DNA from: Sulfurospirillum halorespirans DSM 13726
GTDB taxonomy: Bacteria; Campylobacterota; Campylobacteria; Campylobacterales; Sulfurospirillaceae
Direction: 5' to 3'
DNA length: 64,000 nucleotides
Assembly: GCF_001723605.1 (NCBI RefSeq)
Contig: NZ_CP017111.1
Coordinates: 372,001-436,000 of the forward strand
The translations under genes were made by a program, and so were the position numbers. Shown in pieces: positions 1 through 64,000 of the stretch. Position 1 is the stretch's first letter; the number at the start of each line of letters is the position of its first letter. The notes beneath the pieces are model-generated. The model was not told the origin of the DNA and did no database searches. It worked only from the letters and a program-made list of their open reading frames with translations.

Positions 1-201
1 ATACAAAAAAATAGATTAGAGTTAATTTCTAACGATGAATTAATGAAATTATCTGAAAAGCTACTAAAAATGTCGAAAGAAGAGCTGGGTAGTCGAAAGA
101 TGAGTTATTGCTATGAATATATGATTGTGTTCCAAGAGATGAAAAATAGAGTGTTGACTCATAAAAATGCTGATGTAGCTTTAAATTTTTGTATGAATTG
201 A
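1..201 (+). CDS. C-terminal fragment of unknown protein
   Basis: The reading frame is open from the first base of the window and stops with TGA at 199-201, giving the last 66 residues of a protein whose start lies outside. The visible part is highly charged and helical in character (LMKLSEKLLKMSKEELGSRK) with no motif I recognise. No function is proposed. It is AT-rich compared with the genes that follow at 271-3202. It runs towards the leftward operon (yitT), so the two converge across a 69-base gap. Confidence 0.55.
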   Translation: MQKNRLELISNDELMKLSEKLLKMSKEELGSRKMSYCYEYMIVFQEMKNRVLTHKNADVALNFCMN

Positions 202-270
202 AATAATGAAAAAGTTCCTTGTGATATTTTTACAATTTTAAAAATATTCGTTTACTAACTCACAGTTTCT

Positions 271-1122
271 TTAGTCTCTTCCCAAAAACTCAGAAGCCTC
301 AGAAATGATCAAAAATGCTTCAGGGTCGTACTCACGGATGATGTCTTTAAGCAGTTGAATTTTTGAGATCTCAACCGAGAGCAAAATCATCGTCTTTGTC
401 TGCTTTTGATGGTGCAATCCTACACCTGTAAAAATCGTGCCGTGCTCTTCGATGCGCTCTCTGATCTGTTCGGTTAAGGCTTCCACATTATTGGAGACGA
501 TTTTCACGACTTTTTTAGAGGGACGACCGGTGAGGATGACATCGATGATCTTAGCCGTGACATACACCCCAATCATGCTGTAAAGCGCTTTTTTAAGGTC
601 TCCATAGACAAAAATATAGGCAAACATGATGGTCACATCGATGCTTAAGAGCACCTCTGAAGCTTTAAATTTACTCTTCATTGCGACGATTTCACCCACC
701 ACCGATGTGCTGCCTGTAGAGGAGCGTCCTTTGATGACCAAACCAACCCCCAGCCCGATAAAAATACCCCCAAAAACAGCGGCTAACAAAACGTCATCGG
801 TGAGTGGTTTTAGGTGTAGAAATTCTCGAAAAAGATCGGTAAAAAATGAGGTGGAAAGCATGGCGAGGAGGGTTTTAAAGGTGTACTGCTTTCCAAAATA
901 GATAAAGCCTAAAAGGATGAAGGGAACACTCACTAACATAATGAGCGTTCCAAGCGTGAGTGAGGTCACGATGTAGTGAAGAATCAGCGCGATACCAATG
1001 CCACCACCCGTGACCATATTGTTAGGCGATAAAAAGCAGACGACGGCAAACGCCATCGACATCGTGCCTAAAAGTACATAGACGTACTGGAGGAGGGCAA
1101 GGGAGCGTGAAGGCTGTTTCAT
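271..1122 (-). CDS. YitT family membrane protein (DUF161 + DUF2179)
   Basis: A 283-residue integral membrane protein. The first ~200 residues hold about five or six hydrophobic segments with the glycine-rich NNMVTGGGIGIAL stretch typical of the YitT/DUF161 family. The last ~70 residues (FTGVGLHHQKQTKTMI..., ending EASEFLGRD) match the soluble DUF2179 domain found at the C terminus of these proteins. The molecular function of the family is not settled; transport across the inner membrane is often assumed. Its ATG shares one base with the sppA stop codon (TAATG), so it is the last gene of the leftward mqnF-sppA-yitT operon and is probably translationally coupled. Confidence 0.85.
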   Translation of the reverse strand: MKQPSRSLALLQYVYVLLGTMSMAFAVVCFLSPNNMVTGGGIGIALILHYIVTSLTLGTLIMLVSVPFILLGFIYFGKQYTFKTLLAMLSTSFFTDLFREFLHLKPLTDDVLLAAVFGGIFIGLGVGLVIKGRSSTGSTSVVGEIVAMKSKFKASEVLLSIDVTIMFAYIFVYGDLKKALYSMIGVYVTAKIIDVILTGRPSKKVVKIVSNNVEALTEQIRERIEEHGTIFTGVGLHHQKQTKTMILLSVEISKIQLLKDIIREYDPEAFLIISEASEFLGRD

Positions 1123-1982
1123 TATTTAAGATACCCCATCAAATTAAAAATAGGCAATTTAGAGCTACTTTCTAATTTTTTCATCCATTTATCCATCGCA
1201 TCTGGTTTTTCCCAAACGGCTGATTTGACTTGGGCGAGCTCTTCGACCTTGTTTTTAGCATCTTGAATGGAACCCACTTCGTCGATGAGGTGTAGCCCCA
1301 GTGCTTTTCGGGCGATAAAAACTTGTGCGTTCGCAAATTCGTTTGGTTTTGCAAGATTAAGCCCACGTGCGGTTGCCACATCGGTGATAAAAAGCGTGTA
1401 CGCATCATCGATCAGCTCTTTAAGCGCACCTCGCTCTTTGGGTGTCCATTCACGTGTAAACGTTCCCATCTGTTTGTACTCACCCGCGGTAATGATCTGC
1501 TCTGAGATACCCAGTTTTTTAGCCAACTCTGCCACGTTAGGCGCTTGGAAAAGCACACCGATGGAGCCTACAAACGCCCCTGGATTGGCAATGATGTGGT
1601 TTGCCCAGATGGAAGCGTAGTAACTTCCACTGGTCATACTTCCTGCGGCATACGCCACGACAGGTTTGTGTACGCTCAAACGTTTCACTGCCATAGAAAG
1701 CTCGATGGAAGGCGCTAAAGCACCACCAGGAGAGTCTACATGTAAAAGCACTCCTTTGATGTGTTCGTCTTTGTCCGCTTTATCGATGTTCTCTAAAATC
1801 TCTTCAATGTTTAAAATCTCACCCTCAATTTTGACAACTGCAAGATTGGGATTGTTCAGCTCTTCTTGGGAACCAAAAATGAGCACCAAAAGCAGTATAA
1901 AAAGCATCGCTTTGAAGTGGTTTTGGATGTAGCCCAAAACGGCGCCTATCCAGATAAAAGGTTTTTTAATCAGGTCTAGCAT
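1122..1982 (-). CDS. sppA: Signal peptide peptidase SppA (S49)
   Basis: A 286-residue short-form SppA, an inner-membrane serine protease that degrades cleaved signal peptides. There is one N-terminal membrane anchor at about residues 24-38. The fold core follows: VDSPGG near 83-88, then the nucleophile region MTSGSYY (predicted nucleophile Ser118), and the general-base lysine in AGEYKQMG (Lys170). Length fits the single-domain S49 enzymes (Bacillus SppA, Campylobacter Cj0068/PspA) rather than the double-length E. coli SppA. Its start overlaps the end of mqnF by 7 bases. The same neighbour order is known in Campylobacter jejuni. Confidence 0.9.
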   Translation of the reverse strand: MLDLIKKPFIWIGAVLGYIQNHFKAMLFILLLVLIFGSQEELNNPNLAVVKIEGEILNIEEILENIDKADKDEHIKGVLLHVDSPGGALAPSIELSMAVKRLSVHKPVVAYAAGSMTSGSYYASIWANHIIANPGAFVGSIGVLFQAPNVAELAKKLGISEQIITAGEYKQMGTFTREWTPKERGALKELIDDAYTLFITDVATARGLNLAKPNEFANAQVFIARKALGLHLIDEVGSIQDAKNKVEELAQVKSAVWEKPDAMDKWMKKLESSSKLPIFNLMGYLK

Positions 1983-3202
1983 GGTTGTTCTCCGTCAATA
2001 AAAGTTAAATGGGTTTGGTGCGTGTGCAAGATGAGCTGTAAAGCCACGTCTTCTTTTTCGCACGCTTGGGGCAAGGTTGCCACGATAAGATCAGCATAAC
2101 GCTCTTTCTCAAGTACGCCACACGGCAGTTGCAACGCTTTGGCAGCGTTACATGTAACACTTTGTAGAAGCATTTTAGCTAAGCTTGAAAGCTCACATTC
2201 AGCATGCATCATTAAGGCAGAGCGCATCTCATCCCAAAGGCTGAGTGAAATATTGGAGCTTAGTCCATCGGTTCCTAACGTGAGATTGATGTTCTGGTGT
2301 TGCACCGCTTCAAGATCGAGTTTGCCTACACCTAAAAGTCGGTTGGAAACGGGGCAATGCGTCAAGGTCGCTTTTTGCTCAGCAATAATTTCTAACTCGT
2401 TTTGTGTTGCTTGTACCGCGTGGGTGAAAAGTGTCGGATTTTGCGAAAAGAGTTCAAGAAATTCAACGCTAGAACACATCGGTTTGGCGTGAGGGTTAAA
2501 CGCACTAAAAAACGTTTCAAAATCGCCCTTTCCTTCATCGATCCACGCACGCTCCGCAGCACTTTCCATAAAATGAGTGGAGACCACACACTGCTCTTCA
2601 CGAGCAATTTGAAGCGCTTTTTTTGCCAAAATCGGGTGCGTTGAGTAAGGCGAATGCACCGAAACCGCAGGGATAAAACGTTTACATGTAAACGCTTTGG
2701 AGGCTTCAAGGCGTCCTCTAAAATCCCCATACATCGCGTCTACGGCACTGGGAACGGAGCCCAAGACTTCATTGAAATAAACCACACGTTGGGGTGTTGC
2801 AGCGCACGCTTCCAAATCAGCGCCAAAACTACTGATCGCACCCAAGGTGGTGGTTCCGCGTTTAAGCATTTCTTGGAGTTTACATGTAATGAGTTCCGTT
2901 GTTGCAAGCGCACTCAGTTCTTCTCTGTGCTTAATGACAGAGCGAAGCCACGGGATAAAATCGCCATAGCGAAGCATGCTTTGATTGGCACTAAATTCGA
3001 GGTGAACATGGCTATTGATGAGACCCGGCAAAATAACACTGTTTTTAGGGGTTTCGATTACGGTAACATTGGGGTGTTTGGCTTTAAGCTCCGCACTTTT
3101 TCCCACTTCGAGAATCGTTGCATCAAACACGACAGCGCCCTCTTCAATGATCTCAAAATCTTCGTTACATGTAAGTACAAAATCGGCAGTTATTAACGTC
3201 AC
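1976..3202 (-). CDS. mqnF: Aminofutalosine deaminase-type amidohydrolase
   Basis: A 408-residue amidohydrolase-superfamily enzyme with the metal-binding signature HVHLEF (His65, His67), later STHFMES, THCPVSN and the GTDGLSSN aspartate motif. Campylobacterota make menaquinone through futalosine, and this family (syntenic with Cj0067) deaminates 6-amino-6-deoxyfutalosine. The assignment rests on family resemblance and synteny with aroQ and sppA; a related chlorohydrolase-like deaminase cannot be excluded. The start is GTG at 3202 preceded by AAAGGAA. It is the first gene of a leftward operon, divergent from aroQ. The coding sequence carries four exact copies of the TTACATGTAA palindrome, the densest cluster in the window. 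Confidence 0.72.
   Translation of the reverse strand: MTLITADFVLTCNEDFEIIEEGAVVFDATILEVGKSAELKAKHPNVTVIETPKNSVILPGLINSHVHLEFSANQSMLRYGDFIPWLRSVIKHREELSALATTELITCKLQEMLKRGTTTLGAISSFGADLEACAATPQRVVYFNEVLGSVPSAVDAMYGDFRGRLEASKAFTCKRFIPAVSVHSPYSTHPILAKKALQIAREEQCVVSTHFMESAAERAWIDEGKGDFETFFSAFNPHAKPMCSSVEFLELFSQNPTLFTHAVQATQNELEIIAEQKATLTHCPVSNRLLGVGKLDLEAVQHQNINLTLGTDGLSSNISLSLWDEMRSALMMHAECELSSLAKMLLQSVTCNAAKALQLPCGVLEKERYADLIVATLPQACEKEDVALQLILHTHQTHLTFIDGEQPC
2148..3174. repeat. TTACATGTAA palindrome, four-copy cluster (21 in window)
   Basis: Four exact copies lie in mqnF at 2148, 2682, 2880 and 3165. Further exact cores start at 12167, 12870, 16152, 16540, 17144, 20597, 22001, 22191, 29475, 30188, 30359, 32553, 43449, 44500, 44811, 57527 and 59569. 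One-mismatch copies occur near 4362, 4859, 5111, 6799, 20833, 31541, 47931 and 49693. Most extend to TTTACATGTAAA. They fall inside genes (read as FTCK or LHVK) and between genes, on no preferred strand because the motif is its own complement. Copies were found by eye, so a few may be missed. Confidence 0.85.
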
Positions 3203-3282
3203 TTTTTTCCTTTGGCTAAACGTTTGAAAGAGTGATTTTCAAACGAAAAATTCGTGTAATTGTATCCTAAACTAACCACTGA

Positions 3283-3288
3283 TATAAT
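3283..3288 (+). promoter_or_regulatory. Candidate -10 box of the aroQ operon
   Basis: A perfect TATAAT lies about 30 bases upstream of the aroQ start, in the 115-base gap between the divergent mqnF and aroQ genes. No convincing TTGACA-like -35 box is seen at the right distance. This is usual for Campylobacterota vegetative promoters, which rely on an extended or AT-rich upstream region. Confidence 0.55.
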
Positions 3289-3317
3289 AAGAGTAAATTT
3301 TAAACAAAAGGTAACTC

Positions 3318-3803
3318 ATGAAAATTGTCGTGATTCAAGGTCCAAATCTTAATATGCTCAGTCACAGAGAGCAAACCATCTACGGTGGCATGAAACTTGA
3401 AGAGATTCACTCTCAAATGGAGACGGTCGCCAAACAAAATGGTTTTGAAATCGAATTTTTTCAATCCAATTTAGAGGGCGAAATCGTTGATCGTATCCAA
3501 GAGTGTTTAGGCGATGCCGATGGTATCATCATCAACCCAGCAGCGTACACACACAGTTCTATCGCGATTCGTGACGCGATTAGCGCGGTTGCTTTGCCTG
3601 CGATTGAAGTGCATATTAGCAACATCTACCGACGTGAAGAGTTTCGTCAAAAAAGTATGACCGCTGCGGTTTGTACCGGTCAAATCAGTGGTTTTGGACC
3701 GTTTGGTTACCACCTTGCGATGATTTCGATGATGCAAATGCTAGGCGAGCTTGACGCACTTCGCAAAGCACAAGCCGCACAACAACAAGTCACAAAAGCG
3801 TAA
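3318..3803 (+). CDS. aroQ: 3-Dehydroquinate dehydratase, type II
   Basis: A 161-residue type II dehydroquinase of the shikimate pathway, converting 3-dehydroquinate to 3-dehydroshikimate; the family works as a dodecamer in the cytosol. Landmarks are the N-terminal [13 protein letters not shown], the YGG of the flexible lid with its catalytic tyrosine, NPAAYTHSS, and [13 protein letters not shown] with the catalytic histidine and substrate-binding arginines. Length is normal plus a short alanine/glutamine-rich tail. It opens a rightward operon with a good ribosome site (AAAGGTAACTC); the next gene starts two bases after its stop. The placement matches Campylobacter Cj0066c. Confidence 0.95.
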
Positions 3804-3804
3804 G

Positions 3805-4833
3805 ATGAACTACATTCTCCAAGATGAAAATGCGCTTTATTACGAATGCGGGTTTTCATGCGATCATGCGGTTTTTTTAAAACTAGGCAGTGAAGCTTTT
3901 TTTATCACCGATGCCCGTTATACAACAGAAGCCTCAGAGATCATCCAAAATGCAACTGTTTTAGAAGGCGATAGACGCGATTTGCTCAAAACAGCGCGTC
4001 TGTTGATTCGAAAAAGTGGCATCACAACGCTTGCGTATAACCCCGCCGAATGGAATGTGGAAGCGTACGCAAGACTGAGTGAAAAGCTGAGCATCAACCT
4101 TCAAAAAAAACCTAATTTTTCGCAACAAAAACGCATCATCAAAAGTGACGCTGAGCTTGAAATACTCAAAAAGGCGGCACTGTTTGGACGCGATGCGTTT
4201 ACCCATTTTGGAGAATTTTTAAAACAACATGGTGAAGGGATGGATGAAAAACGTGCCTTCTTTGAAGCCGAAGCGATTTTAAAACGCCATGGCGAATTGG
4301 GGCTTAGTTTTGAGCCGATTATCGCCCTTGGAGCGAACGCTGCGAAACCACATGCACTGCCTACATGTAAAACGCTTCAAAAGGGTGAACTCGTGCTTTT
4401 AGATGCAGGCGTGAAGTATCAGCGTTACTGTTCTGATCGTACACGAACGAGCTTTTTTGATGAAGGGTTCAACTTTGAAAAAGAGCAGCGCTTCAATGAG
4501 GCTTTGAAACAGAAAGTTTATGATACAGTGCTGTGTGCTCAAGAAGCGGCGCTGAAAACGGTCAAAATCGGTGTTAAAGCCAAAGAGATCGACAAAGCAG
4601 CGCGCGATGTGATCGACAAAGCAGGATTTGGACAGTATTTTATTCACTCCACGGGGCATGGTGTCGGCCTTGATATTCATGAACTTCCTGTCATTAGTGC
4701 GCGTTCAGAAACCATCATCGAAGAGAATATGGTCTTTACCATAGAGCCTGGGATTTATTTGCCAGAGCAATTTGGCGTTAGAATCGAAGATACGATTATT
4801 GTGAGAAATAGCGGCGCTGAGGTTATGGGGTGA
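3805..4833 (+). CDS. pepQ: M24 family aminopeptidase (Xaa-Pro type)
   Basis: A 342-residue creatinase/prolidase-fold metallopeptidase predicted to remove N-terminal residues before proline. The N-terminal non-catalytic domain spans roughly 1-110. The catalytic domain shows the five dimetal ligands: two aspartates in LLDAGVKYQRYCSDRTRT, the histidine in STGHGVGLDIHELP, and glutamates in FTIEPGIY and GVRIEDT. I chose the ATG at 3805 rather than an upstream in-frame start at 3751, because 3805 follows the aroQ stop and yields the usual family N terminus (MNYILQDENALYY). The end overlaps the folK GTG start by four bases. Substrate preference cannot be read from sequence. Confidence 0.85.
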   Translation: MNYILQDENALYYECGFSCDHAVFLKLGSEAFFITDARYTTEASEIIQNATVLEGDRRDLLKTARLLIRKSGITTLAYNPAEWNVEAYARLSEKLSINLQKKPNFSQQKRIIKSDAELEILKKAALFGRDAFTHFGEFLKQHGEGMDEKRAFFEAEAILKRHGELGLSFEPIIALGANAAKPHALPTCKTLQKGELVLLDAGVKYQRYCSDRTRTSFFDEGFNFEKEQRFNEALKQKVYDTVLCAQEAALKTVKIGVKAKEIDKAARDVIDKAGFGQYFIHSTGHGVGLDIHELPVISARSETIIEENMVFTIEPGIYLPEQFGVRIEDTIIVRNSGAEVMG

Positions 4834-5297
4834 AGTTAGAACGCATTCGATTTTTTCCTACATGTAAACGAGCCAAACCTCATTTTTCGCACCGAGCCGT
4901 CATTGGACTTGGCGGCAATCAAGGCGATGTTAAAAAGCGTTTTGTCAAACTCTACCGTATATTTTTAAACGATTCACGTTTTTATATACAGAAAAGCTCC
5001 ATGGTGTTTCAAAATCCACCGTTTGGCTATCTCGATCAGCCCGATTTTTACAATGCTATCATCGTATTGCAAACATCTCTACGTGCAAAAGCATTGCTCA
5101 AAGTGCTTTTACATGTAGAGCATATTTTTGGGCGTGTCAGACTCTTTAAAAATGGACCAAGAACGCTGGATTTAGATATAATATTTTTCGATAATCAAAA
5201 GATCCATCAGCCTAACTTAATCGTCCCCCACCCTAAATGGTCGGAGCGTGCATCGGTTATCGTTCCACTCTTTACGCTAAAAAGTTTTAAAGGATAG
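4830..5297 (+). CDS. folK: Folate HPPK (FolK)
   Basis: A 155-residue 2-amino-4-hydroxy-6-hydroxymethyldihydropteridine pyrophosphokinase, which transfers pyrophosphate from ATP to the pterin in folate synthesis. The GLGGNQGDVKKRF start of the domain, the YNAIIVLQT strand and the signature GPRTLDLDIIFFDN are all present. About 28 basic residues precede the usual N terminus, so translation might begin later than the annotated GTG at 4830; that GTG overlaps the preceding stop (GTGA) and is the natural coupled start. The stop is followed two bases later by the flhF GTG. Synteny with Campylobacter Cj0065c supports the call. Confidence 0.9.
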   Translation: MKLERIRFFPTCKRAKPHFSHRAVIGLGGNQGDVKKRFVKLYRIFLNDSRFYIQKSSMVFQNPPFGYLDQPDFYNAIIVLQTSLRAKALLKVLLHVEHIFGRVRLFKNGPRTLDLDIIFFDNQKIHQPNLIVPHPKWSERASVIVPLFTLKSFKG

Positions 5298-5299
5298 AG

Positions 5300-6580
5300 G
5301 TGAAATTTCATACGTTTAGTGGTGAAACACCAGCAGAAGCGCTCAAACAAGCTCAACAAGACTGCGGTGAAAATGCACTTGTGATAAGTACCAAACAGAT
5401 TCGCAAAAAGACGATTAGCACTTCCGCACTCTATGAAGTGGTCGTTGCCGTCGAAGAAGATCAACCCACTCCAATTCCTAAAAAACCAGAACCACGAGCT
5501 GAGAATAAATACAAAAGTGGCGAAGATGTGCTTTTTAGCCTCTCTGAAGCGGCCAAACAGATCTCACAAATTGCGCAAGCCACAGGTGACATGGGTGGCT
5601 CAAACGCTTCAAAGCAAGCAGAGAGAACTCAAAACAGCGAAGGTATTGGTGAGATCAAATGCGAAATCAATAAACTGGCCGATAAAATCAAACTCATCCA
5701 AGAGATGTTCTGGGAAGAGCGAGCACCGCATCGCAATAATTTAGCGATTCCCTCTGAATTTTCAGAGATTTATAAACTCGCTAAAACCAGCGGCATGGGC
5801 GAAGATCATTTAGAAAATATCATGAATCTCACCTTAGAGCATATGCCCGTACGTATGAAAAATAGCTCAGAGACGATCAAACGCTATTTTCAAGTGTTAC
5901 TTCGCAAACTCATTCCCGTACGCATGGAAGCGGAACTGCCTAAAGGCAATAAGCGTGTGATGATGTTTGTGGGACCTACGGGTGTGGGAAAAACAACCAC
6001 GATTGCCAAGCTTGCAGCTCGTTACTCGTATATTCAAGAAAAGCGTGCGAAAGTAGGCATTATTACGCTTGATACGTATAGAATTGGCGCAGTTGAACAA
6101 CTTTTTCAGTATGCGAAGATGATGCGCTTACCCATCGAAGATGTGGTTGATCCGAGTGACTTTAACAATGCGCTTTCTTCTTTAAGTCATTGTGACGTGA
6201 TTTTGATTGATACGGTAGGAAGTTCACAGTACGATAAAGATAAACTGATTAAGCTCAATAAGTTTCTGCAAAGCTCGCAATTACAAATCGATGTTAATTT
6301 AGTACTCTCTGCAGGAAGTAAGCTGGAAGACCTCAAAGAGATCTACAAAAATTTCTCTTTTTTAGACATTGATACGCTTATTTTTACAAAATTTGATGAA
6401 ACGAAGGTTTTTGGAACGATATTTTCTTTGATTTACGATATTGACAAACCCGTAAGTTATTTTTCCATTGGTCAAGAGGTTCCCGATGATATTGTCCCCG
6501 CATCGAGCGACTTTTTGGTTGAATGTATTTTAGATGGCTTTGAGAAAAAAAGAGGTGAACATGGAAACGCAGGCAAATAA
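5300..6580 (+). CDS. flhF: Flagellar SRP-like GTPase FlhF
   Basis: A 426-residue SRP-family GTPase that sets flagellar placement and number at the pole and is needed for sigma-54 flagellar gene expression in Campylobacter. The order is a variable basic N-terminal B domain (about 1-140), a helical N domain, then the G domain: GPTGVGKTTTIAKLAARY (about 223-240), DTYRIGAVEQL, DTVGSSQYD in place of the usual DTAGR, and TKFDET. The GTG start at 5300 follows the folK stop directly. The end overlaps flhG by 20 bases, indicating coupled production of the GTPase and its regulator. Confidence 0.95.
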   Translation: MKFHTFSGETPAEALKQAQQDCGENALVISTKQIRKKTISTSALYEVVVAVEEDQPTPIPKKPEPRAENKYKSGEDVLFSLSEAAKQISQIAQATGDMGGSNASKQAERTQNSEGIGEIKCEINKLADKIKLIQEMFWEERAPHRNNLAIPSEFSEIYKLAKTSGMGEDHLENIMNLTLEHMPVRMKNSSETIKRYFQVLLRKLIPVRMEAELPKGNKRVMMFVGPTGVGKTTTIAKLAARYSYIQEKRAKVGIITLDTYRIGAVEQLFQYAKMMRLPIEDVVDPSDFNNALSSLSHCDVILIDTVGSSQYDKDKLIKLNKFLQSSQLQIDVNLVLSAGSKLEDLKEIYKNFSFLDIDTLIFTKFDETKVFGTIFSLIYDIDKPVSYFSIGQEVPDDIVPASSDFLVECILDGFEKKRGEHGNAGK

Positions 6581-7433
6581 GCTCCAAGAACTGGTCGGCG
6601 CAGCTTCTGCCAAAGAGCATAGCCATACGAAATATATCGCCATTACCAGTGGTAAAGGCGGTGTGGGTAAAAGTACGGTCAGTGCCAATATGGCAAATAT
6701 TCTCGCGAATAATGGCTACAAAGTAGGGCTCTTTGATGCTGATATTGGACTCGCAAACCTTGATGTCATTCTTAATGTTCGGATTGATAAAAATATTTTA
6801 CATGTACTTAAAGGCGAGTGTACCCTTGCAGATGTGATTGTCCCTATTAAAAAGAATTTGTTGCTCATTCCAGGTGAAAGCGGTGATGAGATCTTAAAAT
6901 ACTCTGAGCAGTTTTTGTTTGAACGCTTTTTAGAAGAGACCAAAGTGCTCAACGATCTTGATTTTATGATCATCGATACAGGAGCGGGAATTGGCGGACA
7001 TATTCAGCTCTTTTTAGAAGCCGCCGATGAGGTCATCGTAGTTACTGTGCCTGATCCTGCAGCGATTACCGATGCGTACGCAACGATTAAGATCACCAGT
7101 AAAACGCAATCTAGCATTCATGTTATTTTAAATATGACCAAAAGTGAGAAAGAGGCGCAACTGATTTTTGATAAGATCAATAAAGTCGCTATGGCCAATA
7201 TTGGCAATGGTTTGAAGCTCAATTTAATTGGCAAATTGCCTGAGGATAAACTCATCTCAAAAAGCATCAAACAGCGCACACTCTTTACCAATGATGCGCC
7301 TAATTCTTTAGCATCTTTGGATATGAAACGCATCGTCAACAATTTAGTCTACAAATTGGAACGAAAAGTGCTTAAAAGTGATACGAATAAGAGCTTCGGA
7401 AGCTTCTTTAAGCGTATTATTGAGCAATTTTAG
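6561..7433 (+). CDS. flhG: MinD-like ATPase FlhG (YlxH)
   Basis: A 290-residue deviant-Walker ATPase that counts flagella by acting on FlhF; in Campylobacter it also influences division-site placement. SGKGGVGKST at about residues 29-38 is the deviant Walker A motif, followed by DADIGLANLDV (switch I) and IDTGAGIG (switch II). The C terminus is hydrophobic/amphipathic, as expected for a membrane-targeting sequence. I prefer the ATG at 6561 (METQANKLQEL, preceded by AGAGGTGAAC) over an in-frame start at 6534 that lacks a ribosome site. It overlaps the flhF end by 20 bases. Confidence 0.93.
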   Translation: METQANKLQELVGAASAKEHSHTKYIAITSGKGGVGKSTVSANMANILANNGYKVGLFDADIGLANLDVILNVRIDKNILHVLKGECTLADVIVPIKKNLLLIPGESGDEILKYSEQFLFERFLEETKVLNDLDFMIIDTGAGIGGHIQLFLEAADEVIVVTVPDPAAITDAYATIKITSKTQSSIHVILNMTKSEKEAQLIFDKINKVAMANIGNGLKLNLIGKLPEDKLISKSIKQRTLFTNDAPNSLASLDMKRIVNNLVYKLERKVLKSDTNKSFGSFFKRIIEQF

Positions 7434-7456
7434 ATACATTTTGTAAAGGCGTTTAT

Positions 7457-7831
7457 ATGGTCAAATCAGAAAATTTCATCTATTTTTTCACCATCTGTGG
7501 TTTTTTTATAGGGTTGATGTTTTCGATACTGAATTTTTCAGAGCCAGAAGAGATACTCTTTTACACGTTAGAGATAACGCTGTTTTTCTATCTCATTATC
7601 CATGTGGCTGTGATGAATTTCTTTGATTTTGATCGTATGGCGACGTTTATTTTCGATAAAAAAGATCACGAAAATATTGGCGATTATTTTATTCAAGAGC
7701 TTGAAAACAGAGAAAAAGTGATGGATAGTCTCTTAGCAAGCATTGATAATATGAACCAGCACTATGATAAGATCATGAAAGGCTCAACGGAGAGTAATGA
7801 ATCCTACACTACTAAAAAAGCAGCAGCCTAA
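7457..7831 (+). CDS. Small two-helix membrane protein (Cj0062c-like)
   Basis: A 124-residue protein with two membrane helices near residues 8-25 and 33-53 and a cytoplasmic acidic tail (QELENREKVMDSLLASIDNMNQHYDKIMKG). It sits between flhG and fliA, the position held in Campylobacter by the integral membrane protein Cj0062c, and its end overlaps fliA by 35 bases. Function is unknown; its location suggests a role tied to flagellar biogenesis or sigma-28 control, which is inference only. Confidence 0.75.
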   Translation: MVKSENFIYFFTICGFFIGLMFSILNFSEPEEILFYTLEITLFFYLIIHVAVMNFFDFDRMATFIFDKKDHENIGDYFIQELENREKVMDSLLASIDNMNQHYDKIMKGSTESNESYTTKKAAA

Positions 7832-8516
7832 TCCTTACAGTCAAAATATTAAAAAAGAGCAAGATGAACTTGTCTTGCAATACCTTCCTGCCGTGCGTGC
7901 TATGGCATATCGCCTTCGCGAAAGACTTCCCGCATCCGTTGATGTCAATGATCTGATTTCCATTGGAACCGAGGAGATGATCAAACTTTCCCGCCGTTAC
8001 GATAAAGATCAAAATGACTCTTTTTGGGGTTATGGTAAAAAACGAGTCTACGGTTCAATGCTCGATTTTTTACGCTCTTTAGATACGATGAGCCGAGCCA
8101 ATAGACGCCTCATCAAAATGGTCGATCATGAAATCACCGCCTATTTGGGCGAGCATGGAAATGAGCCAGATGATGCTTACTTAGCGCAACTTTTAAATGA
8201 AGATATTGAAAAAATAGCAGAAGCAAGAAATAGTGCTATGATAGTCTCTATCATGTCACTTAATGAGCAGATCACCATCCTCTCAGGTGAAGATACGGCA
8301 CAAAGAGTGGAAAAAGATGAGCTGATGGAGATGGTGCAAAGCATCCTTACAACCTTTAATGAGAGAGAACAGATGATCATTCAACTCTACTATTTTGAAG
8401 AGCTCAACCTTAAAGAGATCAGTGAAATTTTGGATATTAGTGAATCACGGATTTCTCAAATTCATAAAAAACTTTTGGTAAAGATCAAAGAACAGTTGGG
8501 AATCAATCATGGCTGA
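7797..8516 (+). CDS. fliA: Flagellar sigma factor sigma-28
   Basis: A 239-residue sigma-28 that directs RNA polymerase to late flagellar promoters. Region 2 is seen in LVLQYLPAVRAMAYRLRERLPASVDVNDLISIGTEE and the GKKRVYGSMLDFLRS segment; region 4 in NEREQMIIQLYYFEELNLKEISEILDISESRISQIHKK, a helix-turn-helix. The ATG lies inside the previous gene, and the end overlaps the fliM start by 8 bases, so the gene is embedded in a tightly packed operon. FlgM-dependent inhibition is expected from the family; no flgM is visible here. Confidence 0.95.
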   Translation: MNPTLLKKQQPNPYSQNIKKEQDELVLQYLPAVRAMAYRLRERLPASVDVNDLISIGTEEMIKLSRRYDKDQNDSFWGYGKKRVYGSMLDFLRSLDTMSRANRRLIKMVDHEITAYLGEHGNEPDDAYLAQLLNEDIEKIAEARNSAMIVSIMSLNEQITILSGEDTAQRVEKDELMEMVQSILTTFNEREQMIIQLYYFEELNLKEISEILDISESRISQIHKKLLVKIKEQLGINHG

Positions 8517-9567
8517 TATATTAAGTCAAGAAGAGATCGATGCGCTCTTAGAAGTTGTCGAAGAAGAGGGCGATACACTCTCCTCAGAAGTGGAAGCCTC
8601 CGATACCAGACAAGTTATTCTTTACGACTTTAAACGACCCAATCGTGTCTCCAAAGAGCAGTTGCGTGCGGTTAAAGGTATTCACGACAAGATGGCGAGA
8701 AACCTCGCTTCGCAGATCTCTTCCATTATGCGAAGTATCGTTGAGATTCAGCTACATTCTGTCGATCAGATGACCTATGGTGAGTTCTTGATGTCACTTC
8801 CAAGCCCAACGAGCTTTAACGTCTTTTCGATTAAGCCACTGGATGGTAACTGCATTATTGAGATCAACCCTTCCATCGCTTTTCCAATGATCGACAGACT
8901 CTTAGGTGGACTGGGAGAGTCGTATGAATCAACGCGTGAGTTAACCGACATTGAGCTCAATCTCCTGGACGCCATTTTGCGTATTATCATGCAACGTCTT
9001 AAAGAGGGTTGGGCGCCGATTACGGACATGTACCCAACGGTTGAGACCAAAGAGTCTAGCCCGAATGTTGTTCAAATCGTTTCACAAAATGAGATTGTGA
9101 TTATGGTGGTGATGGAGATTATCATTGGAAATTCAAGTGGTATGATTAATCTTTGTTATCCTGTTATCTACTTAGAACCCATTCTTTCACGCCTTGCAAA
9201 CCGCGATATTATGCTCGGTGAAACGAGTGCAAAAAAGAGTCGTAACAAAGAGCTCAACACACTCATTTCGCGTGCGGAAGTGTTTATTGAATCCATCATT
9301 GGGCAATCTGAACTCAGTGTAGGAGAGCTTTTGGAGCTTAAAAAAGGGGACATCATCAGGCTGGATCGTGCGGCAGATGATAAAGCCATTGTGATGATTG
9401 ATAAAAAAGAGCTCTTTTTAGCGGAGATTGGCTTGCATCGTTTCCGTAAATCGATTAAAATAGAGAGTTTGGTTCGAACCGATAAAGATGAAGTAAAAAG
9501 CGCGCTCGAAGAGCTAGAACATATTCGTAAATCAAAAATTTCATCATTTGATACATTGCAGGGGTAA
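8509..9567 (+). CDS. fliM: Flagellar motor switch protein FliM
   Basis: A 352-residue C-ring protein. The N-terminal LSQEEIDALL is the CheY-P-binding peptide; the middle domain (about 45-230) has the CheC-like fold with LLGGLGE; the C-terminal SpoA domain (about 270-335) contains VGELLELKKGDIIRLDR. FliM links FliG to FliN/FliY and reverses rotation on CheY-P binding. It overlaps fliA and is followed after three bases by fliY, the same order as Cj0060c-Cj0059c. Confidence 0.96.
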   Translation: MADILSQEEIDALLEVVEEEGDTLSSEVEASDTRQVILYDFKRPNRVSKEQLRAVKGIHDKMARNLASQISSIMRSIVEIQLHSVDQMTYGEFLMSLPSPTSFNVFSIKPLDGNCIIEINPSIAFPMIDRLLGGLGESYESTRELTDIELNLLDAILRIIMQRLKEGWAPITDMYPTVETKESSPNVVQIVSQNEIVIMVVMEIIIGNSSGMINLCYPVIYLEPILSRLANRDIMLGETSAKKSRNKELNTLISRAEVFIESIIGQSELSVGELLELKKGDIIRLDRAADDKAIVMIDKKELFLAEIGLHRFRKSIKIESLVRTDKDEVKSALEELEHIRKSKISSFDTLQG

Positions 9568-9570
9568 GGT

Positions 9571-10434
9571 GTGAACAATACATTTGTACAATTATTACAA
9601 CAAGAGGTTATCTCTACCATTGAGGGGTTAACAGGTATCGCACCTACGGTTGAACTGAACTCTGAAGAGAGTGGTGAGAGTAAACTCAAACTCAGTCCTC
9701 CCCTTGCAAAGCTTGATGTCACAGTTGGTGGAGAACTTCGCGGTCGAATGTGTGTTACGATTGCAACGTCGATTGCAACAGCCATTGGCGATATGATGCT
9801 GGGTGGCGAAGGTGATGAAAAAGAGGAGATGGACGCCGAAGATCTTGATGCGACCAAAGAGATTATCTCCAATATTTTAAGCTCTTTTTCGCGCTCCCTT
9901 GGCAGTCAGAAAAATATGCCTAAATTGGACTTTGATATTGATAGCATTGAGTACATTGATGCTAACAGTCAGATCGATTTTAAAGGGTACGAGAAGCTTT
10001 TTATTTACAATTTAGCCGTTCATAATTCTCACGATACGATTGCTTTTGCCATTACGCATGAGCTTATACCGCTTATCGGTGAGGAGATCGCACCCTCTTT
10101 TGCAAGTGATGAAAGAGAAGAATATACCTATGAAGAGCCTAAAAAAGTTATTATGGGGATTAGTCCTGAAGAGCTTAGTAATATCGAACTGATTAAAGAT
10201 GTCAGACTGCCTATTCGTGTGCGTATAGGATCAAAAAAGATGCTTTTAAAAGATGTTTTGAGTATGGATATAGGCTCTGTCATCGAGCTGGATCAGTTGG
10301 CGAATGATCCTTTGGAAATTTTAGTAGGCGATAAAGTGATTGCAATGGGTGAAGTGGTCATCGTCGATGGTAACTTTGGTGTTCAAATAGGCGAGATTGG
10401 AACGAAACGCGAACGCTTAGAGAAGTTACGATAG
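9571..10434 (+). CDS. fliY: Flagellar motor switch protein FliY (FliN-type)
   Basis: A 287-residue switch protein. A CheC/CheX-like middle region is suggested by TIATSIATAIGDMMLGGEGDEKEEMDAEDLDATKEI; a C-terminal FliN/SpoA domain begins near residue 205 (LIKDVRLPIRVRIGSKKMLLKDVLSMDIGSVIELDQ). Unlike Bacillus FliY there is no N-terminal CheY-P-binding peptide, as is usual in Campylobacterota. It starts with GTG at 9571. It is the last flagellar gene of this operon; the next gene begins eight bases later and is unrelated. Confidence 0.9.
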   Translation: MNNTFVQLLQQEVISTIEGLTGIAPTVELNSEESGESKLKLSPPLAKLDVTVGGELRGRMCVTIATSIATAIGDMMLGGEGDEKEEMDAEDLDATKEIISNILSSFSRSLGSQKNMPKLDFDIDSIEYIDANSQIDFKGYEKLFIYNLAVHNSHDTIAFAITHELIPLIGEEIAPSFASDEREEYTYEEPKKVIMGISPEELSNIELIKDVRLPIRVRIGSKKMLLKDVLSMDIGSVIELDQLANDPLEILVGDKVIAMGEVVIVDGNFGVQIGEIGTKRERLEKLR

Positions 10435-10442
10435 AAAAGACC

Positions 10443-11177
10443 ATGGAAGAACAACAGCACATTAAAGATACCGAACACTCGAATGAATGGAGTGTTCTTC
10501 GCATTATGTCCGATTTTGTTAAAGGGTTTGATGAACTTCAAGACCTAGGCCCATCCGTAACATTTTTCGGTAGTGCGCGTTTTCATGCCAATCACCGCTA
10601 TTACCAAGATGCCCATGATCTAGCCTATACACTGGGAAAAAAAGGGTATTCTATCATTACGGGTGGTTCCAAAGGCATTATGGAAGCGGCGAATAAAGGG
10701 GGCTTTGACGCCAAAAGTTGCCAATCCATTGGTCTGAATATCAACCTTCCCCATGAACAAGCGGGCAATCAATACACAACCAAGCACCTCACCTTTGACT
10801 ACTTTTTTGTCCGCAAAGTGATGCTGATTAAATACTCGCTTGCCTATGTCATCTTCCCTGGAGGATTTGGCACGCTTGATGAACTTTTTGAAGCACTCAC
10901 CCTCACCCAAACGGGTAAAATCACTAAAATTAGCATCTTTTTGTATGGGAAAAGTTATTGGGCAAAGCTCTATGATTTTATTGCAACTACGCTTGTGGAA
11001 CATCATACGATTCGCCCTGAAGATGTTGAACTGATTACATTAACCGATGATATGGATGAGATCGTTGCAAAGATCGATGAACGCTTGGTGATTTACACCA
11101 ACGAGCTTAAAAACGAGGGCTTAGATCAAAGCCGTCATTACCAAAAAAATGTAGAATTTCTATCCAATCAAGAGTAA
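10443..11177 (+). CDS. LOG family protein (Rossmann-fold PRH)
   Basis: A 244-residue member of the LOG/TIGR00730 family, with the phosphoribohydrolase signatures GGSKGIMEAANKGG and PGGFGTLDELFEALT. Members cleave the N-glycosidic bond of nucleoside 5'-monophosphates such as cytokinin nucleotides or AMP; bacterial roles are mostly uncharacterised. The domain covers about residues 35-205 with short extra tails, and the C terminus is charged. It follows fliY closely and precedes the large membrane protein by two bases, so it may be transcribed with either group. Confidence 0.85.
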   Translation: MEEQQHIKDTEHSNEWSVLRIMSDFVKGFDELQDLGPSVTFFGSARFHANHRYYQDAHDLAYTLGKKGYSIITGGSKGIMEAANKGGFDAKSCQSIGLNINLPHEQAGNQYTTKHLTFDYFFVRKVMLIKYSLAYVIFPGGFGTLDELFEALTLTQTGKITKISIFLYGKSYWAKLYDFIATTLVEHHTIRPEDVELITLTDDMDEIVAKIDERLVIYTNELKNEGLDQSRHYQKNVEFLSNQE

Positions 11178-11179
11178 AA

Positions 11180-12868
11180 ATGCGCTCACGAATCTCCTTA
11201 CACACTCACATTAAAAAGCACTTACCCTTTTTAGGTGCGGTGATGCTATTAGGCTTTGTGCTTTATGAAATCAGCTTTTATATTTTTAAAACCTATCGGG
11301 CTTTTTTTAATTCAGATGCGGCGATTGCCAATATTTTAGCGGAAGAGATGGTTGTTGCAGGAAGTTTTTTCCCAAGCCATTGGTGGTATGTCAATAACGA
11401 TTTGTGGATTTTTTACAAACAGATTTTAGTGATTCCTTGGGTATTAGCAGGTAAAAATGGCTATTTTGCCCATGCCTTTACGGTGTTTGAAGTCAGTATT
11501 TTTATGATCGTCTTCATCTACCTCTTTTTACGCTCCCTTATGCTCTCACGCACCTCTTCGATTATGGGAAGTGTGGTTGTCTGTATTGGGTATTCGCCAA
11601 TGTATCTGCGAGAGCTTTACGGGGAAGCGGCGTACACGTGGTATTTTCTTTTTATGATTGCGTTTATGTTTATCTTTCGAAAACTCAGTCCTCATGTGAT
11701 TAGTAAAAGTACGCAAATTAAAGCGTTTATTGTCTTTATGATTTTGCTGTACCTGCTTGTTCTTGCCAATCCTGTACGCTTTTTTGTCTACTATGTTGCA
11801 CCTTTTTTTGGAGCATTGGCTCTGAGTATTTACTTTGCACGCGATAGTCTCAAAACATTTGAACATGCGATGTATCGCCTTTTATCCATTAAACGAATCA
11901 TTATTTTTGCGTTCGCCTGTATTGTGATGGTGCTTGCCGCCATGGCACATTTTAATCTTTTAGAGAGTTTGCATCTAGCAGGAGGTGCGAACAATGCAGG
12001 CCTGGTTTCGCTTGAAATCTTACCCGTACACGCAGCACACGCTCTTTTAGGACTGCTTAATTTTATTGGTGCTGAGTGGACAGAGGGTGTGCGAGCCTCG
12101 TCGCTAGAAGGGGTAATATCGCTTTTAAAATTTGCACTTTATCCGTTTGTTTTGATCATTCCAGCCTTACATGTAAAGCGATCTTTTTATCAAATGAGTG
12201 CAACGGAGCGCTTTTTTGTGCTCTTCTCGTATGTGGGATTTGCGATTATTTATATCTTATATTCGACAACGGCACTTCATGAACATGCGTGGGCAGCACG
12301 CAATAACATTCGCTACATTTCGCCATTCTTGATGATGATCTTAGTCTGTAATGTCATCATGTGGCGCTTTTTTTCACTCTTTATCAAATTGATCTTATCG
12401 CTTAGTTTGACGATCGCATTAGGACTTTCGTGGAATTATGTCTCCCCCAAAGAGTGGAGAGGCATTCTCGATGAGCGCATCGCTTTGGTGGAAGAGCTTA
12501 AGACGCGCAACCTTCACTTTGGCTATGCCGAGTATTGGGATTCACATATTTACACGGTTTTTAGCGATGGAGAGGTCGATATTCGCCCGATTGAATTTAG
12601 CGAAACCGAGGGCATGAAACTGGTCAAATGGCTCTCGAGTGACCGCTGGTACCAAAGAGATTCAACTGATGGGAAAGTCTTTTTTATGGTGGTTCCTGAA
12701 GATATTGATGATATGTATCGCGCGATGAAAGATTTCAATATGCCCGATCCCATTGATCAGTTTAATTATGATAAATATACGTTTTTTGTTTTTGAAAAGA
12801 ATCCGCTGTACGTGAAGAGAGCTAAAGCAGAAGCTAGGAAGAAAAAGCGTATAATGACGGCTCCCTAA
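11180..12868 (+). CDS. Large polytopic membrane protein, unknown
   Basis: A 562-residue inner-membrane protein with roughly ten predicted membrane helices up to about residue 430 and a soluble C-terminal part of about 130 residues ending in a basic tail. The layout (early acidic site in a loop after helix 1, many helices, soluble C-terminal domain) resembles lipid-linked-sugar glycosyltransferases of the GT-C class, but I see no decisive motif. The downstream GT2, WbqC-like and RffA-like genes suggest a role in surface polysaccharide or protein glycosylation. That is inference. Confidence 0.6.
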   Translation: MRSRISLHTHIKKHLPFLGAVMLLGFVLYEISFYIFKTYRAFFNSDAAIANILAEEMVVAGSFFPSHWWYVNNDLWIFYKQILVIPWVLAGKNGYFAHAFTVFEVSIFMIVFIYLFLRSLMLSRTSSIMGSVVVCIGYSPMYLRELYGEAAYTWYFLFMIAFMFIFRKLSPHVISKSTQIKAFIVFMILLYLLVLANPVRFFVYYVAPFFGALALSIYFARDSLKTFEHAMYRLLSIKRIIIFAFACIVMVLAAMAHFNLLESLHLAGGANNAGLVSLEILPVHAAHALLGLLNFIGAEWTEGVRASSLEGVISLLKFALYPFVLIIPALHVKRSFYQMSATERFFVLFSYVGFAIIYILYSTTALHEHAWAARNNIRYISPFLMMILVCNVIMWRFFSLFIKLILSLSLTIALGLSWNYVSPKEWRGILDERIALVEELKTRNLHFGYAEYWDSHIYTVFSDGEVDIRPIEFSETEGMKLVKWLSSDRWYQRDSTDGKVFFMVVPEDIDDMYRAMKDFNMPDPIDQFNYDKYTFFVFEKNPLYVKRAKAEARKKKRIMTAP

Positions 12869-12888
12869 TTTACATGTAAAGGTGTCGC

Positions 12889-13818
12889 GTGGAGTCTGTC
12901 AAGATTAGTGTTATCTCTCCTATTTATGGCTGTAAAGAGTGTCTGTTTGAACTTTATGATCGTTTAGTAAAGACACTGAGCCAAATTACTGAAAACTTCG
13001 AGATCATTTTGGTCAATGACGCCTGTCCGCAAGCTTCGTGGGAGCGCATTGCGATGTTATGCGCTAAAGATCCTCGTGTCAAAGGCATTAATCTCTCCCG
13101 AAATTTTGGGCAACATTACGCCATTACGGCGGGGCTTGATCATGCAAAAGGTGAGTGGGTTGTGGTGATGGATTGCGATTTGCAAGACAGACCTGAAGAG
13201 ATCATTAAGCTGTACAACAAAGCACTGGATGGTTACGATATTGTTTTTGGAAGACGCGCACAAAGGCAAGATAGTTTTATCAAACGTTTTGGCTCGATGG
13301 CATTTAACCGCGTTTTAGAGTATTTTACCGAAACGAAGCACGATAACAGCATCGCCAATTTTGGCATTTATGCCCACAAAGTGGTTGAAACGATTAACCG
13401 TTACCGTGAACACAGCCGCGATTTTTTACTTTTTGCTCAAATGGTCGGATTTAAAAAAGTTGAAATTGACATCGAACATGCTCCAAGGGCGCATGGCGAG
13501 TCCTCCTATAATTTCTCAAAACTGTTTCGTTTAGCGATTGATTCGATTATTTCCCACTCCAATAAGCCGCTCAGGCTTTCGATTCAACTGGGTTTTTTTA
13601 TCGCCTTAGCGAGCCTTGTGTATGCGAGCTGGCTGGTCATTCGCTACTTCTTCTACCACACACCCGCTGAGGGTTGGACGAGTTTGATGGTGTCGATGTT
13701 TTTTATGTTTGGACTTTTGTTTGCCATCATTGGCATTACAGGGTTGTACATCGGCAAGATTTTTGATGAGGTCAAACGACGACCGCTTTATCTGATTCAA
13801 GAGACACTTAATTTATGA
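12889..13818 (+). CDS. Glycosyltransferase family 2, DPM1/GtrB-like
   Basis: A 309-residue GT2 enzyme likely to charge undecaprenyl phosphate with a sugar. The GT-A domain (about 5-230) has VISPIYGCKECL, LVNDACPQASWERI and the DCDLQD nucleotide/metal motif; two C-terminal membrane helices follow (about 232-255 and 268-290), ending near VKRRPLYLIQE, the usual architecture of polyprenyl-phosphate glycosyltransferases. It starts with GTG at 12889 just after an exact TTTACATGTAAA palindrome. The end overlaps the WbqC-like gene by four bases. The sugar donor cannot be inferred. Confidence 0.85.
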   Translation: MESVKISVISPIYGCKECLFELYDRLVKTLSQITENFEIILVNDACPQASWERIAMLCAKDPRVKGINLSRNFGQHYAITAGLDHAKGEWVVVMDCDLQDRPEEIIKLYNKALDGYDIVFGRRAQRQDSFIKRFGSMAFNRVLEYFTETKHDNSIANFGIYAHKVVETINRYREHSRDFLLFAQMVGFKKVEIDIEHAPRAHGESSYNFSKLFRLAIDSIISHSNKPLRLSIQLGFFIALASLVYASWLVIRYFFYHTPAEGWTSLMVSMFFMFGLLFAIIGITGLYIGKIFDEVKRRPLYLIQETLNL

Positions 13819-14504
13819 AAAAAATAGCAATTCTACAATCCAATTATATCCCGTGGAAGGGATATTTTGACATTATTGGCAGCGTGGACGAGTTTGTTTT
13901 GTACGATGATATGCAGTACACCAAAAATGACTGGCGCAATCGCAACAAGATTAAGACGCAAAATGGACTTCAATGGCTTAGTATTCCTGTGCGTCAAGAG
14001 AGTTTGCACCAAAAGATCAATGAGACAAAGATCACCGATCCCAAATGGAACGTGAACCATTGGCGAAGCATCGCGCAAAGTTATGCCAAGGCGCCTCATT
14101 TCAAGGCGTATAAAGAGCAGTTTGAAGCGCTGTACATGAGTGCAACGATGGAGAGCATTAGCGAGATTAATCGCCATTTTATTGATGCGATCTGTGCGAT
14201 GCTAGAGATTAAAACGATCATTCGTGATTCCAGAGAATTTGTGTTAGCTGATGGTAAAAGTGAGCGACTTTTAGCGCTCAATCAAGATTTGGATGCCACG
14301 ACGTATCTCAGTGGGCCTGCGGCGAAAGATTATTTGGATGAATCCATTTTTACAGCAGCTGGCATTAACGTTGAGTGGATGGATTACAGTGGGTATGCTG
14401 AATACCATCAACTGTTTCCACCGTTTGAGCATGGTGTGAGTGTGATTGATCTCATCTTCAACGAAGGCGAAAACGCCAAAAATTTTCTTAAAAGTAGTCA
14501 ATAA
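13815..14504 (+). CDS. WbqC family protein
   Basis: A 229-residue WbqC-like protein (PF08889 type), recognised by the N-terminal AILQSNYIPWKGYFDIIG, YDDMQYTKNDWRNRNKIK and the C-terminal YHQLFPPFEHGVSVIDLIFNEG. Members sit in O-antigen and other surface-glycan clusters; the biochemical activity is not firmly established, though a role in sugar modification is presumed. Its ATG overlaps the stop of the glycosyltransferase (ATGA), and a sugar aminotransferase gene follows after a hairpin-rich gap. Confidence 0.85.
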   Translation: MKKIAILQSNYIPWKGYFDIIGSVDEFVLYDDMQYTKNDWRNRNKIKTQNGLQWLSIPVRQESLHQKINETKITDPKWNVNHWRSIAQSYAKAPHFKAYKEQFEALYMSATMESISEINRHFIDAICAMLEIKTIIRDSREFVLADGKSERLLALNQDLDATTYLSGPAAKDYLDESIFTAAGINVEWMDYSGYAEYHQLFPPFEHGVSVIDLIFNEGENAKNFLKSSQ

Positions 14505-14506
14505 AA

Positions 14507-14604
14507 GCACCAAAGGTGCGCGGGCTTTCCGCCGAGGAAAACTCAGCGTTAGCGTAGTTTTTAGAGCTTGGCTCTAAAAGCGTTTCAAGAGTTGCAACAA
14601 CTCT
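14507..14604 (+). repeat. Cluster of three perfect short hairpins
   Basis: The 124-base gap between the WbqC-like gene and the aminotransferase gene holds three perfect inverted repeats, each with a three-base loop: GCACC/GGTGC at 14507-14519, TTTTAGAGC/GCTCTAAAA at 14559-14579 and AGAGTTG/CAACTCT at 14588-14604. A further AAAACT/AGTTTT pairing spans part of the interval between the first two. No run of T follows as in a standard terminator. The element could be an mRNA-stability or attenuation structure within the glycan operon, or a small repeated genomic element. Confidence 0.6.
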
Positions 14605-14628
14605 ATAAAACTTATTTAAGAGTAAACA

Positions 14629-15762
14629 ATGATTCATTTTAATAAACCTCCTCGAACAGGAAACGAAGATAAGTATGTGTTAGAGGCGATGAATAGCCTT
14701 AAAATTTCGGGCGATGGTGCCTTTGGTAAACGCTCCCAAGAGTGGTTTGAAAAACGCTATGGTTGTCCTAAAACCTTGCTCACACCTTCGTGCACGCACG
14801 CACTTGAAATGGCAGCACTTCTGTTGGACATCAAAGAGGGCGATGAAGTCATCATGCCTAGTTACACGTTTGTGAGTACTGCCGATGCTTTTGCACTGCG
14901 TGGGGCAAAAATCGTCTTTGTTGATGTGCGAGCTGAGACCATGAATATGGATGAACGTTTGATTGAAGCGGCAATTACGCCTAAAACGAGAGCCATTGTG
15001 CCTGTGCATTACGCAGGTGTGGGATGCGATATGGATGTGATTATGGACATCGCGAACCGCCATAATCTTTTTGTCGTCGAAGATGCGGCGCAAGGTTTCG
15101 AAGCAACCTACAAAGGTAAACCGCTGGGAACCATAGGACATTTGGGTGCGTTTAGTTTTCATGAAACCAAAAATGTGACCAGTGGCGGAGAGGGTGGACT
15201 GTTACTCATTAACGATGAGCGATTTACGCAAAGAGCGGAAATTATCCGCGAAAAAGGAACGAACCGTAGCCAGTTTTTTAGAGGCATGGTCGATAAATAC
15301 GGTTGGATGGACATCGGAAGCAGTTACCTGCCAAGTGAGCTTCAAGCCGCGTACCTTTGGGGCAATTTGGAAGAGGTGGATGCGATTCAAAATCACCGTT
15401 TGAATGCGTGGAAAATGTACTATACAAAACTTGAAGGTTTGGCTAAAAAAGGGTTGATTGAACTTCCATATATTCCTGAAGGATGTGTGCATAACGCACA
15501 TATGTTCTATTTTAAAGTGAAAGATTTGGAGACGAGAACGGCTTTGTTGGAGCAGTTTAAAGCGCAAAATATCGGTGCAGTGTTTCACTACATTCCCCTT
15601 CACAGCGCTCCTGCAGGGCTTAAATACGGTCGTATGTTTGGTGAAGATGTTTACACGACCAAAGAGAGCGAACGCTTGGTTCGTTTGCCACTGTATTATG
15701 GCATTACCCATGAAGAGATTGACGCGGTTTGTGATATTTTGATGAAATGGAGTGCATGTTAA
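14629..15762 (+). CDS. rffA: dTDP-4-amino-4,6-dideoxygalactose transaminase-like
   Basis: A 377-residue PLP enzyme of the DegT/DnrJ/EryC1/StrS family, close in length and sequence pattern to E. coli RffA/WecE (376 residues). The Schiff-base lysine is in SFHETKNVTSGGEGG at residue 181; PSCTHALEMAALLL, MPSYTFVSTADAF and VEDAAQGF (PLP-binding aspartate) are all present. The enzyme would transfer an amino group from glutamate to a dTDP-4-keto-6-deoxyhexose, feeding a surface glycan. It follows the GT2 and WbqC-like genes. The exact sugar is inferred from family resemblance only. Confidence 0.85.
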   Translation: MIHFNKPPRTGNEDKYVLEAMNSLKISGDGAFGKRSQEWFEKRYGCPKTLLTPSCTHALEMAALLLDIKEGDEVIMPSYTFVSTADAFALRGAKIVFVDVRAETMNMDERLIEAAITPKTRAIVPVHYAGVGCDMDVIMDIANRHNLFVVEDAAQGFEATYKGKPLGTIGHLGAFSFHETKNVTSGGEGGLLLINDERFTQRAEIIREKGTNRSQFFRGMVDKYGWMDIGSSYLPSELQAAYLWGNLEEVDAIQNHRLNAWKMYYTKLEGLAKKGLIELPYIPEGCVHNAHMFYFKVKDLETRTALLEQFKAQNIGAVFHYIPLHSAPAGLKYGRMFGEDVYTTKESERLVRLPLYYGITHEEIDAVCDILMKWSAC

Positions 15763-16124
15763 TGGCGCATTTATACATTTTTGGAACGATTTTTTTTACG
15801 GTTTATGGACAGCTTGTCATTAAGTGGCGCATCCTTTTTCATGGGCATTTACCCGATGCGTCGGCTGAAAAAATCATTTTTCTTCTGAAGCTCTTTTTAG
15901 ACCCGTTTATTTTAAGTGGCTTTATCTCCGCGTTTGTCGCTTCTCTTTGTTGGATGGCGGCGATGACCAAGTTTGAGCTGAGCTACGCGTATCCGTTTAT
16001 GGGAATGACGTTTGTGGTGGTGTTCGTCTCTTCGGTCTTTTTATTCAGTGAGAGTGTGACGCTTTATAAAATTCTGGGTCTTGCGTTGATTGTGTTGGGT
16101 ATTGTCATTTCAAGTCGAGGATAA
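15762..16124 (+). CDS. Small EamA/SMR-like membrane protein
   Basis: A 120-residue protein with four predicted membrane helices in the pattern of small multidrug resistance or half-size EamA transporters; GMTFVVVFVSSVFLFSESVTLYKILGLALIVLGIVISSR is the typical last repeat. Starts are possible at 15747, 15756 and 15762; I chose 15762 because GGAG at 15749-15752 is then nine bases upstream. In glycan clusters such proteins (ArnE/ArnF-like) can flip polyprenyl-linked sugars. Given the GT2 partner this is a plausible but unproven role. Confidence 0.75.
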   Translation: MAHLYIFGTIFFTVYGQLVIKWRILFHGHLPDASAEKIIFLLKLFLDPFILSGFISAFVASLCWMAAMTKFELSYAYPFMGMTFVVVFVSSVFLFSESVTLYKILGLALIVLGIVISSRG

Positions 16125-16132
16125 GCGAAGGT

Positions 16133-16150
16133 GAGGCGAACAATCGCCTC
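16133..16150 (+). terminator. Hairpin GAGGCGA/TCGCCTC then TTT
   Basis: A seven-base stem GAGGCGA...TCGCCTC with loop ACAA is followed by TTT, nine bases after the stop of the small membrane protein gene and facing the leftward EF-hand gene. It is suited to end transcription of the glycan operon; the T run is short. Confidence 0.55.
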
Positions 16151-16163
16151 TTTACATGTAAGG

Positions 16164-16487
16164 CTATTTTCTGCCTCTGTTTTGCCTGTTTTCCTGCATA
16201 TGTTTTAATTGACCTGTTTGAAACTCTTCTTTGGTCACTTTACCGTTTTTGTCGGCATCAAAATAGGTAAAATCAGGTGAATTAGCAGCGTTTCGCATTG
16301 GCATTCCCGCTTTTGCATTCGCACTCATGCGTTCTACTTTAACAGTATCAAACTCCTCTTGGGTCAACATCCCATCTTTGTTGGTATCGTACGCCTCAAA
16401 TCCGATGGGACCGCGCGTTGTGTCCACAGCATTTAAACTCAAACCGACCAGACTAACCAGTGCTAAGCACATGAAAGATTTTTTCAT
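16164..16487 (-). CDS. Secreted EF-hand protein
   Basis: A 107-residue exported protein. A signal peptide (MKKSFMCLALVSLVGLSLNA) is followed by two EF-hand loops: YDTNKDGMLTQEEF and FDADKNGKVTKEEF, both with acidic or asparagine ligands at positions 1, 3, 5 and glutamate at 12. It is likely periplasmic and calcium-binding. The C terminus is basic (ENRQNRGRK). Its ATG overlaps the stop of the upstream membrane-protein gene, so the two form a leftward operon. The role is unknown. Confidence 0.8.
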   Translation of the reverse strand: MKKSFMCLALVSLVGLSLNAVDTTRGPIGFEAYDTNKDGMLTQEEFDTVKVERMSANAKAGMPMRNAANSPDFTYFDADKNGKVTKEEFQTGQLKHMQENRQNRGRK

Positions 16488-17308
16488 TTTGACTCCTTTT
16501 GGGTAGATGTTTTCAGTAATTCTAAGAGTTCAATGGGCTTTACATGTAAAGCATCAGCGATCTCTTTGAGTGTTGAATTCTCAGTAGCATTAAAGCCTTT
16601 TTCTCGGATAAGTTCTAGGGCTTTTTCCAGTGCAAAAGTGTGTTGTATGCTTGCATTTTTGAGCGTTACTTTACCATATCCTCCACCTTCGCTTAGCGTG
16701 GGCATTTGGGGTTTAGCATTGATCATATCGAAAATTTGTGCGGGTGATTTGCCATTTTCTTGAGCAATCTGCGCAATCGTTTTGGTCAGATTGACACCCT
16801 TGAGTTTAGAGGCGTTTAATTGCGAAACGATGACAGAGACATTGCGTCCCGTTTTTTGGGCAAACTCTTCGAGGGTTGAAAGCTCGGCATGACCGTAGGG
16901 CGCTTGGTCGACTTTTGCTTCCCACGAAGCTTTTACCTCCTCTTGAAAGTCCAAAAATTGTTCAAAAGGTGCCCAATAATAGAGTGTTCCTACGATAAAA
17001 AGCAAGTTCAAACCAAGGGCTAATAAAAACTCTTTGGTGAAAAGAGAAAAGGATTTGGCTCTGTTTTTGAGGTAATTTAAAAGTGATCCCCAATTGAGGT
17101 AGATATGAAAAAACATACCCAGTAAAAAAAGTACCATAAAAGTTACATGTAAATGGGTGTACTGCGTTTTATCAAGCCCTAAAAGCTCCCAGTTTGTCCA
17201 GTTGGCGACCCTGCCTTTGGGCGATAAAAAAAGAATAATGCCCGTGTAGCTCATGATGAGAAATGAAAAACTGATAGACAAAGAGATAAAACGACGCAGC
17301 GAAGTCAT
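16484..17308 (-). CDS. DUF4405-like membrane protein with helical tail
   Basis: A 274-residue inner-membrane protein. Three helices are apparent at about 8-30, 52-75 and 92-112; the second pair carries histidines (THLHVTFMVLF...FFHIYLNW) in the spacing seen in DUF4405 proteins, thought to be small b-type cytochrome-like domains. The soluble part after residue 120 contains at least two helix-turn-helix-like repeats (STLEEFAQKTGRNVSVIV and STLKEIADALHVKPIELLELL), an unusual appendage. It is the first gene of a leftward pair with the EF-hand protein. Heme binding is an inference. Confidence 0.65.
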   Translation of the reverse strand: MTSLRRFISLSISFSFLIMSYTGIILFLSPKGRVANWTNWELLGLDKTQYTHLHVTFMVLFLLGMFFHIYLNWGSLLNYLKNRAKSFSLFTKEFLLALGLNLLFIVGTLYYWAPFEQFLDFQEEVKASWEAKVDQAPYGHAELSTLEEFAQKTGRNVSVIVSQLNASKLKGVNLTKTIAQIAQENGKSPAQIFDMINAKPQMPTLSEGGGYGKVTLKNASIQHTFALEKALELIREKGFNATENSTLKEIADALHVKPIELLELLKTSTQKESK

Positions 17309-17444
17309 AGGAGTTCCTTAATTTGCTTATAATGTGAATAAATACTTCTGTTATTATGGCACTTTAATGTTAAAAGAGTGTTAACGCTATCTTAAGTCCC
17401 TATTGGGTAAAATAGAGCACTTTTTGATGTAAAGGATATTTCAT

Positions 17445-18374
17445 ATGAGAGGCTATAAAGTCTTTGCAGGAACGGCAAATCCAGAGTTTGCAAAACGAGT
17501 GGCAAAACATCTCTCTCTGCCTCTTTCAGCAGCGGAGATTAAACGATTTAGCGATGGCGAAATCAGTGTTCAAGTCAGTGAAAGTGTACGTGGAAAAGAT
17601 GTTTTTATCATTCAATCCACCTGTGCACCAGCGAATATTAATTTAATGGAATTGCTTATTTTAACCGATGCGTTGCGAAGAAGCTCCGCCAACAGCATTA
17701 CCGCCGTTGTGCCTTACTTTGGATACGCGAGACAAGATCGGAAAGCAGCCCCTAGGGTTCCGATCACAGCCAAATTAGTCGCGAATATGATGCAAACCGC
17801 AGGCATTGATCGTGTTGTAACGATCGACCTTCATGCCGGTCAAATTCAAGGCTTCTTTGATATCCCCGTCGATAACCTCTATGGCTCAATCGTCTTTAAT
17901 GACTACGTGAAAGCTAAAAACCTCAAAAACCCTATTATCGCAAGTCCTGACATCGGTGGCGTTGCCCGTGCAAGAAGTTTTGCAAAACTCTTAGGTGTGG
18001 ATATGGTCATCGTCGATAAACGTCGTGAAAAAGCCAATGAGTCTGAGGTGATGAACATCATCGGTGACGTCACGGGCAAAGATGTGATCTTGGTGGACGA
18101 TATGATTGATACCGCAGGAACCATCGTCAAAGCGGCTGAAGTCTTGAAGAAAAAAGGGGCTACGAGTGTGATGGCATGTTGTACACACGCGGTTTTAAGC
18201 GGACCTGCGTATGAGCGTATCACCAAAGGTGAGCTCGATGAGTTGATCGTCACGGACACCATTCCTCTCAAAGAAGCCAATGATAAAATCAAAGTCCTTA
18301 GCGTTGCTCCTGTTTTTGCAGAAGTCATTCGTCGTGTTTATCACAATGAAAGTGTCAATGGATTGTTTGTTTAA
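17445..18374 (+). CDS. prs: Ribose-phosphate pyrophosphokinase
   Basis: A 309-residue PRPP synthetase making phosphoribosyl pyrophosphate from ribose 5-phosphate and ATP for nucleotide, histidine and tryptophan synthesis. Key segments are [30 protein letters not shown] (ATP site), [18 protein letters not shown] and the PRPP loop [14 protein letters not shown]. Length is typical. It shares one base with lepA (TAATG), and a candidate -10 TAAAAT sits around 17408. A ribosome site AAAGGA precedes the ATG. Confidence 0.96.
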
Positions 18375-20167
18375 TGCAGAAACATATTCGTAACTTCTCA
18401 ATTATCGCTCATATCGACCACGGTAAAAGTACGTTAGCTGATCGTCTGATTCAAGAGTGTGGCGCGGTAAGTGCACGCGAAATGACCGCGCAGATGATGG
18501 ACACCATGGACATCGAAAAAGAGCGCGGCATTACCATTAAAGCGCAAAGTGTTCGTCTGACCTATGTCAAAGATGGACAACCCTATATTCTCAATCTTAT
18601 CGACACTCCCGGTCACGTTGACTTCTCGTATGAAGTAAGCCGTTCCTTAGCTTCCAGTGACGGCGCGCTTTTGGTCGTCGATGCTTCTCAGGGTGTTGAA
18701 GCTCAAACGATTGCCAATGTGTACATTGCCTTGGAAAATAACTTAGAAATTATTCCTGTTCTTAACAAAATCGACCTTCCTGCCGCTGATCCTGAACGCG
18801 TAAAAGATGAGATCGAGCATACCATCGGGCTTGATTGTTCTGAAGCTTTGAGCGTGAGTGCTAAAAGTGGTATTGGTATTCGAGAACTGCTTGATACGCT
18901 AGTCGATAAAATTCCAGCTCCAATAGGCGATGAAAATGCTCCTACCAAAGCGCTCATTTACGATAGTTGGTTTGATAACTATCTTGGCGCACTTGCACTT
19001 GTTCGAGTCTATGATGGCTCAATCAAAAAAGGGCAAGAAGTGTACGTGATGGGAACAGGTAAAAAACACGAAGTGTTAAACCTTATGTATCCACATCCAC
19101 TTGTCCTTGAAAAAACGCCGATGATTAAAACGGGTGAAGTGGGCATTGTCGTACTGGGTCTTAAAAACGTAGGCGATGTTAAAGTAGGCGATACGATTAC
19201 GGATTTTCGTAACAAAACGAAAGAGCCGATCGCTGGCTTTAAAGAGGTCAAACAGTTTGTATTTGCAGGACTTTACCCGATTGAAACCGATAAATTTGAA
19301 GAACTCAGAGACGCCCTTGATAAGTTAAAACTCAATGACTCAAGCATTTCGTACGAGCCTGAAACTTCCGCCGCACTTGGCTTTGGCTTTAGGGTTGGAT
19401 TCCTTGGGTTACTTCACATGGAAGTCATTAAAGAGCGTTTGGAGCGAGAGTTTGACCTTGATCTCATCGCAACAGCGCCAACGGTAACCTACAAAGTTAA
19501 AACGACCAAAGGTGTTGTTTTAGACATTCAAAACCCAAGTCAACTTCCTCCTGTGAATGAATTTGAAGAGATTCAAGAACCGTATGTCAAAGCAACCGTT
19601 TTAACGCCGACTGAATTTTTGGGCAATATCATCATTCTCATGAATAACAAACGGGGTATGCAAAAAAAGATGGACTATCTCAGTCCTGAGCGTGTACTTT
19701 TAGAGTATGAGATTCCACTCAATGAAATCGTGATGGACTTTTACGACAAACTCAAATCGGTCAGCAAAGGGTACGCAAGCTTTGATTACGAGCCTATCGG
19801 GTACCAAGTCGGTGATTTGGTGAAGCTTGATCTTTTAGTTGCAGGTGAACCTGTGGATGCGCTTTCTATCATTGTTCCAAGGGTGAGTGCGCAAACCAGA
19901 GGACGTGATTTTGTTAAAGCGATGAAAGAGATTGTTCCTCGCCAACTTTTTGAAGTGGCGATTCAAGCAAGCATTGGCACCAAAGTTATCGCACGCGAAA
20001 CGGTAAAATCGATGGGTAAAAACGTCACTGCTAAATGTTATGGTGGCGATATTACAAGAAAACGAAAACTGCTTGATAAACAAAAAGAGGGCAAGAAACG
20101 TATGAAATCCATCGGTAAAGTTCAATTACCGCAAGAGGCGTTTCTCACCATTCTCAAAATCGACTAA
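18374..20167 (+). CDS. lepA: Elongation factor 4 (LepA)
   Basis: A 597-residue translational GTPase that affects ribosome assembly and elongation under stress. G1 is [11 protein letters not shown]3 DTPGHVDF, G4 NKIDLP. EF-G-like domains follow, and the LepA-specific C-terminal domain includes [13 protein letters not shown] and [17 protein letters not shown]. Length is standard. The start overlaps the prs stop by one base and comF begins two bases after its stop, giving a prs-lepA-comF operon. Confidence 0.97.
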
Positions 20168-20169
20168 AA

Positions 20170-20742
20170 ATGCGTTGCCATCTCTGCCTTGGGCTTAGCT
20201 GGCAACCGCTTTGTAAGAATTGCCTACAGAGCATTTTAGCTCCAACTCCTGCTTTTAGAATTTTGGAGAGCGGGCTTAAAGTTTACTCTTTTTACAGCTA
20301 CAGTGACATAACCCCACTGCTTCATACCAAACACACCTACATCGGCGCTAAAATATTCGCACAACTAGGCTCTCATACTTTCTTAGAATTTTTAAAAACG
20401 TTTGAGTTGCCAAAAGGCATTTGCGCCATTCCTATCGACGATCATGTGAGACACGGCTATTCGCACAGTGCGATTTTAGCCAAAGCGACCAAGCCTTTTT
20501 TAACGCCAATGTACGGAAGTTTAAGAGCACAAAATCATGAGAGTTATTCTGGTAAAAGCAGAGCCTTTAGACAAGCCAATAAACGGGATTTTATCGTTAC
20601 ATGTAAAGATGAAATCGATGCTATTTTGATCGATGACATCGTCACCACGGGAAGTACTTTGGAAGAGGCGCATGAGACACTTAAAAAGCATGGTGTTAAT
20701 GTTTTGTTTGCCCTAGTGTTGGCAGATGCAAAAGAGGGTTAG
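20170..20742 (+). CDS. comF: ComF family phosphoribosyltransferase
   Basis: A 190-residue ComF-like protein. The N terminus has the paired cysteines CHLCLGLSWQPLCKNC of a zinc-binding motif; the C-terminal half is a type I phosphoribosyltransferase domain with AILIDDIVTTGSTLEEA. ComF homologues take part in DNA uptake in naturally competent bacteria, probably on the cytoplasmic side with the ComFA helicase, though many Campylobacterota homologues have not been tested. It is the last gene of the prs-lepA-comF run and contains an exact TTACATGTAA copy. Confidence 0.85.
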   Translation: MRCHLCLGLSWQPLCKNCLQSILAPTPAFRILESGLKVYSFYSYSDITPLLHTKHTYIGAKIFAQLGSHTFLEFLKTFELPKGICAIPIDDHVRHGYSHSAILAKATKPFLTPMYGSLRAQNHESYSGKSRAFRQANKRDFIVTCKDEIDAILIDDIVTTGSTLEEAHETLKKHGVNVLFALVLADAKEG

Positions 20743-20757
20743 CGGGAGAAAGCTAAC
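20738..20757 (+). terminator. Hairpin GTTAGC/GCTAAC after comF
   Basis: A six-base stem GTTAGC...GCTAAC with an eight-base loop overlaps the comF stop codon (TAG at 20740-20742) and lies between convergent genes. No T run follows, so it is at best a weak or bidirectional terminator. Confidence 0.4.
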
Positions 20758-20780
20758 AATTAGCCTTCAGACAAGCTTAT

Positions 20781-21293
20781 TTATATAGTAGCACAGGAAC
20801 GCGTATCAAGTGTCGATGGGCAATTCTTTTCTACATGTAACTTTATCATCAGCAAAAAAAGTTGATACATATCTTTGTCATTTGCCTTCGCAATTGTCTT
20901 TAATGTATCTTCAACATGTTCAATTTTCACATGATGTTCCAAAAGCTTTTGTTGCAAAAATGTGACGTCACAATGAAATAAGACACAGAGTTCTTGAAAC
21001 GATTGATTTTTAGTGTTGCGAATGAGAAAATCTATGTTCTCTTCATGACGGATATGCGTGTTCAAAAAAATGGCAACACACTCTTGTAAAAGTTTTCGAA
21101 TCGTACAGCGTCGAAGCCACGCATGGACACCTAAAAGCACAATAATAATCAGTGCTGAAAGTTTGTGTAAGAACAGATTGGAAGGGGTAGGATGGTTCAG
21201 CACAAAAGCGATACCTGTTATATAAAGAACACCAAACATCACCAAAATTGCCACAATAATCACGACTTTTAAAACAGATTCATTCATGCACAT
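20781..21293 (-). CDS. Membrane protein with two helices, unknown
   Basis: A 170-residue protein with membrane helices near residues 8-30 and 42-62 and a soluble helical remainder ending SCATI. The second helix is flanked by histidines (LHKLSALIIIVLLGVHAWLRR), a layout that recalls the histidine-flanked helices of the protein encoded at 16484-17308. The match is too short to claim homology. It stands alone between comF and the RAYT element. I do not recognise the family. Confidence 0.6.
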   Translation of the reverse strand: MCMNESVLKVVIIVAILVMFGVLYITGIAFVLNHPTPSNLFLHKLSALIIIVLLGVHAWLRRCTIRKLLQECVAIFLNTHIRHEENIDFLIRNTKNQSFQELCVLFHCDVTFLQQKLLEHHVKIEHVEDTLKTIAKANDKDMYQLFLLMIKLHVEKNCPSTLDTRSCATI

Positions 21294-21303
21294 TCTTTCA
21301 AAA

Positions 21304-22151
21304 AGGGGTCAGGGCTAAACTTTTAACTTTTTAACATTCTGTGGTACAATTTTAGCAAAAAAAGAGGGTAAGTATGCCACGAAGATTGCGCATCGAAAAT
21401 GTGGGCTATCATCACGTTTACAACCGAGGTGTTGCCAAGGGGAAGGTTTTTGAAGACGAAAAAGATAAGGCGAAGTTTATTGAGCTGATGGCAAGCGCTG
21501 CTAGGGAGTACAAGTTCAACATTCATGCGTTTTGTTTGATGGACAACCACTATCACATTTTAGTGCAAAACACGCGCGAAAATCTCTCTTCAGGCATGCG
21601 CCAACTGAACGCTCAGTATGCGAGTTATTTCAATAAACGCCATTCTCGTGTAGGGCATTTGTGGCAAGATCGCTTCAAATCATGGTACGTCTTGGATGAA
21701 AAGCACCTCTTTACCCTCTTTAAATACATCGAAAACAACCCCGTAAAAGCGGGGATGAGCCAAAAAATCGGCGAATATATGTATTGTGCAACGTACAGTA
21801 TTTTAAAAGATGCCGTGCCTTCTTTTTTGCAAAACTCGTTTGTGTTGCGCGATTACAATACTAAGGAGTTATTGGATCTTTTAAGTATTTCTCTAAGCGT
21901 GGCAGAACGTTCAAATATAGACGCGTTTCATCAAACAAAATACAAACACGAAGAGGGGCAAATTGTGCCTTTGCACCAAGAAATGCTTGAAAATTATTTT
22001 TTACATGTAAAGAGTAAACAAGAGCGAAATGAAGCGATCAAAAAAGCCTATGAAGATGGATACAGCAAGAGTGAGGTTGCACGAAATTGCTCTCTAAGCG
22101 TTGCAGGAGTCAGTAAAATCCTCAAAAGTTAAAAGTTTAGCCCTGACCCCT
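21304..22151. mobile_element. RAYT element with 28-bp perfect inverted ends
   Basis: The two ends, 21304-21331 and 22124-22151, are perfect inverted copies of one 28-base sequence that starts AGGGGTCAGGGCTAAAC at the left end. The right copy overlaps the last codons and stop of the enclosed transposase gene. This is the layout of a single-gene Y1-transposase element of the REP-associated (RAYT) type, 848 bases long. The only other gene nearby starts 59 bases after the right end (gyrA), so the insertion lies just upstream of the gyrA promoter region. Confidence 0.8.
21374..22132 (+). CDS. REP-associated tyrosine transposase (Y1_Tnp/RAYT)
   Basis: A 252-residue single-strand HUH transposase. 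The family opening VGYHHVYNRGVAKGKVFEDE, the HUH motif in DNHYHILVQN and the catalytic-tyrosine helix MRQLNAQYASYFNKRHSRVGHLWQDRFKS are intact, so it looks active. The last ~35 residues form a DnaA-like or resolvase-like helix-turn-helix (KAYEDGYSKSEVARNCSLSVAGVSKIL). RAYT proteins cleave and mobilise REP-like hairpins. The gene is enclosed by inverted repeats, the right one covering its stop codon, and contains one exact TTACATGTAA copy. Confidence 0.88.
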   Translation: MPRRLRIENVGYHHVYNRGVAKGKVFEDEKDKAKFIELMASAAREYKFNIHAFCLMDNHYHILVQNTRENLSSGMRQLNAQYASYFNKRHSRVGHLWQDRFKSWYVLDEKHLFTLFKYIENNPVKAGMSQKIGEYMYCATYSILKDAVPSFLQNSFVLRDYNTKELLDLLSISLSVAERSNIDAFHQTKYKHEEGQIVPLHQEMLENYFLHVKSKQERNEAIKKAYEDGYSKSEVARNCSLSVAGVSKILKS

Positions 22152-22209
22152 ATGGAAATAAAAGGTAAAGTAAAGTACAATGGAACAATTTTACATGTAA
22201 GGTTAATGA

Positions 22210-24747
22210 ATGGACAATATTTTTGATTCGAACCAAGACATCAAGACGATCAGTATTGAAGAGTCGATAAAGACCAGTTATCTTGATTATTCGATGAGTG
22301 TTATCATCGGGCGTGCGCTTCCTGACGCGCGTGATGGACTTAAACCCGTACACCGAAGAATTTTATACGCGATGAACGATCTTGCGATCTCTTCACGAAG
22401 CCCGTATAAAAAATCGGCGCGTATCGTCGGTGATGTTATCGGTAAATACCACCCACATGGCGACACAGCAGTGTATGATGCACTTGTTCGTATGGCTCAG
22501 CCGTTTTCAATGCGTATTCCGATAGTTGATGGGCAAGGAAACTTTGGTTCAATAGACGGTGATAGTGCTGCTGCGATGCGTTACACGGAAGCTCGTATGA
22601 CACCACTTGCTGAAGAACTTCTTCGTGATCTCGATAAAGATACCGTTGATTTTGTACCCAACTACGATGATAGTATGAGTGAACCAGATGTTCTTCCAAG
22701 TCGTGTTCCAAACTTGTTGCTTAACGGTTCAAGTGGTATCGCAGTTGGTATGGCAACGAACATTCCTCCACACTGTTTGGATGAACTTTTAGATGCACTC
22801 CTTCTTTTGATTGAAAACCCAGAAGCCACACTTGATGAGATCATGGAATTTATTAAAGGCCCTGATTTTCCAACCAGCGGTATCATCTTTGGTAAAAAAG
22901 GCATTCTTGAGGCGTACCGAACGGGACGTGGTCGTGTAAGAATACGTTCTAAGGTGCATATTGAGAAAAAAGGCAATAAAGATATTATTGTTATTGATGA
23001 GCTTCCGTATCAAGTTAATAAAGTTCGTTTGATCGAGCAAATTGTAGCACTCGTCAAAGAAAAGATGCTTGAAGGTATCAGCGAAATCAGAGATGAGAGT
23101 GATCGAGATGGTATTCGTTTGGTCATTGAGCTTAAACGTGAAGCGATGAGTGAGATTGTGCTGAACAATCTTTATAAATCAACCAATCTTGAAGTCACAT
23201 TTGGTGTTATCTTACTTGCAATTTATAACAAAGAACCAAAAGTCTTTACGCTTATCGAGCTTTTAAAACTTTTCTTACGTCACCGCAAAACGGTTATTAT
23301 TCGCCGTACGATTTTTGAACTTGAAAAAGCCAAAGCCAAAGCGCACATCTTAGAGGGTCTTAAAATTGCGCTTGATAACATTGATGAGATTATCAAGCTA
23401 ATTAAAGGCAGTGCGGATACCAAAAGTGCGAAAGACGGCTTGATCGAACGCTTTAACCTCAGTGAAGTTCAAGCAGGTGCCATTCTTGATATGAGACTCC
23501 AACGTCTTACAGGTTTAGAGAGAGATAAGATCGAAAACGAACTCTTAGAGCTTCTTCAAGAGATTGCGCGTTTGAGTGATATCCTACGTAGCGAAGCGCT
23601 TTTAAATGCGCTGATTAAAGAAGAGTTAGTCGAAATTAAAGATAAATTTAAATCAAAACGTATCACGGAAATTGTGGATGATTACGATGACATTGACGTG
23701 GAAGATTTGATCGCCAATGAATCCATGGTGGTTACAATTACACACCGTGGTTACATCAAACGTGTTCCACTCAAACAGTATGAAAAACAAAAACGTGGTG
23801 GCAAAGGCAAAATCGCCGTAACAACGTACGATGATGACTTTATCGAAAGCTTCTTTGTCTCTGATACCCATGATACACTCATGTTTGTGACGGATCGCGG
23901 TCAACTCTACTGGCTCAAAGTTTACCGAATTCCAGAAGGAAGCCGAACCGCAAAAGGTAAAGCAGTCGTGAACCTCATTCAGCTACAAGCGGATGAAAAA
24001 ATTATGGCAATCATTCCAACAACCGACTTTGATGAGACCAAATCATTGGCATTCTTTACCAAAAATGGTGTGATCAAACGTACGAACCTCAGTGAGTTTA
24101 AAAATATCCGCTCCGTGGGTGTTAGAGCCATTACGCTTGATGATGACGATGAATTAGTTACTGCAAAAGTGGTCACCCATGACACAAAATACCTTTTCAT
24201 CGTAACGAAAAAAGGTATGTGTATTAGATTTGAAGTAGGTGACGCAAGAGAGATCGGCAGAACGGCACGAGGTGTTACAGGCATTCGCTTTAAAGAAGAG
24301 AATGATAGAGTCGTTGGCGCTGCTGTGATTTACAATGATCAAGAAGAGCTTTTAACCGTAACAGAAAAAGGTATTGGTAAACGAACAACGGCAGATGAGT
24401 ACAGATTGCAAGGTCGTGGTGGTAAAGGTGTTATTGCTATGAAGCTTACGCCAAAAACTGCCGATCTAGTTGGTGTTGTCATCGTTGATGAAGACAAAGA
24501 CCTTATGGCCCTGACCAGCAGTGGTAAAATGATTCGTGTGGATATGGAAACAATTCGTAAAGCAGGGCGCAATACCAGTGGTGTTAAAGTGGTTTCTGTA
24601 GAAGGCAAAGATGTGGTTCAAAGCCTTGCGCGTTGCCCTAAAGAAGAGATTGACGAAGGTGATGAAGCATTGGATGATGAAGAAACTTCAAATGATGGCA
24701 GTTTGATTGTCTCAGATGACGCACCTGACGCACCAAGCGATGAGTAA
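22210..24747 (+). CDS. gyrA: DNA gyrase subunit A
   Basis: An 845-residue type IIA topoisomerase subunit that, with GyrB, introduces negative supercoils. The breakage-reunion domain carries [21 protein letters not shown], the quinolone-resistance region [22 protein letters not shown] and the catalytic tyrosine in [12 protein letters not shown]. Six C-terminal beta-pinwheel repeats follow, including the GyrA-box-like QKRGGKGK. The acidic tail ([15 protein letters not shown]...) is typical. The quinolone region has Thr and Asp at the classic Campylobacter positions 86 and 90 (DTAVYD), that is, wild type. flgP follows. Confidence 0.97.
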
Positions 24748-24764
24748 TTGGAATGGTAGTTGCT
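24748..24764 (+). promoter_or_regulatory. Sigma-54 promoter of flgPQ(R)
   Basis: TTGGAATGGTAGTTGCT places GG (24750-24751) and GC (24762-24763) exactly ten bases apart, the invariant spacing of sigma-54 -24/-12 elements (TGG-N9-TTGC). It starts on the base after the gyrA stop and lies ~32 bases before the flgP start. flgP/flgQ are known sigma-54-dependent flagellar genes in Campylobacter, which fits. Confidence 0.78.
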
Positions 24765-24795
24765 TAAAGATAAAAAAATATTAAAAGGTGTAGCT

Positions 24796-25233
24796 ATGAA
24801 TAAATGGTTTGTGACACTTTTGGCAAGTTTAGGTTTGATACTAGTGATTTCGGGTTGTTCATCAAAGGCAGAACCTGCAAAAGATCCAAAAGCGGCAATG
24901 TATGATTTTAGCAACGAAAAATCATTTGTCGTTTACGGTGAAGGAATTGCACCTAAAAATACAGTTTCTCCTGCGCAAGCAATAGCCCTTGCAAAACGAG
25001 CCGCCATAACCGATGGGTATCGTCAACTGGGTGAGAAACTTTACGGTGTGAAAATTAATTCAAGTGAGACAGTTCAAGATGCTGCGTTAAAAGACTCTCG
25101 TATCGTAGCGTCCGTTAATGCACTTGTTAAAGATGCGGCTATAACAGATGCAACCTTTAAAGATGGTTTGTACAGCATTCGAATGGAAATTACAATGAGC
25201 GCACGTAGGTGGCACGAACTGTTTGCTTATTAA
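24796..25233 (+). CDS. flgP: Flagellar outer-membrane lipoprotein FlgP
   Basis: A 145-residue lipoprotein with signal sequence and lipobox (LGLILVISGCSSK; lipidated Cys near residue 20) and a LPP20-like body (QAIALAKRAAITDGYRQLGEKLYGVKINSSETVQDA). In Campylobacter FlgP forms the large basal disk of the flagellar motor and is required for motility. I chose ATG 24796, which gives a proper signal peptide, over a more upstream start at 24760. A sigma-54 promoter lies just upstream and flgQ overlaps its end by 25 bases; the order gyrA-flgP-flgQ-flgR equals Cj1027c-Cj1024c. Confidence 0.88.
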   Translation: MNKWFVTLLASLGLILVISGCSSKAEPAKDPKAAMYDFSNEKSFVVYGEGIAPKNTVSPAQAIALAKRAAITDGYRQLGEKLYGVKINSSETVQDAALKDSRIVASVNALVKDAAITDATFKDGLYSIRMEITMSARRWHELFAY

Positions 25234-25601
25234 TTTTAGGCGCGTCACAAGCACTTTTTTGCAGTGATCTTTTTTGGTTTTCATACAAAATCGTCACTGC
25301 AAATAGTATTGTGATTTATGAGCAAAAAAATATTGCTCCTGTTATGATCCCTTTTGAAGGTAAAGCGCAGAAGTTATGCACACTTACGTTAAGCAATCCC
25401 CAAAATCTTCCAAAAGAGCTGTTTTTGCGAAAACACTTTGATACGATTCTCCCCTGTTTTTATCAGCTCTCCTCACATCTTCTTTCATGGAATGAACAAC
25501 ATCTAAAGCAGGGTAATGACAGAATAGAGTTGGTGATCGAGCCTGTGCGTTTTACAGTAGACTTTAAAGATGAATTTGCTACCATAAATGCCATTAGGTA
25601 A
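25209..25601 (+). CDS. flgQ: Flagellar protein FlgQ
   Basis: A 130-residue exported protein with N-terminal signal sequence (VCLLILGASQALFCS) and a mostly beta-strand body. The name rests mainly on position between flgP and flgR, as in Campylobacter Cj1025c, where FlgQ stabilises FlgP and is needed for the basal disk. The predicted start is GTG at 25209 inside flgP, giving a 25-base overlap that suggests coupled translation. Sequence conservation in this family is low, so I cannot confirm it by motif. Confidence 0.72.
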   Translation: MARTVCLLILGASQALFCSDLFWFSYKIVTANSIVIYEQKNIAPVMIPFEGKAQKLCTLTLSNPQNLPKELFLRKHFDTILPCFYQLSSHLLSWNEQHLKQGNDRIELVIEPVRFTVDFKDEFATINAIR

Positions 25602-25628
25602 AACTCTTTTTGGCAGGATTGATTCAAA

Positions 25629-26792
25629 ATGCACGTTGCAATTGTAGAAGATGATATAAATATGAGAAAATCCCTAGAAATCGCTCTAGGTGAGTATGAA
25701 GAATTTAAAATTTCTACCTACAAAAGTGCATTGGATGCTCTTAAAAAGATTGATTCAAGCGTTGATTTGATCGTTACGGACATCAATATGCCCGGCATGG
25801 ATGGCATTGAGTTTATCAAAAAACTCGATGGGCAGTATGACATTATTGTCATCACGGGAAATGCAACGCTAAGTCGCGCCATTGAGTCCGTTCGTTTGGG
25901 TGTCAAAGACTTTTTAACCAAGCCTTTTGAGATCGAAACACTCGTTGAAGCGATCAAGCGACATGATAAAATTCGTACCAAAGTTAAAGAGAGTTTTGAA
26001 AAGATCGATAGTACTAAAGAAGAAAATGGCGATTTTATAGCTTCGTCTCCTGAGCTTGAACAAGCACTCACGATTGCGAGGAAAGCGGCTAAAACGGATG
26101 TCAGTGTCCTTCTTTTAGGCGAAAGTGGTGTCGGAAAAGAGCTTTTTGCCAATTATGTGCATAAAAACTCTCCACGAGCCAAAAATCCGTTTGTAGCAAT
26201 CAATATGGCAGCCATTCCTGAAAATCTTTTAGAGAGTGAGCTATTTGGTTACGAAAAAGGCGCTTTTACCGACGCGATAGCGGAGAAAAAGGGCTATTTT
26301 GAAGTTGCCAATGGTGGAACACTTTTTTTGGATGAAATTGGTGAGATGCCGATGATGCTTCAAGCCAAGCTTTTAAGGGTTATTCAAGAGCGTGTGATGG
26401 TGCGTGTGGGTGGTACCAAAGAGTTGCCGATTGATGTGCGTATTGTTTCTGCAACCAATGCCGATATTAAACGAAGCATTAAAGAGGGTCAGTTTAGAGA
26501 AGATCTTTACTACAGGCTCAATACGATTCCGATTGAAATAGCACCTCTTCGACAACGCAAAGAGGAGATTTTACCGATTTGTGAAGTCATTTTAGAGCGT
26601 GTTACGAAGAAATATGGTCTGCAAAAGCGGTATTTCTCTGGGGAAGCTATCGAATCGTTAATGACCTATCGATGGCCAGGTAATATTAGAGAGTTGATTT
26701 CTGTGGTTGAGCGTGCCGTGATCTTAAGTGATACCGAAGCGATCAGTAAAGAAGATCTCTTTTTAGAGAGTCGTAATTGGTTTAGTTCGTAA
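25629..26792 (+). CDS. flgR: Sigma-54 response regulator FlgR
   Basis: A 387-residue NtrC-type activator of the sigma-54 flagellar regulon, partner of the FlgS kinase. The receiver domain (1-120) has Asp8/Asp9 and phospho-acceptor Asp51 in VTDINMPGMDG. The AAA+ domain has GESGVGKE (Walker A), GAFTDA (sigma-54-contact loop) and GGTLFLDEIGEM (Walker B). It ends shortly after WPGNIRELISVVERAV, so there is no Fis-type DNA-binding domain, the form known from Helicobacter pylori FlgR, which activates without an upstream enhancer. It sits next to flgPQ, a member of its own regulon. Confidence 0.92.
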   Translation: MHVAIVEDDINMRKSLEIALGEYEEFKISTYKSALDALKKIDSSVDLIVTDINMPGMDGIEFIKKLDGQYDIIVITGNATLSRAIESVRLGVKDFLTKPFEIETLVEAIKRHDKIRTKVKESFEKIDSTKEENGDFIASSPELEQALTIARKAAKTDVSVLLLGESGVGKELFANYVHKNSPRAKNPFVAINMAAIPENLLESELFGYEKGAFTDAIAEKKGYFEVANGGTLFLDEIGEMPMMLQAKLLRVIQERVMVRVGGTKELPIDVRIVSATNADIKRSIKEGQFREDLYYRLNTIPIEIAPLRQRKEEILPICEVILERVTKKYGLQKRYFSGEAIESLMTYRWPGNIRELISVVERAVILSDTEAISKEDLFLESRNWFSS

Positions 26793-26806
26793 AGATAAAA
26801 ACACAT

Positions 26807-26857
26807 AGACTTTTTTGATAACTTAATACCAACTCTATTGGGTTATTAAAAAAGTCT
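26807..26857 (+). terminator. Long inverted repeat between flgR and asd
   Basis: Arms 26807-26822 and 26842-26857 are complementary over 15 of 16 bases (AGACTTTTTTGATAAC against GTTATTAAAAAAGTCT), separated by a 19-base loop. Transcribed rightward it would form a long A-U-rich hairpin 24 bases before the asd ATG. It may terminate the flg transcript or act in the asd leader; the weak A-U stem makes the terminator role uncertain. Confidence 0.55.
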
Positions 26858-26881
26858 CACATAAAAAATAAGGTAAGAGAA

Positions 26882-27910
26882 ATGAAAAAGTACAATGTAG
26901 CAATCGTTGGAGCTACGGGTGCGGTTGGCGAAGAGCTGTGTAGAGTTTTAGAAGAGGTTGACTTTCCTGTCAATAATCTCGTTCCCCTTGCAAGCAGCAA
27001 AAGTGCAGGTCTTGAAGTTGAATTCAAAGGTAAAACCTATAAAGTGATTGAGCTCACAGAAAAAGCGTTTGAAGAAAATGATGTTGAGATCGCATTTTTT
27101 AGCGCTGGTGGGGATATTTCAGCGCATTATGCTCCTTTTGCTGCCGAAGCAGGGGCTGTGGTGATTGACAATACCAGCCATTTTAGAATGGATCCTGATG
27201 TTCCTTTGGTTGTACCTGAGTGTAATCCTGATGATATTGACCAATGGCAAAACAGAGGTATTATCGCGAATCCAAACTGTTCCACGATTCAAATGGTACA
27301 AGTACTCAAACCATTGGATGATATTTTTAACATCACACGTGTTGATGTCGCAACCTACCAAGCGGTCAGTGGTGCGGGAAAAAGTGGTATGGAAGAACTC
27401 GTCAATCAAATGCAAGACTTTTTCGCGTTCAAACTGGATCAATGTGAGCCAAAAACATTCGCACATCAAATTGCACTCAATGTCATTCCTCACATCGATG
27501 TATTCATGGACAATGACTACACTAAAGAAGAGATGAAAATGGTCAATGAGACTCAAAAAATCTTGGGTAAAAAAATGGAAATTAGCGCAACGTGTGTACG
27601 TGTTCCTGTTATGAGAAGTCACTCTGAAGCAATTACGATTCATTTTGAAAAAGATGTCAATTTAGAAAAAGCCGTTGAAGCACTTAAAAATGCTGAAAAT
27701 GTTGTGGTTTTGGATAATCCCGCTAAAAAAGAGTACCCAATGCCGATTATCTCAACCGATACGAATGAGACATACGTAGGAAGAATTCGTAAAGATATCA
27801 ACCGCGATAATGTCCTTCATCTATGGTGTGTTGCCGATCAAATCCGTGTTGGGGCTGCAACGAATGCCGTTAGAATTGCACAAAAATGGATTAAGAAAGA
27901 AGAGGCTTAA
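26882..27910 (+). CDS. asd: Aspartate-semialdehyde dehydrogenase
   Basis: A 342-residue enzyme reducing aspartyl phosphate with NADPH on the way to lysine/diaminopimelate, threonine and methionine. The NADP-binding start VAIVGATGAVGEEL, the catalytic cysteine in NPNCSTIQM and the substrate segment VPVMRSHSEAITI are present. Length is standard. It stands after a strong inverted repeat and is followed by the UPF0114 gene sharing one base (TAATG), matching Campylobacter Cj1023c-Cj1022c. Confidence 0.96.
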   Translation: MKKYNVAIVGATGAVGEELCRVLEEVDFPVNNLVPLASSKSAGLEVEFKGKTYKVIELTEKAFEENDVEIAFFSAGGDISAHYAPFAAEAGAVVIDNTSHFRMDPDVPLVVPECNPDDIDQWQNRGIIANPNCSTIQMVQVLKPLDDIFNITRVDVATYQAVSGAGKSGMEELVNQMQDFFAFKLDQCEPKTFAHQIALNVIPHIDVFMDNDYTKEEMKMVNETQKILGKKMEISATCVRVPVMRSHSEAITIHFEKDVNLEKAVEALKNAENVVVLDNPAKKEYPMPIISTDTNETYVGRIRKDINRDNVLHLWCVADQIRVGAATNAVRIAQKWIKKEEA

Positions 27911-28419
27911 TGTTAGAAAAACTATTTGAGAGAGGGTTGTGGTCAACACGACTGATGACCCTCTCAGCGGTAATCTTTAGTATTGTAGCAGCCTTTGCAC
28001 TCTTCTTTTTAGCCAGTGCAGATTTGTATCATGCGGCTATTTCAACGTATCAGTATTTTTTTATGGGAATACACCCTGAAAATTTCCATGCAGATCTTGT
28101 AGCTGAAATAATTGGTGCCGTTGATCTTTATCTCATTGCGCTTGTTCTTTTGATTTTTGGATTTGGTATTTATGAGTTGTTCATCTCCGACATTGACGTC
28201 GCTAAAGATGCCGGTGGTGACAAAGTGCTTTATGTAAGCTCCTTGGATGAGCTTAAAGACAAAATTGCAAAAGTTATTGTTATGGTATTGATTGTTAACT
28301 TTTTTCAACGTGTCCTTCACACAGAGTATAAAGGTGCATTAGAAATGCTCTATTTTGCGTTTTCTATTTTAGCACTCTCATTAGGACTCTATTTTTTACA
28401 TAAAGGTGGAAAACACTGA
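27910..28419 (+). CDS. YqhA/UPF0114 family membrane protein
   Basis: A 169-residue inner-membrane protein with about four hydrophobic helices ([74 protein letters not shown]), the pattern of UPF0114/YqhA proteins. Function is unknown for the family. It overlaps asd by one base and hemE by one base, so it is part of an asd-yqhA-hemE transcription unit. Confidence 0.82.
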
Positions 28420-29441
28420 TGATTTTTGTTGATGCGTGTTTTGGTAAAAAAACACCCTATACACCTGTATGGATGATGCGCCAAGCAGGGCGTTATTTGC
28501 CTGAGTATATGAAAGTAAGAGCCCAAGCAGGAGACTTTTTACGTTTATGTAAAGACCCTGAAAAAGCCTGTGAAGTCACGCTTCAACCGGTTGATATCTT
28601 AGGTGTGGACGCGGCTATTTTATTTAGTGATATTTTAGTTGTACCTCTTGAAATGGGCATGGAACTTCAGTTTTTAAAAGGCGAAGGTCCTGTGTTTTCA
28701 CACCCAATTACCAATCAAGCAGATTTGGATAAACTCAGCGTTGAAAAAGCGATTGATGGCTTAGAATACGTTTATGAGACGATTAAATTGATTCGTGGAA
28801 AACTGGCTGCCGATAAAGCGCTGATTGGTTTTTGTGGTGCTCCTTGGACACTTGCGACCTATATGATCGAAGGGCAAGGCACTAAGACCTACGCTCTTGT
28901 GAAAAAAATGATCTATTCTAATCCGCAGTTTATGCACGCCCTTTTGAAAAAAGTGACCGAAGTGCTTAAGGGTTATATGGAGCGCCAGATTCAAAGTGGT
29001 GCGAATGTCGTGATGATCTTTGATTCATGGGCAGCAGCGCTCGAAGAGAGTGCGTATTTTGAATTTAGTTGGTCGTATATGAAAGAGATTAGTGCCTATT
29101 TAAAATCAAAATATCCGCACGTTCCTGTCATTTTATTCCCAAAAGGCATTAGCGGATACTTGGATAAAATCGATGGTGAATTTGATGTGTTTGGTGTGGA
29201 TTGGTCAACGCCAATTGAACTAGCCAAAGCAAAATTGGGAGGCAAATATGTCCTTCAAGGCAATATGGAACCCACGCGTCTTTACAGCAAAGAGGCGATT
29301 GATGAGGGTATTGAGCATATCGTCAATGTTATGAAAAACGAGAGACATATCTTTAACTTAGGTCATGGCATCTTGCCTGATATTCCTGTCGAGCATGCCA
29401 AATACTTCATTAAACAAGTCCAAACTCGCACCAAAATCTAA
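28419..29441 (+). CDS. hemE: Uroporphyrinogen decarboxylase
   Basis: A 340-residue enzyme that removes the four acetate carboxyls of uroporphyrinogen III to give coproporphyrinogen III in heme synthesis. The two family signatures are [15 protein letters not shown] and [22 protein letters not shown]; the catalytic aspartate is in [11 protein letters not shown]. Length is normal. A radical SAM gene follows 53 bases downstream, the same pair as Campylobacter Cj1243-Cj1244. Confidence 0.96.
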
Positions 29442-29494
29442 TCATTCTGTGCTAGGAAAATCCTAGCACACTCTTTACATGTAAAGGATTTCCC

Positions 29495-30406
29495 ATCAGT
29501 CACATTATCTTTGGACCCATTACCTCAAGGCGTTTTGGGCAATCCCTTGGCATAGACCTTAGCCCATCCTCCAAACAGTGCAATTTTGACTGCCTTTACT
29601 GCGAACTTAAAGGGGCAAAAACGGTGAATAAAGTGAGCGATGCACCTTTAGTCAAAGAAGTGCTAGATGCGCTTAATGAGGCATTGGCAAAACATCAAAA
29701 TTTGGATGTTATTACGCTGACGGCGAATGGTGAGCCGACACTTTATCCTGAACTTGATGCCTTGGTTGATGGTATCGTAAAGATCAAAAAAGAGACTAAA
29801 CTGCTGATTCTTTCCAATGGCGCAACCATTAAAGATCCTTCCATCCAAGAAATTCTTTCAAAACTAGACATCGTCAAACTTTCTTTAGATTGTGTGAGTC
29901 CTAAATGCTTTAAAAAGCTTGATCGCGCGCATCAAGGCATTGAGATTATTCAGATTATCGAAGGCATGAAAAGCTTTAGAAAACGTTATGTGGGCGAATT
30001 GGTCATCGAGATTTTAGTCGTTGAAGGCTTAAATGACACCGAGGAAGAGTTTAAAGCTCTAAGCGCCGTTTTGCATGACATCAAACCCGATCGCATCGAT
30101 GTTAGCACGATTGATCGTCCGCCTGCTTACGAGGTGAAAGGGGTGAGTATTGAGCGGTTGGTAGCGCTTTCAAGCTTTCTGGAAGGCTTACATGTAAACA
30201 TCGCTTATAAGAAAAATTACATACCGCAAAAGCGTCATTTTAGTCGTGAAGAGATACTCGAACTTCTCAAGCGCAGACCGCAAAGTTTTGAAGATATAGC
30301 TCTGTGTTTTGATGCACAAAGCCTTGAAAATCTCAACCGTCTGGTCGAAGAAAAGCGTTTACATGTAAAGAATATTGCAGGGGTGAGTTTTTATAAAGTA
30401 CTCTAG
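29495..30406 (+). CDS. Radical SAM protein with apparent ATC start
   Basis: The coding frame clearly includes SHIIFGPITSRRFGQSLGID and the iron-sulfur motif CNFDCLYC (CX3CX2C) encoded near 29579-29602, which lie upstream of the first GTG at 29624. Between the in-frame TAG at 29453 and 29624 there is no ATG, GTG or TTG. The family usually begins M-S-H-x-I-F-G-P, which puts initiation at ATC 29495, with AAAGGA (29483-29488) six bases upstream. From ATC the protein has 303 residues. It belongs to the Fe-S protein radical SAM family found next to hemE in Campylobacter; its substrate is not known. Confidence 0.8.
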   Translation: MSHIIFGPITSRRFGQSLGIDLSPSSKQCNFDCLYCELKGAKTVNKVSDAPLVKEVLDALNEALAKHQNLDVITLTANGEPTLYPELDALVDGIVKIKKETKLLILSNGATIKDPSIQEILSKLDIVKLSLDCVSPKCFKKLDRAHQGIEIIQIIEGMKSFRKRYVGELVIEILVVEGLNDTEEEFKALSAVLHDIKPDRIDVSTIDRPPAYEVKGVSIERLVALSSFLEGLHVNIAYKKNYIPQKRHFSREEILELLKRRPQSFEDIALCFDAQSLENLNRLVEEKRLHVKNIAGVSFYKVL

Positions 30407-30424
30407 TGGGCGAAACCGCCCACT
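30405..30424. terminator. Bidirectional hairpin AGTGGGCG/CGCCCACT
   Basis: A perfect eight-base G+C-rich stem with loop AAAC overlaps the radical SAM stop codon and lies six bases before the stop of the leftward TRAP permease gene. Being symmetric and between convergent genes it can act in both directions, although no T run is present on either side. Confidence 0.6.
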
Positions 30425-30429
30425 ATGAA

Positions 30430-32505
30430 TTACGCCAGTGCTAACTGCTGTTTTTTGTATTTAACTCTTTGTCCAAAATAGATAAATCCATATATCACAA
30501 GACCAATCGCATAAGAGACGTAGTGACTTGGCAATCCAAGTTTTGCCTCCATAATCTTTGGCAACATCAAGAATGGAATGACAACAATCAAACCGATACG
30601 CTCAATCGTATTGATCTTCGTTAAAACAAAACTTTGCGTGGCTGAGGTGAAGGCAAACATACCCAACACTGCGCCACCAAAAATAAGGGCAATTTCAAAC
30701 GGATTGGTGATCCACTGCCATTTAGACGCGTCGTTTGGATCTTCTGGATCGACACCGCCAATGAGCAGAAGTTCATTATTAAAGAAGAACATAAACGGCA
30801 AGATGCCTGTTCGTATATCGTAAATAAACGACTGAATACCCGTAATGATAGGATCACTCTTCGCAATCGCTGCCGAAGCATACGCTGCCATGCCTACAGG
30901 AGGCGTGTCATCGGCTAAGATACCAAAGTAGAAAACAAACATGTGTGCTGCAATCGTTGGAATCAAATACCCATTACTTGCTGCCAAATCCATAATAATT
31001 GGTGCGGTTAACGCTGCCATAACGATGTAGTTTGCGGTGGTTGGAAGCCCCATACCAAGAACCAATGAGACAAAAGCAGTCAGGAAAAGAACGGCTAAGA
31101 TGTACCCACCTGAGAGATTATCAATCACTTCTGCTAGAACCAAACCAATACCAGTGAGTGTCACAGAACCCACGATGATACCTGCAACTGCCGTAGCAAC
31201 GGCAATGGAAACCATATTTCTACCACCCATCACCATACCATTTCCAATGTCAGCAAAACCTTCAAGGATAATGGGGAGCGTTATTTTTTCTTTATTCAAA
31301 AATGCTTTAAAAGGTTTTTGAACGACCATGATGATCATCAAAAACATAATGGCACTAAAGGCAGCACTTTGTGCGGATTGTCGTAGCACAATGAGTGTGT
31401 AAATCAAGAAAAAGATCGGAATAAGATAGTGAATCCCTCGGATAAAAATAGGCCATGTGCGTCCTAGGACACTGGGGTCTTCACCTTTAAGACCGTGTTT
31501 TTTAGCTTCTAAGTGAACGATGTAAAACAGTGCGGCATAACATGTAAAGGCAGGAATAAAGGCTGCAAAAACAATATCCGTATAATCAAGCCCTAAAAAT
31601 TCTGCCATAATAAACGCAGCAGCACCCATAATTGGAGGCATCAATTGACCATTAACAGAAGCTGCTGTCTCAACGGCTGCGGCTTTGTGTGCGCTAAAAC
31701 CGAGGCGTTTCATGAGTGGAATCGTAAACGTACCCACGGTGACGGTATTGGCGATGGATGAGCCTGAGATCATACCAAACATACCCGAAGCTGCAACGGC
31801 TGCTTTGGCGGGTCCGCCATCGTATTTACCCAAAATAGTATAAGAGACTTTGATGAAGTATTCACCCGCTCCTGCTTTGTCAAGAAGTGAGCCAAAAAGA
31901 ACAAATAAAAAGACAAAACTTGCACTAACGCCCAGTGGAACACCAAAAATTCCCTCTGTTGTGAGTACCATTTGCCCCATAATTTTATTGATACTCGCAC
32001 CTTTGTGCGCAATCATATCGGGAAGATAAGGGCCAAAATAGTCGTACAGCAAAAAGACAACCGCCGCAAGCATCAATGGCAGACCCATAACCCTTCGCGA
32101 TGCTTCAAGGACAACCAAAACCGTTGCAATACCAACGATAATGTCGGTTTGTGTCCAAGCACCTGAACGCATTGCAAGGTCTTTGTAGGCATACCATTGG
32201 TATAAAACTGCCGCAACGCCCACGATCATAATGGCAAAATCATACCATGTGATCGTTGATCTTAGTTTTGGGCTTTTACTGATAGCATGCATCGCAAATG
32301 CAAGGGCGATACCAAAGGCTAAGTGAATCGCTCTAACATGAGCGCTGTTGCCTGGATCGATGACAATGTAAAGTTGGTATAAAGACCAACAAAAAGCAAT
32401 GCTTGCTACAAACCAGTATTGCCATGTAGTGCTTTCAAAATCTCTATGACCTTCAAATTCGCTGATGAGTTTCGCATCATCCAGTCGTTCTTCAAGTGTT
32501 TTCAC
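30430..32505 (-). CDS. TRAP transporter fused permease (TAXI type)
   Basis: A 691-residue inner-membrane protein in which the small (DctQ-like) and large (DctM-like) TRAP subunits are fused, as is usual for TAXI transporters. It has about 15-17 hydrophobic segments. Diagnostic stretches are GASGMFGMISGSSIANTVTVGTFTIPLMKRLGFS, SVNGQLMPPIMGAAAF and LGMGLPTTANYIVMAAL. It takes up an organic acid or amino acid driven by an ion gradient together with the binding protein encoded just upstream (32578-33531). The start is GTG at 32505. A hairpin lies between the two genes. Confidence 0.92.
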   Translation of the reverse strand: MKTLEERLDDAKLISEFEGHRDFESTTWQYWFVASIAFCWSLYQLYIVIDPGNSAHVRAIHLAFGIALAFAMHAISKSPKLRSTITWYDFAIMIVGVAAVLYQWYAYKDLAMRSGAWTQTDIIVGIATVLVVLEASRRVMGLPLMLAAVVFLLYDYFGPYLPDMIAHKGASINKIMGQMVLTTEGIFGVPLGVSASFVFLFVLFGSLLDKAGAGEYFIKVSYTILGKYDGGPAKAAVAASGMFGMISGSSIANTVTVGTFTIPLMKRLGFSAHKAAAVETAASVNGQLMPPIMGAAAFIMAEFLGLDYTDIVFAAFIPAFTCYAALFYIVHLEAKKHGLKGEDPSVLGRTWPIFIRGIHYLIPIFFLIYTLIVLRQSAQSAAFSAIMFLMIIMVVQKPFKAFLNKEKITLPIILEGFADIGNGMVMGGRNMVSIAVATAVAGIIVGSVTLTGIGLVLAEVIDNLSGGYILAVLFLTAFVSLVLGMGLPTTANYIVMAALTAPIIMDLAASNGYLIPTIAAHMFVFYFGILADDTPPVGMAAYASAAIAKSDPIITGIQSFIYDIRTGILPFMFFFNNELLLIGGVDPEDPNDASKWQWITNPFEIALIFGGAVLGMFAFTSATQSFVLTKINTIERIGLIVVIPFLMLPKIMEAKLGLPSHYVSYAIGLVIYGFIYFGQRVKYKKQQLALA

Positions 32506-32527
32506 GCGTAAACCTTTATGTCAATCT

Positions 32528-32556
32528 GTAAGGCTTCTTTTTTCAAAAAGCCTTAC
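32528..32556 (-). promoter_or_regulatory. Intercistronic hairpin in the TRAP operon
   Basis: GTAAGGCTT (32528-32536) and AAGCCTTAC (32548-32556) form a perfect nine-base stem between the solute-binding-protein gene and the permease gene. Read on the minus strand it follows the binding-protein stop. No T run follows, so it is more likely to protect the upstream mRNA or partly attenuate than to terminate, giving more binding protein than permease. Its right arm is fused to a TTACATGTAA copy (32553-32562). Confidence 0.6.
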
Positions 32557-32577
32557 ATGTAAGAATAGTTTGGAGTA

Positions 32578-33531
32578 TTATTTAAGCAGTCCCGCTTCTT
32601 TAAATGCTTTAATCGCACCTGGATGTTGTGGCACGCTTAAGCCTTCAAGTAAGCTCTCTTTGGTAATCGTTTTATACGAAGGGTGAAGCTCTTTAAATTT
32701 GTCAAAGTTCTCTAAAATCGTTTTGACAACTTGGTAAACCACTTCATCTTTGACTTTGCTACTGGTCACAAGAACCGCTTTAACGCCGATGCTTGGAACA
32801 TCATTTGGCACACCTTTGTAGTAAGTACCTGAGATAGTGCCTTTGGCATAATAAGGGTATTTTTTAACCAACGCATCAATCGCAGGACCATCGATAGGAA
32901 CGATGTTGATGTCTACAGAGTTTGACGCATCTTTGATGTTAGCGGTTGGATGACCTGCTACGAAGAAGTAACCATCGATGTGGTTGTCTTGAAGCATCGT
33001 TGGACCTTCTGTCGATTTGAGTTCATTGACAAGCGCTAAGTCGGAGCGTTTGATGCCAAGTGCTTCAAAAATAACATCAACCGTCATGTTAGTTCCAGAA
33101 CCTGGTGAATCTAGGTTAAGCTTTTTACCTTTAAGATCCGCCATCGTTTTGATGCCTGATTTTTGACTGACAACAAGGGCTAGAAGTTCTGGATAAATCG
33201 CAATCGCACTACGAAGTTCTGGCACAGCCGCGGCACCTTCAAACTTACCTTCGCCTTTGAACGCTTGGTAAGCAGTGTCACTTTGTGAAATACCAAAATC
33301 AAGCTCACCCGCTTTGATCGTATTGACATTGTAAACCGAGCCACCCGTTGACTCTACAGAACATCGGATATTGGTCTCTTTTTTATTTTTGTTCACCATT
33401 TGGCAAATAGCACCACCCGTTGGATAGTACGTTCCTGTAACGCCACCCGTACCAATCGTGATGAACTCTGCTGCAAACATAGGAACGCTCAGTGTTCCAG
33501 CCAATGCTAAGCCAATAAGTTTCTTATTCAT
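32578..33531 (-). CDS. TAXI family TRAP solute-binding protein
   Basis: A 317-residue periplasmic binding protein: signal peptide (MNKKLIGLALAGTLSVPMFA) then the TAXI-family start ITIGTGGVTGTYYPTGGAICQMVN, LDFGISQSDTAYQAFKGEG, and KLNLDSPGSGTNMTVDVIFEA. It captures a small carboxylate, possibly glutamate or a related acid, and delivers it to the fused permease encoded downstream. It is the first gene of a leftward two-gene operon, with a good ribosome site AAGGAGTCCCT. Confidence 0.92.
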   Translation of the reverse strand: MNKKLIGLALAGTLSVPMFAAEFITIGTGGVTGTYYPTGGAICQMVNKNKKETNIRCSVESTGGSVYNVNTIKAGELDFGISQSDTAYQAFKGEGKFEGAAAVPELRSAIAIYPELLALVVSQKSGIKTMADLKGKKLNLDSPGSGTNMTVDVIFEALGIKRSDLALVNELKSTEGPTMLQDNHIDGYFFVAGHPTANIKDASNSVDINIVPIDGPAIDALVKKYPYYAKGTISGTYYKGVPNDVPSIGVKAVLVTSSKVKDEVVYQVVKTILENFDKFKELHPSYKTITKESLLEGLSVPQHPGAIKAFKEAGLLK

Positions 33532-33677
33532 AGGGACTCCTTAAAATTAAATCTTTTTATCCTACAATGTTTCTTCTTACCTTTTCTTGAATAAATCAGC
33601 ACATTCATGTAAGATTTATGTTATTTTTAAGATTTGTGTGACAAAAAACTTTTTAACCAATTTTATTAAAATACGTC

Positions 33678-33706
33678 TTGACAATAAAGAATTTTTTAAC
33701 TATAAT
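33678..33706 (+). promoter_or_regulatory. Consensus sigma-70 promoter of tRNA-Asn
   Basis: TTGACA at 33678-33683 and TATAAT at 33701-33706 are both perfect consensus hexamers with the ideal 17-base spacer, about 20 bases before the mature tRNA-Asn. Such strength is expected for a stable RNA gene. Confidence 0.85.
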
Positions 33707-33726
33707 TTCGACCTCATTCAAAGTGT

Positions 33727-33801
<75 letters not shown>

Positions 33802-33974
33802 CTCTTTTTTCTAACAACCTCCCAAAAAGTCTATAAATAGCGGTAAAATCGATAAATAAAAGCATTTATTCATCTAAGTCAATCTAATATAATTTAGTCT
33901 CAACTAAGCCTCAAAGTAGTAACATTGGTAGTAATTTTTCATAATTTCTACTCTTTGAAGGATAATTACTACTC

Positions 33975-35180
33975 ATGGCCATAAAACTCCTAAAAGACTT
34001 ACAAATACGTAATGCCAAGCCTTTAGAGCAAGACTATAGGATGCAAGACGGTGAAGGATTGTATATACTGATTAGGCCAAACGGTAGTAAGCTTTGGCGA
34101 TATAACTACTCCTTTGAAAATAAAAAGTATGTTTATTCTTTCGGAAAATATCCTGATATTAGTCTTGAAAAAGCAAGAATACTCCATCAAGAAGCAATTA
34201 AACTCAAAATTGATGGCATTAATCCTGTAGAACAAAAGAGAAAAGTAAAATTAGAGAAAAAGCAAAAATCAGTTACAACTTTTAAATCGATCGCAGAAGA
34301 ATGGCTTATTAAAAAAACACGTGAATCATCTGTTGGATATAGTAAAGAGATCAAATCACGAATAGAGCGAAATCTTTATCCTCTTCTTGGAGAACGAGAT
34401 ATTCGCGAAATTAAAAAATCAGATGTTGCGTCAGCTCTGAAAATCATTGATATTAGAAGCCCAGAACTTGCCGGTCGTTGTTTGAATTACACACAAAATA
34501 TTTTCGAGTACGCAGAAGATCTAGGTATCATAGAATTTAGCGTTATAGCATCCCTGAGTGCCTCAAAATTCCTTACAAAATATGAAAGCACTAACTATGC
34601 GCATATTCAAGATGAACAACGGTTAAAAGAGCTTTTAATCGCTATTGATTCTTATAGTGGTGAATATGTTGTTAGGCAACTCTTACGATTATTACCATTA
34701 GTCGCTTTGCGACCAAGTGAAGCCAGAGAAGCAAAGTGGAACGAGATTGATTTTGAGAAAAGACTTTGGGTAATTCCAAAAGAGCGCATGAAAATGAGAT
34801 CTGAGCATATTGTACCGCTATCAGCTCAAGCAGTTAATATTTTACAGGAAACCTATCCTTTTACTAAAAATAGCGAGTATATTTTTCAAAGTCCTCGAAA
34901 TCGCATGGCTCCATTATCGAATAATTCAATCAATAAAGCATTGCAAATTTTGGGGTTTAAATCTGAGCAAACAGGGCATGGGTTTAGGCATATTTTTAGC
35001 ACAACGGCACACGAAAAAATAGCTGAGCATGGATTGCATTCATTAGTTATTGAAGCTTGCTTATCGCATAAGGATAAAAATAAAATTCGTAGTACTTACA
35101 ATAAAGCTCAATATATACCAGAGAGAACTCAGTTAATGCAATGGTATGCTGATTATTTAGATTCTATTAAATCAAAGTAG
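33975..35180 (+). CDS. Tyrosine integrase, P4 type
   Basis: A 401-residue phage/island integrase. The N-terminal DUF4102 arm-binding domain (1-90) has RMQDGEGLYILIRPNGSKLWRYNYSF; a core-binding region follows. The catalytic domain has Arg in LRPSEAREAKWNEID, HGFRH (H-x-x-R), a histidine in ACLSHKDKN and the nucleophilic tyrosine in RSTYNKAQY. It lies 174 bases after tRNA-Asn in the same direction, the standard arrangement for a genomic island inserted at a tRNA 3' end. I did not find a second copy of the tRNA end downstream within the window, so the other boundary is unknown. Confidence 0.93.
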   Translation: MAIKLLKDLQIRNAKPLEQDYRMQDGEGLYILIRPNGSKLWRYNYSFENKKYVYSFGKYPDISLEKARILHQEAIKLKIDGINPVEQKRKVKLEKKQKSVTTFKSIAEEWLIKKTRESSVGYSKEIKSRIERNLYPLLGERDIREIKKSDVASALKIIDIRSPELAGRCLNYTQNIFEYAEDLGIIEFSVIASLSASKFLTKYESTNYAHIQDEQRLKELLIAIDSYSGEYVVRQLLRLLPLVALRPSEAREAKWNEIDFEKRLWVIPKERMKMRSEHIVPLSAQAVNILQETYPFTKNSEYIFQSPRNRMAPLSNNSINKALQILGFKSEQTGHGFRHIFSTTAHEKIAEHGLHSLVIEACLSHKDKNKIRSTYNKAQYIPERTQLMQWYADYLDSIKSK

Positions 35181-35338
35181 TATAAATTAAAATTTTAAAC
35201 CTTATTCTTGAGGCAAAGTGTCAAAAATAACTTTATTATAATCATAGTGATTTATTTGCTATAAATATGGACTCCTTCCAGTATTCATGATTCAGAAATT
35301 ATGTAAATTTAGCTAATATTATATTCATTAAGGATTCA

Positions 35339-37612
35339 ATGATGCCACAAAAAATACGAGAAGAATTGCAAAAAGTTTTAGAAAATGAGCCTGAAAATTA
35401 TTCAAAAATTTTGAAATTATCAAATGAACTTTCCAAGTTTGATAGTAATATTAGATTCTCTGTTGATGCAGGCATTATTAATAGACTTGGAAAAGAGCTA
35501 GTTGGAAAAAGAGAGACAGCGGTTGCTGAGTTAGTGAAAAATTCTTATGATGCAGATTCAACTGTAGTTAATTTATACTTTATAAATACACTAGAAGTTG
35601 GGGGGACTCTAAAAATTGATGATAATGGAATAGGCATGACTAAAGAGGACTTGGTTAATGGATTTATGCGATTATCATCAAGTTACAAAATACACAATCC
35701 TATATCAAATAAATATTCTAGAGAAAAAGCTGGAAGAAAAGGAATTGGACGATTTTCAGCTCAAAGGTTAGGGACATTTCTAACAATAGTTACTCAAACA
35801 GAAGCAGATGATTTTGCATTGAAAATAGAAATTAATTGGAATAATTTTATATCTGATATAGATTTATCAGTGATTGAACATCGAATAGAAAAGGTAGATA
35901 AAGAGAAAAAGCATGGTACAACTTTATATATAAAAAATTTAAGAGAAAGTTGGACAGATACTGTAATTAAACGAGTGTATAGATTTGTTTCTGAATCAGA
36001 TTTATTACAACCTTTTCCTTTATCCAAAGCTATAAACAATGATTCTATTGACCCAGGATTTAAAGTTTATTGTTTTCGAGAAGATGATGAGTTTGAACAA
36101 GAAGAAGTTGCCAATGATAATTTAGTACTTTTTCAACATTCTTTAGCAGAAATAGATGCTTATGTTAATAAAGATGGCTTTGCTTGTTATAGTGTGAAAA
36201 GTGACAAGCTAAATTTAGAAGAAAAGAATATTGTCTTAAAAGATAAAACATATTCTGAATTGGATAATGTTAATTTAAAAGCTTATTACTATATCTACAG
36301 TTCGGGATATATTCCTAAGATGAGTGAAAAAATAATACTAGATACTGCAAATGAATTCGGTGGTATTAGACTATATAGAAATGGGTTTAGAGTTCTACCT
36401 TATGCAGAGAAAGGTAATGATTGGCTTAGATTAGATGCTTCAACTGGAAGGAGAATCATATTGCCAACGCATAGAAACATAAATTACTTTGGCTTTATAG
36501 AAATATTCGATGAAAATGGAGAAAATTTTGAAGAACAATCAAATAGAGAGGGATTGATAGAAAATAATGCATTTATTGAACTACAAGACTTTGCATATAA
36601 AGTTTTAACTGCATTAGCTATAAAAATAGCTCATATTAGAGGTATGAAAGTTACAACTAGTCAGGAAGAATGGGGAAATAAAAAACCACAAACAAGATTG
36701 AGTGATATATTAAAGAAGCTAGAAATAATAGAAAATCAAAATAACTCTGCATCTTTTAATTCTGATAATAGACAAATTACGCATGGTAATATAGAAGATA
36801 TTAAAAGTGAGATAACTAAAATAATAATTGAGCAAGAAAAAGAAGAAAAAAATCTTATTGATGAATTAAATATGCTCAGAGTTCTAGCAGGATTGGGATT
36901 AGTTATTGGTGAATTTGTACATGAAATAAAATTCTTTCAATCATCATTTCATGCAGATATTGATTCATTAATAGATGTGTTAAAAGACAAAGAACTTGAA
37001 CTAGCAAAAAGTTTAAAAAATAATTTTTTATACCTTGACACATATAGAGCATACTTTGATAGTGCTGTTTCTAAGAATGTTGAAAGGGATTTAAAAGCCA
37101 TAGAACTAAGAGATGTAGTTAGAGTATTTATAAAAGCTATCAGTCAAGATTACAAAAAAAATGAAATAACATTTGAGAAACCAATTTTTAATGGTTATGA
37201 TATTTATACATGTGAAATGCACGAATCAGAATGGGCATCTATTTTATTTAATTTTTACAGTAATTCAAAAAAAGCTATAAAAAAAATAGGAGCAAAAGGT
37301 AGAATCCTAATTTCTGCAGGAGTTGACAACAATATGGTATATTTAGAATTTTCAGACAATGGAAATGGTATAGATATGAAGAATAGAGAGAAAGTTTTTA
37401 ATGCATTCTTTACTACTAATGAACCGAGTGGTAGTAATGCTAATGAGCATGAGGAAATGTCAGGAACGGGACTAGGTTTAAAAATCACAAAAGATATAAT
37501 TGATAGTTATGATGGAAAAATTTATGTTAAAACACCGATAGCTGGGTATTCAACGACAATAAGAATTGAATTGCCAAAAGCAACAGTAAAGGAAATAGCA
37601 GATGTCGAATAA
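35339..37612 (+). CDS. Double-GHKL ATPase with histidine-kinase-like C terminus
   Basis: A 757-residue soluble protein with two ATP-binding domains of the GHKL class. The first (about 35-260) resembles Hsp90/MORC ATPases: N-box AELVKNSYDAD (63-73), DDNGIGM (94-100) and GRKGIGRFSAQRLG (132-145). A ~250-residue middle part follows, then a coiled-coil-like segment. After that comes a histidine-kinase-like H-box GEFVHEIKFFQ (His528) and a second HATPase domain (NFYSNSKKAI, DNGNGID, GTGLGLKI). It begins an AT-rich operon; the next gene, a receiver protein, overlaps by 11 bases, which suggests phosphorelay between them. No membrane segment is seen, so the input is intracellular. Phage or DNA sensing is speculation. 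Confidence 0.8.
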   Translation: MMPQKIREELQKVLENEPENYSKILKLSNELSKFDSNIRFSVDAGIINRLGKELVGKRETAVAELVKNSYDADSTVVNLYFINTLEVGGTLKIDDNGIGMTKEDLVNGFMRLSSSYKIHNPISNKYSREKAGRKGIGRFSAQRLGTFLTIVTQTEADDFALKIEINWNNFISDIDLSVIEHRIEKVDKEKKHGTTLYIKNLRESWTDTVIKRVYRFVSESDLLQPFPLSKAINNDSIDPGFKVYCFREDDEFEQEEVANDNLVLFQHSLAEIDAYVNKDGFACYSVKSDKLNLEEKNIVLKDKTYSELDNVNLKAYYYIYSSGYIPKMSEKIILDTANEFGGIRLYRNGFRVLPYAEKGNDWLRLDASTGRRIILPTHRNINYFGFIEIFDENGENFEEQSNREGLIENNAFIELQDFAYKVLTALAIKIAHIRGMKVTTSQEEWGNKKPQTRLSDILKKLEIIENQNNSASFNSDNRQITHGNIEDIKSEITKIIIEQEKEEKNLIDELNMLRVLAGLGLVIGEFVHEIKFFQSSFHADIDSLIDVLKDKELELAKSLKNNFLYLDTYRAYFDSAVSKNVERDLKAIELRDVVRVFIKAISQDYKKNEITFEKPIFNGYDIYTCEMHESEWASILFNFYSNSKKAIKKIGAKGRILISAGVDNNMVYLEFSDNGNGIDMKNREKVFNAFFTTNEPSGSNANEHEEMSGTGLGLKITKDIIDSYDGKIYVKTPIAGYSTTIRIELPKATVKEIADVE

Positions 37613-38756
37613 GTATATATTTATTGATGATCAACCAGAAAGTAATTTGGATCCAATTACGAATCGACTATCCTCCTTTGGCAATGTAGCAGTTATACCA
37701 GTATCAATCAAACCATTTAATGAAATGATTAACTATATAAATAGTAATATCGATGATATAGATGGGATTATTCTTGATTTAAGACTCGATGAAGTTCCTA
37801 TCTCTGGTACTCAATCTATAGCTCAGTACAAGGCACCAGCAATTGCACAAGAACTCAGAACTCTAACTGCAGAAAGTGATCCAACTAAAAGGCACTTAAA
37901 AGATATGCCAATTGTTTTATGTTCTACAGATGAAAACATTAAAGCAATATATAAAGACGAGAATGCAAGTCATAATTTATTTGATATAAGATTTTTAAAA
38001 GGAGATACTGATAATTTTGAATTAGTATCTAAACAGTTATTGTGCCTAATAGAGGGCTATAAATCTATTGCACAAAATCAAAATAATATTTCGATGATAT
38101 TATCTATAGATGAATCATATTTAGATAAAAATTTGATAAGTAAATTTAAAGACCAAACTAGAATATTAACACACAACATAGCACAAATAATTTTAAAAGA
38201 TTTAATTTTTTCTACAGGGCTACTAATTGATAAAAGTATGTTGATTGCTAAATTAGGGTTAGATTCGAATACTTCAGAAGATCTAGAGGCTTTGATAAAT
38301 GATAAATTTCAAGAAGCTAAGTATCAAGGCGTATTCTCTCCAGGGTGGGACAGATGGTGGTTACCTAAAATCATCGAGATATTTAAAGCAATTACAGGTG
38401 TTTCATTAGTTCAAGTTGATGCAAAGATAAGAATTGAAAAGTTAATTGAAAAAACTGAATATAAAAAATTACAAGTTGCGTCACTCATAGATAGCAATTT
38501 TAGTAATAGGTTTTGGACATATTGTCAAGGATATAAAGCAGAAACAGGTGAAATCAAACCATTAGATCCATTAGAAGGTTTTAAAATAGTAAAAAGTAGG
38601 GAACATCTATCTTGGCATGAATATGAATATATTTCCTTTTATGCATTAAGGGAAAGATTTGGACGAACAAAGGGTATTCAACTTCATTGGTCTGAAAAAG
38701 AACGTTATCGTCTGAAGAAGGAAGCTTTAGAGAGTGTAGAAAATGGAAGCAACTAA
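37602..38756 (+). CDS. Receiver-domain protein with unknown C-terminal domain
   Basis: A 384-residue protein whose first ~150 residues look like a response-regulator receiver: acidic pair Asp9/Asp10 (FIDDQ), phospho-acceptor Asp59 (IILDLRLD), hydroxyl Ser108/Thr109 (LCST) and conserved Lys133 (FLKGD). An insertion of about 25 residues after the Asp59 loop is unusual. The remaining ~230 residues (including ACWSP-like PGWDRWWLPKIIEIF and SWHEYEYISFYALRERFG) match no output domain I know; there is no helix-turn-helix. It overlaps the double-ATPase gene (11 bases) and the next gene (14 bases), so the three are translationally coupled. Confidence 0.72.
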   Translation: MSNKYIFIDDQPESNLDPITNRLSSFGNVAVIPVSIKPFNEMINYINSNIDDIDGIILDLRLDEVPISGTQSIAQYKAPAIAQELRTLTAESDPTKRHLKDMPIVLCSTDENIKAIYKDENASHNLFDIRFLKGDTDNFELVSKQLLCLIEGYKSIAQNQNNISMILSIDESYLDKNLISKFKDQTRILTHNIAQIILKDLIFSTGLLIDKSMLIAKLGLDSNTSEDLEALINDKFQEAKYQGVFSPGWDRWWLPKIIEIFKAITGVSLVQVDAKIRIEKLIEKTEYKKLQVASLIDSNFSNRFWTYCQGYKAETGEIKPLDPLEGFKIVKSREHLSWHEYEYISFYALRERFGRTKGIQLHWSEKERYRLKKEALESVENGSN

Positions 38757-39513
38757 ACAAGCACAAGTATTAAGAAATACTATAGCGAATGATATTTTAA
38801 CATTTATAGGAATCCTAGAAAATGATTTAGATTCTATCGTATCCGCTAAAAATATATGTGATATTTTAGAGGATAACCATAATATTCCAGTGTATGGAAT
38901 GACTCCGGCAAATAACACTTTTTGGGGATATGATACTTTCATTAGATTACCAATATCTACTATAGGTGGCCTTAAGCCAATCTCAACACAACCATCATTT
39001 ATGGAGTTCAGTATTAAACTTATTGCTGATTCCAATAAATTTAAACACCAATACTTTGACCCATTTGAATATTTGGAGTTTAATATTTTAACTATTGGCT
39101 ATTCATCAGATGGTACTGAGATGGTTCATTCTTTACACTTAGATAGACATCCAGATAATAGTCATTCAGTTGACCCACATCCTAAATATCATTTTCAATT
39201 TGGTGGAAGAAAATTAGAAGAGAAGATAACAAATTATGGTCAAGGAATGTTTTTCGATACGCCAAGAATGATGCATCACCCAATGGATTTTATACTTGGA
39301 ATGGATTTTATATTATCAAATTATTATTCTGATATTTGGAATAATGTTAAAGAGAATAATCATGAATATAATAGTTTAGTAGGTAAGTATCAAGATATTG
39401 TAATGAAGCCTTATTTCTATTCAATTGCAGATCATTGGAACATTAGAACACCTTTTAATAAACGAGCGTGGAATACCCAAGATATATGTCCTCAAGTTGT
39501 TGTTAGACCATGA
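38743..39513 (+). CDS. Histidine-rich unknown protein, third in operon
   Basis: A 256-residue protein I do not recognise. Its central part has a dense set of histidines: His129, HLDRH (132-136), His141, HPKYH (146-150) and PRMMHHP (175-180), with FQFGG between. HxD plus a distal His is the pattern of Fe(II) enzymes of the 2-oxoglutarate class, but it also fits other metal sites; this is only a hypothesis. The N-terminal ~45 residues are helical. It overlaps the receiver gene and precedes the methyltransferase by 17 bases, so it is a fixed part of the four-gene unit and could be its effector. Confidence 0.6.
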   Translation: MEATKQAQVLRNTIANDILTFIGILENDLDSIVSAKNICDILEDNHNIPVYGMTPANNTFWGYDTFIRLPISTIGGLKPISTQPSFMEFSIKLIADSNKFKHQYFDPFEYLEFNILTIGYSSDGTEMVHSLHLDRHPDNSHSVDPHPKYHFQFGGRKLEEKITNYGQGMFFDTPRMMHHPMDFILGMDFILSNYYSDIWNNVKENNHEYNSLVGKYQDIVMKPYFYSIADHWNIRTPFNKRAWNTQDICPQVVVRP

Positions 39514-39530
39514 TTATAGTTGACAAATAA

Positions 39531-41396
39531 ATGAACAAAAGCATATTAGATTTTTTAAATAATATTACTGCTACAAATACAGTCAATAAACTGATAGTTT
39601 CAGCATTTTTAATACATAAACAAATAGACAAAATCAAGAATATAAAAATTAAAAATTTAATGTTTAAGGATACGGATAAAGACTATATCTTATTTAAAGA
39701 ATTCGAAGCAATTTTAGAACAAGAAAAGCAAAATCTTTGTTTTGAAGAGTTATTAGAGCTTTTTGAATTTGTAATTTCTCCATCCGATAAACTCATTAAT
39801 GGTGCAATATATACACCAAAAAATATACGAGAATACATAACTATTCAAGCATTTAATGAATTGTCTCACAAGACCATAGATATAATTAAAGTAGCTGATA
39901 TAGCTTGTGGTTGTGGGGGATTTTTAATTGAGGCTAGTCTTGAAATTAAACAAAGAACCAATAAATCTTTTAAAAAGATTTTTCAAGAAAATATCTTTGG
40001 TCTTGATATTCAAAAATATAGTATAGAAAGAACAGAAATATTGCTTTTACTGTTGGCTATTACTCAATGTGAAGATGAAAAAGAATTTCACTTTAATTTA
40101 TACACAGCAAATTCACTAGAGTTTGAATGGTTGCAAGAAGATGAACAAATTAAAAAGAATAATGGCTTTGATTTAATATTGGGTAACCCTCCTTATGTTT
40201 GTTCAAGAAATATGGACGATAACACAAAAGAGCTTATGCAAAAGTGGAGCACATGTAAAACAGGTCATCCTGATTTATATATTCCTTTTTTTCAAATTGG
40301 GTATGAACTATTAACAGAAGATGGTATCTTGGGATTTATAACTGTGAACACATTTATGCATAGTGTAAATGGTAGGGCTATACGAGAATATTTTAGTGAT
40401 AAGAAAGCACTCTTAAAAATAATAGATTTTAAAGATGAACAAATATTTAAGTCTAGAATGACATATACATGTATATGCTTTTTAGAAAAAAAAGAATCAA
40501 AATACATATATTATTCAAGTACTAAAGAAATAGATTTGCAAGATGTATCAAAGATAGAATTTAATCAAGATAGTTATGAAAATTTGGATACTCAAAAAGG
40601 TTGGAGTTTGAAAAATAGTGGCTTAGTAACTAAGCTAGAATCTATTGGCAAACCATTTGGAAAAATATACAATACAAAAAGTGGCATAGCTACATTAAAA
40701 AATCATGTATATATTTTCAAATCAAGTAAAGAAGATGAAAAGTATTTTTATATGCAAGATGGCACAGCAATAGAAAAAGAAGTATGTAAAGAAGTTATCA
40801 ATTCAAACCAGCTAAATACATATGATGATCTTAGAAATTTAAAGGAAAAGATTATTTTTCCATATATGTATGATAAGAATGATCAAGCTCATATAATTGA
40901 GGAAGACATTTTTTCAAAGAAATTTCCAAAAACTTATGCATATTTACTTACAAAGCGTGATTTATTAGCGACGAGAGATAAAGGAAATGGAAAATATCCA
41001 GTTTGGTACGCATTTGGCAGAACTCAATCATTAGAAAAAGTAAAGTATAAATTGTTTTTTCCGCAGCTTGTTAAACAAGGTTTTAACGCAGTTTTAAATA
41101 ATGATGAAAACTTGTATTTTTATAATGGAATGGCTGCTTATGCAGAAAATATAAAAAGTTTACAGATATTACAAAAGCTTTTAGTATCAAGTGTTGTATG
41201 GATTTATATAGAAAATAAAAGCAAACATTACGCATCAGGATATTTTGGATTAGGCAAAAATTATTTAAAAGATTTTGGGATATTTGATTTTAATGATATA
41301 GATATTGACTTTTTATTAAGCACAAAAAATATTGAGCTTCTTGATGCATTTATTACATCAAAGTATAAAACAATTGAAAATAATATCAATGACTAA
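39531..41396 (+). CDS. N6-adenine DNA methyltransferase (Eco57I/TaqI-like)
   Basis: A 621-residue DNA methylase. An N-terminal helical region (1-95) precedes the catalytic domain: SAM motif I VADIACGCGGFLIEASLEI (about 120-140) and catalytic motif IV ILGNPPYVCSRN (Asn219). The C-terminal ~280 residues (GKIYNTKSGIATLKNHVYIF..., GKYPVWYAFGRTQSL) are of the TaqI-like target-recognition type. No nuclease motif (PD-D/ExK) is visible in it or its neighbours, so it is not an obvious type IIG restriction enzyme. It is the last gene of the AT-rich operon. It may mark self DNA for the upstream proteins, or act as an orphan methylase. Confidence 0.85.
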   Translation: MNKSILDFLNNITATNTVNKLIVSAFLIHKQIDKIKNIKIKNLMFKDTDKDYILFKEFEAILEQEKQNLCFEELLELFEFVISPSDKLINGAIYTPKNIREYITIQAFNELSHKTIDIIKVADIACGCGGFLIEASLEIKQRTNKSFKKIFQENIFGLDIQKYSIERTEILLLLLAITQCEDEKEFHFNLYTANSLEFEWLQEDEQIKKNNGFDLILGNPPYVCSRNMDDNTKELMQKWSTCKTGHPDLYIPFFQIGYELLTEDGILGFITVNTFMHSVNGRAIREYFSDKKALLKIIDFKDEQIFKSRMTYTCICFLEKKESKYIYYSSTKEIDLQDVSKIEFNQDSYENLDTQKGWSLKNSGLVTKLESIGKPFGKIYNTKSGIATLKNHVYIFKSSKEDEKYFYMQDGTAIEKEVCKEVINSNQLNTYDDLRNLKEKIIFPYMYDKNDQAHIIEEDIFSKKFPKTYAYLLTKRDLLATRDKGNGKYPVWYAFGRTQSLEKVKYKLFFPQLVKQGFNAVLNNDENLYFYNGMAAYAENIKSLQILQKLLVSSVVWIYIENKSKHYASGYFGLGKNYLKDFGIFDFNDIDIDFLLSTKNIELLDAFITSKYKTIENNIND

Positions 41397-41640
41397 TAAT
41401 TTTATGGAACTTATCTATTGAAAGATTTCAAAATTATGTTAGTAAAGACTAAACGAAAGTAAAGTTTAGTGATATTAGTATTTGATTACATCAATTAAAC
41501 AATTTCTACTATAACTATGTAAAAAAATATTAGTTTCCTTATTGATTTGCAGCATTGCTCAATCTAGTCTAACATAGTAATAATCCATTATTCCAGTGAA
41601 CTTTGTACTTTGTCTGCTCTAAATACTTCTAGGATAAAAC

Positions 41641-41886
41641 TTATTTTGAATTTTCAATAGAAGGGATCAAATCTCTCACTTCCAAACCAAATTCATACGC
41701 AATCCTATAAAGGTGCTCAAGATTATAACTGACATCATGTTTACGGGTTTCTATCTTAGCTACATAATTGGGTGACTTATGACCAAGGATTTGTGCTAAT
41801 GCTAATTGGCTGATACCTCTTTTTGTTCTTTCAGCCTTTACATTTTCAACAATTTGATCCATAAATTGCTCAATCATTTTTTCCAC
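41641..41886 (-). CDS. Small XRE-type HTH regulator
   Basis: An 81-residue Cro/CI-type DNA-binding protein: helix-turn-helix in ERTKRGISQLALAQILGHKSPNYVAKIETRKHDVSYNLEHLYRIAYEFGLEVRDLIPS. It is divergent from the envelope-gene cluster at 42022. Two operator-like palindromes lie in the gap directly upstream of its own start, so autoregulation and control of the 42022 operon are likely. It could be the antitoxin-like part of a pair, but no toxin is adjacent. Confidence 0.8.
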   Translation of the reverse strand: MEKMIEQFMDQIVENVKAERTKRGISQLALAQILGHKSPNYVAKIETRKHDVSYNLEHLYRIAYEFGLEVRDLIPSIENSK

Positions 41887-41902
41887 AAAAACGCCCTTTG
41901 CT

Positions 41903-41968
41903 AAACACCTATAAGTTGTTAGAATAGTAGTGCTTCACATGGAAAACAACAAACACTTATAAGTGTTT
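41903..41968. promoter_or_regulatory. Two operators for the XRE regulator
   Basis: AAACACTTATAAGTGTTT at 41951-41968 is a perfect 18-base palindrome. AAACACCTATAAGTTGTT at 41903-41920 is an imperfect copy of it, 48 bases away, close to the regulator start codon. The pair sits between the divergent regulator gene and the 42022 gene, the typical place for Cro/CI-type autoregulation. Confidence 0.72.
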
Positions 41969-42021
41969 AATAAGCTCTTTTTCGGTATCCTTTATCTATA
42001 AATTAGTCATAAGGAACGCCA

Positions 42022-42276
42022 ATGAGAAAGGTTCTTTTAGCATTGATCATGGTGGTTAGTTGTGTCTTTGCAAGCGAAGGGCAAAAAGCAGTCACAACGT
42101 GTCGTTTTGATGCCAAACAGATTGGTGCGTTTGCAGATAGTCCAATGACCTGTTCGGGTGATTTTAAGAAATCATCAACTACACAAGAGCTTTACGCTGA
42201 TGGATGGCGATTGATAAACTCTTATACTCATAGCGGCAATGTGTACCTAGTGTTTGAAAAAAACAAAAGTCTGTAA
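42022..42276 (+). CDS. Small exported protein, unknown
   Basis: An 84-residue protein with signal peptide MRKVLLALIMVVSCVFASEG and a ~65-residue mature part with two cysteines (TTCRFDAKQIGAF, MTCSGDFKK), possibly disulfide-bonded in the periplasm. It leads a cluster of three envelope genes (42022-43534) with short gaps. Family not recognised. Expression is probably controlled by the divergent XRE regulator. Confidence 0.65.
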   Translation: MRKVLLALIMVVSCVFASEGQKAVTTCRFDAKQIGAFADSPMTCSGDFKKSSTTQELYADGWRLINSYTHSGNVYLVFEKNKSL

Positions 42277-42287
42277 AGGAGACTAAG

Positions 42288-42599
42288 ATGCTTTCCATGA
42301 TTCGTGATTATCTCATTATGGTCTTGGCTAAAATCATTGTTGGGGCTTTCTTTGGTGGTTTAGTCCTATTTGGATTTTTCATACTCTATTGGATCTTTCG
42401 TGATTATGCAACAGCCGTTACTACCATTAAAGCCACATTGATATGTGATGCTGCAAAGTTTTTTTCATTATTGCTTCTTGTTGGATGCTTCTTTCATACA
42501 GCAGAGTATAAAAGCACTCCTAAAAAGTCAGAATTTAATACGTGTAAATACCTTGATAGAGTCTTTTTTGAACACGATACCGGTAGCAAGATGTACTGA
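42288..42599 (+). CDS. Small membrane protein, unknown
   Basis: A 103-residue protein with two hydrophobic helices (IMVLAKIIVGAFFGGLVLFGFFILYWIF and CDAAKFFSLLLLVGCFF) and a polar C terminus. A strong ribosome site (AAAGGAGACTAAG) precedes the ATG. It shares a stop/start overlap with the following lipoprotein gene (TGATG). No family recognised. Confidence 0.65.
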   Translation: MLSMIRDYLIMVLAKIIVGAFFGGLVLFGFFILYWIFRDYATAVTTIKATLICDAAKFFSLLLLVGCFFHTAEYKSTPKKSEFNTCKYLDRVFFEHDTGSKMY

Positions 42600-43534
42600 T
42601 GAAGCAGATTCACTTTATTTTATCTTCACTAGCGGCATCGTTCATGCTTGGTGGTTGTGCTACAACAACATCTCAACCTAATCCTTCCCCCTTGCAACAA
42701 GCAACTTCTTTAAAAGAGTACATTGCCCTCAAACGAGGCGGTGAGACAATTAACTACAATGTGATTGCAGAAAGAGAGTATCAATCAATGATTGAGTACC
42801 GAACCTATGATGAAGCGATGAATGTTGCAGATGCTCGTGACATTATGGATGTCCTTGATGATGCTAAAGGCTATTGTGAGAGCATCAAAGGAAAAAGTGT
42901 TTATGGTGATAAAGCAATTCAAGCTTTAAATGCACGTCCAACTTTGCTTAGTCTTGATTACGTGAGTTATAAAAGCGCCATGAGAGAACAAGGTTTAGGA
43001 AAATACGAAGGATTTTACCAATGTCTCTCTTCCTATGATGGTTTTTCCATCGTTTCCATGAAAGATAACGTTGAGTTACGTCAAAGTTCCATTCTTGGCA
43101 ATAAACGAGATCTAAAAGAGACCTATTCACGTTTTTATCTGATTCAACACGATAAAGCACAAAGCCTTGGCTTAAAAACATGGCTAAAAGGCTTAAAATA
43201 CGCTCAAATTTCAACAAAGTATGCTTCGTTTGAGGATTTACTCGACTTGGAGAAAAATAGCTCTATTTTTCCTTGGAGATACGAACGTATTATCGGAGCT
43301 CAAAAGTATTGCACCTATCATGGCGGTGAACTCTTTGTTTCGAATGCCTTAACACAGTTTAAGCCTGTCACAATGGATGAATATCTCTTTATGCGTTTAG
43401 AGACTATGAATACAACAACTATCAATGTCTTCATGAATCAAGAGACGGTTACATGTAAAAATAAAACTACTCCAGCACAGAGCTTTACGTTGATACATAC
43501 CGATAAACAACTAGAATACAAAAAAGGGGAATAA
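42599..43534 (+). CDS. Lipoprotein, unknown
   Basis: A 311-residue lipoprotein: signal sequence with lipobox FMLGGCATT (Cys near residue 20), then a mature part rich in charged helices with four or more cysteines (GYCESIKGK, FYQCLSSYDG, QKYCTYHGG, TVTCKNKTT) that may be oxidised. It ends the three-gene envelope cluster, and a hairpin terminator overlaps its stop codon. The tail contains an exact TTACATGTAA copy. Function unknown. Confidence 0.65.
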   Translation: MKQIHFILSSLAASFMLGGCATTTSQPNPSPLQQATSLKEYIALKRGGETINYNVIAEREYQSMIEYRTYDEAMNVADARDIMDVLDDAKGYCESIKGKSVYGDKAIQALNARPTLLSLDYVSYKSAMREQGLGKYEGFYQCLSSYDGFSIVSMKDNVELRQSSILGNKRDLKETYSRFYLIQHDKAQSLGLKTWLKGLKYAQISTKYASFEDLLDLEKNSSIFPWRYERIIGAQKYCTYHGGELFVSNALTQFKPVTMDEYLFMRLETMNTTTINVFMNQETVTCKNKTTPAQSFTLIHTDKQLEYKKGE

Positions 43535-43548
43535 GACATTTCCCCTTT
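43523..43548. terminator. Hairpin AAAGGGGAA/TTCCCCTTT
   Basis: A perfect nine-base stem with an eight-base loop that includes the lipoprotein stop codon. The outer A and T runs make it read as a rho-independent terminator in either direction (TTT follows the stem on the + strand). Confidence 0.72.
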
Positions 43549-43610
43549 GGTGATTTAGAACAATTTGTTCTATAATTTCTAATACAGATCAAACCTAAAA
43601 GGATTAACGG

Positions 43611-43733
43611 ATGACATGGTTTAATATCATATTTGGCACATTATCTTTCATTGTAGCTACTCTAGCAATTGCCAAGCTTCGTTATGAACTTGGTTATTCT
43701 AAATACAGCCCTCAATACAAAGAGCATCAATAA
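43611..43733 (+). CDS. 40-residue membrane microprotein
   Basis: A short ORF with ribosome site AAAAGGATTAACGG directly upstream: MTWFNIIFGTLSFIVATLAIAKLRYELG, then a polar tail ending YKEHQ. One membrane helix spans about residues 4-22. The good initiation region and the clean helix-plus-polar-tail make-up suggest a real small protein. It stands 62 bases after a strong terminator, so it would have its own promoter. Function unknown. Confidence 0.5.
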   Translation: MTWFNIIFGTLSFIVATLAIAKLRYELGYSKYSPQYKEHQ

Positions 43734-43788
43734 TCTCAAAATTAGCACTCCAGAAGAGGTACATAAAAACCTCTTTGAAAAATTTTCG

Positions 43789-44034
43789 TACATCACTATT
43801 CACTATCGTTCATATATAAGCTATTTTTGTAACAAAAAATAGAATTTTTCATATTATTTTTCTACCTCTGTAAGAGGTATAGGCTATTTTCGTAACAAAA
43901 CTTTTTTTATCATAACACACTATATATATGCCATTTTTGTAACAAAATATACATAGAAGATTTCAAACATTTCAGTTAATTTTTTATGGGTTGATTTTGA
44001 AGTTTTTATACATCACTATTCACTGTCGTTCATA
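43789..44034. repeat. Pair of 26-base direct repeats
   Basis: TACATCACTATTCACT followed by A/G and TCGTTCATA is found at 43789-43814 and 44009-44034, 220 bases apart and differing at one base. The interval contains all three TTTGTAACAAA boxes, so the repeats bracket them. They could be the ends of a small insertion or a duplicated regulatory segment. Confidence 0.7.
43821..43947. repeat. Three TTTGTAACAAA boxes
   Basis: ctatttttgtaacaaaa occurs at 43821-43837, with one-base variants at 43884-43900 (TTCGTAACAAA) and 43931-43947 (preceded by CC). The core TTTGT-A-ACAAA is an odd-centred dyad. Start-to-start spacings are 63 and 47 bases. The boxes look like binding sites for a dimeric regulator, or degenerate iterons. 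Confidence 0.6.
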
Positions 44035-44577
44035 ATATAGGCATAACTCTGTGCGTGTATCGATGACTTAGTTTTAATATATTATATATGGTCAGTTAAA
44101 AAAATGGAGTCTCGATCTATACAAAAAAAGATATTCGTAGTGAAATACTCTTAATTATTCATTTTGAACGGAGTAACTTTTCAACACCTGACTCTCCCTA
44201 AAATCAAATTTCTTATAAAAAATAATACTTTTCATTATAAAGTTTAAGGATATAATGACTAAAATGTGATTTTATAAGACAATCAGATGTATTTGTGTAA
44301 CTCAACCGTAGGGGGCTACTTGAGCTGTATAAATCTTTGAATGGTAAAAGACGCATTGGGCAAACGCACTTAACCTAAACATCTTTACTTCTCAAAACTA
44401 TACTCCTTTCATATTTATCCCTCTTTAAACAAATCCATATAAGCTATGTCTATTTTACATAGTGTTTTATACACATACTTTTTTCACGACTAATGACTTT
44501 TACATGTAAAGATGTCCGTGGGGCATACACATTTACAACTGCCTTCAAAATCAAAGGTAACATGATAAGGAATTAAG

Positions 44578-44742
44578 ATGTTTCAGAATCTTATTTATGG
44601 TATTTCGCCTTATATTACTTCACGACTACACTTAGATAGTCAGTCACCTTATGCTGCATATAGTACTCAATCTAAAATCAAAAATACAAATACGCAAAAA
44701 AAGCATATAACTCTCACTGCTTGCCAAGACCCTCCTTCATAA
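44578..44742 (+). CDS. 54-residue ORF, uncertain
   Basis: ATG at 44578 with AAGGAATTAAG upstream opens a 54-residue frame (MFQNLIYGISPYITSRLHLD..., ending CQDPPS). The composition is polar with no helix or signal peptide, and no family is recognised. The initiation region is good but the sequence is not distinctive, so it may be a chance ORF in the intergenic region before the RTX locus. Confidence 0.3.
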   Translation: MFQNLIYGISPYITSRLHLDSQSPYAAYSTQSKIKNTNTQKKHITLTACQDPPS

Positions 44743-44911
44743 TTTCATTTTTCGTGACGTGAACTGTGATGTGTATTTAGTAGGGTGACTATTATCGCTC
44801 GAAAATTTCTTTACATGTAAAGATTCAAAATATATCAAGGGGAGAACTAAGTGCGGAAAGGAATACGAAGGTGGCTTAGGTTAAATGAGCAAGAAAAACG
44901 AGGAGGGTAGA

Positions 44912-45343
44912 GTGAAACATCTTAAATCAAAACAAATCAATAAAAGTAAGTTGGGTATTTTACAAATACTTTGGAAATCTTCTTTGATTATTGGGCTTAG
45001 TGCATGTTCAAGTCCAGCTAATAAAGAAGACACCGCCATTACAAAAGGAGAAAAAATAATGCTGAATGAGCTTTATGAAGTAAAGACCATTTCTGGTCAA
45101 GCAGTCATGACTGAAAAAATTGTTCTGAAGTATTTTTTTATCGGTATGCACAAGCAAGATGTATTGGCAAGACTCCGAGATATGGGGCTTAAATATGCTG
45201 AAGAGGGAAAAGAAGACGCAATCACTGTTCTTCATCAGAGTAAACCAGCTTATACACCAGGTTCAAAAACGCTTGAAATAGAATTTTATTTTAATAATGA
45301 CGAATTGATGCGAATATTTTCACGCGTATACAATACTATTTAA
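44912..45343 (+). CDS. BamE/SmpA-like small lipoprotein
   Basis: A 143-residue lipoprotein: basic N terminus, hydrophobic stretch and lipobox IGLSACSSP. The mature part has FFIGMHKQDVLARLRDMGLKYAEEG, which resembles the helix-strand start of BamE/SmpA-like domains, and ends in a beta-strand FYFNNDELMRIFSRV. I chose GTG 44912, preceded by the strong site AGGAGGG at 44901-44907, over an in-frame ATG at 44885 without one. It lies 17 bases before the giant RTX gene and is probably in the same operon; it could help that protein at the cell surface, but this is a guess. Confidence 0.6.
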   Translation: MKHLKSKQINKSKLGILQILWKSSLIIGLSACSSPANKEDTAITKGEKIMLNELYEVKTISGQAVMTEKIVLKYFFIGMHKQDVLARLRDMGLKYAEEGKEDAITVLHQSKPAYTPGSKTLEIEFYFNNDELMRIFSRVYNTI

Positions 45344-45360
45344 AATTACAGGATTAATCT

Positions 45361-48300
45361 ATGGAAAAAATTGAAGTAGGCTACAGAAATATAGGTAGTA
45401 TGGGTGGGATAGAGTTTTATCATAAATTTTTGATATATACAAGGAGCGATGGAAGCCAGTATACAATTAGTGGGTGGGCGACAAACTCCCCTACTGATGG
45501 TACGCCATATGGGAAAATTCAAGTCGAGGCAAATTTTCCTTATGACCAAACAAATCCTGATTATCCAAGTGCAGGTCAAAAACAATATCGTGAGTTAATC
45601 ACAGAAGGTAATAATTTGACCGATATTTGGAATAATATGATAGATAATGCAGTATCAAAAAATAATGTATATCCTTATGATCCATTAGTGCAAAATAGTA
45701 ATACATTTGCCGATAGCGTCTTGAAAGATGCGGGGTTACCATCACCTATAAACGATAATATTTTTAGTTATAACGAGCATTGGGCACCAGCATCAGATAA
45801 AGAGTTAAGCAAAGATGTGGTACCTGTTGTCCCTAACGAAACTTTAGATGGCATTAAAGACAACTTAAAAAGAATGCTAGGCGGTTGGCTAGATGATATA
45901 GCAGATCAGTTAGGAAAAAGTGTAGATGATGTGCTAAAAGATATTATGGGTATCCTCGCTTCCATGGGGAACTCCCACTCATCCGTCAACCCCTACGACT
46001 TCAACCTGACAAACTCCTACTTCTTCCAAAGATGTGAACCTCTAGCCCTAGACACCAATAAAGATGGCTTCATAGCAACCACCAGTGTCACAGAATCAGA
46101 AACCTACTTCGACTTAACCGGTGATGGTATAAAAGAGCGTACAGGATGGATCAAAGGTGAAGATGCACTATTGGTTTATGATGCCAATGAAGATGGACAA
46201 ATAGGTGGTATTTCTGAAGTATTTGGAAATGCAACCACAGAAGGCTTCGATGAACTACGAGACACCATCGACTCCAATTATGACAATAAGATAGATCGTA
46301 AAGACATTCTCTTTAACCGCCTCCAACTCTGGCATGACTATGACCAAGATGGAAGTGTCGATGAAGGAGAGTTAAAAAGTCTTAAAGAAGAAGGCATCAC
46401 CTCCATAGATTTGAACTCTGTACAAACCAATATCGAAACCAATGGTCACCTTATCAGTGAAGCTTCACACTATACAACCTCCACAGGTGAAAAAGAACTC
46501 GTAGCAGACATCCACCTAGCCTACGATGCACGAGATACCATTATAGACCTCGTCCAACAAAAAGACTTTACCATAGACCCAACTACCTTAAGCCTACCTA
46601 ACCTTAGAGGGTATGGACTTGTGGTTGATAGTTTCATCGCTTACCAAACCAATGAGAACTTAGCTACCCTTGCCAAGCAATATGCAAATAATGCAGAGCT
46701 TATATCCAATGACTTTGATGAGTATATCAATGAATGGAGTGGCTATAACGCGTATAAAGCAGAGATAGCTAAAAAATACAACCTAAGTGCAGATGTCGAT
46801 ATGTCTGATCTTGATCGAAAGATATGGATCATGGAGAAGTTCTCAGGCAAAGAAGAACTCACCAGTCGGATAGAGTCAAACTATGAAACCCACGCTAAAA
46901 CAGTGACAGGCAACAATGATGTCACCGTAACTTCCATCAATGGTCAAAACAGACTCGTCCTAGTAGCAGATTATATCAATACCCAATACAACACAATGCT
47001 CCACCGAACCGAAAGTGAATTTGCCATCCAAAGTGTTTTTGAAGATGTCTTCACAGGTGTAAGCTACAGTGTTGATACTGATGCTTTAAGTGTAACAGAT
47101 GCAAGTAAATTGCAACAAAGTTTGACCAATTATCTGAATGATGCTTCTATCGATATAGACTCTAAAGTATTTTTAGCACAAACCATTTGGATGCTCAATA
47201 CTACGAAGTCATTAACCATCGATGCCACAGCCCTTTTAGCAACAATCACCGATAGCATGAGCCACGATCTCATCCAACAAACGTTGACTTCAGGCATTGA
47301 TTTTACAGGAACTAAGGGTGATGATAATCTTGAAGTTACTGGCAATACCTTAGTCCTTGGCAATAGTGGCAATGACATCATCCAATCACACGATAGTGCC
47401 AACCAAACCTATCTTTTTAGAAAAGGTGATGGCTCTGATATACTCTTTGATGCAGGTGGCAATGATACTTTGAGGTTTGATCAAGGCATCCTTAAAGAGG
47501 ATGTAATTCTTTCAAAAGAGGGGTTTGATCTTTTACTTTCACTTAAAGACTCCATCGATAGTGTACGTGTTAAAGACTGGTTTTTAAATGCCAATCGTGT
47601 TGAAAATATCGTGTTAAGCGATGGAACAACACTGGATGTTACAACCATTCTACAACAATTCACCGTTACTGAAAATGCTGATGTCATAGACTTAGATAAC
47701 CAAGACAATACCATAAATGCTTTGGGTGGCGATGACACCGTTCGCTCGTTTGGGGGAAATGACACCATCACCGCAGGAAGCGGAAACGATAGCGTGTACG
47801 CAGGTAGTGGAGATGATAAACTCTATGGCAATGAAGGCGATGACTTGCTCGATGCAGGAAGTGGAAATGACACTCTCGTCGGAGGAGTAGGTGCAGATAC
47901 TCTTTATGGAGGAGCCGGAAATGATCTTTACATGTACACTAAAGGTGATGGTAAAGATATTCTCAGTGATGAGAGTGGTGAAGATACCTTGCGTTTTAGT
48001 GAAGGCATCACTAAAGATGATCTTATCGCCAAAGCCAGTGGCAATGACTTAATCATCGGCATTAAAGAAGAGGGAAAAACCTTTGATCAACTAACCGATA
48101 CGATTACCATTAAAAACTACCTTAGTGGTGGAAAGTTAGAACATTTACTTTTAAATGATGGAACAGCTTTAGCGTTAAATGAACTCCAACAAGGCAGTGA
48201 AGCCAATGACTATTTAGCCTATGGCAATGAAGCCTCAACGGTTAATGGACTTGGTGGCAATGATACCATCATCACGGGAAGTGGTGCTGATGTCATTGAT

Positions 48301-51300
48301 GGCGGAAGCGGAGATGACATTATCGATGCAGGAGATGGCGCTAATGATGTTGATGGAGGCGTTGGCAACGATACAATCAATGCAGGCAGTGGCAATGACG
48401 CTCTTATGGGCGGAAGCGGTAACGATAGCATTGTTGCAGGATCAGGTGCAGATGTCATCACGGGTGGTTTAGGCGATGATACGCTAAATGGTGGACTTGG
48501 CAACGATACCTACATCTTTAATCGTGGTGATGGCAAAGATACCATCGATGATGCGTACCGGTATGGATATAACAATCAACTAAGCCAGTATTCTGGCGAA
48601 GACACGCTTAAATTTGGAGAAAGCATCACCAAAGATGATCTTGTTGTGCTGAGTGTTGGAAATGATGTCATCATTGGCATCAAAGAAGAAGGTAAAAGCT
48701 TTGCAGAACTAAGCGATAAAATCACCCTTAAAAACTACACCGATTCAAACACCCGCGTTGAAAACATCCTTTTTGCAGATGGTTCTAACTTTCTCGTAAG
48801 TGATCTCTTTAGTGCAACCGAAGGGGCTGATCAGCTCATTTATGGCGATGTGAATGTCAATGTTGATGCCCTTGGAGGAAATGACACCATCATTTCAGGA
48901 AATGGCAATGACGTCATAGAAGGAGGAAGCGGAAATGACACTATCACTTCAAACAATGGCAACGACACGCTAAATGGTGGAAGTGGAGACGATACCCTTT
49001 ATGCAGGTTCAGGTGAAGACATACTAAGTGGTGGTACAGGAGTCGATGATCTTCAAGGTGGACTAGGCGCAGATACTTACCTCTTTGGTAAAGGCGATGG
49101 CAAAGATAGCATCTATGATGACTACCGTTATAGTGGCAGTTACCAAGGCAACGCAGGACTAGATACCTTGAAATTTGGAGAAGGTGTTACCAAAGATGAC
49201 CTTGTTATCCGAGTCAGTGGGAATGACCTTATTATCGGCATTAAAGAAGAGGGTAAAAACTTCGATGCACTGAGCGACACCGTCACGATTAAAGAGTACT
49301 TCAATGCTAACAACCGTATCGAAAAGCTACAGTTAAGCGATGGCACTTTAGTTGCACTTGAAGAGCTCCAACAAGGAACCGATGGAGATGACGTCCTTGT
49401 CTTTAATGATGACAATACGACTATCAATGCTCTTGGTGGCAATGATAAAATCACCACAGGTGCAGGTAATGATGTCATCGATGGCGGAGTCGGCAATGAC
49501 ACCATTTATAGCAACGCAGGCAATGACATCATCACCGCAGGAAGCGGAAACGATAGCGTATACGCTGGCAGTGGCGATGATAAACTCTATGGCAATGAAG
49601 GCGATGACCTGCTCGATGCAGGAAGTGGCAATGACACGCTTGTGGGAGGCGTTGGTGCAGATACCCTTTATGGCGGGGCAGGAAATGATCTTTACATGTA
49701 CACTAAAGGTGATGGCAAAGATATCCTCAGTGATGAAAGTGGTGAAGATACCTTGCGTTTTAGTGAAGGCATCACTAAAGATGATCTTATCGCCAAAGCA
49801 AGTGGCAATGATTTAATCATCGGCATTAAAGAAGAGGGAAAAACCTTTGATCAACTCACTGATACGATTACCATTAAAAACTACCTTACCAGTGGCAAGT
49901 TAGAACATTTACTCTTAAATGATGGTACAGCTCTAGCATTAGATGAGCTTCAACAAGGCAGTGAAGCCAATGATTATCTTGTCTATAGCAATGAAGCTTC
50001 AACGGTCAATGGACTTGGTGGTAACGATACTATCATCACAGGAAGTGGTGCTGATGTCATTGATGGTGGAAGTGGAAACGATACCATTACTTCAGGTGGA
50101 GGAGCAGATAAAATCATCGGTGGGACAGGAGATGATGTTCTTAACGCAGAAGGTGGCGATGATGTACTCATCGGCAATGAAGGCGCTGACATCCTTCAAG
50201 CAGGTACAGGAGAAGATACGCTAAGCGGTGGCACAGGTGATGATAGCCTTTATGGAGGACTCGGAGATGACACCTACATCTTTAACAAAGGTGATGGAAA
50301 AGATAAACTAAGCGATGAAGGTGGTACCGATTTCATTAGCTTCGGTACAGGCATCGCAAAAGAAAATCTCATCTTTAAACAAGTAGGATACGACCTTATC
50401 GTGGCGATCAAAGAGGATGGAAAAACCTTTAGCACGCTTAGCGATAAGATCACTATAGCCAATTACTTTAAAGACACTACGACCATTGAAACATTGAAGT
50501 TTGCTGATGGAACCCAAATGACCAACAGCGAAGTAGCCGCCCTCTTTGTCAATGTCAACATCGAAGATACAATCTTTAGTAAACAAGGTGCTGTGCTTCG
50601 TGGTGGCAATGGTGATGATGTGTATGTTTACAATCAAGGTGATTTTACGGTGGTCATTGATGATTATTACTACAAAGACGCGCTTGAGGTCAATGCGGGA
50701 AAAGACACCCTCCAATTTGCTACAGGCATCAACAAATCTGATGTCACCATTGGTGTTAATGGAACAAGTCTTATCATCAAAATCAACAGTTCTGAAACCT
50801 ACCAAGAGTTGCAAGATATCGTGGTTATCAAAGATTGGAAGTCTGAAAATCGAGGCATTGAAAAGATCATCTTTAGCAATGGTGAAGTGCTAGACATCTC
50901 TAAAACCGAGACATTTCCTACCATCACGTTCAATAACACTTGGACTTCAAAACGCTACTACGTTTATGGCAATGACAACGATGATATTGCTGGAACCACC
51001 AGTGCCGATACCATCGAAGCTGCCGGTGGAGCCGATGTGATTACTGCCGGTGCTGGCAATGACATCATTTATGGTCAAGATGGGGAGGATATCATCGATG
51101 GCGGATCCGGCGATGACAGGCTTATCGGTGGAGCCGGTGATGACTATATCAAAGATGATGCAGGTAACGATACGTATGTCTTTAACAAAGGCGATGGTAG
51201 AGATATCATCAAAGATACCGCTGGAACAGATGTACTCTTCTTTGGAGAGGGCATCAGCAAAGATGATATCGTCCTTCGTGTCTTTGATAATAACCTTGCC

Positions 51301-53247
51301 GTTGGACTCAAAGAAGGCACGACCTCTTTTTACAGACTTAGTGATCGCATTATCCTAAAAGATTGGTACAGTACAGGCGGACGCATTGAGTCCTTCCAGT
51401 TTAGTGATGGCACATCGATGAGTGTCAGTGACATCATCCAAAGTATTGGAACGGATAGCAATGATCTCATTAATGGACTTGATGACCAAAATGACATCTT
51501 AAATGGTGGCATCGGTAATGATACACTTGATGGTAAAGATGGAAATGATACACTAAATGGTGGTGTTGGTGCAGATACACTCATCGGTGGAAATGGCAAT
51601 GATACCTTTGATGGCGGTTATGGAAATGACACGATAAGTGATATCAGTGGTGATGATACCTATATGTTTGGTAAAGGCATGGGAAAAGATACCATCACCG
51701 ATAGTGCAGGACTTGATAGCATTGTTATGGCAAGCGGCATTCTAAAAAGTGATGTCATCTGGCAACAAGTAGGCAATGACCTTGTCATTGGCATTAAAGA
51801 AGACGGAAAAACATTTGATCAGCTTAACGATACGATTACGGTCAAGAATTGGTATACCGGTGGAATTACTAATCGTGTTGAGATAATTAAATTTACAGAT
51901 GGAAGTACGATTAGTTCAAATGATATTCTCCCTGGAACTGAAGGAGTAGACAACCTAATATATGGCGCAGAGGACAACATTATTCATGCATTGGCTGGCA
52001 ATGACACTATCTTAGCAGGAGCTGGCAATGACACACTTTATGGTGATGCAGGAAACGATAACCTCCAAGGCGAAGCAGGGAATGATACGCTCTATGGCGG
52101 AGCTGGAGATGATAACCTCTATGGTCAATTAGGGGATGATGTTCTTGATGGTGGAGCTGGGAATGATAGCCTGCAAGGTCGAAGTGGAAACGATACCTAC
52201 CTCTTTGGTCGAGGTGATGGAAAAGATACCGTAAGAGAGAATGACTTCGAAGATTGGAATAATAAAGGTAACGATACTCTTAAATTTAAAGAGGGAATTA
52301 CCGCTGATGATATTCTAATCAAGCAAGTGGGACATAATCTTGTTATTGGGATCAAAGAAGAAGGTAAAACCTTTGATCAGCTGAGTGATACGATTACATT
52401 TGAGAACTGGTTAGCTACTTCTACACAGTATTATGAATCTAATTGGAGTTTTAACGCTTATTATAGTGTTGAGAATATTGCTTTTAGCGATGGAACGACA
52501 TGGAATAAAGCGGATATTATGGCGCATGTTGGAACCGATGATAATGAGACGATTTTCGGACTTGATGGATCCGATACCATTCATGGTGGTAAAGGAAATG
52601 ATGTACTTTATGGAAGACCAGGTAATGATACTTACATCTTTGACCGAGGAGATGGTAAAGATACAATCTACGATAGTTATGGCACTAATCAAAATGGTAA
52701 CAATGCTGGCAATGATACCTTGAAGTTTGGAGAAGGCATTAGCGTGGATGATCTGATTATCCAAAAAAGCGGTAACGATGTCATTATTGGTATTAAAGAA
52801 GATGGAAAAACATTGGCAGAGCTTAGCGATATCATCACCATAAAAGATTGGTATAACGTTAACAATCGAATTGAGCACGTTGTACTCAGTGATGGCACTG
52901 AGATAGATACCGCATTCTTATTTGACCCAACTGAGAACGATGATAACCTAACGTATGGCGCGGAGGATAACGAAGTCCACGCATTAGGAGGGAATGACTT
53001 GATCGTAGCCGGCGCAGGGAATGACACACTTTATGGTGATGCAGGAAACGATAACCTCCAAGGCGAAGCAGGGAATGATACGCTCTATGGCGGAGCTGGA
53101 GATGATAACCTCTATGGTCAATTAGGGGATGATGTTCTTGATGGTGGAGCTGGGAATGATAGCCTGCAAGGTCGAAGTGGAAAGATACAATCTACGATAG
53201 TTATGGCACTAATCAAAATGGTAACAATGCTGGCAATGATACCTTGA
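45361..53247 (+). CDS. Giant RTX adhesin, N-terminal part (frameshifted)
   Basis: A 2,628-residue frame encoding most of a type-I-secreted calcium-binding protein. Residues 1-220 are unique. At 220-360 a set of EF-hand-like loops appears (DTNKDGF, DLTGDGIKERTGW, DANEDGQ, DYDQDGSVDEGEL). From ~660 there are about ten blocks of GGxGxDxxx RTX nonapeptides (for example LYGNEGDDLLDAGSGNDTL), each followed by a HCBP-related module (FGEGITKDDLxxxxxGNDLIIGIKEEGKxFxxLxDxITIKNY). RTX repeats fold on calcium after secretion. The real protein continues at 53244 in another frame; the last ~22 residues here (IQSTIVMALIKMVTMLAMIP) are out-of-frame junk. Function is likely adhesion or surface-layer formation. 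Confidence 0.85.
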   Translation: MEKIEVGYRNIGSMGGIEFYHKFLIYTRSDGSQYTISGWATNSPTDGTPYGKIQVEANFPYDQTNPDYPSAGQKQYRELITEGNNLTDIWNNMIDNAVSKNNVYPYDPLVQNSNTFADSVLKDAGLPSPINDNIFSYNEHWAPASDKELSKDVVPVVPNETLDGIKDNLKRMLGGWLDDIADQLGKSVDDVLKDIMGILASMGNSHSSVNPYDFNLTNSYFFQRCEPLALDTNKDGFIATTSVTESETYFDLTGDGIKERTGWIKGEDALLVYDANEDGQIGGISEVFGNATTEGFDELRDTIDSNYDNKIDRKDILFNRLQLWHDYDQDGSVDEGELKSLKEEGITSIDLNSVQTNIETNGHLISEASHYTTSTGEKELVADIHLAYDARDTIIDLVQQKDFTIDPTTLSLPNLRGYGLVVDSFIAYQTNENLATLAKQYANNAELISNDFDEYINEWSGYNAYKAEIAKKYNLSADVDMSDLDRKIWIMEKFSGKEELTSRIESNYETHAKTVTGNNDVTVTSINGQNRLVLVADYINTQYNTMLHRTESEFAIQSVFEDVFTGVSYSVDTDALSVTDASKLQQSLTNYLNDASIDIDSKVFLAQTIWMLNTTKSLTIDATALLATITDSMSHDLIQQTLTSGIDFTGTKGDDNLEVTGNTLVLGNSGNDIIQSHDSANQTYLFRKGDGSDILFDAGGNDTLRFDQGILKEDVILSKEGFDLLLSLKDSIDSVRVKDWFLNANRVENIVLSDGTTLDVTTILQQFTVTENADVIDLDNQDNTINALGGDDTVRSFGGNDTITAGSGNDSVYAGSGDDKLYGNEGDDLLDAGSGNDTLVGGVGADTLYGGAGNDLYMYTKGDGKDILSDESGEDTLRFSEGITKDDLIAKASGNDLIIGIKEEGKTFDQLTDTITIKNYLSGGKLEHLLLNDGTALALNELQQGSEANDYLAYGNEASTVNGLGGNDTIITGSGADVIDGGSGDDIIDAGDGANDVDGGVGNDTINAGSGNDALMGGSGNDSIVAGSGADVITGGLGDDTLNGGLGNDTYIFNRGDGKDTIDDAYRYGYNNQLSQYSGEDTLKFGESITKDDLVVLSVGNDVIIGIKEEGKSFAELSDKITLKNYTDSNTRVENILFADGSNFLVSDLFSATEGADQLIYGDVNVNVDALGGNDTIISGNGNDVIEGGSGNDTITSNNGNDTLNGGSGDDTLYAGSGEDILSGGTGVDDLQGGLGADTYLFGKGDGKDSIYDDYRYSGSYQGNAGLDTLKFGEGVTKDDLVIRVSGNDLIIGIKEEGKNFDALSDTVTIKEYFNANNRIEKLQLSDGTLVALEELQQGTDGDDVLVFNDDNTTINALGGNDKITTGAGNDVIDGGVGNDTIYSNAGNDIITAGSGNDSVYAGSGDDKLYGNEGDDLLDAGSGNDTLVGGVGADTLYGGAGNDLYMYTKGDGKDILSDESGEDTLRFSEGITKDDLIAKASGNDLIIGIKEEGKTFDQLTDTITIKNYLTSGKLEHLLLNDGTALALDELQQGSEANDYLVYSNEASTVNGLGGNDTIITGSGADVIDGGSGNDTITSGGGADKIIGGTGDDVLNAEGGDDVLIGNEGADILQAGTGEDTLSGGTGDDSLYGGLGDDTYIFNKGDGKDKLSDEGGTDFISFGTGIAKENLIFKQVGYDLIVAIKEDGKTFSTLSDKITIANYFKDTTTIETLKFADGTQMTNSEVAALFVNVNIEDTIFSKQGAVLRGGNGDDVYVYNQGDFTVVIDDYYYKDALEVNAGKDTLQFATGINKSDVTIGVNGTSLIIKINSSETYQELQDIVVIKDWKSENRGIEKIIFSNGEVLDISKTETFPTITFNNTWTSKRYYVYGNDNDDIAGTTSADTIEAAGGADVITAGAGNDIIYGQDGEDIIDGGSGDDRLIGGAGDDYIKDDAGNDTYVFNKGDGRDIIKDTAGTDVLFFGEGISKDDIVLRVFDNNLAVGLKEGTTSFYRLSDRIILKDWYSTGGRIESFQFSDGTSMSVSDIIQSIGTDSNDLINGLDDQNDILNGGIGNDTLDGKDGNDTLNGGVGADTLIGGNGNDTFDGGYGNDTISDISGDDTYMFGKGMGKDTITDSAGLDSIVMASGILKSDVIWQQVGNDLVIGIKEDGKTFDQLNDTITVKNWYTGGITNRVEIIKFTDGSTISSNDILPGTEGVDNLIYGAEDNIIHALAGNDTILAGAGNDTLYGDAGNDNLQGEAGNDTLYGGAGDDNLYGQLGDDVLDGGAGNDSLQGRSGNDTYLFGRGDGKDTVRENDFEDWNNKGNDTLKFKEGITADDILIKQVGHNLVIGIKEEGKTFDQLSDTITFENWLATSTQYYESNWSFNAYYSVENIAFSDGTTWNKADIMAHVGTDDNETIFGLDGSDTIHGGKGNDVLYGRPGNDTYIFDRGDGKDTIYDSYGTNQNGNNAGNDTLKFGEGISVDDLIIQKSGNDVIIGIKEDGKTLAELSDIITIKDWYNVNNRIEHVVLSDGTEIDTAFLFDPTENDDNLTYGAEDNEVHALGGNDLIVAGAGNDTLYGDAGNDNLQGEAGNDTLYGGAGDDNLYGQLGDDVLDGGAGNDSLQGRSGKIQSTIVMALIKMVTMLAMIP
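47757..48306 (+). repeat. Internal duplication in RTX gene, copy 1
   Basis: This segment (residues about 800-981) encodes almost the same amino acids as 49532-50083 (about 1,391-1,574), from NDxITAGSGNDSVYAGSGDD to the ITGSGADVIDGGSG stretch. The DNA differs mainly at synonymous third positions (for example gatgacttgctc against gatgacctgctc), so the duplication is not recent and the protein sequence has been maintained, or homogenised at the protein level by selection. Confidence 0.8.
49532..50083 (+). repeat. Internal duplication in RTX gene, copy 2
   Basis: Partner of 47757-48306. Differences at the protein level are few: Ser/Thr after KNYL, Asn/Asp before ELQQGS, Ala/Val and Gly/Ser in NDYLxYxNEAS. 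It includes one of the two near-palindromes TTTACATGTAC, which also occurs at the same place in copy 1. Confidence 0.8.
52027..52190 (+). repeat. 164-base repeat, copy 1
   Basis: Identical, base for base, to 53020-53183 (offset 993). It encodes RTX nonapeptides (LYGDAGNDNLQGEAGNDTLYGG...). The identity, including synonymous sites, shows a very recent duplication or gene conversion, in contrast to the diverged older copies at 47757 and 49532. Confidence 0.85.
52657..52744 (+). repeat. 88-base repeat, copy 1
   Basis: Identical to 53181-53268 (offset 524), beginning AAAGATACAATCTACG. The second copy starts exactly where the second copy of the 164-base repeat ends, sharing AAA, and this joint is where the reading frame is lost. 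Confidence 0.85.
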
Positions 53248-53268
53248 AGTTTGGAGAAGGCATTAGCG
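53020..53268 (+). repeat. Chimeric repeat junction with frameshift
   Basis: 53020-53183 copies 52027-52190 and 53181-53268 copies 52657-52744. Relative to the first unit, 466 bases (52191-52656) are missing at the joint; relative to the canonical module a 34-base loss would suffice. Both leave remainder 1 when divided by three, which explains the frame change exactly. The overlap at the joint is only AAA. This can be a real deletion or a misassembly of near-identical repeats. Confidence 0.8.
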
Positions 53269-56200
53269 CAAGCGACATTGTCTTCAGAATGAATGGCTCT
53301 AACTTAGAAATAGATATAGGCAATGGTGATTTTATCACGATCAACTCTCAAACCAATCTCAATAATGCCATCGAAAAGATCGTACTCAGTGATGGAACCT
53401 ATATGACCAATCTTGATATCGAAAAATTGACCGAAAACCTAAGCCTCTATGCTTCTGAAAACGGTATTTCATTAACAAGTACAGATGTCATTCGTGCGAA
53501 TGCCACTATGATGGAGATGATCAACTCTTACTGGCGTAGTGGTGGTGATAGCTCAGGTGAATACACCCCTCCAATTGTCCTTGATCTTAATGGCAATCTT
53601 ACAACCTCTATTGCATTAGAGTCAAGCGATGTCTATTTTGATTATGATGGCGATGGTGTTAAGGAGAAAACGGCTTGGATAGAATCGGGGGATGCAATGC
53701 TTTCGATGGATCTTAATGGCGATGGGCTTATTAATAACGGTAGTGAGCTTTTTGGTAACTACACCAAACTGGCCGATGGCTCTTTAGCAAGTGATGGTTA
53801 TGCCGCACTTGCTCAATATGATAGTAACCATGATAATATCATCGATGCTAACGACAGTGCTTTTGCAAGTCTAAAAATCTGGAAAGATCTTAATCAAAAC
53901 GGCATCACTGATGCTGGAGAGCTTACAAGCTTACAACTGAGCAATATCTCTTCCATTCATCTTAGCAGAGAAGATGGTACCACCTTTAGCCAAATCACAG
54001 AAGCTGGCAATATCATCTCCAATCAAACAAGCTTTACTTCAAGTAGTACTACTTCAGGCATCGTCAGAGATGTTTGGTTTAAAGTCGATCAAAATGACAC
54101 CATTACCAACAATGATACGTTCATTTCTACTGTAGCCAATGAGAGCTTCAGCGGAGGTGAGGGCAATGATACCTACATTATGAAACTAGGTGGTGGTAAA
54201 GATACCATCGACGATAATGACGCAACAGGTCTTGGAGTCGATACGATTCGTTTTGCAAGTGGGATTAGCGCAGACCAAATATTAGTCAAATGGGATCGAC
54301 AAACCAATGGACTTGTCATTGGTATTCGTGAAAACAGTGACGATGATACTGCACTTAAAGATCTCGCCGATCAGATTGTTGTTAAAAATTGGTTTGATGC
54401 AACAGGTAAAATCGAGAAGTTTGTCTTTGCCGATGGTACTATCTTAGATGCACAAGCCATCTACGCAAAACTCATCCAAACCAAAGAGAATGGTGAACTC
54501 TCAGCTACCGTTTTAGCATCAGGTGATAGCTTAGATGGAGGTCGTTACAATGATGTTCTGTTTGGAGCAGAGGGCAATGAACTCATCAGTGGAAATGATG
54601 GTGATGACTATGTTAGTGGACAAGCAGGAGATGACCAACTTATGGGTGATGATGGTGATGATGTCCTTGATGGAGGCTTGGGTAGCGATATCTTAATGGG
54701 TGGCAATGGCGATGACTATTATATCTTTGAAAAAAGTAGTGGTCACGATTTAATTAGCGATAGCGCAGGCATCGATACCTTGATGTTAGGTGCAGGCATC
54801 ACCAGAGAAGATATCCTTGCTAAAGTAGTAGGTGATGACATCATCTTAGGAGTGAAGGAAACAGGTAAAAGCTTTGAAGAGCTAAGTGACACCATCACCA
54901 TTAAGAACTGGACACAAACAGGCTTTGAGATTGAAAACGTTATGTTGGATGATGGCACACTTTTAAGCCTTGATGATCTACGGAACCAAGCACCAATTCT
55001 TACAGATACTGAAGTAAGCATTGCAATGCAAGACCTACGCCAAAGCACAGGAACCATAGCTGTGACTGACCCAGATAGTGACACGCTCGTCTACAGCATC
55101 TCCACTCAAACAACACATGGAACCCTAAGTGTTGATGAAGCAGGTGCATGGGTCTATAAAGCCAATGCTGGTTATATAGGTGAAGATAGCGCCATCATTA
55201 AAGTAGATGATGGAAATGGCGGAGTAGTAGAGCAAACGCTCAACTTCGATTTAAAAGTATCAGCACCAACGATTAATACGACTGCCTTAACTCTTCTCGA
55301 AGACAATAGCTATAGCAACACCTTAGCCGTGACCAACCCCATTGGTGGTGCTTTAACCTATGCCATCCTTGATGCAACAGATTACGGTAGCTTTGTTCTC
55401 AATAGTGATGGAACCTATAACTACACACCATCACTTAACTACAATGGATCTGATAGCCTTACTCTCAAAGTGACGAATGAATATGGTCTAAGCTCTACGC
55501 AAACGATTGAGCTTAATATCACTCCGGTCAATGACACCCCAACTTTCGTTTCGAGTGAAGATGAGTCGTATTTGCTTAAAAATACACGTCTTGTCACAGG
55601 TGCTATTAATGCGAGTGATATTGATGGCGATACGTTAAGTTATGCACTTTCCACAAATCCAACCCACGGAACACTGACACTTGATGCAACCACAGGTGTA
55701 TGGAGTTATGAGAGTCTCTTTGGGTATATTGGAAATGATAGTGCAACAATCAGTGTGAATGATGGTAAGGGTGGCGTGATCACTAAAAATATCATCTTTA
55801 ATGCTAAAGGCTTAGTGTATGAAGGTGGAGATATCACAATCTCCGCTCAAACCATTGGCGATACCCTTGATTTAGGAACGAATGGTATGGATGCGCTTAA
55901 CTTTGATAAAAGTGGCAACAACCTTACCATTACAGTTAAAGATCAAGGGGTGATTACCATTAGTGATTACTTCACCCAACCCAATCAGTCTTTGACAACA
56001 CTGAGTACCTCTTGGGGTGAGATCAATATTGATAAAGAGGCAATCAAGCAAGCCGGTGGCACATGGTGGTGGCCATTTGGAAGTGCTACTGCAAATAATA
56101 GTGTTGATAGCTTACTCATAGGCTCAACCTATAGTGACACCCTTACAGGAGCTTCAGGTAATGACATCTTATTTGGATCTTCCAAGAATGATAAACTCAT

Positions 56201-56834
56201 CGGCAATGCGGGCAATGATCTTCTTATCGGTGGCAGTGGCAATGATACGCTTACCGGAAGTAGCGGACAAGATACCCTTTATGGTGATAGTGGAAACGAC
56301 ACCCTTGATGCCAAAGAGGGAGATGATTATCTCATCGGAGGTAGTGGCAACGATACCTTATATGGTGGAAGTGGTGCGGATAAGCTCAGTGGTGGAGCAG
56401 GGAATGACACCTTATACGGTGATGTTGGCAATGACACCTATTACTTTAACTTAGGCGATGGCAAAGATACGATCACCGATACCTCCTTTAGCTTCTGCTC
56501 TTGGAATACTCCAGAAGGAGGCGATGATACCATTACCTTTGGAGAGGGAATCGAAAAAGAGGATGTTACCTTCTTAATGCAATGCGGCAATCTTTCCATT
56601 AAGTATGGAGATAAAGAGAGTGTTGTGATATCGGGTCAAAGTAATGATGCTAGTGCGATAGAGCGCTTTGAGCTGAGTGATGGAAGTTATTTAAGTTCCA
56701 ATGATGTTGAGAGTATCATCCAACAGATGAGTGCCTATGCAAAGGATAACGGTATCTACATCAGCTCTAACAGTAGCATTGAAAACAACCAAGCTTTAAT
56801 GCAAATCGTAAGCTCCAGCTGGCATAACGCATGA
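53244..56834 (+). pseudogene. Giant RTX adhesin, C-terminal part (after frameshift)
   Basis: A 1,196-residue frame that continues the preceding RTX gene; it has no ribosome site of its own and its apparent first codon is a TTG in mid-module (KFGEGISASDIVF). A second EF-hand-like block lies at about 108-235 (LDLNGN, DYDGDGVKEKTAWI, DLNGDGLINNGSELFGN). RTX repeats come at 270-310 and 430-500, then about three cadherin/VCBS-like domains (570-850; for example DPDSDTLVYSISTQTTHGTLSVD), then a last RTX block (930-1,060) and the C-terminal region expected to hold the type I secretion signal. Its stop overlaps the tolC-like start by four bases. Without this part the product could not be exported. Confidence 0.8.
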
Positions 56835-58138
56835 TGAAAAAAGCCTTTCTAGGAGTCGCAGTCTTATCTGCGACTCTTGCTTTTGGAGAACAGAGTGTGA
56901 CCTTTGAGCGTTTACTAGAATCGATGGAGCAAAGCTCCCCCAAGCTTGAACAACAGCGCCTCCAAACCAAAATAGCCCAGCAGAGCCTAAGAACTGCTGA
57001 AGCAGCGTATCTGCCCAGCTTAGCGCTTGGCGCAACCTCGGAGTATTCAAAAAAGTTTAATGATACGGTCACTCCTTCGTATGTAGGAAGTGACAGCCTC
57101 ACCCAAACCACCCAGTACCAAAACTCCTCCACGATCTCCCTAACCTACGATCTCTTTCGCTTTGGTGCCACCAACCTGGGTGTCAAAGCTGCTCATCAGC
57201 AGATCAAAGGCTCCAAAGCAGCTGAGTGTGTGAATCTCAAAGAGCAGTTAGATTCGCTCCTAGAAGCCTACACTAAAGTACGCATCGCCACAGCAAAACT
57301 AGCCTATTACCAAAAGATGCAACAGCTCTACCAAGAGGCCTACATCATGGCAAAACGACTTAATGTTGCAGGCGAACTTCCGCAAACCGAAGTCATCAAC
57401 TATGCACAATACATAGCCGATCAACTGGTCATGATCGCTCAAATCCATGAAGAAAAAGAGAATATGCTAGCCCATCTTTCTTATCTCAGTGGTATCAAAC
57501 TGGATACCTTTTCCACGCTAGAGCCTTTACATGTAAAAGAGTCTTCTTTAACTCAGGTAAGCTTTGAAGAGAGCTCTCGTGCTAAACAAGCCTACGCAGG
57601 CATTGAGCAAAAAGAGGCTCAACTGCAAGCGGAAAAAACACGCTATCTGCCTGTCTTTTCTCTTTACGGCAAATACGATCTGTATGGCTCCGATGAAGAG
57701 CAGTTCAGGCGCTCCACCCAAGATATCGAGCGCAATGGGTACAGGGTAGGGCTCTCCTTTTCGTGGACACTCTTTGATGGCTTTGCCAGAGAAGCTGCCG
57801 TTGAGACACGGCTTTTAGAGCTTCAACAGGCCAAAATGGCACTGGTTGAAGCGAAGCGAACGTATGAAAAAGAGCAATATTTGCTGCAAGCACAAGCCCG
57901 TGAGCGCGAACATAGGCTTAACAGTGCGAAACGAAGCGAAGCCTCTTCGCACAATGTCTCAGAAATGATCGAAACCCTGCATGAAAACGGACAAAAAGAT
58001 AAACTCTCCAGCCTCAAAGCTCAAATCCAATACTACCAAACCGCTATTGCGTCCAATGAAGCCGAAGAGCTTTTAAGCCTGAGTCACACCAAAGAGATTC
58101 TCTTTGCCCAAAAGGAGTATGAATGCGTAGCGCATTAG
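56831..58138 (+). CDS. TolC-family outer-membrane channel
   Basis: A 435-residue outer-membrane efflux protein: signal peptide MMKKAFLGVAVLSATLAFG, then two OEP repeats of long helices and short strands (SVTFERLLESMEQSSPKLEQQRLQ; ALGATSEYSKKF; FSWTLFDGFAREAAVETRLLELQQAKMALVEAKRTY). It would form the trimeric channel of the type I system. Its ATG overlaps the RTX stop and its end overlaps the ABC transporter gene by 16 bases, so it is dedicated to this locus. One exact TTACATGTAA lies inside. Confidence 0.9.
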   Translation: MMKKAFLGVAVLSATLAFGEQSVTFERLLESMEQSSPKLEQQRLQTKIAQQSLRTAEAAYLPSLALGATSEYSKKFNDTVTPSYVGSDSLTQTTQYQNSSTISLTYDLFRFGATNLGVKAAHQQIKGSKAAECVNLKEQLDSLLEAYTKVRIATAKLAYYQKMQQLYQEAYIMAKRLNVAGELPQTEVINYAQYIADQLVMIAQIHEEKENMLAHLSYLSGIKLDTFSTLEPLHVKESSLTQVSFEESSRAKQAYAGIEQKEAQLQAEKTRYLPVFSLYGKYDLYGSDEEQFRRSTQDIERNGYRVGLSFSWTLFDGFAREAAVETRLLELQQAKMALVEAKRTYEKEQYLLQAQAREREHRLNSAKRSEASSHNVSEMIETLHENGQKDKLSSLKAQIQYYQTAIASNEAEELLSLSHTKEILFAQKEYECVAH

Positions 58139-60225
58139 TCGCCCTTGAAGTAGTAGGCCAGCTCAATCGCATCGCCATTGACTCCACTGCTATTGCTAGA
58201 AAATATGCCCTAGATGCGAATGAGCCCTCCATCGAAGTATTGGCCAGAATTGCGAAAGAGCAGGGCTTTAAAACCAAACTCAAATCCCTTACCCCTGCTC
58301 AAATGGAAAAATACCCCTTGCCATGTATCGCCCGAAAAAAAGAGGCAGGGTATATCGTAATCTTAAAAATTGATCTTGAAAAAGAGCAGATGCTGGTCTT
58401 CGAAGCTGGATCCAAAGAGCCATATTTACTCAGTTTCTCAGATTTTACAGCCACTATTCAGCCTAAAGTCATCATCCTTAAACATAAAATTATGACCGAT
58501 CAGATTAAATTTGGCTTTGCATGGTTTTACAATCAGCTTTTACACTATAAACGTATCGTAGGTGAAGTACTCTTAGCCTCCTTTGTGATGCAACTCTTTG
58601 GATTAGTCACACCACTGTTTACGCAAGTAGTGCTTGATAAAGTTCTAGTGCATCACAGCATGAGTACACTCAATGTCATTGCTATCGCCTTTGGAGCGGT
58701 GATTATCTTTGAGTTTTTACTGAGCATCGTGCGTAACTACGTTTTTGTGCATACGACCTCAAAGATTGATGCACGACTCGGAGCTAGGTTGTTTCGCCAT
58801 CTCATCTCACTTCCTTTGGTCTACTTCGAGAAGCGCAAAGTAGGTAATATTATCGCACGTGTGCGAGAGTTAGACCAGATCAGGGAGTTTATTGCTAATA
58901 AGTCCGTCACCGTACTGTTAGATATGCTTTTCTCGGTGGTCTTTGTGGTCATGATGATGATCTACAGTGTGCAACTTACCTTCGTCTCTTTAGGCTTTAT
59001 CTCCATTATTGCCATTCTCTATATCATCGTAACCCCAAATCTTCGCAAACGACTTGAAGCCAAGTTTCAAATGGGAGCACAATCCAATGCCTATTTGGTG
59101 GAATCGGTTACCGGCATGCAAACGGTCAAAGCCCTAGCGATTGAAGGCAGTATGCAAAAAAAGTGGGAGGAGTATTTAGGCGCTTACGTCAATGCAGGCT
59201 TTAATCTAGCCCATCTTTCCAATATCCTCTCCGGTGTCAGTGGTGCTTTACAAAAGCTGATGACACTGAGTATTCTCTACTTTGGAGTAGGGCTCGTCAT
59301 TGATAACAAACTAAGCGTAGGACAGTTGATCGCTTTTCAGATGTTTGCAGGTCAGTTTAGCTCTCCTGTGATGCGTTTAGTAGGGCTGTGGAATGAGTTT
59401 CAACAAGCACTGCTCTCAGTAGATCGTATTGGAGATATCCTCAACACTCCCACTGAGCAAATGAACGATAAAGCTATTACGCTTCCAAAAGTGCAAGGGG
59501 AGGTTAACTTTGACAAAATTGCCTTTCGTTATGCTCTTGATGGCCCGCTTATCTTAAAGCAACTCTCTTTACATGTAAGCCCAGGGCAGAGCATTGGTGT
59601 GGTAGGACGCAGTGGTAGTGGAAAGAGTACACTCACCAAACTCTTACAACGCCTTTACTTGCCCCATGAAGGAGCTGTTTACATCGATGGTGTCGATATT
59701 AGACATATGAATCCTTCATGGCTTCGCCATAATATTGGGGTTGTGTTACAAGAGAATTACCTCTTTAGTGGAACGATTAAAGAGAACATCGCCTTTGCGG
59801 TTCCGGGAGCTTCCATGGAGCGCATTATCACCGTTTCTAAGATTGCAGGAGCGCATGAGTTTATCTCAGAACTTCCGGAAGGGTATGACACTTTCGTAGG
59901 GGAGAGGGGTTCATCGCTCTCAGGAGGGCAGAGACAACGCATCGCGATTGCAAGGGCACTTTTAGGAGATCCCAAAGTCTTGATATTTGATGAAGCAACC
60001 TCGGCATTGGATTATGAATCAGAGAAAATCATTCAAGATAACCTCAAAGCCATTAAAGAAGGACGTACGATGTTTATCGTGGCACACAGGCTGAGTACGG
60101 TCAGAGATTGCGATGAGATTATCGTGATGGATAAAGGTGACATTGTAGAGCGAGGGAGTCATGATGAACTGATGACACTTAAAGGCTACTATCACTTCTT
60201 GACCACACAGCAGGAGAGGGCATGA
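58123..60225 (+). CDS. Type I secretion ABC transporter (HlyB/RtxB-like)
   Basis: A 700-residue inner-membrane exporter. The first ~125 residues are a C39-peptidase-like domain that lacks the catalytic Cys motif, as in HlyB, so it binds but does not cleave the substrate. A six-helix membrane domain follows (about 145-420). The ATPase domain has Walker A GRSGSGKST, signature LSGGQRQRIAIARALL, Walker B VLIFDEATSALD and the switch histidine in VAHRLST. Length matches HlyB (707). The end overlaps the HlyD-like gene by four bases. Confidence 0.95.
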   Translation: MRSALVALEVVGQLNRIAIDSTAIARKYALDANEPSIEVLARIAKEQGFKTKLKSLTPAQMEKYPLPCIARKKEAGYIVILKIDLEKEQMLVFEAGSKEPYLLSFSDFTATIQPKVIILKHKIMTDQIKFGFAWFYNQLLHYKRIVGEVLLASFVMQLFGLVTPLFTQVVLDKVLVHHSMSTLNVIAIAFGAVIIFEFLLSIVRNYVFVHTTSKIDARLGARLFRHLISLPLVYFEKRKVGNIIARVRELDQIREFIANKSVTVLLDMLFSVVFVVMMMIYSVQLTFVSLGFISIIAILYIIVTPNLRKRLEAKFQMGAQSNAYLVESVTGMQTVKALAIEGSMQKKWEEYLGAYVNAGFNLAHLSNILSGVSGALQKLMTLSILYFGVGLVIDNKLSVGQLIAFQMFAGQFSSPVMRLVGLWNEFQQALLSVDRIGDILNTPTEQMNDKAITLPKVQGEVNFDKIAFRYALDGPLILKQLSLHVSPGQSIGVVGRSGSGKSTLTKLLQRLYLPHEGAVYIDGVDIRHMNPSWLRHNIGVVLQENYLFSGTIKENIAFAVPGASMERIITVSKIAGAHEFISELPEGYDTFVGERGSSLSGGQRQRIAIARALLGDPKVLIFDEATSALDYESEKIIQDNLKAIKEGRTMFIVAHRLSTVRDCDEIIVMDKGDIVERGSHDELMTLKGYYHFLTTQQERA

Positions 60226-61547
60226 AATGGTTTAAACAGGGCACGCGAAATGATGTCCATGAGTTTCAGCCCTTATTAGTTGAAATTGAAGACAGACCCC
60301 TTAATCCATTAGGGCGCAGTATTTTATGGATTATCTTTGGGGTCATTTTATTTGGAATCTTATGGCTTAGCTTTGCCACGATTGATATCGTGGTAAGTGC
60401 ACGAGGTAAAGTAGTTCCCACAGGAGAGATTAAAGTCCTTCAACCGATTGAAACAGGGGTCATCTCTAAAATCTTGGTGAAAGAGGGCGAACATGTGCAA
60501 AAAGATCAAGTGCTGATGCAAATAGACCCGAGTGTCACCCAAACCAGTCTGGCTTCTAAAGATAAAGATCTGGTAGTGCATATCCTGGAATGTGAACGCT
60601 TAAGTGCTTTAGTTGACAATCGCAAACCCAAATGGAATGAGTATACGCATCTAGATACGGCACTCTTAAATGAACAAAAAGATCTCTACCTTCACCAACG
60701 AGACTCCCTGAGTGCCTCTAAATCCCAATACGCTATGAAAAAGTCCCAAGCCGAAGCGCAATACAGCAGTGCCAAATCAGATGTGCAACGCTTAGAAGGC
60801 ATCTTTCAAAAAGAGCAGATGCGGCTTAAACGTATGGAAAAGGTGCTCGATATCATTGCACGAAATGACTATGAAGAAGCCCAAAAGAGTGCCAATAATA
60901 TCCATGAACAGCTCAATATGGCACATCATAAAGAACGTGAGAGTAAGCAACATCTCAAAGAGGTTGAACATGAAGCCAAAGTCTATGTCGAACAGACTCT
61001 CTCCACATGGTTTAATCAACTCCTTGATAAGAAAAAAGAGCTAAGAGCCTTAGAATCAGAGATCAACGCTATCGCCTTTCAAAACAGACAACAACAGATC
61101 AAAGCACCACTGAGTGGTTACATCGGAAAACTGATGGTCAACACCGAAGGAGGGGTTGTAACACCAGCTGAAAAGCTCATCTCGCTTGTTCCTGATGATG
61201 CACCTCTCATTATTAAAGCAACCGTACTCAATCAAGATAGAGGCTTTATCACCAAAGAGATGCCTGCTGCCATTAAAATCGATACCTTTACCTTTCAAAA
61301 GTATGGTTTTATAGAAGGAATAGTCGATAGCATTGGTAATGATGCCATTGAAGATGAAAAACAAGGGCTGATTTATGAGATCAAAGTCATTCCCTCAACC
61401 ACCTCGTTGATGATAGATGGTAAAGAGAAACGATTAGAACCTGGTATGAATGTGACGACTGAGATTAAAGTAGGCAAACGAAAAATCATTGAGTTCTTTA
61501 TCTATCCAATTATTCAGTATATGGATGAGGGGTTGAGTGTGAGGTAG
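60222..61547 (+). CDS. Type I secretion membrane-fusion protein (HlyD-like)
   Basis: A 441-residue periplasmic adaptor with one N-terminal membrane helix (LGRSILWIIFGVILFGILWLSF, about 27-48), a first lipoyl half (ARGKVVPTGEIKVLQPIETGVISKILVKEGEHVQKDQVLMQID), a long alpha-helical hairpin (about 110-285), the second lipoyl half (IKAPLSGYIGKLMVNTEGGVVTPAEKLISLVPDD) and the C-terminal HlyD signature (LEPGMNVTTEIKVGKRKIIEFFIYPI). It links the ABC transporter to the TolC-like channel. It is the last gene of the secretion operon. Confidence 0.95.
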   Translation: MKWFKQGTRNDVHEFQPLLVEIEDRPLNPLGRSILWIIFGVILFGILWLSFATIDIVVSARGKVVPTGEIKVLQPIETGVISKILVKEGEHVQKDQVLMQIDPSVTQTSLASKDKDLVVHILECERLSALVDNRKPKWNEYTHLDTALLNEQKDLYLHQRDSLSASKSQYAMKKSQAEAQYSSAKSDVQRLEGIFQKEQMRLKRMEKVLDIIARNDYEEAQKSANNIHEQLNMAHHKERESKQHLKEVEHEAKVYVEQTLSTWFNQLLDKKKELRALESEINAIAFQNRQQQIKAPLSGYIGKLMVNTEGGVVTPAEKLISLVPDDAPLIIKATVLNQDRGFITKEMPAAIKIDTFTFQKYGFIEGIVDSIGNDAIEDEKQGLIYEIKVIPSTTSLMIDGKEKRLEPGMNVTTEIKVGKRKIIEFFIYPIIQYMDEGLSVR

Positions 61548-61815
61548 TACGTACACGCTCCTCTGGCTCACAAAAAGAGTGATATTGGTAGGAGTGTTTT
61601 CCCCCACTATACTAAACTTTGGCAACAGAAACAGTTCTTAAACAAACAGAAATGATAGCCAATGAAATTGTAGATTAAAGTACACAGTCATTAAATATTT
61701 TGAATAAATATTGTTCGTTTATTAAGTTTATATATTTACGTTAAATAGTATGTATAAAAGGTAAATATTTGAGATATTTTTTAGTATAATTACCAAAAGA
61801 GGTAAAAGGCTAAAA

Positions 61816-62448
61816 ATGGCTCAAGCAATCGGATACATTCGTGTCAGTACAGACAAGCAAGATTTCCAAAATCAGCACCATGCCATTCTTGCATATGCCA
61901 ATCAAAAAGGCTTAGGCAAAGTTTCATTTGTTGAAGTCAAAATGAGCAGCAAAAAGAGTGAAGAAGATCGAAAGATTGATGAGCTTTTAATAACCCTTCA
62001 ACCGCATGATCATTTGATCGTCTCAGAATTAAGTCGTATTGGACGAAGCGTGGTGAATGTAGTCACTATTGTAAATCAACTCATTGCAAAGAAAGTCAAT
62101 ATCCATATCCTAAAAGAGCATCTTCTGATTGAGCCAGATATGCAAAATCCTTTCACTGACTTTCAAATCAATATCTTCTCCTCCTTTGCCCAACTAGAGA
62201 GGGATTTAATTAGCCAACGTACCAAAGAGGCATTACAAGCTAGAAAAGAAAAAGGCATTAAGTTAGGAAAACCTAAAGGCACGATTCAAAATAGTATCTA
62301 CGATAAAGACCAAGCCAAGATCAAAGAGCTTTATGATTTAGGTGTCACTCTTACCAATATCTCTAAAAAGCATTTGGGATATGGCACCATTAAAAGCTTG
62401 AGCGAATATGTCAAAAATAAGCTAAATAGGAAGGGAAACCATGAGTAA
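61816..62448 (+). CDS. Serine recombinase (resolvase/invertase)
   Basis: A 210-residue small serine recombinase. The catalytic domain has IGYIRVSTDKQD (nucleophile Ser near 11), HDHLIVSELSRIGRSVVNVV and FSSFAQLERDLISQRTKEALQARKEKGIKLGKPKG; the C-terminal helix-turn-helix is ELYDLGVTLTNISKKHLGYGTIKSL. It could resolve or invert DNA; no inverted recombination sites were found by eye next to it. TATAAT at 61785-61790 is a likely -10. The next small gene overlaps its end by eight bases. It follows the RTX secretion operon after a 268-base gap in which I see no gene. Confidence 0.88.
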   Translation: MAQAIGYIRVSTDKQDFQNQHHAILAYANQKGLGKVSFVEVKMSSKKSEEDRKIDELLITLQPHDHLIVSELSRIGRSVVNVVTIVNQLIAKKVNIHILKEHLLIEPDMQNPFTDFQINIFSSFAQLERDLISQRTKEALQARKEKGIKLGKPKGTIQNSIYDKDQAKIKELYDLGVTLTNISKKHLGYGTIKSLSEYVKNKLNRKGNHE

Positions 62449-62671
62449 TGATCAAGTCTTAACTGTTATGTCCGATGAATTTAGAGCCTCTTATGCTTTT
62501 TATGAAGGTTATGATGATATGGTGATTCATAAATCATCCAGACAAATTTTCAAAATTAACTTTGTCCATGGCATGGCACAACTTGTTCCTGTATCGAATG
62601 AAACTGCTATGAACACAATAGAATCCGATATGCAGCCATTTGTTGCAATGTTGAAAAAACAAGGGTTTTAG
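62441..62671 (+). CDS. Small hypothetical protein
   Basis: A 76-residue protein (MSNDQVLTVMSDEFRASYAFYEGYDDMVIH...) with mixed helix/strand character, no signal peptide and no motif I recognise. It overlaps the serine recombinase gene by eight bases, so the two are probably co-expressed and may be functionally linked. Confidence 0.6.
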   Translation: MSNDQVLTVMSDEFRASYAFYEGYDDMVIHKSSRQIFKINFVHGMAQLVPVSNETAMNTIESDMQPFVAMLKKQGF

Positions 62672-62714
62672 ATTTTAGAGTAGAACCAAGAAATCGTTAA
62701 AATATGATCATACG

Positions 62715-63419
62715 CTATGTATGAAAAACTCCGCGATGAGCTTTAATAACCATTGGGCTCATTGTCCTTTCAAGCAAAATCAGGACTGTATCTGTTTGTT
62801 CAATTAATAGTTGACATTCACTTTCTGTAAAATCACTATCAATAAGTTCTGTAATATCTTGTTTAATTTTTTCCGTAAATGCTGGTTGATTTTTCCAAGA
62901 AAATGTTTTGAAATTTTGGATAGTTTCAATAATAAATTGTTTTGCATTTTGAATAGTAGTATTAGGTTGATTTTTGGCAACTGATATTATTTGAAAAACG
63001 TAATACAAAAAAAGAAATGGTCGCTGCCTTACATGACTACCTAATGAAAAAGCATCTAGTAATTTGACAAAAGTGCCTTCTTTGATAATGCCTTTTACTC
63101 TTTTAAGAAGTGCTTCTATTAGAATTTCACGTAATTTTTGAGCTAATTCATCTTGAGAAAATAATGAAGATAAATCATTTAAAAGATAACCATTTTCAAT
63201 AGAAATCTGGGGAGTGGCAGATAATAAGTGAGGTTCTTGGCCAAAAAAAAGAAACGTTGGATTCGCATTAAGCGTTTCACAATACTTTTTAATTACTGAT
63301 GAAGATGGCGCAATGGACTGAGATTCATATTTTGCCAATGTCGCTTGTTGAATTTCTAATTTTTCAAAAGCTTCTTTTTGTGAAATTCCAAGTCTATCTC
63401 TAAATTCTTTAAAAAACAT
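62715..63419 (-). CDS. Phage-type HTH repressor
   Basis: A 234-residue regulator with an N-terminal XRE helix-turn-helix (FRDRLGISQKEAFEKLEIQQATLAKYESQSIAPSSSVIKKYCETL) and a ~170-residue alpha-helical C-terminal part that is not the LexA-like peptidase of classical CI proteins. It is divergent from the replisome-organizer gene across a gap with two inverted repeats, the arrangement of a lysogeny switch. Confidence 0.78.
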   Translation of the reverse strand: MFFKEFRDRLGISQKEAFEKLEIQQATLAKYESQSIAPSSSVIKKYCETLNANPTFLFFGQEPHLLSATPQISIENGYLLNDLSSLFSQDELAQKLREILIEALLKRVKGIIKEGTFVKLLDAFSLGSHVRQRPFLFLYYVFQIISVAKNQPNTTIQNAKQFIIETIQNFKTFSWKNQPAFTEKIKQDITELIDSDFTESECQLLIEQTDTVLILLERTMSPMVIKAHRGVFHT

Positions 63420-63435
63420 ATAGCAATTCCTTAAA

Positions 63436-63532
63436 ATTATGTTTTATACAACATAATAAGTTAATTATAACATATTTTAAGATAAATATAAAATTCAAGT
63501 TGTATAATATGTCATATAAAACATAATATGAC
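63436..63532. promoter_or_regulatory. Operator pair of the phage-type switch
   Basis: ATTATGTT (63436-63443) and AACATAAT (63450-63457) form a perfect inverted repeat six bases apart. GTCATAT (63511-63517) and ATATGAC (63526-63532) form a second, and this one also contains AACATAAT (63520-63527). Both lie in the 147-base gap between the divergent repressor and replisome-organizer genes, as expected for repressor operators. Confidence 0.7.
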
Positions 63533-63566
63533 AAAAAATATATGATTATGGAGTTCAATCACTGCA

Positions 63567-64000
63567 ATGATGAAAAAATACTTTTGGTTAAAATTAAAAA
63601 ATGATTTTTTTGATCGAGAAGAAATTAAACTTATTGAAGCCATGCCAAATGGGAAAGACTACATAATTTTCTATATGAAACTTCTTTTAAAAAGTATAGA
63701 AAATAATGGAAAACTCTTTTTTAGAAACACTATACCATATAGTGCAGAGATGCTTGCAAATGTGACAAATACAAATATCGATACTGTCAAAGTATCTGTT
63801 GACATATTTTTAAAATTTGAATTGATGGAAAAATGGGATGATGGCACACTATTCATGGTAGAAACTCAAAATATGATAGGCAGTGAATCAAAGTGGGCGA
63901 GCTATAAGAGGATAGAGCGGCAGAAAAAAACAGAAATTGGACATTGTCAAAAAATGTCAAAAGAAATTCCAATAGAGCTAGATATAGAATTAGAGAAAAA
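63567..64000 (+). CDS. Phage replisome organizer, N-terminal part
   Basis: An open frame runs from ATG at 63567 (or 63570) to the end of the window, 144 codons without stop. The N terminus MMKKYFWLKLKNDFFDREEIKLIEAMPNGKDYIIFYMKLLLKS matches the phage replisome organizer N-terminal domain (TIGR01714 type). These proteins load replication machinery at a phage or plasmid origin. Its presence next to a divergent repressor marks the left replication/early region of a prophage or integrative plasmid that continues outside the window. Confidence 0.8.
   Translation, partial: MMKKYFWLKLKNDFFDREEIKLIEAMPNGKDYIIFYMKLLLKSIENNGKLFFRNTIPYSAEMLANVTNTNIDTVKVSVDIFLKFELMEKWDDGTLFMVETQNMIGSESKWASYKRIERQKKTEIGHCQKMSKEIPIELDIELEK

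Follow-up and report, generated by a model that had tools for sequence, protein, structure and literature searches.

The window analysed here is a stretch of 64,000 nucleotides, corresponding to positions 372001–436000 of the one-contig genome G000 (3,029,840 bases), and the genes and leader elements described in it lie on the forward strand. Within it, hemE (28419–29441), which encodes uroporphyrinogen decarboxylase as judged from its matches to TIGR01464 (429 bits, cut-off 302.95) and PF01208, is followed by a gene for a radical SAM protein (29495–30406; 303 codons plus a stop). The same neighbour is found elsewhere, as hemE lies immediately 5' of the radical SAM gene in 67 of the 83 loci examined (a count that excludes ten duplicate loci). 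The comparison across the genus and the onset of the coding pattern, both described below, indicate that the radical SAM gene begins at an ATC codon (29495–29497).

The reading frame and its product

The frame of the radical SAM gene is open from an in-frame TAG at 29453–29455 to the stop ending at 30406. A preliminary description of this DNA had noted that the frame contains no ATG, GTG or TTG from the stop at 29453 as far as a GTG at 29624–29626, and that this first canonical start codon is already past the CX3CX2C cluster motif; the reading frame confirms both points, with the motif (CNFDCLYC) at 29579–29602 and its cysteines at codons 29, 33 and 36 counted from the ATC. In our reading the GTG is not the real start: the open reading frame list offers only a 260-residue product from this codon, which lacks the cluster motif, so a caller restricted to ATG, GTG and TTG loses the cluster-binding end of the protein, and this gene and similar ones are likely to be misannotated. 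The codon at 29495 itself translates as isoleucine and not methionine, and the N terminus that had been expected (M-S-H-x-I-F-G-P) presumes initiation there. Among the 335 coding frames conserved between positions 1–436000 of G000 and 1–393999 of G004 (about one seventh of the genome), the first canonical start comes latest in the radical SAM gene, at codon 57 after the stop, with runners-up at codons 51, 47 and 37.

The product is a member of the radical SAM superfamily: it matches PF04055 (57.7 bits, cut-off 29.5), carries the CX3CX2C and glycine-rich GEP motifs, and its structure model (pLDDT 88.5, pTM 0.81) has the core fold. Both the CX3CX2C motif, with its three cysteines, and the NGEP motif, which are shared with the superfamily, are invariant across 38 aligned rows. 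Compared with known folds, the model matches the PFL-activating enzyme, NifB, TYW1, RlmN and viperin (Z 18.2–20.5, best chain each), which should be taken as indicating fold and not function. None of the best 25 of 30 NCBIfam families reached its cut-off (TYW1, TIGR03972, 41.5 bits against 317.95; prokaryotic viperin, NF038283, 56.8 against 180; MoaA, TIGR02666, 54.6 against 284.05), and a sequence search of the PDB returned viperin-like chains and one NifB-like chain at E-values of only 4e-5 to 0.007. What sets the protein apart within the superfamily is a helical C-terminal piece that the fold matches scarcely cover; residues 251–302 are modelled as three helices followed by two strands, an arrangement that we read as winged-helix-like. 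We assume that the protein belongs to COG0731 and that HP0117 or Cj1244 is its orthologue. For HP0117, one study reports a two-hybrid contact with ApbC (PMC8144621). The radical SAM gene itself was absent from the excerpts of the matches listed for literature on non-canonical, ATC/ATT or Sulfurospirillum starts.

The start codon across the genus

Full-length orthologues were found in 23 of the 24 genus genomes; none was found in the remaining one, G012, which is 78% complete. At the codon aligned with 29495, eleven of these orthologues have ATC (L001, L003, L005, L006, L009, L010, L011, L018, L019, L022 and L024), four have ATT (L016, L020, L021 and L023), seven have ATG (L007, L008, L012–L015 and L017) and one has GTG (L004), with neither ATA nor CTG present among the 23. 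Among the carriers of ATC or ATT are the one-contig assemblies G004, G006, G010 and G011, Sulfurospirillum sp. SCADC (L067) and S. diekertiae JPD-1 (L095, a complete genome); across the carriers, protein identity to the product of the window falls as low as 64%. The preliminary description had placed the start at the ATC, with AAAGGA at a normal distance upstream, and had offered a single base change or a sequencing error as the plain alternative. The genus comparison gives good support to the former and refutes the latter, since the same class of codon is common to 15 of the 23 orthologues, L095 and L067 included; we assign a sequencing error or a one-off mutation a negligible probability. 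It had also proposed looking for ATG in all near relatives, a check that, run on the genus, returned ATG in just 7 of 23 and so does not refute the ATC start.

The distribution of substitutions marks the place where coding begins. When the 15 ATC/ATT loci are compared in pairs, the rates per site at which codon positions 1, 2 and 3 differ are 0.45, 0.33 and 0.38 in the 24 nucleotides upstream of the start, 0, 0 and 0.42 in the start codon, and 0.09, 0.07 and 0.52 in the 27 nucleotides that follow it. The coding signature of substitutions thus switches on at the ATC/ATT codon, and the three-cysteine stretch that a gene caller would lose is, from the aligned sequences, under purifying selection.

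If the isoleucine were internal, translation would have to arrive from an upstream non-canonical codon, by readthrough or through a frameshift. Between the preceding in-frame stop and the cluster motif, 11 of the 15 ATC/ATT loci have no ATG, GTG or TTG; the other four carry a misplaced in-frame TTG, which in L022 falls inside the conserved stretch and in L003, L005 and L020 lies 13–14 codons upstream, where it could be counted in favour of such an origin, as could a start-stop (ATG-TAA) located just upstream in many genus loci. However, the substitutions upstream show no codon pattern, the upstream frame shifts relative to the start in L004, L007 and L021, and in four ATC/ATT loci (L019, L022, L023 and L024) the Shine-Dalgarno sequence is overlapped by a stop in the same frame that leaves room for just three codons ahead of the start, which together make an upstream origin very improbable. 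The start-stop is missing from L004, L008, L022 and L024 and occurs in varying frames elsewhere; combined with a frameshift, it was rejected on this frame variation, on these absences and on the non-coding substitution pattern. On these comparisons, the AUC at 29495 is almost certainly the real start of the gene.

In the surrounding order, 175 genomes have a match to the radical SAM protein, of which 130 were read; L103 and L104 were dropped because the motif was not found. The loci outside the genus number 161 (156 distinct sequences, with ten duplicate loci excluded), and 159 of them have a canonical start, located 4–16 codons before the GP motif in 157 and represented by an ATG at 20–21 codons in two more. 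In the remaining two, L208 (G053) lacks a canonical start around the N-terminus and carries an ATT after AAGGA, and L156 (G068, a draft) is missing a canonical start and is apparently shifted by one base with respect to related loci. Each of these is a single genome, and whether they count against the ATC/ATT start as a genus-only trait is undecided.

To follow the codon through the genus, we used a tree of 37 of the 93 protein rows from which the start residue was left out (an earlier tree held 81 rows and included it). The isoleucine-type start changes six times on this tree, compared with a mean of 12 when the states are shuffled, and none of 500 shuffles gave a number as low. Forcing the 15 ATC/ATT loci into one clade was rejected (p-AU 0.0017). 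All of the deep genus lineages, L019–L024, start with ATC or ATT. Of the seven ATG members, five group together, and L031, from a sister genus and with ATG, is placed among the deep lineages. The simplest story would be an early gain of ATC/ATT in the genus, followed by reversions to ATG and, once, to GTG. We read the non-canonical codon as long established in the genus and not as an accident.

The same history bears on whether the codon does anything at all. With ATG in 7 and GTG in 1 of the 23 genus members at the same place, the ATC/ATT codon is dispensable on some lineages, and the canonical codons on several branches, together with at least six state changes, are what would be seen if little enzyme were needed and a weak start had arisen and drifted as a nearly neutral, functionless variant. 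Against such tolerated drift, ATG is a single base away from ATC or ATT, yet ATC/ATT is found in 15 of 23 genomes, with identities to the protein of the window down to 64%. In addition, the gene bodies of the 23 orthologues contain 653 isoleucine codons (149 ATC, 383 ATT and 121 ATA), while the 15 isoleucine-type starts comprise 11 ATC, 4 ATT and no ATA, nor is CTG found there; as the genomes are related, we treat the absence of ATA from the start as a hint only and give it no probability. Drift is, in our view, a possible but unlikely account.

The leader and a putative brake on translation

The spacer between hemE and the radical SAM gene measures 50–54 nucleotides in all 23 genus loci. Among 17 other loci of the family, the two genes overlap by 4 nucleotides in eight and by 1 in one, and are separated by 2–6 nucleotides in four, 49–58 in three and 265 in one. 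Within the spacer, folds of the window and of the 23 genus sequences predict a strong hairpin (hairpin I, 29448–29470; 10 pairs and a loop of 3) in every genus locus, with stem sequences that differ between lineages; this persistence rests on single-sequence folds, as a MAFFT alignment of 12 leaders failed to place the hairpins correctly and was left unused. The 54 nucleotides before the start fold better than shuffled sequences in 23 of 23 loci (z −2.3 to −5.5, 100 shuffles each). As a plain terminator hairpin I was rejected, being absent from the terminator-like sites, of which the sole one listed is at 29037. Across 28300–30500, an Rfam search at a permissive threshold gave a single match (Trp_leader, 30153–30244, 20.4 bits, below the gathering score of 41), and promoter-like sites numbered 5, compared with 5.1 in shuffles.

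A second predicted hairpin (hairpin II, 29472–29487) includes most of the Shine-Dalgarno sequence AAAGGA (29483–29488) in its 3' arm. The predicted mean unpaired probability of this site is 0.26 in the window and 0.08–0.52 across the genus; outside the genus it is 0.29 in L031 and 0.70–0.99 in L032–L035, L039 and L047, and no Shine-Dalgarno site was found in L036. The site is also predicted to be paired in the ATG members L012–L015 and L017 (0.08–0.23 unpaired), so hairpin II is not tied to ATC/ATT. The distance between the Shine-Dalgarno sequence and the start is 6 nucleotides in 15 of 15 ATC/ATT loci and 6 or 7 in the eight ATG/GTG loci.

We suggest that these elements would act together. 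A ribosome would reach the AUC at 29495 by way of the Shine-Dalgarno sequence 6 nucleotides upstream and would initiate there weakly, as AUC and AUU codons do; hairpin II, by pairing the Shine-Dalgarno sequence, would add a second restraint on translation, and the spacer would separate the gene from hemE, with the joint effect that little enzyme would be made. The sequence comparison supports the place of the start, its conservation, the geometry and the predicted hairpins. Weak initiation is expected from the known behaviour of such codons and of IF3, given the presence of infC and of a tRNA of the ordinary initiator type; a low level of the enzyme would follow, and that low level may bring a benefit. 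Our preferred reading, one that we hold to be quite probable, is a real AUC/AUU start that contributes to a layered brake on the translation of the radical SAM enzyme; that the AUC codon in particular serves as a brake is somewhat less certain, if still reasonably likely. The low expression that the preliminary description had raised fits this picture and gains from the hairpin predicted to pair the Shine-Dalgarno sequence. Read from the sequences, the start appears genuine and conserved and is likely a brake, and it would probably both hold the enzyme low and hide the true beginning of the gene from gene-finding programs.

Non-canonical starts of this type have precedents. The pcnB gene of E. 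coli, which encodes an RNA-related enzyme, has an AUU start, its protein being unrelated to the radical SAM gene product. According to one report (PMC5472188), infC, which encodes IF3, starts with ATT in E. coli and with ATC in Streptomyces, and the GTC start of Streptomyces sigR is repressed by IF3. The infC gene and the radical SAM gene are alike in an ATC/ATT start that is kept across related species and preceded by a Shine-Dalgarno sequence at normal distance, but infC encodes IF3 itself and closes a feedback loop, whereas the radical SAM gene encodes an enzyme. The likeness in kind to sigR is that both genes stand outside the initiation machinery and that the non-canonical start of sigR keeps its product low. 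They differ in the codon, and for sigR experiments established both the repression by IF3 and its necessity, whereas for the radical SAM gene the comparison is one of sequences. With no usable canonical start, a conserved codon and a Shine-Dalgarno sequence at the usual distance, the radical SAM gene appears to belong to the infC and sigR kind. Genes with non-canonical starts discriminated by IF3 are a kind already known, if thinly documented, to which it would add a member.

A role of IF3 beyond the expected weak initiation is a separate matter. Control through IF3 had been raised as a possibility in the preliminary description. Sensitivity of the AUC to IF3 is expected by analogy, and a regulatory switch would go further, with IF3 deliberately repressing the start and the enzyme rising when IF3 is scarce, as for infC and sigR. 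Such a switch would draw on the repression of non-canonical starts by IF3 in E. coli and Streptomyces (PMC5472188), on the presence of infC and of an ordinary initiator-type tRNA, and on the long retention of ATC/ATT in the genus. We find no sign here, however, that the supply of IF3 varies or matters, and 8 of the 23 genus members do without ATC/ATT. The infC of the genus, moreover, has TTG as its start codon in all 24 loci read (the pattern used admitted only codons ending in TG, and TTG was found in every locus), so a feedback of the infC type is not visible there. A deliberate switch therefore strikes us as doubtful. An unusual initiator tRNA was likewise considered as the cause and rejected: the standard stem-loop GGGCTCATAACCC is present in 22 of the 24 genus genomes, the L325 copy is classed as tRNA-Met(cat), and the stem-loop was not found in G012 (78% complete) or G013. 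The genus supplies one leader in naturally occurring ATC, ATT, GTG and ATG forms, well suited to a direct test of the purpose of such codons.

Other candidate starts and an iterated palindrome

Tracing the other late starts among the 335 conserved frames led to two further candidates. Outside the window, a tsaB-like gene (G000:C1:287423-287878; L251:7423-7878, L273) matches TIGR03725 with an E-value of 8e-7 and 29.2 bits, below the cut-off of 69.3. An ATA that overlaps the TAA stop of the preceding gene occupies its expected start in all 21 genus loci read. In 15 of these the first 20 codons include no canonical one, and at this ATA the codon pattern passes from the frame of the upstream gene to the tsaB-like frame. 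In other genera of the family the ATA was recovered by pattern in 11 of 12 loci and by reading in the twelfth (L308); because a canonical codon falls among the first 20 in nine of these 11, the start is less sure outside the genus. In further families such an ATA was recovered by pattern in 3 of 16 loci, one with an upstream TTG, and it was also seen in L309.

A weaker candidate, also outside the window, is an mzaB-like ATPase gene (G000:C1:58060-59625, L239; NF041932, 201.8 bits, below 850), which has no canonical start before codon 51 and an ATA at codon 21 (G000:C1:58120) after GAGG; its conservation says little, because the DNA is 94% identical to that of G004 even upstream. The AUC/AUU start of the radical SAM gene, the AUA of the tsaB-like gene across the family and perhaps the mzaB-like AUA could represent a hidden set of IF3-discriminated genes in Sulfurospirillum and its family, jointly tuned by initiation fidelity and misread by gene callers, a speculative idea that we consider improbable. 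Separately, a conserved frame at G000:C1:263179-263685 (L250), outside the window and fliH-like by eye, has its first canonical start only at codon 33, which may reflect an odd start, a frameshift or another cause.

One copy of an iterated palindrome, TTTACATGTAAA, lies at 29474–29485 in the leader of the radical SAM gene. We take this 12-bp element to resemble the cyanobacterial HIP1, and nothing on it appeared among the literature matches listed. The window contains nine exact copies of it, together with 21 sites of TTACATGTAA against 0.14 expected (for example at 29475, 30188 and 30359). In G000 as a whole, TTTACATGTAAA is highly iterated, with 785 copies compared with 1 for the reversed control, and across the 24 genus genomes its number ranges from 14 (G009) to 792 (G011).
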